In this document: piece by piece, positions 1 through 38,705 of the stretch | How the letters are laid out: the number at the start of each line of letters is the position of its first letter | Numbering within the stretch: the stretch's first letter is position 1 | Assembly: GCA_903824965.1 (NCBI GenBank) | Contig: CAIJYR010000085.1 | Span: 1-38,705, forward strand | Length of the DNA: 38,705 nucleotides | Reading direction: 5' to 3' | From: an uncultured Thiotrichales bacterium | GTDB taxonomy: Bacteria > Pseudomonadota > Gammaproteobacteria > CAIRSR01 | Made by a program: the position numbers and the translations under genes | Notes under the pieces: generated by a model | Told to the model about the DNA's origin: nothing | Database searches by the model: none | What the model saw: only the letters and a program-made list of their open reading frames with translations

Positions 1-31
1 CAGATCAAAAACAGAACACCCCATCCCCCAG

Positions 32-51
32 CCCCTTCCCCAGGGAAGGGG
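32..51 (+). terminator. GC-rich hairpin upstream of gmk, possible terminator or repeat
   Basis: Two 9-base arms (CCCCTTCCC at 32-40 and GGGAAGGGG at 43-51) form a perfect inverted repeat with a two-base centre, so a real hairpin would open the innermost pairs. It is followed by a short T-rich stretch (GTTTATC). It could terminate a gene left of the window or be a copy of an interspersed GC-rich palindrome. The T-run is too weak to decide. Confidence 0.3.
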
Positions 52-87
52 TTTATCAAAGGCTAAAAGCATCAAAGGGAGAACTGA

Positions 88-696
88 ATGAGCGATCTTT
101 TCGTGATTTCTGCAGCATCAGGCACAGGAAAAACCAGTCTAGTGAAAGCACTGCTGGCAGCATTGCCGAATCTGGTGGTCTCTGTCTCCAGCACCACCCG
201 CGCACCGCGTCCAGGAGAAACAAACGGCGTTCATTATCACTTCATCGACCGACACCGTTTTGAATCTCTTGTGGAACAAGGTGCCTTTATTGAACATGCC
301 TGCGTTTTTGATAACCTCTACGGCACCTCACGAGCGGCAGTGGAAGAAAGTTTGGCAAGTGGGATGGATGTAATACTCGAAATTGACTGGCAAGGTGCAC
401 AACATGTACGCACGATGTTTCCCAATGCAGTCAGTATCTTTATACTCCCTCCTTCTCGTGAAACATTACGTCAACGTCTACAGGGCCGCGCCCAAGATCA
501 TGCAGACATTATCGAAAAACGCCTGGCGGGATCGTGCGTTGAAATCTCCCACTGGAATGAGTTCGAGTACGTAGTGATCAATGATAGCTTCTCAACAGCC
601 TTAGCAGATATCGTGTCCATCGTGCGTGCAAGACGTCTGCTGCGCACCCACCGCCCCGCAGAACTACACCAACTGACCGCTTCCTTGCTCGGTTGA
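88..696 (+). CDS. gmk: Guanylate kinase
   Basis: Cytosolic enzyme that phosphorylates GMP to GDP with ATP in purine nucleotide synthesis. The 202-residue length is normal for the family (E. coli Gmk is 207). The P-loop is at residues 9-16 in the form A-x4-G-K-T, followed by the GMP-binding segment STTRAPRPGETNGVHYHF near residues 35-52 and an EIDWQGA motif near 98. The ATG is preceded by an AGGGAGA ribosome site about 7 bases upstream. The next gene starts 18 bases after the stop on the same strand, so they may be co-transcribed, although that kinase has no functional link to GMP kinase. Identification is firm. Confidence 0.96.
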   Translation: MSDLFVISAASGTGKTSLVKALLAALPNLVVSVSSTTRAPRPGETNGVHYHFIDRHRFESLVEQGAFIEHACVFDNLYGTSRAAVEESLASGMDVILEIDWQGAQHVRTMFPNAVSIFILPPSRETLRQRLQGRAQDHADIIEKRLAGSCVEISHWNEFEYVVINDSFSTALADIVSIVRARRLLRTHRPAELHQLTASLLG

Positions 697-714
697 TAGG
701 CTGCCAATCAAACC

Positions 715-3700
715 ATGAACTTGAAACGTCTTACCAATGTCAGTCTCAAGATAAAGGTGATGATTATCCCTTTATCTATCATTACTGTGTGTTTGATTGG
801 CATCATCGCATTTTACCTTCCCTATGTTGCTGCACAAAACATCCGCGAAAAGGAAATGGATTTACGTGTTCGTATGGGGATGGTTCTTTCTTTGGTCTCG
901 GAATACAATGATAGATATCAGCTTGGAGAATTCAGCATCTCTGAGGCACAGAAAAGAGCAGAGGCAAGAATAAGAAACATCAGCCGTCACCAGCAAGAAT
1001 ATTTCTGGATCAATGATGATGAACTTCCTTTCCCGAAAATCATTATGCACCCTGTCATTCCAGCACTGGATGGAAAGATCGCAGATGATCCAGCATTCAA
1101 TTGTACGATAAACACGCAGGTTGATATTGGTGCTCCAGAGGTACGAAGCAATGGCCAGAAAAATCTTTTCCAAGCGTTCGTGGAAATCACCAACAGCCAT
1201 GGATCGGGCTATGTCCAGTATCGATGGCCGAAACCGCTGATAAACGGTAGTGTAAGCAAAGCCTTCTATCCGAAACTTTCTTTTGTGAAAAAGTTCCAGC
1301 CTTGGGGCTGGATCATCGGAACAGGAATGTACATTGAGGATGTAGAGGAAGAGATCGCGGCTGTACAGCACTCTATCCTGTTCTATTCCGCTCTTTTTTC
1401 TGTGATTGCGCTCTTGTTGTCGTGGATTTTAGCACATAGCATCCTCAAACCCCTGAAAATGGCTGCGGGTCTTGCGAAACAACTGTCACAAAGCCGTGCC
1501 CCTAGAGAAACGGCACTGGACTCAAGAGACGAGATTGAGGGACTTGTAGCGTCTATCCTAGGGTCGGTTGCTGCGCTGAGCGCCTCCAAAAAAGAATTAG
1601 AGCAGTTCCGTCGTTTGGTTAGAAATATACAAGACGCTATTTATATCACAGATGCCAACGGGAGGATCGTAGAGGCAAGCCAATCTGGGTGGTCATTGCT
1701 TGGGTACACTAGAAATGAATTGCTTCAGTTGTATGTATGGGATCTAGACGCACTCTTGCCATCTCCCGAACAATGGCAAACGATGATGAGCGTCTTACGT
1801 CGGACAGGTACAATAAACGTTCAGGAATTGTTTGTTCGTAAAGATGGCACCCGTTTTCCAGTAGAAGTAAGAGCATCTTTCATCAAGGATGCTGGTGATG
1901 AGTATACGATTGCTGTTGCACGCGATATCACAGACAGGAAACGATATGAAGAAAAATTGGTCGCCTTGGAAGAGCAGAGCAGACTAATTCTTTCCTCTGT
2001 GCGTGATGGCATTGTTGGCGTTGACCGTGAAAGCAAAACCATTTTTGCCAACCATGCCGCTCTATCACTGCTCGGCTATACAGAAGAAGAATTGAGAAAA
2101 GATGATTTACATCATCTCGTACACTACGCCCATTCTGATGGTAGCAGACATACGCTTGAAGAATGTCCTGTGTCCCAAACGGCACACGATGGATTGTCGC
2201 GTACCATGTACAATGATGTATTATGGCGCAAGGAGGGCACACCCTTCTCGGTTGAATATACCACCACGCCTATGTACAGAGAGGTGGCTTTGGCGGGAGC
2301 TGTATTTGTCTTTCGTGACATTACCGAGAGGAAGAACACAGAATTGAGATTCTCCTTGGCATTGTTATCCGTACAAGAAGGCATCATTTACATGGATGTT
2401 GACGGAAAGATAACGATTGCCAATCCTGCCGCCCTCTCCCTCTTAGGTTACACAGAAGCGGAGTTTGTGGGTCAGCCCATGCATGCACACATCCACTATG
2501 CTTACCCCAACGGACGTGAATATCCCATTGAACGATGCCCAATACACCAGGTGATCCATGATGCAGAACCGCGCAGAGTAGAAGATGAGGTATTCTGGCG
2601 CAAAGATGGGCAACCTGTACCTGTAGAATATACTGCGACACTTCTTTGTCAAGATGGCATCACGCTTGGAACCGTCGTAGTCTTCAGAGATATTTCTGAT
2701 CGTAAACGAGTCATAGAATCGCTACAGCAGGCAAAAGAGGCTGCAGAATCGGCGGCGCGGATGAAATCGGAGTTCCTCGCCAACATGAGCCACGAGATCC
2801 GAACACCGATGAATGCCATCATCGGGATGTCTCATCTGGCATTGAGAACCGAAACCAATCCACACCAGCAGAATTATCTCCGTAAGATTCATGCCTCCGG
2901 TCAGCATTTGCTCGGTATTATCAACGACATTCTTGATCTCTCTAAAATTGAAGCAGGGAAACTGAAAATTGATCACCTTCCCTTTCATTTAAGTGATGTA
3001 CTAAGCAACGCCTCTAACCTGGTGATTGAAAAGGCCACTGCCAAAGGAATTGAACTTATTTTTGATGTCGATCCCTCCGTCCCAGATGCTTTGGTAGGAG
3101 ATCCACAGCGGCTTCTGCAAATACTCCTCAACTATCTCAGCAATGCGGTCAAGTTCACCGATCAAGGTGAAATCTATTTGCGTGTTTCTTTACAAAGCGA
3201 AGAGTCCGATCATACGTTACTGCTGCTCTTTTCAGTGCAGGATACGGGCATCGGGTTGACAAAAGAGCAGATGGTCCAGTTGTTCAAAAATTTCTCACAG
3301 GTCGATCAAACCGCAACACGTCGCTTCGGTGGAACAGGTCTTGGACTTGCCCTTACCAAGAAGTTTGCAGAGCTGATGGGTGGAACTGTCGGTGCTAAGA
3401 GCCTTCCTGAACAAGGTTCCACTTTTTGGTTTACGGTACGCGCAGAGCGTGCTGCACAGCCTTCCTCCCCCCCCACTATACTCACACCTGATTTATGCGA
3501 CCAGTGGGTTCTGGTCGTGGATGACAATGATCATGCACGCACAGTCATCACAAACCTGTTGATCAACTTTGGTTTTCATGTTGAAGCGGTTGCGTCTGGC
3601 CAAGCCGCACTAGAAGCGATGCACCAATCTCTTCATGAGAATCGCCAATTTGCCTTGGTGATACTCGATTGGGCAATGCCAGGGATGGATGGGATCGAAA

Positions 3701-4986
3701 CAGTCAAACGAATTCGTACCCTCACACCACAAAAAACACCACACCTCATGATGCTCACTGCCTTTGATGCGGAAGAGTTTTCCAAACAAGCCTATGAGAA
3801 CGGTATCGAGCATCTTCTTCTAAAACCAATCACGCCCTCGGTATTGTTCGATGCAATGGAACGCCTTTTCGGGGTTGTACCGCAGTACGAATCGGTGATA
3901 ATTGCTCAGTCGTCTCAATTACTCCATGCATTGGAAACACTTCGAGGTGCTCGCATCCTCTTGGTGGAAGACAACGCACTCAACCAAGAAGTGGCTGTGG
4001 GACTCTTAACGGAGGCCGGACTGATTGTCGATGTGGCCGCTCATGGCGCCTTGGCAGTAGAGCAGGTACAAAAGGCTACCTACGACTTGGTGCTTATGGA
4101 TATGCACATGCCTGTAATGGATGGCGTCACAGCCGCGATAGAAATTCGCCGCATACTGCCGGAAGCTTCTTGTCCGCCCATTGTGGCGATGACGGCCAGT
4201 GTCATGCAAGAAGAGCGTGAACGCTGTCAGACAGCAGGCATGGTCGATCACATCGGAAAACCCATCGAACCAGACACCTTGTGGCATGTGCTGCTACAAT
4301 GGATCAAACCTCGTTTTCCTACTACCATCGATCAAAAGCCGATCACAACCAGGGTAATGGTACCCTTGCCGAGAATTGCCGGATTAGATAGAAAGGCAGG
4401 GCTACGACGTGTGATGAACAAACATCCACTCTACCTATATATGTTACGATTATTTTTAGAGAATCATCCCTCTGATCTGGATCACATTGCCAACGCTTTG
4501 AACGCTCATCAGTGGGAAAAAGCCGTTCGTATTGCGCACACGCTCAAGGGTATCGCAGGTGGTATTGGCGCACACCAACTTCAGGCAGAAGCAAGACAAT
4601 TAGAGACTCTGATCAAAGAGCGGTCACCACGAAGCATAATAGATGCTCAACTCTTTACCACAGCAGGACATCTTATGCCATTGATTACTGAACTTGCCAC
4701 CAAACTTCCGACGGATACCGTGATTCCCTCCAATGCCAGTATTGACACCAGCGTTGATACAGGTCAATTGAGGGATCTTTGTGCGAAACTCGCCGAGCAA
4801 TTGAACAATGGCGATTTTATGGTCAACCATACCCTGGAGGATAACGTCAGCCTGCTACAATCCACTTTCGGGCGTGATTACCACACTATGGTAGAAGAGG
4901 TTCGCAATTTTAATTTTGACAATGCGCTTCAGGTTCTGACGATAGCCGCAGAACACATGAAAATATTCAAGCAACGGAAATCATGA
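715..4986 (+). CDS. Hybrid sensor histidine kinase (sCache-HAMP-PAS3-HisKA-HATPase-REC2-HPt)
   Basis: Membrane-bound 1423-residue multi-step phosphorelay sensor. A TM helix (about 13-38) is followed by a periplasmic single-Cache domain (the region around YFWI and [10 protein letters not shown], about residues 98-122, is typical), a second TM (about 220-245), HAMP (to about 295) and three PAS domains (about 297-412, 420-540, 546-665). HisKA carries H693 in the SHEIRTP motif. The ATPase has an N-box near 800, DTGIG near 843 and GGTGLGL near 873. Two receivers follow with predicted phospho-acceptors D985 and D1129, then a C-terminal HPt domain with H1275 in AHTLKG. All phosphorelay residues are present, so it should be active. 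PAS2 and PAS3 are clearly similar to each other (both have an LLGYTE segment and an HxxYxxxxGxxx-ECP/RCP segment), which suggests internal duplication. The stop overlaps the start of the HD-GYP regulator, the probable output partner. Ligand unknown. Confidence 0.93.
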
Positions 4987-6014
4987 TGCATTATTCCTCC
5001 CCTCCCATCATCCTAATCATCGATGATACAACAGATAATCTTTTCTTGGCTGCATCCATCCTGAAGGATATCTATGCTGTTCGGGTTGCCAACAGTGGTC
5101 ATCGTGGCTTGCAGCTTGCCAACACTACGCCACTTCCTGACCTGATTCTACTGGACATCATGATGCCGCTGATGGATGGGTACGAAGTTTGCCGACAACT
5201 CAAGGCAAATCCAACCACCCGTGAGATTCCCGTTGTATTTCTCACAGCGATCAGTGACGGAGACAATGAATACAAATGGTTTGAATTAGGCGCAGTGGAT
5301 TATATTACCAAACCTATTCACCCATCGGTTTTACAAGCACGTGTCAGAACACAGTTGACGTTATATCACAACAGACGAATTCTAGAACAGCAAGTCGCAG
5401 AACGTACCTCCGATCTAGAACAAAGCAGACGACAGGTAATTATTCGTCTAGGACGTGCTGCTGAGTTCAAGGACAATGAAACAGGAAATCATGTGATTCG
5501 TATGAGTCAGTATGTTCGTCTGATTGCACAAGCGAAGGGAATGGATGAACGATTCATCGAACTGCTGTGCAGTGCTTCACCCATGCACGACATCGGAAAA
5601 ATCGGCATCCCCGACAGTATCTTGCGCAAACCAGGAAAACTAGAACCAGATGAACTGAAGATCATGCGTGAGCATCCTGTGATTGGGGCCGAGATTATTG
5701 GTCATCATAAGGACGAATTGCTGCAGATGGCGCATATTGTCGCAATCGCACATCACGAGAAATGGGATGGTTCTGGCTATCCATACCATATCAAAGGAGA
5801 AGAGATACCCTTGGCTGCTAGAATTGTGGCCATCGCGGATGTTTTTGATGCTCTGACCTCTGTTCGTCCCTACAAGGCAGCATGGCCTGTTGAACGAGCA
5901 GTACGCACCATACTGGATGACGCGGGTAAGCATTTTGATCCAAACTGGATGAAACCCTTTCAAGATGCGTTGCCAGAGATGCTGCTCATCCAAGAAAAGT
6001 ACAGCGATGGTTGA
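4983..6014 (+). CDS. Response regulator with HD-GYP domain (putative c-di-GMP phosphodiesterase)
   Basis: A 343-residue cytosolic regulator. The N-terminal receiver carries acidic residues in IIDD and phospho-acceptor D58 in LLDIMMPLMDG. A short coiled-coil-like linker (about 135-155) joins it to an HD-GYP domain with HDIGKIGIPD, HPVIGAEI, HHEKWDGSGYP and ADVFDALTS. These are the metal ligands and GYP triplet of c-di-GMP phosphodiesterases, so catalytic activity is expected. The ATG lies in an ATGATG and overlaps the kinase stop (ATGA arrangement); the second ATG at 4986 is an equally possible start. Translational coupling to a kinase ending in an HPt domain makes this the likely final phosphate acceptor. 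The flagellar cluster directly downstream is on the opposite strand; a motility link is plausible but inferred. Confidence 0.93.
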   Translation: MMHYSSPPIILIIDDTTDNLFLAASILKDIYAVRVANSGHRGLQLANTTPLPDLILLDIMMPLMDGYEVCRQLKANPTTREIPVVFLTAISDGDNEYKWFELGAVDYITKPIHPSVLQARVRTQLTLYHNRRILEQQVAERTSDLEQSRRQVIIRLGRAAEFKDNETGNHVIRMSQYVRLIAQAKGMDERFIELLCSASPMHDIGKIGIPDSILRKPGKLEPDELKIMREHPVIGAEIIGHHKDELLQMAHIVAIAHHEKWDGSGYPYHIKGEEIPLAARIVAIADVFDALTSVRPYKAAWPVERAVRTILDDAGKHFDPNWMKPFQDALPEMLLIQEKYSDG

Positions 6015-6039
6015 TCGATGCTTGACTCATGCAGCGTCT

Positions 6040-6483
6040 CTAAAGGGCAATACTTCCCGAACGCTGGGCGTGCTCGTCGATTTCTTTCTGTTCCTGTTGA
6101 CTGATTTCTGATTGCTCTTTTTGTTGATGGCGGTCAATGAGTTTTTCCATGGCGATCACTCGTCCATGGAGGTATCCCCAGGCTCGTTGTCGCTCGGCGT
6201 AGGCAGTTTTGGCTTGTTCCGTGCTGTTGCGTTGGTAGGCGATGGCTTGATCGAGACGTGTGAGGAAGAGTTGGTATTCTCGCATTCTCGCGATGCTTAT
6301 ACCTGCTTGTCCTGTTGTCAAAAGGTTCTGCGCATATTCTTCCCGAAAAGCCATCAACTCTGTGAGACGTTTTTCCATGGCGTCTACGCGATCACGTGCC
6401 TTTCCCATTTCACGTGCTGCGTTCTGCTCGCGGTTCTCATTTACTTTCTGTACGGTTCGTAGTCGTTCGGAACGATTGTTCAT
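6040..6483 (-). CDS. fliJ: Flagellar export protein FliJ
   Basis: Small charged, almost entirely helical/coiled-coil protein of the flagellar type III export gate. FliJ sits in the centre of the FliI ATPase ring and links it to the export gate. The ATG at 6483 gives 147 residues beginning MNNRSERLRTVQ, matching the family length and the usual FliJ start; it has an AAGGTG ribosome site upstream. The open frame extends to a TTG at 6519, which I consider unlikely. The rest is rich in Arg, Glu and Gln with heptad spacing and ends in a very charged tail. It is the last gene of the fliEFGHIJ series. Sequence conservation is always low in this family, so position counts for much of the call. Confidence 0.85.
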   Translation of the reverse strand: MNNRSERLRTVQKVNENREQNAAREMGKARDRVDAMEKRLTELMAFREEYAQNLLTTGQAGISIARMREYQLFLTRLDQAIAYQRNSTEQAKTAYAERQRAWGYLHGRVIAMEKLIDRHQQKEQSEISQQEQKEIDEHAQRSGSIAL

Positions 6484-6521
6484 TACCCTGCACCTTCTTT
6501 CTGCTTCGTTTCGATTCAACG

Positions 6522-7877
6522 CTAGACTCGAATCAGTTGCAGCAATTCTTCCTGGCTCGTCTGAAAAGCACTAGGTTGCTTCATCCCCTGTTGTAAGAAA
6601 TCCTGTAGGCGCGGGTAAATTGCCACTGCCTCATCCAAGCGAGGGTTTGCACCAGGCGAATAGGCACCTACACTGATCAGATCCGCATTCTGACGATAGG
6701 TCGAATACAACCATCGAAATCGACGGGCAGCCTCCTGATGCCGCACCGTGGCAATGCTCGGCATCACTCGAGAAATGGACGCCTCAACATCAATCGCAGG
6801 GTAATGCCCAGACTCCGCAAGACGTCGAGAAAGCACAATGTGACCGTCCAAAATGGCGCGGGCAGCATCCGCAATGGGATCTTGCTGATCGTCACCCTCC
6901 GCCAGCACGGTATAAAACGCCGTGATAGACCCCCCCCCCACATCCCCATTGCCCGTTCGTTCCACCAAGGCGGGCAGTTTGGCAAACACAGAAGGAGGGT
7001 ACCCTTTGGTCGCGGGTGGTTCGCCAATCGACAGCGCAATCTCACGCCCGGCTTGCGCATACCGGGTCAGGCTGTCCATGAGCAGCAGGACATTGCGACC
7101 CTGATCACGAAACCATTCGGCAATGCTCGTCGCAAGCGCCGCACCCCGCATCCGTAACAAAGGCGAACTGTCCGCAGGGGCGGCAACCACCACAGAACGC
7201 GCCAACCCCTCCGAACCAAGGATCTGCTCCACAAACTCCTTGACCTCACGACCACGCTCCCCAATGAGACCCACAACAATCACATCCGCATTGGTAAAAC
7301 GGGTCATCATGCCAAGCAGTATGCTTTTGCCTACCCCCGAACCCGCAAACAACCCCATGCGTTGACCACGCCCCACCGTGAACAAGGCATTGATGGCACG
7401 CACCCCTACGTCCAAGGTTTCATGAATCGGGTGTCGGGCCAACGGATTGATGCTGGTACCGTTCAAGGGCACTCGGGCACTAAACCGCAAGGGGCCTTTG
7501 CCATCCAGCGGATGCCCTGCACCATCCAGAATACGTCCGAGCAATCCGTCTCCGGCAGGCACATCCAACGTCCCACTGCCCGCAGGAATGACCCGCGCAT
7601 CCGGCGCAAGACCACGTACATCACTCGTCGGCATAAGAAAAAAGCGATCACCCGTAAAACCTACGACCTCAGCCTCGATGCGTCGACCATCCGGTAACGC
7701 AAGCGCACAACGCTCACCAATCGAGGCACGTATCCCAATGACCTCCATCGTCAGCCCCACCATACGCGTGACACGTCCCTCCGCACGCAACACCGGCGGC
7801 GCTTCTCGCGCCCGTTCTTGGTATCGAGCAAGCGCCTTTGCCCAGCGATGGTTTGCTTCACACGCTATCGGGTTCAC
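6522..7877 (-). CDS. fliI: Flagellum-specific ATPase FliI
   Basis: ATPase that energises flagellar protein export, related to F1-ATPase beta. Visible motifs are the Walker A loop [11 protein letters not shown] (about residues 174-184 from the chosen start), the RPREVKEF-like segment [10 protein letters not shown], Walker [14 protein letters not shown] and the conserved [17 protein letters not shown] block. I chose the GTG at 7877 (451 residues; Salmonella FliI is 456) because GGGAG lies six bases upstream and it overlaps the fliH end by only 20 bases; a TTG at 7901 is also in frame. The codons for the GGGS motif form a run of ten identical bases (6930-6939), a possible slippage site. Lies between fliH and fliJ as in most proteobacteria. 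Confidence 0.95.
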
Positions 7878-8817
7878 CGGATGCTCCCAAAAGACCCGCA
7901 ATCACCTGTTCCATACGCCGCTCCAACGTGGCATCGATGTGCGAGGCATCGGTTTCTACGCGACATCCCCCAGGCAGGATGGTTGCATCTTCCACCAAGC
8001 GGATGGCCTGATCCCCTTCCCCTAATTCGAGGGCCGCACGCACCAGCGCAAGGTCGTCTGGAGGGAGAAAAAGGCGCACGTTACGACGTACTGTCGGCAG
8101 TTGTGCCAATGCCTCGTGGACGATAGGAACGATACCACTCGCGTTTATGCGCAATTCACGCCGCACGAGTTGACGCGCTAGGGACAAGGCCAACGCTACG
8201 ATCTGTTTCTCGACCTCTGCATCTAAATCAGCGAGCGGCTGATCCAACAAGTGCAAAATCTGCGCGAGACGAACGAGCTTAGCCTTGGTTTCTGCCTCCC
8301 CTTTTGCCAAACCCTCTCGGTAGCCTTGTTCGACCCCCTTGGACAATCCGTCCCGCCGCCCCTCCTCAAGACCGCTTGTCACACCTTCTTGTTTGCCTTG
8401 GGCAAAACCTTGCTTGCGTCCTTCTTCGAGACCTTTGGCCAATCCATCGCGCTCTCCCTGTGCGAATCCTTGGGTGATCCCCTCCTGTTGACCCCGAGCA
8501 AAACCCTCTTCGTAGGCAAGATGGACAAGGGTTTTGAGATCGTCTGACGTTGCCGATGGGGGCACAGGCGATTTCTCGCCTTTTTCGACCTCAGGAGGAG
8601 GGGGAGGGGGGGTCGGAGACAACGCTGAGCGTACAAAGGCCTCGTTTGGGGAAGGTGATGCACTCGGCGCAGGAGGCGCGGTCGTTCGTGCAAAGGATTC
8701 CTTTGAAAAGCCAACCGCATCGCGATTAGGAGAGACGTAGGCAGTATCGTTGTCGATTTTCGGGAGTTCCCATACACGCAACGATGTGAGCGTCTCCTTC
8801 GTGATGATTTTAGACAT
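7858..8817 (-). CDS. fliH: Flagellar assembly protein FliH with long GxxxG repeat
   Basis: Stator-like regulator of FliI that ties the ATPase to the C-ring. The ATG at 8817 gives 319 residues and overlaps the fliG stop by 8 bases; a GTG at 8826 adds three residues. The N-terminal half is Pro/Ser-rich and includes six consecutive prolines. Residues about 105-173 contain 18 glycines at exact four-residue spacing (17 GxxxG units), an unusually long version of the repeat known in FliH. The C-terminal third ([25 protein letters not shown] and a GGCRVETD segment) is the conserved FliH/HrpE domain. The protein is longer than Salmonella FliH (235) because of the Pro-rich and glycine-repeat regions. 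Co-transcribed with fliG and fliI. Confidence 0.92.
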
Positions 8818-9829
8818 ACTGTTCACTGCCTGCGCTTAGACTAATCTCACCAGCATCGGCCATACGCCGTGCGATGGCTAAAATTTCTTTTTGGGCTACT
8901 TCTACGTCAGAAAGACGAACCGGCCCTTTGGCGTCTAGATCATCTCGCAGCATTTCTGCCGCACGTCGTGACATGTTTTTGAAAAACTTCTCTTTCATGG
9001 CATCATCCGAACCCTTGAGCGCCACCAAAAGCACATCTTGAGAAACTTCACGCAACAGCGATTGGATACCCCGATCATCCACTTCCAGCAGATTCTCAAA
9101 GACGAACATGAGATCCTGAATGCTAGAAGCCATTTCTGAATCGGTCTCGTGAATGTGCTCCATGATCTGCGATTCCATAGCAGAATCCAGAAAGTTCAAA
9201 ATATTGGCCGTGGTCTTAATGCCCCCAATGCCAGAAGATTTCACGGCAGTCTTTCCACTGAACTGTTTCTCCATGATGTCGTTGAGTTCTTGGAGCGCCA
9301 CGGGATTAATACCCTCCAAGGTAGCAATACGCATCAATACATCAGGACGAAGCCGTTCTGGAAGGAGAGAAAGCACCTCAGCCGCTTGATCCGCCTCTAA
9401 GTAGGCCAACACAATGGCGATAATCTGGGGATGCTCTAAACGGATCACATCCGCCACTGCGCGTGGATCCATCCACTTCAGGGTATCGAGACCCTTCGTA
9501 CTGGCACCGAGGAGAATGAGATCCAGGATGCCTTTGGCCTTTTCCTCTCCGACGGCCTTGATGATCACATTGCGGATGTAACTGTCCGAGTTGACCCCAA
9601 GGGCAGTCTGGCCCTGTGCAATGTTGACGAAGTCAGACAAGACCGTCTGCACAGTTTCACGAGACACGTGGGGCATGGCCGCCATGGCAATGCCTACCTT
9701 TTGCACCTCTTTGGGCCCAAGACCACGCATCACCACCGCTGCATCGTCCTCCCCCAGGGACAGCAAGAGGATGGCCGCTCGCTCGACGCCACTGACATGT
9801 TGTGGGCTAAGTTCGGTTGACTCACTCAT
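8810..9829 (-). CDS. fliG: Flagellar motor switch protein FliG
   Basis: C-ring protein that binds the FliF membrane ring through its N-terminal domain and interacts with the stator through its C-terminal charged helix. The 339-residue length is normal. Recognisable parts are the N-terminal AAILLLSLGEDDAAVVMRGL, the central LEHPQIIAIVLAYLEADQAAEVL (the EHPQ motif), and the C-terminal VDDRGIQSLLREVSQDVLLVALKG torque helix, which carries the expected D, R and E residues. The ATG at 9829 overlaps the stop of the preceding small gene by 8 bases, so the two are probably translationally coupled. That matters because the small gene carries a FliF-like FliG-binding tail. Confidence 0.97.
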   Translation of the reverse strand: MSESTELSPQHVSGVERAAILLLSLGEDDAAVVMRGLGPKEVQKVGIAMAAMPHVSRETVQTVLSDFVNIAQGQTALGVNSDSYIRNVIIKAVGEEKAKGILDLILLGASTKGLDTLKWMDPRAVADVIRLEHPQIIAIVLAYLEADQAAEVLSLLPERLRPDVLMRIATLEGINPVALQELNDIMEKQFSGKTAVKSSGIGGIKTTANILNFLDSAMESQIMEHIHETDSEMASSIQDLMFVFENLLEVDDRGIQSLLREVSQDVLLVALKGSDDAMKEKFFKNMSRRAAEMLRDDLDAKGPVRLSDVEVAQKEILAIARRMADAGEISLSAGSEQYV

Positions 9830-10226
9830 TGGGATTGATCCACTTTTTCAGCAGTGAAGCGATGAGTTTCGGATCTTCCTGGATCAACTTGCGCAGATAG
9901 GCTACAGAGGCTTCTTGATCCAGAGGGGTATCCTTTGGGGGTGTCGTTTTTCCGCTTGTTTTGGACAGTGCACCGACCTTGCTTCCTGGAGGCGCTGGCT
10001 TCAGCAACCTCGTCGATGGTGCGGCGCGCTGATCTATTTTGGCGATTGGTTTGGAGACCGTGGGTACAAGCGCCTGGTTTCCGGGCGACTTAGGTATCGG
10101 TTTCGCCGAGGGAGGCTGGCTCGGTTTGGCGATCTGCGGTGTTGGCTTCGGTGCGGTGGTCTGGGGAGACGACGGCTTTCCGGCAGCGCCGCTCGGCGGC
10201 AAAATGGGTTTCTTTGGGTCTGGCAT
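9822..10226 (-). CDS. Pro-rich small protein with a FliF-like FliG-binding C-terminus
   Basis: Unrecognised 134-residue protein between fliF and fliG. Residues 1-105 are low-complexity, rich in Pro, Lys, Ser and Ala, with no signal peptide or membrane helix, and are probably disordered. The last 28 residues form a predicted amphipathic segment. Residues 111-130 (LRKLIQEDPKLIASLLKKWI) align without gaps to FliF residues 587-606 (VRFLIKEEPKMVSEILRDWI): 9 of 20 are identical and most others conservative. In known systems this FliF tail is what binds the N-terminal domain of FliG. I infer that this protein is a soluble or tethered FliG-binding factor that could compete with, or extend, the FliF-FliG contact. 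A TGA lies just upstream of the ATG, so the start is fixed; the ribosome site is weak. The stop overlaps the fliG start. I know no named flagellar protein with this architecture. Confidence 0.8.
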   Translation of the reverse strand: MPDPKKPILPPSGAAGKPSSPQTTAPKPTPQIAKPSQPPSAKPIPKSPGNQALVPTVSKPIAKIDQRAAPSTRLLKPAPPGSKVGALSKTSGKTTPPKDTPLDQEASVAYLRKLIQEDPKLIASLLKKWINPNE

Positions 10227-10328
10227 AACGCTTCACGATGGATGGCCGTAGGAACGGTGAATGGTTTTCCAGGGAGCAAAGCCACCCGATGGGGTAGAAA
10301 CCACACCGGAGGGCGATCCTGAAAGTGC

Positions 10329-12182
10329 CTAGTTCTTTTCTTTTCCACCCGCTTGGTCAGCAAGAATCCAATCCCGCAAAATCTCAGAGACCATTTTGGG
10401 TTCCTCTTTGATCAGGAATCGAACATGATCCAGCGATGATTCGTAATCATGTTGCGGTGCATCCAGCCAAGGCGTGGCCTTATGGGAGAGGTTAAGCTGA
10501 TCCTCAGGCGGCTCTGATTCTTCTTCGGAGGCACCCTCTCCAGCGGGCATGAGTTCCCTGAGTTCTTCCTCCTCGGGAGGGGGAGGAGGGGGGGGGGCGT
10601 GTTTCTCTTCTCCCACTTCTGCCACCATGCGGCGCATGACAGGCCGTAAGATCCCCAGTATCAGCAACAACACAAACAGCGCGGCCAGTCCTTGTCGCAA
10701 CATATCAACCGCCCAAGGCTCACGCCACCAAGGCGTTTCAATCGATCCTTCTCTTCCGAAATCGGGTTTAAAAGACAGATTGACCACACTGACCGAATCA
10801 CCCCTCTGCGTATCATACCCTACTGCCTCGCGTACCAGTGCACGAATGCGTTCCATTTCTTCGGGAGAACGTGCGATTCGTTGGGGGGGATTGAGGTCAG
10901 TGCGAACGGCGTCATCCATAATCACGGCAACACTGATCCGGCGTATCTGTCCCACCTGGCTGTGACTATGACTGATGGTGTGATCCACCTCGTAGTTGCG
11001 GGTAGCGTGGCGTTTGGTCGTGAGGGGGGTCGTATTTTTCTGAGACTGTGCAGTGACACCCTGACCCGCTTCGGGCGGGGCGGCACCATTGTTGAGGGTC
11101 TGGGGCACAGTACCCGCTGCCGGTGGCTGGTTGGACAATGCACCTGGAATTCCCGACTCTGTCGGCCCTGTGGTTTGTTCCTCGGCGGTTTGTTCACTGC
11201 GCAGTGCGGGTTGATCCGGGTTGTAGATCTCTTTTGTTTGCTCGGTATCACTAAAATCCATATCAAGTGAGACCTGAGCACGAACTCCGTTGGGGCCTGC
11301 AAGCGGGGTTAGAATCTCTTCGATGCGCTTGGTGTAGGACTCTTCTACCCGTCGCACATGGTCAAATTGGGCATTGGTGAGATCGAGGGCTTGGGTTTTG
11401 CTGTCTTGCTTGGTGAGCAAATCGCCACTCTGATCGACTACGCTCACACGTGTTGGATCCAATTCGGGAATGCTGGAAGCTACCAAATGGACGATGGCAT
11501 CCACTTGGCCACGATCCAAATAACGCCCAGAATGGAGTTGTACCACCACGGCCGCGCTCGGTTTCTCGCGATCGCGTAAAAACACAGAGGGTCGCGGCAT
11601 GGCAAGATGGACACGTGCGCTCTGAATCGCAGACATCGTCAGAATCGAGTGCGCCAATTCACCCTCTAGGGCACGTTGGTAGCGTGCGCCCTCCATGAAT
11701 TGGCTCGTACCGAACGGAGACTGGTTGTCTAGCAGTTCAAATCCACCGATCGGCGCTGTCTTAGGCAGACCCATGCCCGCGAGCTTAATCCGGGTACTAT
11801 GAATCTCCGTACCGGGTACCGTGAGTGCGCCGGTTTCTGGGTCAATGCGGTAGCCAATATGTGCTTTTTGAAGCGCCTCCACAATCTGCGCGGTGTCTGC
11901 CTCTGCCAACCCATTGTAGAGGGTTTGGTAGGGAGTGGGGTTTGGGCGCGACCAGAGCATGGCAGAAACCACGAGCGCAACCGTGGCTGCCAAACCCACC
12001 ATCAGAGCCACTTGCTGCGATCCTGTCAGGGTTTTAAACCGTTCTAAGAACCGAGTCACCGGTGCAGGCAGCTGATTGACAAGGTTCGCAAGTCCACCCA
12101 CACGAGGCGGATCATTTGCAACCAGGGCAGAATGCCCGTTACCGTTGGGAGTCGATTGGTCGGTGAGTTCGGCGGCAGCCAT
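10329..12182 (-). CDS. fliF: Flagellar MS-ring protein FliF
   Basis: Forms the inner-membrane MS ring on which the flagellum is built. The 617 residues include a first TM (about 58-80), the periplasmic ring-building motifs (LYNGLAEADTAQIVEALQ, GFELLD, RVHLAMPRPSVFLRDREKPSAAVVV), a Gln/Thr/Pro-rich insertion (about 315-385), a second TM (about 492-515) and a cytoplasmic tail. The tail begins with eight prolines and an acidic stretch and ends in the FliG-binding segment at 587-606. The proline codons contain ten identical bases at 10588-10597. The protein is longer than Salmonella FliF (560), mostly in the linker and tail. The 102 bases separating it from the next gene contain no evident terminator. 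Confidence 0.96.
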   Translation of the reverse strand: MAAAELTDQSTPNGNGHSALVANDPPRVGGLANLVNQLPAPVTRFLERFKTLTGSQQVALMVGLAATVALVVSAMLWSRPNPTPYQTLYNGLAEADTAQIVEALQKAHIGYRIDPETGALTVPGTEIHSTRIKLAGMGLPKTAPIGGFELLDNQSPFGTSQFMEGARYQRALEGELAHSILTMSAIQSARVHLAMPRPSVFLRDREKPSAAVVVQLHSGRYLDRGQVDAIVHLVASSIPELDPTRVSVVDQSGDLLTKQDSKTQALDLTNAQFDHVRRVEESYTKRIEEILTPLAGPNGVRAQVSLDMDFSDTEQTKEIYNPDQPALRSEQTAEEQTTGPTESGIPGALSNQPPAAGTVPQTLNNGAAPPEAGQGVTAQSQKNTTPLTTKRHATRNYEVDHTISHSHSQVGQIRRISVAVIMDDAVRTDLNPPQRIARSPEEMERIRALVREAVGYDTQRGDSVSVVNLSFKPDFGREGSIETPWWREPWAVDMLRQGLAALFVLLLILGILRPVMRRMVAEVGEEKHAPPPPPPPEEEELRELMPAGEGASEEESEPPEDQLNLSHKATPWLDAPQHDYESSLDHVRFLIKEEPKMVSEILRDWILADQAGGKEKN

Positions 12183-12206
12183 GGCGTAGACTCAGTGGAT
12201 TGATCG

Positions 12207-12533
12207 TTATACCTGCATGCTCATGATGTCTTGGTAGGCAGTCACGAACTTATTGCGTACTTGGGTCAAAGCCTGGAAAGAAATGTTGGCCTTTTGGGTC
12301 GCTATCATGACATCCGGCAGATCGATGCCTGGTGCTCCCCGCTCAAACGAATTGGACAAGTCACCCGCATGTGTTTGTAACTCGCTGACGGAGTCAATGG
12401 ATTGACGTAGCAGACTCGCAAAATCCTGTGGCACACCCTCCGTAGTGGGGACGGGTACTCGACTCTGGCCTTGTGCAAGGGCTGCAGCAGCACGCATCTG
12501 AACCAACAAACCATTGACATCGCTGGCGTTCAC
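12207..12533 (-). CDS. fliE: Flagellar hook-basal body protein FliE
   Basis: Small rod-junction protein that connects the MS ring to the rod. The 108-residue length is typical (Salmonella 104). The C-terminal half carries the family signature: LPDVMIATQKANISFQALTQVRNKFVTAYQDIMSMQV. The start is a GTG at 12533 with a GGGGAG ribosome site about 10 bases upstream. It is the first gene of the operon. A sigma-54-type promoter lies about 70 bases upstream, in keeping with the class of flagellar genes under sigma-54 control in polar-flagellated proteobacteria. fliF follows after 24 bases. Confidence 0.93.
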   Translation of the reverse strand: MNASDVNGLLVQMRAAAALAQGQSRVPVPTTEGVPQDFASLLRQSIDSVSELQTHAGDLSNSFERGAPGIDLPDVMIATQKANISFQALTQVRNKFVTAYQDIMSMQV

Positions 12534-12600
12534 GGGTGTCTACTCCCCTGGGGTTGCCTTCACGATTCGTTGACACGAATCACGCTCTGTTGGTTCAGGA

Positions 12601-12616
12601 TGCAAGATCAGCGCCA
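12601..12616 (-). promoter_or_regulatory. Sigma-54-type promoter of the fliE operon
   Basis: On the minus strand this reads TGGCGC-N5-TTGCA, one base from the sigma-54 consensus TGGCAC-N5-TTGCA, with the invariant GG (-24) and GC (-12) separated by exactly ten bases. Transcription would begin near 12590, giving a leader of roughly 55-60 bases before the fliE GTG. It implies control by RpoN and an enhancer-binding activator such as FlrC/FleR; those genes are not in the window. Confidence 0.7.
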
Positions 12617-12746
12617 TGAGCAAGGCGCAGCCATCAGAAACCTCCATGGGTGATTGCAAAAGGACATAGGACTGAGAGTCCAGCGTTGAGTCGCTGCCAA
12701 GGATAGAAGGATAGCTAGGGGGTACTAATAAGGGAGGTTGGTGGAA

Positions 12747-12835
12747 CGGAGATTCTCTACTCTATGGATTGACAATACTATGGATTTACAATATTGCTAC
12801 ACACGAGAACGGCGGAGGATATCTCCGCCATAACA
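12747..12835. repeat. Tandem duplication, 3'-flank repeat, copy 1
   Basis: First copy of an element repeated at 13033-13105. It contains a hairpin with 7-bp arms (GGCGGAG and CTCCGCC, 12811-12829) and a conserved stretch on its lower-coordinate side. Copy 1 also has an internal 16-bp tandem repeat (12762-12777 and 12778-12793, one mismatch). In minus-strand reading it lies about 38 bases after the stop of the first leader-peptide gene, so it could be a transcript end or processing signal. There is no strong T-run. Confidence 0.7.
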
Positions 12836-12866
12836 AAACACGCTATCTAGGAATATCACTAATGGC

Positions 12867-12962
12867 TTAGTGTGGACTGGGGCCATGCGATGGAGGGGGG
12901 GATGTGGGAGCTCCAGACAGATGACCACTTAGGCCCGCTTTTATGCCTGTTTGGACTTTCAT
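12867..12962 (-). CDS. Putative leader-peptide gene, copy 1 (31 residues)
   Basis: Not a recognised gene. On the minus strand an AGGAG lies 7 bases before an ATG that opens a 31-codon frame. It begins MKVQTGIKAG and then has a 21-residue tail rich in Pro, Ser, Gly and His, ending in TAA. The first ten codons and at least 65 bases of upstream sequence are nearly identical to copy 2, while the tail is unrelated to it. Shared leader plus variable core with conserved flanks is the layout of precursor peptides, which is my inference. The Met-Lys-Val-x-Thr-x-x-Lys-Ala-Gly start reminds me of short hypothetical peptides in other bacteria, from memory only. Alternatives: a non-coding RNA duplicate, or chance frames. 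Confidence 0.5.
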   Translation of the reverse strand: MKVQTGIKAGLSGHLSGAPTSPPPSHGPSPH

Positions 12963-13028
12963 GATGATGCTCCTGTTGGTTGGAACGCTTAGAACAAGCA
13001 AGCAGATGGTACCTTGCGCCACGCCAGT
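12934..13028. repeat. 95-bp direct repeat, copy 1 (5' flank plus leader codons)
   Basis: Nearly identical to 13191-13284: I count one substitution and one single-base deletion. In minus-strand reading it holds about 65 bases of 5' flank, the AGGAG ribosome site, the ATG and the first ten codons of the leader peptide. Similarity ends just after the leader, where the two frames diverge. Confidence 0.93.
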
Positions 13029-13032
13029 GTAT

Positions 13033-13105
13033 CGGGGATTTTCTACTCTACGGATTTACAAGAACACTACACCCAGGAACAGCGGAGGATATCTCCGCCA
13101 TCACA
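13033..13105. repeat. Tandem duplication, 3'-flank repeat, copy 2
   Basis: Second copy of the 12747-12835 element, without the extra 16-bp unit. The same hairpin lies at 13082-13099 (GCGGAG/CTCCGC arms). In minus-strand reading it sits about 31 bases after the stop of the second leader-peptide gene. Adjacent repeats show that the whole unit of about 250-280 bp (3' flank, core and 5' flank) was duplicated in tandem. Confidence 0.7.
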
Positions 13106-13129
13106 GAAACCACTTCTTCTACGCAGACC

Positions 13130-13219
13130 TCAATGACGGGGCGCAGTTGACGGGTTGACTGTTCTGCTGCCTTGGGTAGAGCCTGGTTCTCCCGCTTTTA
13201 TGCCTGTTTGGACTTTCAT
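13130..13219 (-). CDS. Putative leader-peptide gene, copy 2 (29 residues)
   Basis: Paralogue of the frame at 12867-12962. The same AGGAG-N7-ATG leads into the identical ten residues MKVQTGIKAG, followed by a 19-residue tail rich in Ser, Thr, Pro and Arg, ending in TGA. The tail shows no clear similarity to copy 1, although codons before it and the 5' and 3' flanks are conserved. It is the upstream member if both are transcribed on the minus strand. No modification enzyme or transporter is adjacent; the nearest protease is the subtilisin-like gene at 15882. Short frames like this can arise by chance, so the main support is the paired conservation pattern and the ribosome site. Confidence 0.5.
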   Translation of the reverse strand: MKVQTGIKAGEPGSTQGSRTVNPSTAPRH

Positions 13220-13284
13220 GATGATGCTCCTGTTGGTTGGAACGCTTGGAACAAGCAAGCAGATGGTACCTGCGCCACGCCAGT
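13191..13284. repeat. 94-bp direct repeat, copy 2 (5' flank plus leader codons)
   Basis: Partner of 12934-13028, offset by 257 bases. The single-base deletion (CCTTGCG to CCTGCG) lies in the 5' flank of the minus-strand peptide. It would shift a plus-strand frame, which argues that the minus strand is the coding one. Confidence 0.93.
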
Positions 13285-13308
13285 TTTTCAAGAACTTGCT
13301 GTTTGTAT

Positions 13309-13333
13309 TTTTTCTAATTGGTAGTTAGAAAAA
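13309..13333. promoter_or_regulatory. AT-rich inverted repeat upstream of leader-peptide copy 2
   Basis: Perfect 9-bp arms (TTTTTCTAA and TTAGAAAAA) around a 7-base centre, between the uracil-DNA glycosylase stop and the leader-peptide 2 start. It may be an operator for the peptide genes or a terminator-like hairpin for the glycosylase transcript. The AT-only arms give a weak hairpin, so protein binding seems somewhat more likely. The rest of 13334-13424 shows nothing I recognise. Confidence 0.4.
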
Positions 13334-13424
13334 CACATTGCAGGTTCTCTAGACAGCGTAAAGCGTCACAGCCTACAGCGCCCGTCGTGGTAGACGCATG
13401 GTAGACATACGGGTGCACACACCG

Positions 13425-14159
13425 TCAACCACCCGGCAGCGCAATCCCCAATTCCGCCAGGCGCACCTCCATCAGCTGCGACCAGCCCCGATTGGCTGCA
13501 GGATTCGCCGGACTTGGGTGCGGAATCATGCTCACCGTCACCGAAGTGCCTTGCAAAGCAACCGCCGCACGATCCGCCGCAAAGCGCCCCACCCCCACCA
13601 TGCGTTGTACACCCAGTATTTCAGCCATGGCCACCAAAGCACGATCACAGTGCCGAAACAAAGCCTCTCGCTCTGCGATGGGCAACTTGTCTGGTGTGCG
13701 GTTCCGTCCCGATGCTTCCATAAAGACCAGCGGACAATAATTGGCCACGAAAAAACGCTCAAAAAACCGATCCGCCGTCCCACAACGCGCACGCGCCCAC
13801 CCCCACAACCGCTGTCCACTGACCTCGTGGCGGCGACACGCAAAACCCTGCACAGGTCGCTTGGGATGCTCACAGGTAGGGTGTCCTACGGGCGCCTCTA
13901 TGCCCAACCAATCGCGCACCAAATCGACTTCCCCGAAAGGCACCCCCGTTTGGGCCATCCCAAAGGGGCCAGGGTTCATGCCCAACAACACCACCTCCTT
14001 GTGCCCTGCCCCATAGCGCGTCAGGTATTCGGCGTGGGGTGCCCAGGCATAACGCAAGGGGTTGTATACATGCGCTACAGGTGCCGCAAACGTCATGGCA
14101 TCCAAGGCCAGCGCCAATTCCTCGGCAATGTCGAACAGTGCAGCAACCGTGTTGTCCAT
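13425..14159 (-). CDS. SMUG1-type (family 3) uracil-DNA glycosylase
   Basis: Base-excision repair enzyme that removes uracil, and in this family some oxidised pyrimidines, from DNA. The 244 residues contain the SMUG1 water-activating motif GMNPGPFGMAQTGVPFGE (about 59-76) and the intercalation-loop region HPSPANPAANRGW (about 213-225), both almost identical to animal SMUG1. SMUG1 has a restricted bacterial distribution, so the gene may have been acquired by transfer. The ATG at 14159 follows the hydrolase stop by 11 bases, so the pair is probably co-transcribed. No ribosome site is obvious. Confidence 0.92.
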   Translation of the reverse strand: MDNTVAALFDIAEELALALDAMTFAAPVAHVYNPLRYAWAPHAEYLTRYGAGHKEVVLLGMNPGPFGMAQTGVPFGEVDLVRDWLGIEAPVGHPTCEHPKRPVQGFACRRHEVSGQRLWGWARARCGTADRFFERFFVANYCPLVFMEASGRNRTPDKLPIAEREALFRHCDRALVAMAEILGVQRMVGVGRFAADRAAVALQGTSVTVSMIPHPSPANPAANRGWSQLMEVRLAELGIALPGG

Positions 14160-14170
14160 AGGAGGCTGAG

Positions 14171-14803
14171 TTACGCGGACTGCATGACAGGATTGTGTAG
14201 CACTTGCTCGGCCATCGTGGAAACCGCAGTTGGCCCGTAAAAATGCCCAGGGTGGATCACCGTCTCGCCAGGCACTTCCGTTCGCAACCGATGCAAGGTA
14301 CGGCGCATCTCACGGGTATCCCCACCCGGCAGGTCACAACGACCACACCCCACAACAAACAACGTATCCCCCGTCAAAAGATGTCCCTCGACTTGGTAAC
14401 ACACAGAACCCGGTGTGTGCCCTGGAGTATGCATTACCCCAATGGCCGTTTTGCCCAACCGAATCACATCCCCCCCCTCACAAACCACCGGCAAGGTCGT
14501 CGGCATCGGTACCTTCGGATACCTATGCCAAAAACCCAACTCACGCTTCTCCAAATGAAATCGTGCCCCTGTAGCCGCCAACAACCCCTCCAAACCACCC
14601 ACATGATCAAAATGGCTATGGGTAAGCAAAATGTCCGTGATGGTCGCTCCCAACTGCTTGGCCCACGCGAGGATTGTCTCAGGCTCCCAGCCAGGATCAA
14701 TGACCGCCGCGTGCCCTGTGTCATGATCGTGGATAAGATGTACAAAGTTCTCCATAGGCCCTATTTCACGGGTGTGGAGAGAAAAAACAGTGTGCTCAGA
14801 CAT
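14171..14803 (-). CDS. Metallo-beta-lactamase-fold hydrolase (glyoxalase II-like)
   Basis: Cytosolic zinc hydrolase of 210 residues. The metal-binding motif THSHFDHVGG (about 61-70), the HTPGHTPGS segment (about 126-134), GDTLFVVGCGRCDLPGGD and a late IHPGH histidine are all present, so the binuclear site looks complete. Length and the GRCDLPGGD loop fit the short YcbL-like glyoxalase II group, which hydrolyses glutathione thioesters; the substrate cannot be told from sequence. A run of eight identical bases lies at 14470-14477. Follows the parvulin gene by 16 bases and precedes the uracil glycosylase. Confidence 0.88.
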   Translation of the reverse strand: MSEHTVFSLHTREIGPMENFVHLIHDHDTGHAAVIDPGWEPETILAWAKQLGATITDILLTHSHFDHVGGLEGLLAATGARFHLEKRELGFWHRYPKVPMPTTLPVVCEGGDVIRLGKTAIGVMHTPGHTPGSVCYQVEGHLLTGDTLFVVGCGRCDLPGGDTREMRRTLHRLRTEVPGETVIHPGHFYGPTAVSTMAEQVLHNPVMQSA

Positions 14804-14819
14804 GATCAGCTACCCTTGA

Positions 14820-15605
14820 TCAGGGAATGACGACCGGAATCTTTTCTTGCAATTCTTTCACATAATGGTTAATAAGTTCTTGCTGCATGGCCGCACGAAA
14901 ACGATCCTTGATTTTATCAAACTCCGGTGGCTGCGCTGGGCGTTTCTCCATGACTTCCACAAGGTTCCAACCATTAGGCGTTTCGATGGGATCCGACAAC
15001 TGTCCCACATGGAGACCTGATAATAACTCAACCTCTTGAGGTATCATTGGAGCTATCCAGCCCAGATCACCGCCTTTTTTTGCAGTCTCGGTATCTAACG
15101 ATTGAGTGGCCAGTTCTGTAAATGGCTTGCCATCCTTTAGTTGAGACGCAACCTGATCAGCATCTTCTTTTGTTTTCAAAAGAATATGACGGGTCTTGTA
15201 TTCTTCTTTCGGGTATTTCTTTGTCCACTCATCATATTGTGCACGCACCATCGAGTCTCTGAGTGGATTGGCTTCTAAATATCGGTTGACTTCTGCTGTA
15301 AATAATATCTGACGGGTGTTGGCAGCAATCGCTTCCTTCACTTGTGGATTAGTTTCTAATTTTTTCTGTTTCGCAGCCTGGATGATCAGTTCACGAACAA
15401 TAAGCTGTTCCGTGATCTGACGGCGGGTCTGCTCATTGTCGGTCGCATTTGGATTGTTCTTGAGAACCTGATCCACATCTTTCTTAGAGATGATTTCTTT
15501 GCCAACTTTTGCTGCATAATCCGCAGCGAAGGCGGATGTCCCAAAACCCACTCCAAAACCAACGAGTAGCGCAGAACCAATGAGGATCTTACGACGAAAG
15601 GACAT
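14820..15605 (-). CDS. Periplasmic parvulin-type peptidyl-prolyl isomerase
   Basis: Exported foldase of the PpiC/PrsA/SurA kind. The ATG at 15605 gives 261 residues starting MSFRRKILIGSALLVGFGVG, a clear signal peptide cleaved near AFA-AD; a GGAGA ribosome site lies upstream. An in-frame TTG at 15656 would put 17 residues before the signal peptide and is rejected. A helical N-terminal chaperone region (about 30-125) includes QTRRQITEQLIVRELIIQAAKQ. The rotamase domain (about 135-225) has KTRHILLKTKEDAD, GGDLGWI and PNGWNLVEV. It probably assists folding of outer-membrane or secreted proteins. Confidence 0.93.
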   Translation of the reverse strand: MSFRRKILIGSALLVGFGVGFGTSAFAADYAAKVGKEIISKKDVDQVLKNNPNATDNEQTRRQITEQLIVRELIIQAAKQKKLETNPQVKEAIAANTRQILFTAEVNRYLEANPLRDSMVRAQYDEWTKKYPKEEYKTRHILLKTKEDADQVASQLKDGKPFTELATQSLDTETAKKGGDLGWIAPMIPQEVELLSGLHVGQLSDPIETPNGWNLVEVMEKRPAQPPEFDKIKDRFRAAMQQELINHYVKELQEKIPVVIP

Positions 15606-15633
15606 GATATTCTCCAGGGACGGTGATGGTGCC

Positions 15634-15672
15634 AAACAGTCAAACCAAACAGTCAAACCAAACGGTCAAACC
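15634..15672. repeat. Three tandem 13-bp repeats
   Basis: Units AAACAGTCAAACC at 15634-15646 and 15647-15659, and AAACGGTCAAACC at 15660-15672. On the minus strand each unit contains TTTGACTG or TTTGACCG, so a sequence like a -35 element recurs three times upstream of the parvulin gene. It could be a regulator-binding array or a simple slippage product. Confidence 0.85.
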
Positions 15673-15695
15673 GAACAGGCCAGCACAAAAGGCGA

Positions 15696-15728
15696 CCGCT
15701 GCTGACCCGCTGCTGATCGGCTGCTGAC
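15696..15728. repeat. Three tandem 11-bp repeats
   Basis: Units CCGCTGCTGAC (15696-15706), CCGCTGCTGAT (15707-15717) and CGGCTGCTGAC (15718-15728). An 11-bp period is about one helical turn, so the units face the same side of the DNA. They lie just upstream of a TATAAT at 15744, where an activator would be expected to bind. Confidence 0.85.
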
Positions 15729-15743
15729 CGACGGTACTACGCA

Positions 15744-15749
15744 TATAAT
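15744..15749 (+). promoter_or_regulatory. Putative -10 element of the protease gene
   Basis: A perfect TATAAT. No good -35 is visible (CTGCTG at 17-base spacing, or CTGACC at 14), which fits an activator-dependent promoter using the adjacent 11-bp repeats. The surrounding GCATATAATGC is nearly palindromic, so it could also serve the minus strand. It would give a leader of about 130 bases before the protease ATG. Confidence 0.35.
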
Positions 15750-15881
15750 GCGCTTGCTGTACGAAACGCGCCACACCCCAGAAGGGTTTCCCGCACGAGA
15801 GCAGACGGTGTACACGAGCGCCAAACCTCGCCATACTATCCTGTCGTCCCTGTCTGGCTGGTACTGCCTGTTTAAAAAGCG

Positions 15882-17690
15882 ATGCCCACGCAACGTATCG
15901 AAGACCCTATGCGCAACCGTCCCTCCTATCGCCGATACCGTCTCGCTATTTTCGTAGTACTGGCCTTGTGCGGCATGGCTGGCATGGCGGCTGTGTGGCC
16001 TTGGCCCCTGCACGAGACCCATTCGGATGGTATCTCAGATACGATGAACGTCCTCGTCGCCCCTCCAACACCGCTTGCAAACTTTATCCACCTCCTACAG
16101 ACAGGCAGAACCACCACGATCGTGGCCAACGTCGAAGGGGGTCACGTCTGGAGTGGACACCAAACGCTTACGCACGTGAGCCAATTTGTCAACGATCCTA
16201 CCGTGCAAGACATCGACAAAAACCCACTGACCCCAGAATACGATCGCCATGCCACAGGCGTAGCCAGTGTGCTCGGAGGTCATGCTGCGCCACAGGATGC
16301 CGATCGTATCGAGTTACATTCAGGCGCGGTCGCCACGAAATGGAACGGCAAAGCCTACTCCGGCAATTTCACAACCACCCCACAGGCAGTATCGACCGCA
16401 TACGGTACCTTCTTCGGGTTTGCAGACGTGATTAACAGCAGCTGGGGAGGGCAAGACCCCAGCGGCACCTCCTTTGCAGCCCTGATCACCGATGGTTTTG
16501 CCAATCAGCATCCGCATTCTACCCTGGTGGTTTCGGCAGGCAATGCGGGGCCTGCCCCTAATACGGTGGGCGGCCCGGGGTCAGGCTATAACAACATCGC
16601 CGTGGGTGCCTTACAAAACAATGGCACAGATGTCTATGACAAAGTTGCCACTTTTAGCAGTCGTGGCCCGCAGGATTACTCCGACCCCGTCCACGGGACA
16701 GTGCCTAGCGCCCGTGCAGAGGTGGATCTCGTTGCGCCCGGTACCCACCTCACCACAGCCCATTATGGTGGACAAACCGGGGGCAACCAACCAAGCCTTC
16801 CCGGGAGCCACGGCAGCGCCGAACCCAATGCCTACCGCATGGATGTCAAAGGCACGAGTTTTTCCGCACCGGTAGTCGCAAGTGGTATCGCAACGCTGAT
16901 CGATGCCAGCAAAAACGACCCATACCTCGCCGATCACCCAGACGCACGTGATGCTCGCGTCCTCAAATCCGTTGTGCTCAACAGCGCAGACAAAATGCCA
17001 GGCTGGAACAACGGTCAAACCCCACACCCCAATGGCCTTGGCGGTGTGATCACTACCCAAGCACTCGATTGGATCAGTGGTGCGGGTGCGTTCAACCTAG
17101 ATCAAGCCTACGAGCAATACCTGCGATCCGAGACCCGTGATATTCCTGGCGTCGGAGGGGGTACCATCGGAAAAACGGGGTGGGATCAGGGACAGGTGGG
17201 CATCGGGCAAACCAATGTCTATCCTATTCGAGAGGTTCTTCCGGCCAATACGGTGCTGACCGTGACCGTGAGCTGGTTTCGGGATCGTAGCTTTGCGCCT
17301 GCGTCGATGGTTGCCGGAGAGTCCGGCCACGCCGATCTAGATCTGATCATCCGAGACACCGCAACCCGTCAGGTCGTTGCTGAATCGATCAGCCCCTACA
17401 ACGTGGTGGAACACCTGTCTTTCACGTTGCCATCTCGGTCATCCTACCAAATTGAGGTCATATACACTGGGAATCTGTTCGGACGCATTCGACAGACACC
17501 CTACGGTCTGGCTTGGATCGCCAAAGCACCCACTCAGCAAGCACATACGGTGGTGCGTCGGTGTCGCTGGTCTGCCCCCCGCCCCCTCAGCGCGGGTGAA
17601 AATCCCTCGGCACTCTGTTTCACCACCCATCGTCCCATTCGTTCTGGATCGACCCTGCTTCCTAGGGGAGGGTGGTTGGTCGCAAAATGA
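15882..17690 (+). CDS. Secreted subtilisin-like (S8) serine protease
   Basis: Exported protease of 602 residues from the first ATG; an ATG ten codons in (15909) is equally plausible. A basic N-terminus and hydrophobic segment (about 21-40) form a signal peptide or anchor. The S8 fold shows His123 (RHATGVASVLGG), the SSWGG segment, the oxyanion-hole region VVSAGNAGP (about 217-225) and catalytic Ser326 in GTSFSAP. The position of the catalytic Asp is occupied by Glu85 (IVANVEGG), 38 residues before the His. The last 60 residues, beyond GLAWIAK, are low-complexity Arg/Pro/Ser-rich and look like readthrough into intergenic sequence. Transcribed away from the parvulin gene; the target is unknown. 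Confidence 0.88.
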   Translation: MPTQRIEDPMRNRPSYRRYRLAIFVVLALCGMAGMAAVWPWPLHETHSDGISDTMNVLVAPPTPLANFIHLLQTGRTTTIVANVEGGHVWSGHQTLTHVSQFVNDPTVQDIDKNPLTPEYDRHATGVASVLGGHAAPQDADRIELHSGAVATKWNGKAYSGNFTTTPQAVSTAYGTFFGFADVINSSWGGQDPSGTSFAALITDGFANQHPHSTLVVSAGNAGPAPNTVGGPGSGYNNIAVGALQNNGTDVYDKVATFSSRGPQDYSDPVHGTVPSARAEVDLVAPGTHLTTAHYGGQTGGNQPSLPGSHGSAEPNAYRMDVKGTSFSAPVVASGIATLIDASKNDPYLADHPDARDARVLKSVVLNSADKMPGWNNGQTPHPNGLGGVITTQALDWISGAGAFNLDQAYEQYLRSETRDIPGVGGGTIGKTGWDQGQVGIGQTNVYPIREVLPANTVLTVTVSWFRDRSFAPASMVAGESGHADLDLIIRDTATRQVVAESISPYNVVEHLSFTLPSRSSYQIEVIYTGNLFGRIRQTPYGLAWIAKAPTQQAHTVVRRCRWSAPRPLSAGENPSALCFTTHRPIRSGSTLLPRGGWLVAK

Positions 17691-17711
17691 GCCTCATGCA
17701 CCGCTGGCGGT

Positions 17712-20700
17712 TTATTTTTGTAACACGATGTTCTTGATGAGTGCGCAAAAAGCGGGAAATAACTCACGTATTTTGACGGGAATGTGAAATTTACCACCGT
17801 CACTACGCAGCAGGTTGGCGAGCATCTTCTCTAGGATGGTTTCAAAACCAGCACCCTTCAGGTGGATATACATCACACTCGTGGTGGCGTCGGCGACGCT
17901 GTTTGCCATGTAACAAATGGCTGGCATCTCATCTATTGCTTGGATAATGGCATTTTCGGTGGAATTGCGTGGTTTCACATGATGATACAGGATAACATCG
18001 CAAATGCTTTTCTTGTGCCTGTGTACGCCATCGTGCTGAGGAAACCAACGCTCCCATGCGGCAGTAAAGAGGTCTGCCCCTACTTTCTGGTGGGTTAGGT
18101 ATTCGTTGAACCAAAGATTGTTTTCTTTTAGGCTGGCTCTGCTGGGGGTGAGTGCTCCACCGAAATCGATCATGCCGAGGTCGTGCCACAAACCAGACAG
18201 AGCATAGATCAACTGATCTTCGCGAGAGAGCTTTTTGTGTCTTGACCAAAATATCATCATGGCCATGACCGCGAGTGCATGGTCGAGCCAGGCTCGTTCT
18301 GGTTGTTCTTCAGGATTTTTTGGGAAACAGGATCGGAAAAGTTCCAACAACCGTTCAGGATGCTCATGCACCATTTCCAGGAATGCGTTCATGATCTCCA
18401 GGATCTGTCTCCAGCTATCCTTATAGCCAAGCCCTGTGGAGAGCGGATACTTTTCTGGAAACTCAGGGAAAGGAGCGCACAACACTTGTGACACTATCTG
18501 ACGAATGGCTTCTAAAGAACCCCATGAGAACAACTTGAACCAATCAACCTCAGAGAATGCTGCCTCATAAGGATAGCTTTCTTGCGGATTCAAGAGGTTG
18601 TTGAGATAGGCTGCTATGATCTCGCCCTCAGAAAGGCAATACGTGCTACTGTAATAAATGGGTGGCGCGGAGGCAAGTCGGTCTATCTCCAACATTCTCG
18701 GATCGATACCCATTCTGAAAGAAACAACTCCTTCTGGGAGTACGTTTACCCTGAGGTCGTGGCTTTCCTCTGGCTTGGACAATCTATTTTGTAAGAAAGC
18801 AATGCTTTCTGGTGTGAGGATGAAACCATGGATGCGGAATAGATGCTTCAAGAGAAGCAAGAACGGACGGAAGGTTCTGGTTTTTTCGTAGACCCACCCC
18901 ATATCGATTTCTGACGGAGAATCTTTTAGGATCTTGCCAGCGATGTGTAGAAATGTTGGAATATCGCTGTTCAGAAACGGAACAAAAACCATTTCTGACT
19001 CTGTGTATGCATCCTGATCTTCGAGGGTATCGGTGACGTCCAAAGAACCATCGGGCAACATTTCCGACAAAATCGACGATAGGTCACGCATGGATCGTGC
19101 TTTCGTAAGCCGCCTCTCGAAAATGGCTGTCCAGAAATCCACTTCGTTATAGAAGACTGTATCCCATACCACCAGCAAATGGGGCGTTGTTGTACGCAGT
19201 GATTCTTGTATTCTGTTGATTTCTTTTGGCCACTCTGTAGAAACGACAGACAGGCTTTCTATGACCTGCCGCGTCACAGCCACGATGTCTTTTTTGGCCA
19301 GAAGGGTCAGTAATGGGTGGTTATGAAGAGCGGTGATGAGGTCTTGTGTAGCATTCTCAAGGACAAAGAGACTCCATTTCTTGAGCGCCAGAGGCGAGAA
19401 GGGCGGAATCGCCGCATCGTGGGCAAGAAAAGGCTTGGCAGCCAGCATGTTCCTCTGTAAAAACAAACCCGCCAGGGTGATCCAACGAATATCACCGACC
19501 AAAAGATCGGTTTGGAAGTCTCCAAGGTCAACCAATTGGTTATATTTCTCATGCACAAAAGACTTTGCAAGAGAAAGTGCTTTCTGCGCTTCTAAGGTGT
19601 AGAGGAGTTCTCCCGATTTGTCTTTCATCAGCCATCCAACGGGAAGGGCAATGTTGCTGAGGATGGCTTGATCAGCGACAGACAATAGATTGATGTCCTC
19701 GGAACAAAGGCATTCTTTCTCGGAAAGCGAAGACTGCACCATCCTTTGCAAGCCTGTGAGCACTGTTAAAACAGTCGTCTTATACGTATTTCTTTCTTGC
19801 AGCCCTTCAAAAGCAGTGATTTTATCTGTCAACAATCGCATCAATTTCTGAGGTAGGATGGATCGGAAGAGTACAATATCTTTTTCAGAGGCACATCCTG
19901 TTTTGCGAAGAGACGATAAGATCGCGAACAACGTATCAAACGACGTATGTGTATCTTCTTTTTTGTCACTGAGCAAGGATGCAACTTTATGGAGCAAACC
20001 ATATGCTTCGTCAGGTGTTGCATACAAGGCAATCTCCTGTGGGTTTAACGAAGCATACACCGGATTGGAGGATACACAGGCTTTCAACGCATCCAATATG
20101 CTGACTTGCGTGATTTTACCAAGAACATTGACATACAGAGGGGTTGCTTTTTCTAGCGATACCTGTAGGTAGTCGATCAATCCTTGCGGTGAAAATCGCT
20201 GGAATACTTGGGAGCGGGTATAGGCAGTTTGTAGCGTGGTATGCTTCGCATCACGAACTACACGCATCAAAACAGGCTTGCAACGCTCCAGGGTAGGAAT
20301 GGGTAGATCTAGCAAAGTTTCTAAATACGGTCTGCGACGTACCGATTCAATAACGGCGGGTAGGAACTCTGCATCCGAATGATTGTCAAGTGCCAAGATC
20401 AAGGTACGAATGTCGTCATAGACATTGGTTTCTGGGAAATACTGGCTCATCACCGATCGTAGTTTCTTCCGATCGAACCTCTGGCGATTAGAAGCATCAT
20501 TTATAGTCCCCGCAATCTCGTAAGAGAAAACAGAGACCAGAAAAACATCCTCTGAGAAAAAGAAAGTATTCTGATAATAAAAAATGCCGATCTGCGCTGT
20601 ATGACTGACATTGGCAACCTGTGCAATGAGTTCTTCTTTGACTTGTGGGATGGAATGCTGGTCGTTAGTTATCAACAAGGAGTCGTTGATTCTCTCTTGA

Positions 20701-21575
20701 TAGTAATTGGAGAGAAAAGTGTTTCCTGTACTTGCCACAATCGCCCGTTCAGCCTCCTCTTTGGCGTTTCTGTGGGTCTCGGAAAATATTTTTGTGAACA
20801 AAGCAGCACAATACGTTGACATCTCAGGCAACACATATTTCGGATCTAATGCGTTCCACGCCATTTCCTTGAGTGCAGCTCTTAACTCATCTGTCATCAC
20901 AGGCAACGCACGCACGCTGGTTTCTGGTTCGTCCAGATCATCAAGGCTCGCAATGTATTTTGATTTTACAGGTGCTTCCAGAGATTCATCGGTGTCGGTA
21001 GCAATGGCCATGGCCATATAAGCCAACTGTATTCTTGAATAAGGAGTGCCCTCTAAGAGAGTAATTGTTTCTTTTGCTGCTTGCTCTTGTACTACGATCC
21101 TTTCTTCTGATTCAAGTTTTTTTATCTCATGATAAAATAAAGAAAATTTAACAATGCCCGAACGCAACACGATAAAATGACCGATCTCGCCCTGCTCACA
21201 TGGCGTCGACACCGCATCATCCGCAAGGATGGTATTGACTGCCTGAGCATACGTATGTTTAATCTGTGTATAATGATTTGTTCGCTTAAAAAAACCAACG
21301 GCCTCTCTCAGCATTGTCTCAGAACTCGATATTGCTCTAAAAGCAGACAGAATCGCGTGCTGGTGTTCTAGTGGGAGCCGCTCCCAGTCCTCCGCTGTGG
21401 GTGGCTCGGAACAGATACGCTGGATACACGATTGCACAGCCTTTGCCTTGGAGAGAGATGTCTCCTCTACAGAGTCCTGGCAATACATCCAATAGAGGCC
21501 AAACGATACCATGGTGGACACTTGTTGTGTCGACAAATACCTGCTTATTCCTGGCCACAACACAGCATCGCTCAT
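17712..21575 (-). CDS. Large unknown protein with C-terminal degenerate HD-GYP-like domain
   Basis: A 1287-residue protein I do not recognise over most of its length. Residues 1 to about 1090 appear mainly helical, with no signal peptide or clear TM helix. The C-terminal part (about 1095-1260) is an HD-superfamily domain: H1100 in LDHALAVMAM, HD at about 1131-1132 in GLWHDLGMIDF, HQKVGADLF near 1162, HH near 1199 in ILYHHVKP and an ANSVADATTS segment. These follow the order of HD-GYP motifs, but the GYP triplet is missing, so c-di-GMP hydrolysis is doubtful and another phosphohydrolase activity is possible. It starts 21 bases after the 652-residue gene and probably shares its transcript with dnaA. 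By eye it is AT-richer than dnaA, which suggests transfer. Confidence 0.85.
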   Translation of the reverse strand: MSDAVLWPGISRYLSTQQVSTMVSFGLYWMYCQDSVEETSLSKAKAVQSCIQRICSEPPTAEDWERLPLEHQHAILSAFRAISSSETMLREAVGFFKRTNHYTQIKHTYAQAVNTILADDAVSTPCEQGEIGHFIVLRSGIVKFSLFYHEIKKLESEERIVVQEQAAKETITLLEGTPYSRIQLAYMAMAIATDTDESLEAPVKSKYIASLDDLDEPETSVRALPVMTDELRAALKEMAWNALDPKYVLPEMSTYCAALFTKIFSETHRNAKEEAERAIVASTGNTFLSNYYQERINDSLLITNDQHSIPQVKEELIAQVANVSHTAQIGIFYYQNTFFFSEDVFLVSVFSYEIAGTINDASNRQRFDRKKLRSVMSQYFPETNVYDDIRTLILALDNHSDAEFLPAVIESVRRRPYLETLLDLPIPTLERCKPVLMRVVRDAKHTTLQTAYTRSQVFQRFSPQGLIDYLQVSLEKATPLYVNVLGKITQVSILDALKACVSSNPVYASLNPQEIALYATPDEAYGLLHKVASLLSDKKEDTHTSFDTLFAILSSLRKTGCASEKDIVLFRSILPQKLMRLLTDKITAFEGLQERNTYKTTVLTVLTGLQRMVQSSLSEKECLCSEDINLLSVADQAILSNIALPVGWLMKDKSGELLYTLEAQKALSLAKSFVHEKYNQLVDLGDFQTDLLVGDIRWITLAGLFLQRNMLAAKPFLAHDAAIPPFSPLALKKWSLFVLENATQDLITALHNHPLLTLLAKKDIVAVTRQVIESLSVVSTEWPKEINRIQESLRTTTPHLLVVWDTVFYNEVDFWTAIFERRLTKARSMRDLSSILSEMLPDGSLDVTDTLEDQDAYTESEMVFVPFLNSDIPTFLHIAGKILKDSPSEIDMGWVYEKTRTFRPFLLLLKHLFRIHGFILTPESIAFLQNRLSKPEESHDLRVNVLPEGVVSFRMGIDPRMLEIDRLASAPPIYYSSTYCLSEGEIIAAYLNNLLNPQESYPYEAAFSEVDWFKLFSWGSLEAIRQIVSQVLCAPFPEFPEKYPLSTGLGYKDSWRQILEIMNAFLEMVHEHPERLLELFRSCFPKNPEEQPERAWLDHALAVMAMMIFWSRHKKLSREDQLIYALSGLWHDLGMIDFGGALTPSRASLKENNLWFNEYLTHQKVGADLFTAAWERWFPQHDGVHRHKKSICDVILYHHVKPRNSTENAIIQAIDEMPAICYMANSVADATTSVMYIHLKGAGFETILEKMLANLLRSDGGKFHIPVKIRELFPAFCALIKNIVLQK

Positions 21576-21596
21576 CTTTCGTTCACCCTTTGCATT

Positions 21597-23555
21597 CTAC
21601 GAAGTGCCTTTCTGGGAGTGCAGTTCCAATAGATGCTCTGTTTTACTCAGAGGACACAAGGCAGGATACACATCCTCTAAGTGTTTGCGAGCATGCATCT
21701 TCTCAAGAAGAAATACGAGGTCTTTTTCTTGTGTGTCCCTGTTGTTTTGTATCACTGCGCTGCGTAGGAAATCGTTGAGCAATATTATCGCGCGAAACTC
21801 TTCCTGTTGCATATTGTGCGTCACTTTCACCTGCGGTTCATGCCTCGTTTCTGTGGAGTGCTGTGATCGCACGGGATTGTGCATTCTCATGCCAGGAAAC
21901 CGAAAAGCATTGTATGTCAGTCTGGACAAATCAAGCTTATGCCGCCAAGGATGGTTAGAAGCAGAATCGCTACTCTGCTGCAGCATGACAGGCTGCAGCA
22001 CCTCAGGCACAGGATCTTGTACCAAGAGGAGCCATTCATCTATTCTCTTCTTCGTTTCCTTGGAGATAACATACGAAGGGTTATCCATAGCTACTTGTTT
22101 CCAAAGGGACGTCGCTTTCTGAAAATCAGAAAACTCGCTCGGAACAAAGTCTCCTGGTGAGAACAAATAGACATGAACCGGCGCATGGCCCTTGTTGATC
22201 ACATTCAGCAGCAGGATACCCTCTTTATTGTCCACGCGTATATCAAAAGGACTCATCATCTCCTCAGGTTTGCGCGTAATGAGAGAATCTTTTGATCGAC
22301 GATTGTTTGATATCACTGCCTCCGAAAAGGGCACAACTGTTTTTGTAACGCCCATGGAGAACTTTACGTCATCACGATATGCTCCCGTCCTTGTCGAATA
22401 GAATTTCAACCAGAAGAATAATTTCTCTGGCTCCGGTATCATCAAACAGAAAATAGACCCAGAATGAATGTAAGCAAAAATAAAGGGCGCATAAATCAAA
22501 GATTGATGGTTCAATTTATGCAGATCAGGCATCATCCATGGTAACTGCTCTTGCTGATGCCTCTTAGAGAATACTTCCGTAAACCCAAGAAGAGCCTTTT
22601 GGTCAGGAAAATAGGGAGGTGTAGTCGATTGTTTACTAAAAAATCCTTTTAGGGAGTCTGTGAGAACAACCTGGATACCCCCAATTACCTTACTATGCCT
22701 TTGGAGCTTTTTGGACAGTTCAGAGAGGCTTGTCTTAATGATTTCAACAGCACGCCTGATTCGATTGACACTCTCCCCAAAAGGCGTTGATGCATTGGTT
22801 TCTTCTATTTCCTTAAGAACCGATACAATGCTATCTTCTATTGATTGGATAGCAGCCACCACCGTAGCGTGCTCTTTTGTCTCAGGATCAGGCATGATGC
22901 CTGTCAGAATGAAAATCACCAGCAACAATACATCCGACAGCTGCATTGTCAGCCGTTCTGTGCCGATCGTTTCAAAGTAACGTCTGACAAAAACTCTTAG
23001 CACCTCAAAATATATCTCTTCGTGTCGCTTCCAGAAAACATCCCCTAACCTACCCTCCATCTTCCTCACTGTGGTTGGTTCTTCAGTACTCTGCAACGGT
23101 GGGCACACCACTACAAAATCATCGTACTCCTCTAACATCCCCAAACGTATTACAGCACGCTTGATGGCTTGCATCTCTTCTGGCAGTGGCAGTGTTTCTC
23201 TATCAGCAACAGCTTTGTAACACGCTATTTTCCTGAACGAATCTTCTATTCTTGGAAGAAACTTGGGTAAAAATGTAAATTTCTGCGATTTCCTAAGACT
23301 GACGACCAGGCTCACATACACATTAGAATTGCTTGTAATGAGATCAAAAGCAGGTCTCTGATTCTTTGGTAACAGATTCTGATCTTTGTTGTATAAATCG
23401 TAATAATGTTGGAATTGTTTCCCTACATTGATGCTCGTGTTGATCTTCGCCAACGCAAAAAGAATACTCAACTCGGTACGACTGAGTCGTATCGAGCCAT
23501 CAGTATATGCTTCCCATGCTGATTTAATAAGAGGAGTTTCTTCTTCAGAAGTCAT
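21597..23555 (-). CDS. Unknown 652-residue protein downstream of dnaA
   Basis: Not recognised. It is soluble in appearance: no signal peptide, and the only hydrophobic stretch (LSDVLLLVIFILTGIMP) is too short and kinked for a confident TM helix. The first half is helical with many charged residues. The middle (about 325-480) looks like alternating beta strands (SLIYAPFIFAYIHSGSIFCLMIP, GILLLNVINKGHAPVHVYLFSPGDF). The C-terminus is polar. The ATG has a GGGGTG ribosome site and lies 20 bases after the dnaA stop. Spacing and shared AT-rich composition tie it to the 1287-residue gene; the two probably act together, but no function can be given. Confidence 0.85.
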   Translation of the reverse strand: MTSEEETPLIKSAWEAYTDGSIRLSRTELSILFALAKINTSINVGKQFQHYYDLYNKDQNLLPKNQRPAFDLITSNSNVYVSLVVSLRKSQKFTFLPKFLPRIEDSFRKIACYKAVADRETLPLPEEMQAIKRAVIRLGMLEEYDDFVVVCPPLQSTEEPTTVRKMEGRLGDVFWKRHEEIYFEVLRVFVRRYFETIGTERLTMQLSDVLLLVIFILTGIMPDPETKEHATVVAAIQSIEDSIVSVLKEIEETNASTPFGESVNRIRRAVEIIKTSLSELSKKLQRHSKVIGGIQVVLTDSLKGFFSKQSTTPPYFPDQKALLGFTEVFSKRHQQEQLPWMMPDLHKLNHQSLIYAPFIFAYIHSGSIFCLMIPEPEKLFFWLKFYSTRTGAYRDDVKFSMGVTKTVVPFSEAVISNNRRSKDSLITRKPEEMMSPFDIRVDNKEGILLLNVINKGHAPVHVYLFSPGDFVPSEFSDFQKATSLWKQVAMDNPSYVISKETKKRIDEWLLLVQDPVPEVLQPVMLQQSSDSASNHPWRHKLDLSRLTYNAFRFPGMRMHNPVRSQHSTETRHEPQVKVTHNMQQEEFRAIILLNDFLRSAVIQNNRDTQEKDLVFLLEKMHARKHLEDVYPALCPLSKTEHLLELHSQKGTS

Positions 23556-23575
23556 GGATCACCCCATCAACAACC

Positions 23576-24883
23576 TTATGCCGTGATGGCCTTGAAGAGC
23601 GCAAGAAAATCTTCCCGAATGCGGGCATCCTCTACCCGTAACTCTTCTATTTTTCTACACGCATGCAAAACCGTCGTGTGATCCCGTCCACCAAACGCAT
23701 CCCCAATTTCAGGAAGGCTGTGGTGTGTCAGTTCTTTTGCCAACGCCATGGCCAATTGTCGAGGACGGGTAATGGTGCGGGTACGCCGATTGCAGTGCAA
23801 ATCCAACACACTGATCTTATAATACTCTGCTACCGTCTTCTGGATGTTCTCAATGCTTACCAACTTGTCCTGCACCGCCAAAAAATCCTTCAGGGCATCT
23901 TGGCTCGATTCTAGCGTGATCGGTCGTCCTGTAAAACGCGCATTGGCAACCACCCGCCGCAACGCACCCTCTAGTTCACGAATATTCGACCGCACACGCT
24001 TCGCAACAAAGACGGCTACCTCATTCGGCAGCACAGCACGCATCTCCGCACCCTTCTTTTGGAGGATCGCTACACGGGTCTCCAACTCCGGCGGCTCCAC
24101 CGCCACCGTCAAACCCCACCCAAAACGCGATTTGAGCCGATCTTCCAACCCACTGATTTCTTTGGGATAGCGATCGCAGGTCATCACTACCTGACGCTGC
24201 TCCTCTACAAGCGAATTGAACGTGTGGAAAAACTCCTCTTGCGAACGCCCCTTGCCCGCAAAGAATTGAATATCATCAATCAGCAGCGCATCCGCCGTCC
24301 GATAAAATTTCTTGAAGTCATTGATGGCATTCTGCTGGATGGCTTTCACCATGTCCGAGACAAAACGCTCCGAATGCAAACAAACCACCTTGGCAGAGGG
24401 TTTGCGCTGCACCACCAAATGCCCTACTGCGTGCATCAGGTGTGTCTTCCCAAGACCCACACCACCATAGATAAACAAAGGGTTGAAGGCCGCTCCCGCA
24501 CTGCCGCCCACCTGAAAGGCAGCCGCCTTGGCCATTTGATTGGATTTGCCCTCTACAAAGGTAGAGAACGTATACTCCGCATTGAGGCGATGGTTGTGGG
24601 GGACGACAGCATCCAACGCACGGCCCGGCCGTTCTTCTCGTCGGGCAGCGCCAATCTCTACCACCACATCCCATTCTTTACCATCCCCAAAACGGCTCAC
24701 TGCGTCTAGAATGCGATCCAGAAAATGCTCGTTGACCCAATCCAGTACAAACCGATTGGGTGCCAACAGCCGCAGTTGTTCATCCTGTTCCAACACTTGC
24801 AGGGGTCTGATCCAGTTGTTGAACTGCTGAGAAGGTAGTTGACCTTCGAGTACATCCAGACATTTACCCCACAGCAAACTCAT
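23576..24883 (-). CDS. dnaA: Chromosomal replication initiator DnaA
   Basis: AAA+ protein that opens the origin. The 435 residues comprise domain I ([27 protein letters not shown]), a short linker, domain III with Walker [11 protein letters not shown] (about 138-147), Walker [13 protein letters not shown] and the [13 protein letters not shown] sensor region, and domain IV with the DNA-binding signature [11 protein letters not shown]. It is shorter than E. coli DnaA (467) because of the linker. AGGGG lies nine bases before the ATG. Unusually, the genes that follow are not dnaN-recF-gyrB but two large unknown genes, and parC is divergent upstream. No cluster of DnaA boxes is visible near it. 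Confidence 0.97.
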
Positions 24884-25005
24884 GCTTTAAAACCCCTGCT
24901 TGGTAGGATGCTCGACCCCGTGATGATAACGTAATTCGCCCCGCACATCCAGATGCGGCCCATGAAAAACAACAACTTATAGAATATATCCCCACAGCCA
25001 TCTCC
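24884..25005. other. dnaA-parC divergent intergenic region
   Basis: 122 bases that must hold the promoters for both dnaA (minus) and parC (plus). There is an AT-rich patch (ACTTATAGAATATAT) about 15-30 bases before the parC ATG. The only DnaA-box-like sequence is a poor match (ATATCCCCACA near 24986-24996). There is no set of boxes or DNA-unwinding repeats to support an origin here. Confidence 0.5.
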
Positions 25006-27312
25006 ATGACCATCGCCCCCTCTCAGAACACCGAATGGACAGAGCAACTGCCCCTGTCTACCTTCACCGAGAAGGCATACCTGGATTATTCCATGTACGT
25101 CATCCTCGATCGCGCCCTGCCACACATCGGCGATGGACTGAAACCCGTGCAACGACGGATCATCTATGCCATGTCCCAACTTGGGCTTGCCGCCGGTGCC
25201 AAACCAAAAAAATCAGCACGCACCGTCGGGGACGTCCTCGGCAAGTACCACCCCCACGGAGACAGCGCCTGTTACGAAGCCATGGTGCTGATGGCACAGT
25301 CCTTTGCGTTTCGCTATCCGCTCATCGATGGACAGGGCAACTGGGGGTCATCCGACGATCCGAAATCCTTTGCTGCCATGCGCTATACCGAAGCACGGCT
25401 TTCCCGTTTCGCGGACGTCCTGCTTGCCGAAGTTGATCAAGGTACGGTGGACTGGGTGCAAAACTTCGACGGTACCCTAGAGGAACCTCCGTTGCTGCCC
25501 GCCCGTTTGCCACACATCTTGCTCAATGGAACCACCGGCATTGCAGTGGGCATGGCGACAGATGTTCCCCCACACAATGTGCGAGAAGTCGCCAGTGCGT
25601 GCATTTATCTGCTGGAGCAGCCGGAAGCCACCCTAGAAGACGTGTGCGCTTTGATCCCTGGCCCGGATTATCCGACCGAAGCAGAAATCATCACACCCCC
25701 CGAAGACCTGATCCGCCTCTACCGCAGTGGAGGAGGGTCGCTACGGATGCGTGCTCGCTGGGCGAAAGACGACGACGGCAACCCCAACATCGTGATCTCG
25801 GCGCTTCCTTACCAAGTCTCCCCTGCACGGGTCTTAGAACAGATCGCTGCACAAATGGCAGCCAAAAAACTGCCGCTCGTCGAGGATCTGCGCGACGAAT
25901 CGAACCATGAAGACCCAACACGTCTCGTCATCGTGCCACGATCCAATCGGGTCGATGCTACTGAACTCATGGCCCACCTTTTTGCCACCACCGACCTAGA
26001 GCGCAGTTACCGTGTCAACCTCAACATCATCGGCCTAGACGGTCGACCCCAAGTCAAGAATCTCTTGCAGTTGCTGAGTGAGTGGCTGATCTACCGAACA
26101 CGCACCGTCCGGCGGCGTTTGACACACCGTTTGGATCGTATCCTACGTCGGATCCATATCCTAGAAGGACTCCTGATCGCCTACCTCAACATCGAGGAGG
26201 TGATTCACATCATCCGGTTCGACGAATACCCAAAACCAGCACTCATGGATCGCTTCCACCTCTCGGAACCCCAAGCAGAGGCCATCTTAGAACTGAAATT
26301 GCGCCATCTTGCGCGACTCGAAGAGCTGGAGATCCGAGGGGAACAGGCAACCCTCGCACAAGAGCGCGACGCATTGCAACGCACCTTGGGTGATGAGAGT
26401 ATTTTAAAGCAACTGATTATAAAAGAAATTCAGGCAGATGCCGAACAATACGGAGATACGCGCCGATCACCCATCGTCAGGGTGGTGCCCGTACCCGCCA
26501 AACCCATCGACGAAGCCAACCTCGCACCCACAGAACCCGTGACCGTGGTACTTTCCGCCAGGGGATGGATACGTGCGGCAAAAGGGCATGAACTCGATCC
26601 CACCACCCTCAATTACAAAGCAGGCGATCACTTCCTAGCCAGTGCGCGAGGGCGCAGCAACCAATCGGCGATATTTCTCGACAGCACCGGACGGAGTTTT
26701 GCCCTCCCTGCCCATACGTTGCCCTCGGCGAGAGGGCAGGGGGAGCCGCTGTCCGGTCGGTGTGCGCCGCCCACGGGCGCTGCTTTTCTGACCGTCCTGA
26801 TGGGTGCCCCCGAAGAATCGTTCGTACTGGGCACGGATAGGGGGTACGGATTCATCGTGACCCTGGATGACCTTTCTACTCGCAATCGTGCGGGCAAAGT
26901 AGTCATTACCGTACCAGAAGGTGCCCATGTACTGCCTCCTTTGCCCCTTACCGATCCGGCCTCGCGTTTGGTCGTGCTCACCAATACGGGCCACCTCTTA
27001 TTGTTCTCTGTGGAAGAACTGCCTCGAATGCCGCGTGGGAAAGGCGTAAAATTGATGAGCCTTGTCTCCATAGGCGAAGAACGGGAGCATGTGCTCGGCT
27101 GGATCTTGGTACAACCAGGAGAAGGGGTGGGGATTCGATCTGGAAAACGAATACTGTCCTTGTCGGGTAAAGAGTTAGAACACTATATGGGCCAACGAGC
27201 CAAACGTGGGTTGAAACTCCCCCGTGGCTATCAAAAAGCAGAGTCGCTGCAAGTGATCGCAGTCGATAAGGTCACGAGCGGCGTTCGTGAAATCCTGCCT
27301 GGCCCTTCTTGA
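25006..27312 (+). CDS. parC: DNA topoisomerase IV subunit A
   Basis: DNA-cleaving subunit that decatenates daughter chromosomes together with ParE. The 768 residues start in the conserved [36 protein letters not shown]. The catalytic tyrosine is Y127 in [11 protein letters not shown]. The quinolone-resistance region reads [14 protein letters not shown], with wild-type-like Ser and Glu-equivalent positions. The C-terminal beta-propeller is of the ParC type (ends [19 protein letters not shown]) and lacks a GyrA box, which with the length distinguishes it from GyrA. parE is not in the window. Divergent from dnaA and convergent with parA. Confidence 0.93.
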
Positions 27313-27413
27313 TTTCTATTGTAACTGTAACCGGAACGGCTCAGGAGGGGTGCTGTTGTCACGCGCCGATGACGCTGGTTCATCTGAGGCGAGGCGACCC
27401 CACTCCTACCCAC

Positions 27414-28193
27414 CTACTCGGGTACGCTGGCCTCACGACGCGCCATCTCACTGGCCAACGCAAGATACGCTAGGGCACCGCGAGAAGCACGATCGTAGAG
27501 CAACACGGGCTGACCATGGCTCGGTGCCTCTGCCAAGCGAACATTGCGGGGAATGATCGTGGTGTACAGCTGCTCCCGAAAATGGGTCAAAAGCTGGCCT
27601 GAGACTTCGTTGGCGAGGTTATTCCGTGGATCGAACATGGTGCGCAACAATCCCGCGATACGCAACTTGGGATTGAGTTTGAGGCGGATTTTTTCAATGG
27701 TTGTGATGAGCGCAGTCAGTCCCTCCAGCGCATAATACTCGCACTGGATCGGGATTAAAGCGGCGTGTGCAGCCACCAGCGCATTGACCGTCAACATGTT
27801 GAGCGACGGTGGACAATCAATCAAAATGAAGTCGTACTTCTCTCGCACTTGCGAGAGCGCAAGACGCAGACGTTGTTCCCGCAGTTTGGCGTCGAGCAAC
27901 TCTACTTCGGCGGCTGTCAGGTTCCCGTTGGCGGGCAACAGCGTGTACCCCGCTTCGGGAAGTGACACGGCTACCTCTGAGAGGTGCAGCGTACCCATCA
28001 CGACTTCGTAACTTGACCCTTTGTCTAGGCGGTTCTTGTCTACACCACTCCCCATAGTGGCATTCCCTTGGGGATCCAGATCCACCAACAACACACGGTG
28101 TCGGTTAGCCGCAAGACAGGCAGCCAAGTTAATGGTGGTGGTAGTCTTACCTACACCACCCTTCTGGTTGGTTATTGCAATGGTCTTACCCAT
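27414..28193 (-). CDS. ParA/Soj-family ATPase
   Basis: Deviant-Walker ATPase that binds DNA as an ATP dimer and positions partner complexes on the nucleoid. The ATG at 28193 gives 259 residues starting MGKTIAITNQKGGVGKTTTT; an in-frame TTG at 28208 adds five. The signature lysine of the deviant Walker A (KGGVGKT), DLDPQGNAT, and IDCPPSLNMLTVNAL are present. The size fits chromosomal Soj/ParA without an N-terminal DNA-binding extension. parB normally follows directly; here the downstream neighbour is the convergent parC end. Its cargo is therefore uncertain: chromosome origin with a distant ParB, or another structure. Confidence 0.92.
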   Translation of the reverse strand: MGKTIAITNQKGGVGKTTTTINLAACLAANRHRVLLVDLDPQGNATMGSGVDKNRLDKGSSYEVVMGTLHLSEVAVSLPEAGYTLLPANGNLTAAEVELLDAKLREQRLRLALSQVREKYDFILIDCPPSLNMLTVNALVAAHAALIPIQCEYYALEGLTALITTIEKIRLKLNPKLRIAGLLRTMFDPRNNLANEVSGQLLTHFREQLYTTIIPRNVRLAEAPSHGQPVLLYDRASRGALAYLALASEMARREASVPE

Positions 28194-28344
28194 GTGAATG
28201 GATTCCAAAGTTATCTAGCCGCCGCTCCGTGGCGATATAATGACACCCCCCCTTCGGTACACCCGTAGCAAGGGATGTGATGATTACAGATACGCATACT
28301 CGGTGTGCTGACCACTTCTGCTTCTGCCAACCTGTAGAGGTTAC

Positions 28345-28989
28345 ATGATGCTTGAAAAAATTGCCCTCTTCTCCGGATTGTCCGCAGAAGATCTTACCAC
28401 CCTGCGTGCCCGCATCGTCCGTAAGCACTACCCACGGAACACCATCGTCATGACCCAAGGGGACAAAACCAGCTCCCTCTACCTCATTGATACGGGAACT
28501 GTAAAGGTGTTTGTCAGCGACAAAGACGGAAACGAGTTTATCCTTGGTATTTTAGAGGGAAAAGACCACTTCGGTGAACTGTCGTTGCTAGATGAAGACC
28601 CCCGTGCTGCCTCCGTGATGACCCTTGAACCCTGTTGTTTATGGACCATCACACAACAAGACTTTCTGGCATGGGCGAGACAACGTCCCGAAGTCCTGAT
28701 GAATCTGATCCGATCCCTGGTTAAACGCATCCGCATACTGGACGACGATCTTACCAGCCTTGCCCTCCTGGATGTCTATGGGCGCACGGTTCGGTTATTA
28801 TTGCAACGATCCGTAGAAGTCGATCACAAGCGGGTGGTCGATCACATCACGCAACAAGAGATCGCAAACATGGTGGGGGCTTCACGGGAAATGGTGAGTC
28901 GGATCTTAAAGGGCCTCCGACAAGGTGGCTATATCGAACTGGATGGTAAGCGTATCATCATCAAGACGCCTCTGCCGCGTGCTTGGTGA
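28345..28989 (+). CDS. Crp/Fnr-family transcriptional regulator
   Basis: A 214-residue DNA-binding regulator. The N-terminal cyclic-nucleotide-binding beta-barrel (about 8-118) has the GDKTSSLYLIDTGTVKV and GELSLLDEDPRAASV segments. A long dimer helix is followed by a winged helix-turn-helix (about 150-205: ITQQEIANMVGASREMVSRILKGLRQGGYIEL). The GELSL and RAAS residues resemble the cAMP pocket of Crp. There is no N-terminal cysteine cluster, so it is not an oxygen-sensing Fnr. The start is ATGATG with an AGAGG upstream. dxs begins 93 bases downstream on the same strand, divergent from parA. Targets are unknown. Confidence 0.92.
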   Translation: MMLEKIALFSGLSAEDLTTLRARIVRKHYPRNTIVMTQGDKTSSLYLIDTGTVKVFVSDKDGNEFILGILEGKDHFGELSLLDEDPRAASVMTLEPCCLWTITQQDFLAWARQRPEVLMNLIRSLVKRIRILDDDLTSLALLDVYGRTVRLLLQRSVEVDHKRVVDHITQQEIANMVGASREMVSRILKGLRQGGYIELDGKRIIIKTPLPRAW

Positions 28990-29082
28990 ACAGAAACCAG
29001 ACTTGAACACCAGGATTCACGTACCGTTACCCTCACCGGAGCTGCCGCATCCTCCCCTTCTTCAAGGATCTTACGCGAACCC

Positions 29083-30978
29083 ATGGCCGAGGACAGCACC
29101 ACTCCCCTGCTTGATACCATCGACTCACCGCACGATCTACGCCTCCTGCCGGAAGCAGACCTTCCTATCTTGGCTGACGAACTACGGGCGTTTCTTATCC
29201 GATCCGTGGGACGTACCGGTGGTCATTTGGCTGCGAGCCTCGGTACGGTCGAGCTGACCCTTGCATTGCACTACGTATTCAACACCCCCGACGATCGCTT
29301 GGTGTGGGATGTAGGTCATCAAGCCTATATCCATAAGATTCTCACCGGGCGACGGGCTGCCATGGATACCCTGCGTCAAAAGGGTGGATTGGCTGGTTTT
29401 CCCAAACGAGACGAAAGTCCCTATGATGCCTTTGGTGTGGGACACTCGAGCACGTCGATTAGTGCTGCGTTGGGCATGGTCATGGCTGGCACAAACACGA
29501 GCGTGCCACCTCAGGCGGTCGCCATCATTGGGGATGGTGCGATGACTGCGGGTATGGCCTTTGAGGCACTGAACCATGCGGGTGCTCTGGAGGCCAACCT
29601 GTTGGTTGTTCTCAATGACAACAAAATGTCCATTTCTCCGAATGTAGGGGCACTCTCCAATTATCTAGCACGCATTCTTTCGGGGCCGGTCTACTCCAGT
29701 ATGCGCGAGGGGAGCAAGCGGGTTCTCTCTCAGATTCGCACGCCTGTGTGGGAGTTTGCGCGTCGTGCAGAAGAGCATATCAAAGGGATGCTGGTGCCCG
29801 GCACCTTGTTTGAAGAGCTTGGGTTCAACTACATCGGACCAGTCGATGGGCATGATCTGCCTGTTCTTGTACGTACCCTTCGGAATCTTCGGGCACTCAA
29901 GGGGCCGCGCCTGCTCCATATCGTGACCACCAAAGGCAAGGGCTATCTACCCGCCGAAGACAACCCCTGTGCCTACCATGGGGTCGGTGCTTTTGACCCT
30001 GATACTGGAGAGTTGTTCTCCCCCAAAGACGCAGGCCCAAGTTATACCCAGATCTTTGGGGATTGGTTGTGCGACATGGCTGCTATGGACGATCGACTCG
30101 TGGGCATCACCCCCGCTATGCGCGAGGGGTCGGGGCTTGTGCGGTTTTCTGAACGCTATCCCGATCGCTATTTTGACGTTGGGATCGCAGAACAGCACGC
30201 GCTCACGTTTGCTGCGGGCCTCGCCTGCGCAGGACGCAGACCCGTCGTCGCCATTTATTCTACGTTCTTGCAACGGGCCTACGATCAGCTGATCCACGAC
30301 ATTGTATTGCAGAACTTGCCTGTGCTCTTTGCCATCGATCGAGCAGGCATTGTTGGCCCCGATGGTCCCACGCATGCGGGGGCTTTTGACCTCTCGTTTT
30401 TGCGTTGCATTCCTGGCTTGGTGCTCATGGCCCCCGCTGACGAAGATGAATGCCGCCAGATGTTGTACACCGGATTTTTATTGGGTGTACCGGCTGCGGT
30501 GCGTTATCCTCGTGGTACTGGGCCTGGCGTTTTGGTGCAGCGCACCATGACCACCTTGCCCCTGGGCCGCGCCCAGGTGCGTCGCAAAGGCGAACGGGTG
30601 GCGCTTCTTGCCTTTGGAAGCATGGTTGCCCCTGCGCTGGTCGCCGCTGAATCGATCAACGCAACGGTCGTAAACATGCGTTTCATCAAACCGCTGGATG
30701 CAGCACTCCTCGTCGAACTTACACACACACACGAACGGTTGATTACCCTCGAAGAGAATGCCATCCAAGGGGGAGCGGGGAGCGCCGTGGCCGAATGTTT
30801 GGCTGCAATGGGGGTCAGTGTATGTATTGAACACCTGGGTTTACCAGATTGTTTTACAGATCAGGGCACACGCGCCGATCTCCTGGCTGAGTTGGGCCTT
30901 GACGCTGCAGGGATTGTGCGCTACCTATCCTCCAACCCCGTTCCCTCCAACCTCCCTCCTAACGACAGTGTTCGCTGA
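29083..30978 (+). CDS. dxs: 1-deoxy-D-xylulose-5-phosphate synthase
   Basis: Thiamine-diphosphate enzyme that condenses pyruvate and glyceraldehyde 3-phosphate, the first step of the MEP isoprenoid route. The 631 residues are normal for the family. Seen in order: [37 protein letters not shown], the ThDP motif [18 protein letters not shown] through [11 protein letters not shown], the transketolase-like [17 protein letters not shown], and [15 protein letters not shown]. The product also feeds thiamine and pyridoxal synthesis. folE2 follows after 12 bases, suggesting an operon. Confidence 0.97.
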
Positions 30979-30990
30979 AAGAAAAGAACC

Positions 30991-31785
30991 ATGACCAATC
31001 CCACCATCGCTGATGTTCAAAACGACCCAGATACCCGACGGATTGCTATTGATAAAGTCGGTATCAAAGATATCCGCTATCCCGTGCGGATCAGTGAGCG
31101 CAGTGGCGGTGAGCAGCACACCGTTGCCCATTTCAACATGTACGTGAATCTACCCCATCATTTTAAGGGTACGCACATGTCGCGTTTTGTCAAAATCCTC
31201 AACCATCACGAACGGGAGATCACACCTAGTTCTTTTCAGGACATGTTGGTGGAGATGACTAAACTCCTAGAGGCAGAGGCTGGTCATATTGAGATGACAT
31301 TTCCTTATTTTGTTCGTAAGACTGCTCCTGTGTCTGGCGTGCAGAGCCTGATGGATTATGCCGTAACCTTTGTGGGTGAGATTCAGGGCAAAACACCGAC
31401 TCTCTGGATCAAAGTAGTTGTACCTGTGACGAGCCTTTGTCCCTGCTCTAAGGAAATTTCCTGTCATGGCGCTCATAACCAGCGATCGCATGTCACTGTG
31501 ACTGTGCGCACGGCGGGTTTCGTTTGGATCGAGGAATTGATTGATCTTGTGGAAAAACAGGCATCCTCTGCGTTATACAGCCTCCTCAAGCGCACGGATG
31601 AGAAATATGTCACCGAACGTGCCTATGAGAACCCGAAATTTGTGGAGGACATGGTGCGCGATGTGGCTGCCCAACTGAATGCCCATGATCGGATCAGTGC
31701 CTATACGGTAGAATCCGAGAATTTCGAGTCGATTCACAACCACTCGGCGTATGCACTGATTCATATGGACAAAAAGTGCAGTTGA
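30991..31785 (+). CDS. folE2: GTP cyclohydrolase I, type IB
   Basis: Converts GTP to dihydroneopterin triphosphate for tetrahydrofolate synthesis, or toward queuosine-type products. FolE2 can use metals other than zinc, unlike classic FolE. The 264 residues show the FolE2 hallmarks: [38 protein letters not shown] and the catalytic segment [19 protein letters not shown] with C150 and C152. It is placed between dxs and a methyltransferase with gaps of 12 and 19 bases. The co-location with dxs is probably just cofactor-gene grouping. Confidence 0.96.
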
Positions 31786-31804
31786 CTTTCACAGAGGTTT
31801 GTCC

Positions 31805-32458
31805 ATGAATGATCTTTCCAGTCTCTCAGGGTATCAATACACCGATGCTGCCCATAACCACGCACATGACTATTTATTACCAACGGTGTTACAACAGCTG
31901 GATGACTTAGATCGTGCGGGAGGCGAACGCAGGTTATTTGAGCTTGGCTGTGGTAACGGAAGTGTGGCGCACACACTTACCCAGCGCGGCTGGGATGTCA
32001 TCGGCGTTGACTCGTCTAGCGATGGCATACGCTATGCGAATCGCCACTATCCCGCACTGAAGCTTTATGCAGGATCAGCCTATGATGACTTAGTCAAACG
32101 GTACGGACGCTTTCCAGTCGTGTTGAGCCTAGAAGTGGTTGAACATGTTTATTTTCCGCGCCAATACGCAGCAACACTATTCTCACTGCTGCAGAACGGT
32201 GGGGTTGCTCTCTTGTCAACGCCGTATCATGGTTACTGGAAAAACCTCACGATAGCTCTTATAGGAAAAATGGACGCGCATTTTACGGCGCTATGGGAAC
32301 ACGGTCACATTAAATTCTGGTCTATCAACACACTCACCATCCTGCTCAAAGAAGCTGGTTTCTGCAATATCTGTTTTGAACGGGTTGGACGCATTCCTCC
32401 GTTAGCAAAATCAATGATTGCGATAGCACAGCGTCTCGATTCAAGCACCTCCGCTTAA
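31805..32458 (+). CDS. Class I SAM-dependent methyltransferase
   Basis: A 217-residue soluble methyltransferase of the UbiG/Methyltransf_11-23 type. Motif I is LFELGCGNG (44-52). The acidic residue ending strand 2 is in VIGVDSSSDG, and the LSLEVVEHV segment is typical of the post-motif II region. The ATG at 31805 has AGAGG seven bases upstream; the in-frame TTG at 31799 is rejected. The substrate is unknown. Its C-terminal half (FWSINTLTILLKEAGFCNICFERVGRIPPLAKSM) is like enzymes acting on lipids or sugars. Last gene of the dxs-folE2 run. Confidence 0.88.
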   Translation: MNDLSSLSGYQYTDAAHNHAHDYLLPTVLQQLDDLDRAGGERRLFELGCGNGSVAHTLTQRGWDVIGVDSSSDGIRYANRHYPALKLYAGSAYDDLVKRYGRFPVVLSLEVVEHVYFPRQYAATLFSLLQNGGVALLSTPYHGYWKNLTIALIGKMDAHFTALWEHGHIKFWSINTLTILLKEAGFCNICFERVGRIPPLAKSMIAIAQRLDSSTSA

Positions 32459-32504
32459 ACTTATGAGTAGATCAACCTTTGTTGTTGGTTGAATTGCTGA
32501 TTGA

Positions 32505-33539
32505 TCACGGCGCAGGGTTTGGGTATTTTTGGTGTACCGCTTCGATTTGTTCCAGAGTCTCGGTAGAAAGCGTGATACGACAACTGTCCAGATTTTCTTG
32601 TAATTGCTGCACGCTGGTTGCGCCAAGAATCACGCTGTTCATGAACCAACGGGTGCGTACATAGGCAAGCGCCAGAGCGGTCGGTGTTAGTCCTGCCTCT
32701 TGTGCAATGCGTACATATTCAATCGTTGCCACACGTACACTGGATTTGGTATAACGCTGACCGAAACCAGGAAAAAGAGTGATTCTGCCATGCGCTTGTG
32801 GATTGGCAAGGTATTTTCCAGTCAACCATCCAAACGCCAACGGACTGTACGCGAGCAGTCCCACGTTCAAATGGCGACACACTTCGGACAATCCTGATTC
32901 AAACGTACGATTGAGCAAATGGTAGGCGTTTTGTACGCTGACGATTTTTGGCAGACCCAAAGTAGTTGCACAACGCATGAATTCGACAACACCCCAAGGG
33001 GTTTCATTGCTGAGACCCAGATAGCGTACTTTGCCAGCACGCACCCAGTCTGCCAATGCTTGGAGTTGTTCTACAATGGGGATGTGCTCACGTTCTTGGG
33101 CGACGTCATAACTGGTCGCACCAAACATCGGTACATAGCGATCGGGCCAGTGGATTTGATAAAGATCAATGTAATCCGTCTGTAAGCGGCGCAAACTGTC
33201 ATGGAGTGCAGCGTCGATCTGTTCACGGCGAATGCGTGGGCCATTGCGTATCCAGTCGAAACCACGGCCTGGTCCTGTGATTTTTGTGGCCACGATGAGT
33301 TGATCCCGTGGTTGGTGTGCGAGCCAGGTACCTACATACTGTTCGGTGCGATGTACCGTTTCAGGGCGTGGTGGGATGGGGTACATTTCTGCAGTATCGA
33401 TAAAATTGACCCCCTGTGACACGGCACAATCGAGTTGTGCATGGGCCTCTGCTTCGGTATTTTGCTCACCGAAGGTCATGGTGCCAAGGGCCAGGTTTGA
33501 CACATGCAAATCGCTGTCCCCTAAGGGTGCATGGTTCAT
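32505..33539 (-). CDS. Aldo/keto reductase, Tas-like
   Basis: NADPH-dependent oxidoreductase with a TIM-barrel fold, 344 residues (E. coli Tas is 346). The catalytic set is visible: Asp and Tyr in NFIDTAEMYPIPPRPETVHRTE, Lys in IVATKITG and His in DLYQIHWPDR. The cofactor-binding SVILGATSVQQLQENL near the C-terminus is present. The PIPPRPET segment is characteristic of the Tas subgroup. Monocistronic on the minus strand, divergent from the deacetylase-family gene with a 112-base gap. That gap contains a C5/G5 hairpin (33570-33588) followed by a T-run, of unknown role. Confidence 0.94.
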   Translation of the reverse strand: MNHAPLGDSDLHVSNLALGTMTFGEQNTEAEAHAQLDCAVSQGVNFIDTAEMYPIPPRPETVHRTEQYVGTWLAHQPRDQLIVATKITGPGRGFDWIRNGPRIRREQIDAALHDSLRRLQTDYIDLYQIHWPDRYVPMFGATSYDVAQEREHIPIVEQLQALADWVRAGKVRYLGLSNETPWGVVEFMRCATTLGLPKIVSVQNAYHLLNRTFESGLSEVCRHLNVGLLAYSPLAFGWLTGKYLANPQAHGRITLFPGFGQRYTKSSVRVATIEYVRIAQEAGLTPTALALAYVRTRWFMNSVILGATSVQQLQENLDSCRITLSTETLEQIEAVHQKYPNPAP

Positions 33540-33651
33540 CGATATTTCTCTCGTTTGGTTGCGACGGTTCCCCCTGATCCGGTGGGGGAGAGTGGTTTTT
33601 GTGGCAGAATCCGGCCATCATACCGCCCTTTTTCGGTTAGGAGGATAGTCG

Positions 33652-34737
33652 ATGTGGTATAGCATACGCAGGGCCATTCTGTTCGGGATCGTTACCTGGA
33701 TGGGGGGCGTTACGCCCTCACTGGCAGAACCCTCACGGGCAGAACCCTTGCTGACAGAACCCTTGCCAACAAACGGGGTGCTGTCCCCAGTCACTCCTGC
33801 ATTTGCATCGCCCCCTGCGGCTGCGCCACGTCCCGGGGCGCGATCGCTGCTGGAGGCTTGTTGGGAGCCAGAGGGGTTACGCGGAACGTTCACAGATCAC
33901 ACGATTTATTTTGGCCTACCGGATCTTCAGACACCACCGGTGCGCACAACCCCCTTGCACTCTTTGCAACCCCTGCCCGAAGGGTTTGCCCGTTCCATTC
34001 GCTACGTGATGCCACCAAAGGGTGAAAAACTCGTCGCACTCACCTTTGATCTGTCTGAGAAAGCGACAGAAGTGACAGGATACGATGCTGATATCGTGAA
34101 TGTTCTGCGTGATCAGCACGCAAAGGCTACATTTTTCGCAGGGGGGAAGTGGCTCCGTACTCATCCAGAAAAGGGCATGCAACTCATTGCCGATCCACTT
34201 TTTGAGATCGGCAACGATACCTGGACGTATGGCGATTTGCGGATCTTGCACGATCAAGAGGGTATTGATCAGGTGCTTTGGGCGCAGGCGGAGTACGAGT
34301 TGCTCCGAGAGCGTTTATTGGCGCTGCCTTGTGCAGCGATGGCGGGGCCGGAAGCCGCCTCGCGTATTCCTCCCGTGCCCAAGGTCTTTCGTTTCCCTTA
34401 TGGCATTTGTGATGCAAAAGCCCTTGCATCGGTAGCTTCCATGGGACTGTATCCCATCCAGTGGAACATCATGGCCGGAGATCCCGCACGTACCCAAACT
34501 GCCGGACGCATTGTACACAGCATTCTGAGCCAGATTCGTCCTGGATCGATTGTTGTGGCACACGCCAACGGTCGCGGGTGGCACACGGCGGAGGCACTGA
34601 CGGCGCTGATTCCTGAACTGCGTAGGCGTGGCTATCGCTTTGTCACGGTCAGTGAGTTGTTGTTCACGGGTCAGCCCATGGCCGCCGAAGATTGTTACGA
34701 GAGTCAGCCTGGAGATACCCTGCGCTATGAGCACTAA
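33652..34737 (+). CDS. Exported polysaccharide-deacetylase-family protein lacking metal-binding histidines
   Basis: A 361-residue secreted protein: signal peptide (about 1-25, cleavage near SLA-EP), then an Ala/Pro/Glu linker with a repeated xAEP unit, then a NodB-like domain. Motif 1 is intact in form (ALTFDLSE, D133). Motif 2, normally GNHxxxH, reads GNDTWTYGD, so the two metal-ligand histidines are D189 and Y193. Motif 3 (RFPYG), the GDP segment and the late IVVAHANGRGWHT histidine are kept. Close family members carry TFDLCE and GNHAWTH, so the change is specific. It may be a catalytically dead sugar-binding protein or use another mechanism. AGGAGG lies eight bases before the ATG, the best ribosome site in the window. 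Confidence 0.88.
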   Translation: MWYSIRRAILFGIVTWMGGVTPSLAEPSRAEPLLTEPLPTNGVLSPVTPAFASPPAAAPRPGARSLLEACWEPEGLRGTFTDHTIYFGLPDLQTPPVRTTPLHSLQPLPEGFARSIRYVMPPKGEKLVALTFDLSEKATEVTGYDADIVNVLRDQHAKATFFAGGKWLRTHPEKGMQLIADPLFEIGNDTWTYGDLRILHDQEGIDQVLWAQAEYELLRERLLALPCAAMAGPEAASRIPPVPKVFRFPYGICDAKALASVASMGLYPIQWNIMAGDPARTQTAGRIVHSILSQIRPGSIVVAHANGRGWHTAEALTALIPELRRRGYRFVTVSELLFTGQPMAAEDCYESQPGDTLRYEH

Positions 34738-34759
34738 GCACGGCCAGGCATCAGGCAAC

Positions 34760-35575
34760 CTATGTAGCGACCCCAAGGATCAACTCTAAGACCACTTTGC
34801 TCCCGAAATAGGCCAACAGCAAAAAAACAAATCCCGCCAACGTCCAACGAATGGCTACGCGCCCACGCCAGCCAAAACGGTACCGTCCCCACAGCAGGAC
34901 AGCAAACACCACCCACCCCATCATCGACAGCACGGCTTTGTGAACGAGGTGTTGGGTGACGATGTCCTGTAGAAAGGCAAATCCTTTGGCCAACGCTATC
35001 GTGAGCATCGCAAACCCAAGTCCAATCATTTGGAACAAGAGGGTTTCCATGGTCTCCATGGGGGGCAAAAAACGGATGAATCCCCCAGGACGTTTGTGAT
35101 GCAAGTGTGATTCTTGGATGGCGAGCAAGAGCGCCTGTACAGCGGCAATGGAAAGCAAACTATAGGCGAGAATAGAAAAAATGATGTGGAGATCAAGCCC
35201 TATCACATGGCCCTCAATGACGACGTGTTGGGTATGGAAGAGCAAGTCTAGGGCAAGGGCAATCGCTGCCATGGGTAAAATGGCGATGCCAAGGTTTTCG
35301 ATAGGGCGTACCAACGCGGCTGGCATCAGCAACAACACCATCACACACGTGATCAAAGATGCCGCGTGGAAGAAGGCGAAATCAAACCCGTTCTTTGTCA
35401 GAATTTCTTGCGCCAAGACGACTGCGTGCAGCACAGTACCCAGCAACGCAATGGCGATCAGAGAGCGTTTGTCGATTGGCCCCCGCTCTGGGGGGCGCAC
35501 CAGCCGATGCACCAACCCAGCAGCGGCAAAGACGTACAAGGCAATGGCAGAGATACTCAAAAATGTCGTCAGCAT
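34760..35575 (-). CDS. YpjD/CcsA-like membrane protein (cytochrome c assembly family)
   Basis: An integral membrane protein of 271 residues with about eight TM helices. It has the family's conserved features: IIFSILAYSLLSIAAVQALLLAIQE, a MIGLGFAMLTIALAKG helix, and histidines in loops (HTQHVV, LDLHIIF, HLVHKAV) that could bind heme as in CcsA/ResC. The size fits E. coli YpjD (263) rather than the larger CcmF. In many proteobacteria this gene lies next to ffh; here it follows engB with a 57-base gap. Function is inferred from the family only. Confidence 0.85.
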   Translation of the reverse strand: MLTTFLSISAIALYVFAAAGLVHRLVRPPERGPIDKRSLIAIALLGTVLHAVVLAQEILTKNGFDFAFFHAASLITCVMVLLLMPAALVRPIENLGIAILPMAAIALALDLLFHTQHVVIEGHVIGLDLHIIFSILAYSLLSIAAVQALLLAIQESHLHHKRPGGFIRFLPPMETMETLLFQMIGLGFAMLTIALAKGFAFLQDIVTQHLVHKAVLSMMGWVVFAVLLWGRYRFGWRGRVAIRWTLAGFVFLLLAYFGSKVVLELILGVAT

Positions 35576-35632
35576 GGCATCTAACCGTAGGTTGCTTGTT
35601 TACTCGCAGTGGAAGTGCTCGGTGTTGGCACG

Positions 35633-36232
35633 CTACCATCCGAACCAACGATCCAAACGTATCCGAGCCTCCTCTAACCCTTGGGCATGGGTCGCAGAGA
35701 AAAGTTGTACCATCCCTTGCTCTTGTCCATGCTGCGCGAATGCTGTCTCCACGAGGCGCAGTGCTTGCAAGGACTCGGTACGACTCAGCTTGTCTGCCTT
35801 GGTCAGCAACACATGCACCGGTCGTGCAATCGCTGCACACCAGGTGAGCATGGTATTGTCGAGGTCTTTCAGCGGATGTCGTGCATCCATCACGACAACC
35901 ACGCCGCGCAAACTACGCCGTTCTCGGATGTAACGATCCAACACGACTTGCCAGTGTCGTTGTAAACTAGGCGGAACTTTGGCATAACCATACCCTGGCA
36001 GATCCACCAGACGGTACCCGTCGACCAACGAAAAAAAATTGATCTGCTGGGTACGGCCTGGCGTGCGACTGGTACGGGCGAGGCTGCCAATCTCTGTGAT
36101 GGCATTGATTGCGCTGGATTTTCCAACATTGGAACGACCAGCGAAGGCGACTTCCGCACCCTCATCGGGCGGAAGCTGGGCAATTTGATGGCTGCCGGTC
36201 AGAAAGCAGGCACGACGATAGACGGGGTTCAC
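35633..36232 (-). CDS. engB: Ribosome-biogenesis GTPase EngB (YihA/YsxC)
   Basis: Essential GTPase needed for late large-subunit assembly. G1 is GRSNVGKSS, the switch region has TSRTPGRTQQINFF, G3 is DLPGYGYAKV and G4 is TKADKL, with the SATHAQG G5 region. I start at the GTG at 36232 (199 residues, VNPVYRRACFLTGS), which matches the usual N-terminus and length. The open frame runs to a GTG at 36310, but those extra 26 residues do not look like EngB. Co-oriented with the YpjD-like gene and divergent from ftsI. Confidence 0.94.
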   Translation of the reverse strand: MNPVYRRACFLTGSHQIAQLPPDEGAEVAFAGRSNVGKSSAINAITEIGSLARTSRTPGRTQQINFFSLVDGYRLVDLPGYGYAKVPPSLQRHWQVVLDRYIRERRSLRGVVVVMDARHPLKDLDNTMLTWCAAIARPVHVLLTKADKLSRTESLQALRLVETAFAQHGQEQGMVQLFSATHAQGLEEARIRLDRWFGW

Positions 36233-36344
36233 GGCATGACTCGGAAGTGAAAACGCAGTATACCGTAGATATACACAATTCTTCAGCACGCCAAAGAACC
36301 ATCCCGCCACTGATTCTTCTCAGCAGACCTCTGAGCACACCACC

Positions 36345-38102
36345 ATGTTGCACCCGCCTTTGCGTCCCTTTTTCAGCCTACAGCGCCTTGTCGAACCAAC
36401 GCCACCCGACAAACCCCTCGCACGCGCGACGATTTTGTTGGGCATCCTAGCCGCTGCAGCTCTTGCGTTGCTGTTGCGGGGCTTGTGGTTGCAGGTCTTA
36501 GACAAAGATTTTTTGCAAAGCAGGGGAGACGCCCGCTCGGTGCGAACTGTGGCGATCCCCGCCCATCGCGGCATGATCACCGATCGCTTCGGAGAACCCT
36601 TGGCCGTAAGCGCCCCTGTGGACTCGGTATGGGCGAATCCCCAAGAATTGATGAAAGCCGAAGCCCGATTCCCGGAGCTAGCCAATTTGTTGGGAATGCC
36701 CCTGGCTACCCTGAAGAAATTGGTGATGGATCACAAAGAAAAGGAGTTCATGTACCTGATTCGACGTATCCAACCCGAACTCGCAGAGGCTATCAAAAAT
36801 CTTGAGCTGCCAGGGGTCTCCCTACAGCGCGACTACCGCCGGTTCTACCCGGATGGAGAGGTTACGGGACAGTTGTTGGGGTTTACTGATGTCGATGATG
36901 TTGGTCAAGAGGGGTTAGAGCGCAGTTTTGACAAACAATTGCGCGGCGTGCCTGGGGCACATAGGGTGATCAAAGACCTTTTCGGGCGCACCGTAGACAT
37001 CATCGAACGTGTCTCTGAACCGCATCCAGGAAGCACCATCCGCTTGTCCATTGATCGGCGGTTACAGTATCTGGCCTACCGCGCCGTCCAGGATCAGGTC
37101 GAGAAATACAAGGCAAAAGCAGGCACAGCGGTGGTTTTGGACACCCAAACGGGAGAAGTCTTGGCCATGGTCAATGTGCCAAGCTTTAACCCCAACGCCC
37201 CTGGCCGTGATCCCGCTCTCGGACGCAACCGCGCCGTGACCGATACCTTTGAACCGGGTTCGACCATGAAGGTATTTACCGTCACGGCGGCTTTTGAAAG
37301 CGGTCGTTATAAGCCCGATACCCCCATCGATACCCGTCCTGGTACCTATCGGGTAGGCAACAAAACCATTACGGACGTTCACCCATGCGGTCTTATTGAT
37401 GTCGCCCGCGTGGTGCAAAAATCGAGCAACGTAGGGGCGAGCAAGATAGCACTCTCTCTCCCTGCTGAAAAATTATGGAGTGTTTTTTCACGTGTCGGCT
37501 TCGGATCCTTGACTGGGGGTGGATTCCCTGGTGAGGTGCCTGGACGCCTTTTACCGTACAGCAAGTGGAAGCAGATCGATCAGGCCGTCATCTCCTATGG
37601 GTATAGCATTTCGGTGAGTTTGTTGCAGCTGGTGCGTGCCTATGCAACCCTCGGCGATGGTAGCGTCCGACCTGTGACCTTTTTGGCGCAAGATCATCCG
37701 ATTCCGGGTACGCCGATCATCGACAAGCATATCGCCTCGCAACTACGAGACATCATGGAACTGGTAGTCGGTCCCGGGGGAACAGCCCCGCAAGCGCGGG
37801 TGTCTGGCTACCGTGTGGGCGGCAAAACCGGCACCGCACGCAAAGCCGGCTCTCACGGGGTCTATCTGGAACACACCTATTTGTCTTTGTTTGTGGGTAT
37901 GGTACCGATGACCAACCCACGCCTGGTGATGGGCATTATGATCGACAGTCCAAGCCAAGGAGCGTATTACGGTGGGGTAGTGGCTGGCCCTGCCTTCTCG
38001 GCAGTCATGGGAGAAGGGCTGCGGTTGTTGGACATTGCACCGGATGACCTCGCCTCCCTGGGACAGCAAGTAGTATCGTTGCATGAAGCGCCCGAGAATT
38101 AG
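36345..38102 (+). CDS. ftsI: Peptidoglycan D,D-transpeptidase FtsI (PBP3)
   Basis: Septal cell-wall cross-linking enzyme anchored in the inner membrane, 585 residues (E. coli 588). There is one N-terminal TM helix (about 28-50), then the PBP dimerisation region (RGMITDRFGEPLAVSAPVDSVWANP, RDYRRFYPDGEVTGQLLGFTD). The transpeptidase has the active serine S306 in GSTMK, SSN in VQKSSNVGASK and KTG in GGKTGTARK, so it should be active and a beta-lactam target. It is separate from the usual dcw genes: no ftsL or murE beside it, with divergent engB upstream and a convergent gene 10 bases downstream. It could be a second, displaced copy. Confidence 0.93.
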   Translation: MLHPPLRPFFSLQRLVEPTPPDKPLARATILLGILAAAALALLLRGLWLQVLDKDFLQSRGDARSVRTVAIPAHRGMITDRFGEPLAVSAPVDSVWANPQELMKAEARFPELANLLGMPLATLKKLVMDHKEKEFMYLIRRIQPELAEAIKNLELPGVSLQRDYRRFYPDGEVTGQLLGFTDVDDVGQEGLERSFDKQLRGVPGAHRVIKDLFGRTVDIIERVSEPHPGSTIRLSIDRRLQYLAYRAVQDQVEKYKAKAGTAVVLDTQTGEVLAMVNVPSFNPNAPGRDPALGRNRAVTDTFEPGSTMKVFTVTAAFESGRYKPDTPIDTRPGTYRVGNKTITDVHPCGLIDVARVVQKSSNVGASKIALSLPAEKLWSVFSRVGFGSLTGGGFPGEVPGRLLPYSKWKQIDQAVISYGYSISVSLLQLVRAYATLGDGSVRPVTFLAQDHPIPGTPIIDKHIASQLRDIMELVVGPGGTAPQARVSGYRVGGKTGTARKAGSHGVYLEHTYLSLFVGMVPMTNPRLVMGIMIDSPSQGAYYGGVVAGPAFSAVMGEGLRLLDIAPDDLASLGQQVVSLHEAPEN

Positions 38103-38112
38103 GGGCTGAAAC

Positions 38113-38705
38113 TCACGCGGTTGGTTTTTCAAAAATGCCAAGAATAGAGGTACCCCATGGGAAACGGAAATGGTGTCCAAAGAATCGCTCTGAGGAGAAT
38201 ATTTTGGTTAAAGCAGCATTGACAAACCAACCTGGGACTTGATGCTCTTTCTGTATCGCCTTTTCCAGTTCCTCTTTGGTCAGATGACTAGATTTGGTCT
38301 TGCGTGATAGCCAATAGAGCGGACTAAGGAAAAACATAAAATACCTTGCATCTACGAGATGAAAGCCGGTTTCTTCTGCTAAACGTCTATAATCAGAAAT
38401 ATTATATCGCCTTAGATGGTTGGCGTGGACGTCATTCTGGCTCCAGAAGTACATCAATGCTGGGGCGCTTATGATCAATTTTCCACCTGGTTTTAGAGCG
38501 TCATACGTTTGCCTTAGAATCATAGCATCCTGTGGACAATGCTCCATCACATCAAGAAGAAATGCAATATCCCATTCATTTTTCCAACGAGGAGCACATG
38601 GAGCGAAGCGTAGTGCGACGAGCCCCGCGTAGCCGTGAGGGCCGTACGTTTTGTCGATGTCCGCAGCCGTATCGCGGGCTGAGACAAAACGTAAGGCAAC
38701 CGAGC
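38113..38705 (-). CDS. Methyltransferase, partial and probably disrupted
   Basis: The reading frame is open to the window edge and has no identifiable start. The C-terminal part (38113 to about 38586) is a class I SAM methyltransferase: WDIAFLLDVMEHC, LKPGGKLIISAPALMYFWSQNDVHANHLRRYN and a hydrophobic C-terminal helix. That pattern is common in lipid/sugar-linked methyltransferases. The roughly 40 codons upstream of WDIAF do not contain the GxGxG SAM motif that should lie about 50 residues before DVMEH. Instead they coincide with a GC-rich palindromic sequence. The gene is therefore probably truncated or interrupted by a repeat, although an N-terminal domain beyond the window cannot be excluded. 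Confidence 0.65.
   Translation of the reverse strand, partial: SVALRFVSARDTAADIDKTYGPHGYAGLVALRFAPCAPRWKNEWDIAFLLDVMEHCPQDAMILRQTYDALKPGGKLIISAPALMYFWSQNDVHANHLRRYNISDYRRLAEETGFHLVDARYFMFFLSPLYWLSRKTKSSHLTKEELEKAIQKEHQVPGWFVNAALTKIFSSERFFGHHFRFPWGTSILGIFEKPTA
38588..38705. repeat. Palindromic GC-rich repeat element at the window edge
   Basis: Contains perfect 10-bp arms ACGTTTTGTC (38646-38655) and GACAAAACGT (38682-38691) flanking a further, smaller palindrome (CAGCC/GGCTG). This compact nested structure resembles small non-coding repeats of the REP/MITE kind. It lies in the frame of the methyltransferase. No other copy is in the window, so repeat status is inferred from structure alone. 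Confidence 0.4.

What the first reader, a model, noticed from the sequence alone, without database searches (positions are those of the whole stretch)
12747..13284. Tandem tiny genes with a constant leader and variable core
A unit of about 250-280 bp is duplicated. Both the 5' flank (with AGGAG-N7-ATG) and the 3' flank (with a hairpin) are conserved. On the minus strand both copies encode MKVQTGIKAG, then diverge completely over 19-21 residues before a stop. Conserved flanks and leader around a diverged core is the opposite of neutral decay. It is the pattern expected for precursor peptides of the RiPP type or another family of secreted or toxic peptides under diversifying selection. No maturation enzyme is adjacent.
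Basis: partly seen in the sequence, partly recalled or inferred. Interest (0 to 1): 0.78.

Follow-up and report, generated by a model that had tools for sequence, protein, structure and literature searches.

The report
Tiny peptides with ultra-short export leader
Two tiny neighbouring genes encode peptides with the same ten-residue start and unrelated ends, and a rare peptide-cutting export pump elsewhere in the genome, found only in genomes that carry such peptides, most likely cuts and secretes them; the start would be unusually short for such an export tag.

Summary
Two minus-strand ORFs (12867-12962, 31 aa; 13130-13219, 29 aa) share RBS, 5' flank, the leader MKVQTGIKAG and a 3' hairpin, but not their cores. 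The leader is not private to this window. Eleven more genes encode M[KV][VI][KQ]T[GDN][VIL][KRH]AG plus 4-30 variable residues: one more in this genome, three in Rhodoferax lacus, six in tandem in another genome of the class (G035), one in a Syntrophobacterales MAG. In the MAG the peptide sits directly upstream of HlyD, a peptidase-C39 ABC transporter (PCAT) and a second ABC subunit. The same PCAT (47-56% identity, intact Cys/His/Asp) is in all four peptide-bearing genomes. Among 369 class genomes it occurs in exactly the two with the peptide (1.5e-5 by chance); in samples around Rhodoferax and the MAG, only in the query genomes. In this genome a third peptide lies between the PCAT and ABC2 genes. 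Best explanation: precursors with a minimal 10-residue 'AG' leader, cleaved and exported mostly in trans by a dedicated C39 exporter. Cleavage, export and activity are inferred. No modification enzyme was found, so 'RiPP' is unproven. A new variant of C39/PCAT peptide export.

The parts
12867..12962 (-). Precursor gene A: MKVQTGIKAG-LSGHLSGAPTSPPPSHGPSPH (31 aa, stop included in coordinates)
13130..13219 (-). Precursor gene B: MKVQTGIKAG-EPGSTQGSRTVNPSTAPRH (29 aa, stop included in coordinates)
12933..12962 (-). Leader of A (10 codons), proposed C39 recognition and cleavage leader ending Ala-Gly
   Evidence: relatives
13190..13219 (-). Leader of B (10 codons), 29/30 bases identical to leader of A
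12963..13028 (-). Conserved 5' flank of A, with AGGAG at 12970-12974
13220..13284 (-). Conserved 5' flank of B, with AGGAG at 13227-13231
12811..12829 (.). Hairpin downstream of A (GGCGGAG-ATATC-CTCCGCC on the minus strand), no U-tract
13082..13099 (.). Hairpin downstream of B

Best explanation
The two ORFs are precursor genes of small secreted peptides. The constant N-terminus MKVQTGIKAG is a minimal (10-residue) export and cleavage leader. It is recognised by the peptidase C39 domain of a dedicated two-subunit ABC exporter (active C39-ABC plus an ABC subunit without the C39 active site, with a HlyD-type adaptor and an OEP-family outer-membrane channel), encoded on another contig of the same genome (G000:C138). 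The C39 domain would cut after Ala-Gly and the exporter would release the variable 21- and 19-residue cores to the medium. New cargo arises by duplicating the cassette and replacing the part behind the leader. Shown here: the leader family, its recurrence in distant bacteria, a third copy inside this genome's exporter locus, and co-occurrence with one rare C39-ABC clade. Inferred: translation, cleavage position, export, and the activity of the cores (signal or antagonistic peptide).
For: The strict leader pattern is expected 0.02 times by chance in 257 Gb and hit three loci in two genomes, each opening a short ORF with its own core. Thirteen such genes exist in four genomes. In the Syntrophobacterales MAG the peptide gene directly precedes HlyD, C39-ABC and ABC2. 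Full-length homologues of that C39-ABC (47-49%) are in all three other peptide-bearing genomes and not in five peptide-less relatives. In 369 class genomes the C39-ABC occurs in exactly G000 and G035, the same two found by the peptide pattern, p = 1.5e-5. Only the query genome carries it in 399 genomes of the order of R. lacus and in 395 of the phylum of the MAG. Third peptides lie in the exporter loci of this genome (MVVKTGVKAGGNKPAKN) and of R. lacus (MKIQTNLRAG...). The C39 active site Q/C/H/D is intact in all four. Position -4 before AG is V/I/L in all 13 leaders, as C39 substrates require (PMC6363468). Relaxed-pattern hits in the 40 exporter-less control genomes were three in all, each lying inside a longer reading frame without a ribosome-binding site.
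Against: No cleavage, export or translation data. The leader ends AG, not GG/GA/GS; it has K/Q rather than Leu at -7 and no -12 residue, all of which matter in LahT150. Most precursor genes are far from the exporter. Only four genomes carry the system in what could be searched. Within the window the leader is no better conserved than the non-coding 5' flank.
Confidence: 0.74

Rival explanations
1. True RiPP precursors: the leader also guides a modifying enzyme encoded in trans that alters the Ser/Thr/His/Gly/Pro-rich cores before cleavage and export by the same C39-ABC system.
For: Conserved leader with variable core and an NHLM-like exporter layout are typical of RiPPs. R. lacus has a 621-aa protein without Pfam match between exporter and leader gene.
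Against: No modification-enzyme family seen in the exporter loci of G000, G035 or the MAG that were scanned. The 621-aa protein is absent from the other three genomes. Several cores have only 4-7 residues and most lack Cys.
Confidence: 0.13
2. A non-coding RNA or mobile hairpin repeat: the DNA cassette (5' flank to hairpin) is the unit that matters and the ORF is incidental.
For: The 5' flank and hairpin are conserved as DNA; folds are better than shuffles for the hairpin regions (z -3.4 and -2.9).
Against: In R. lacus, G035 and the MAG the amino-acid motif recurs with other flanks and other codons, each behind a start codon and mostly an RBS; it tracks a peptidase-exporter. No Rfam match.
Confidence: 0.06
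3. Regulatory leader peptides (attenuators or uORFs) whose translation controls a downstream gene.
For: The ORFs are very short (14-17 aa in part of the G035 array) and most lie away from the exporter next to unrelated genes.
Against: A constant N-terminus with a variable C-terminus is the reverse of attenuator logic; six tandem copies occur in one place; neighbours differ in every genome while the C39-ABC is the shared partner.
Confidence: 0.03

Closest known systems
NHLM export systems: HlyD + C39-ABC + ABC2 serving NHLP/Nif11-leader precursors (Haft et al. 2010, PMC2887384; TIGR03794, TIGR03796, TIGR03797)
   Same: Three-gene exporter layout with one peptidase and one peptidase-less ABC subunit; precursor genes partly away from the exporter; constant leader with variable core.
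   Different: Transporter scores far below the NHLM equivalog cut-offs (170.5 against 853.3 for ABC1). NHLP/Nif11 leaders are long; this one has 10 residues and ends AG.
Double-glycine leader peptides of AMS/PCAT transporters (LahT150, ComA, PCAT1; PMC6363468)
   Same: Active C39 domain at the N-terminus of an ABC exporter; hydrophobic residue at -4; small residues at -2 and -1.
   Different: AG instead of GG/GA/GS; no Leu at -7, no residue at -12; the whole leader is shorter than the 13 residues shown to suffice for LahT150.
EbfG1-4 / PteB of Synechococcus elongatus (PMC4997328)
   Same: Several small secreted proteins of a Gram-negative bacterium whose efficient secretion needs the cysteine of a peptidase transporter; a biofilm role rather than a bacteriocin role.
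   Different: EbfG proteins carry a GG motif; their sequences were not compared with these peptides here.

Membership tests
C39/PCAT-exported leader peptides (double-glycine class) | Cognate ABC transporter with an intact C39 peptidase domain in the genome | tested here: met
   homologous C39-ABC in all four peptide-bearing genomes with Q, C, H and D conserved
C39/PCAT-exported leader peptides (double-glycine class) | Leader ends in GG, GA or GS | tested here: not met
   All 13 leaders have A then G at positions 9-10; only two have a further G that would give GG
C39/PCAT-exported leader peptides (double-glycine class) | Hydrophobic residue at -4 of the cleavage site | tested here: met
   V, I or L in 13 of 13 if the cut is after AG; requirement
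C39/PCAT-exported leader peptides (double-glycine class) | Hydrophobic residues at -7 and -12 | tested here: not met
   -7 is Q or K and -12 does not exist; hydrophobic V/I at -8 instead
C39/PCAT-exported leader peptides (double-glycine class) | Cleavage of the leader by the C39 domain | not testable with these tools
   Needs an in vitro assay or mass spectrometry
NHLM system | Transporter subunits reach the NHLM family cut-offs | tested here: not met
   MAG proteins: TIGR03796 170.5 bits against 853.3; TIGR03794 51.8 against 156.2; TIGR03797 93.2 against 709.4
NHLM system | NHLP or Nif11 leader on the precursor | tested here: not met
   No Pfam or NCBIfam match even at E 10; peptides are very short, so sensitivity is limited
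RiPP | Leader plus variable core precursor | tested here: met
RiPP | Modification enzyme linked to the precursor | tested here: inconclusive
   None recognised near the window pair or in the scanned exporter-locus proteins; R. lacus 621-aa protein is unassigned and not shared; an enzyme in trans is not excluded
RiPP | Modified core peptide | not testable with these tools
   Needs mass spectrometry

The most novel reading that the evidence does not exclude
A separate, minimal peptide-secretion code in Gram-negative bacteria: a 10-residue [KV]-[VI]-[KQ]-T-x-[VIL]-[KRH]-A-G tag after the start Met that alone suffices for cleavage and export of freely interchangeable peptides of 4-30 residues by a dedicated two-subunit C39 exporter, possibly for peptide signalling.
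Probability: 0.35. Interest if true: 0.82.

Novelty: new variant of a known kind. Interest (0 to 1): 0.68.

Why it matters
C39 leaders are known to be recognised through positions reaching back to -12. A working 10-residue leader would lower the known minimum tag for peptide export. It would also explain why such precursors go unnoticed (14-40 aa ORFs, mostly away from the exporter), and it would offer a small secretion tag for short peptides in Gram-negative hosts. The cores of 4-7 residues in G035 raise the testable question of very short ribosomal peptide signals in Gram-negative bacteria.

Tried and rejected
Pfam and NCBIfam on the peptides: no hit. Rfam: none. DNA of the whole unit in relatives: no match outside this genome. 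Viral contigs: none. Plasmid searches with peptide queries: only weak matches (E 5-10), the Fischerella one at the end of an annotated CDS; the query was composed from memory of similar-looking proteins, found nothing useful and is not used as evidence. A plasmid C39-ABC-like protein of Piscinibacter (36% identity) sits beside DUF692 and MoeB and is taken to be a different system. Literature for the motif strings: no paper. Membrane-active type I toxin idea rejected: cores are hydrophilic (G/P/S/T-rich). Hairpin as intrinsic terminator: not supported, no U-tract. The R. lacus 621-aa protein as common maturase rejected: not in the other genomes. Synonymous-only differences between the window and R. 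lacus are not counted as independent proof of coding, because the search pattern fixed the amino acids; the argument rests on the hit count against chance and on the exporter link.

Full report
Observation. The minus strand holds two 257-270 bp cassettes between a uracil-DNA-glycosylase-family gene (13425-14159) and fliE (12207-12533). Each has an AGGAG site, an ORF starting MKVQTGIKAG, a core with its own stop, and a palindromic hairpin. Flanks and leader are conserved; the cores are not alike beyond shuffled sequence. The hairpin is unique to these two spots in the window. Because the non-coding 5' flank is almost as conserved as the leader, the window alone shows a recent duplication or conversion with a replaced core; it does not by itself prove protein-level constraint.

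A leader family. A degenerate pattern for MKV[KQ]TGIKAG, expected 0.02 times by chance in 257 Gb, found two loci in Rhodoferax lacus and one in a Syntrophobacterales MAG. Each opens a short ORF with its own core. A slightly wider pattern in relatives found G035, of the same class. Reading that locus showed six tandem genes: MKVKTDVHAG-RTHVKIA, MKVKTDVKAG-FIKF, MKVKTDIRAG-DLPWLR, MKVKTDVRAG-DLPMF, MKVKTDVHAG-RTHVKITSSSPYGPSSPY and MKVKTDVRAG-MKLPT, each behind AGGA(G/A). The G035 tails fall into related sets (RTHVKI..., DLP...), which suggests that cores turn over by duplication and change. With the exporter loci the total is 13 genes in four genomes.

The exporter. In the MAG the peptide is followed by HlyD, a 919-aa protein with Peptidase_C39 and ABC domains, and a 713-aa ABC protein. 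The C39-ABC recurs at 47-49% identity over its full length in R. lacus, G035 and the window's own genome; five relatives without the peptide show only generic ABC matches. Scanning 369 genomes of the class with this genome's C39-ABC gave G000 and G035 (56% identity) only, the same two that carry the peptide by strict pattern: p = 1.5e-5. In 399 genomes of the order of R. lacus and 395 of the phylum of the MAG, only the query genomes have it. Three genomes other than the MAG, reached through the peptide alone, therefore all carry an exporter that is otherwise very rare. Its distribution is patchy (absent from sampled members of the same genus and family), which suggests horizontal spread.

Inside this genome the exporter locus (L046 = G000:C138:8000-27500) has an OEP channel gene, a short 192-aa protein in the position of the adaptor (no Pfam match), the C39-ABC (896 aa) and ABC2 (713 aa). 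Between the last two, on the other strand and behind a GAGGAG site, lies MVVKTGVKAGGNKPAKN. In R. lacus the locus also has a LuxR-type response regulator and a histidine kinase, a 621-aa protein without Pfam match, a third leader gene and an OEP gene. The C39 domains keep QTSxMDCGPA, the THF histidine and the MDP aspartate; the aligned ABC2 subunits lack the DCGP active-site motif. The membrane and ABC parts align to PCAT1 (4ry2).

Mechanism. Known C39 proteases cut after GG, GA or GS, and LahT150 reads hydrophobic residues at -4, -7 and -12 within a 13-residue stretch (PMC6363468). If the cut is after AG, the new leader has the -4 residue (V/I/L in all 13), a second hydrophobic residue at -8 (V/I), a basic residue at -3 (K/R/H), and nothing beyond -10. 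I therefore propose that this C39 clade recognises a shorter leader, cuts after Ala-Gly, and exports the core through adaptor and OEP channel. That the cores are 4-30 residues, mostly hydrophilic and largely unrelated to each other fits a tolerant exporter. Their use is unknown; I lean to signalling or competition. Translation, cleavage and export remain to be shown.

Filing. It works like a C39/PCAT or NHLM export system, and the exporter is a distant relative of both. The leader fails tested features of the double-glycine class (AG end, no hydrophobic -7, no -12), and the transporter fails the NHLM equivalog cut-offs. I class it as a new variant of a known kind. The RiPP label is open.

Limits. 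Only four genomes carry the system in what could be searched; E-value thresholds and strict patterns may miss relatives. The MAG supplied the exporter hypothesis, so it is not counted as a test of it. The genome of the window has no name here. No structure prediction was run, because most of the exporter proteins come from loci outside the stated rule for that tool. Literature searches cover open-licence papers only.

Noticed in passing
window 17712-21575 (-) and 21597-23555 (-): Two large adjacent proteins (1287 and 652 aa): the first has only a C-terminal HD domain in Pfam, the second none; neither has an NCBIfam or PADLOC match.
   Followed up: partly
window 15882-17690 (+): A subtilase (Peptidase_S8, 602 aa) close to the peptide genes, divergent from a PpiC-type rotamase gene; no link to the peptides was tested.
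   Followed up: no
L048 14113-15978 (+), Rhodoferax lacus: A 621-aa protein without Pfam, PADLOC or PDB sequence match sits directly before the third leader gene and beside the exporter; absent from the other three genomes.
   Followed up: partly
L070 (Piscinibacter gummiphilus plasmid NZ_CP136338.1): A distant relative of the exporter beside MoeB, a DUF692 iron protein and a 57-aa hypothetical protein containing LKAKVNVKLGPIPF, loosely like the leader motif.
   Followed up: no
G000:C94:17851-18207 (L050): A second, different C39-domain protein (open frame 1061 aa) in the window's genome, stronger to the Pfam C39 model but far from this clade.
   Followed up: no
L005 6600-7500 and L047 250-320 (G035): A palindrome around GCAGGTTACAAACCTGC recurs between the tandem peptide genes, with a similar one upstream of the exporter in the same genome; possibly a dispersed hairpin repeat.
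   Followed up: no
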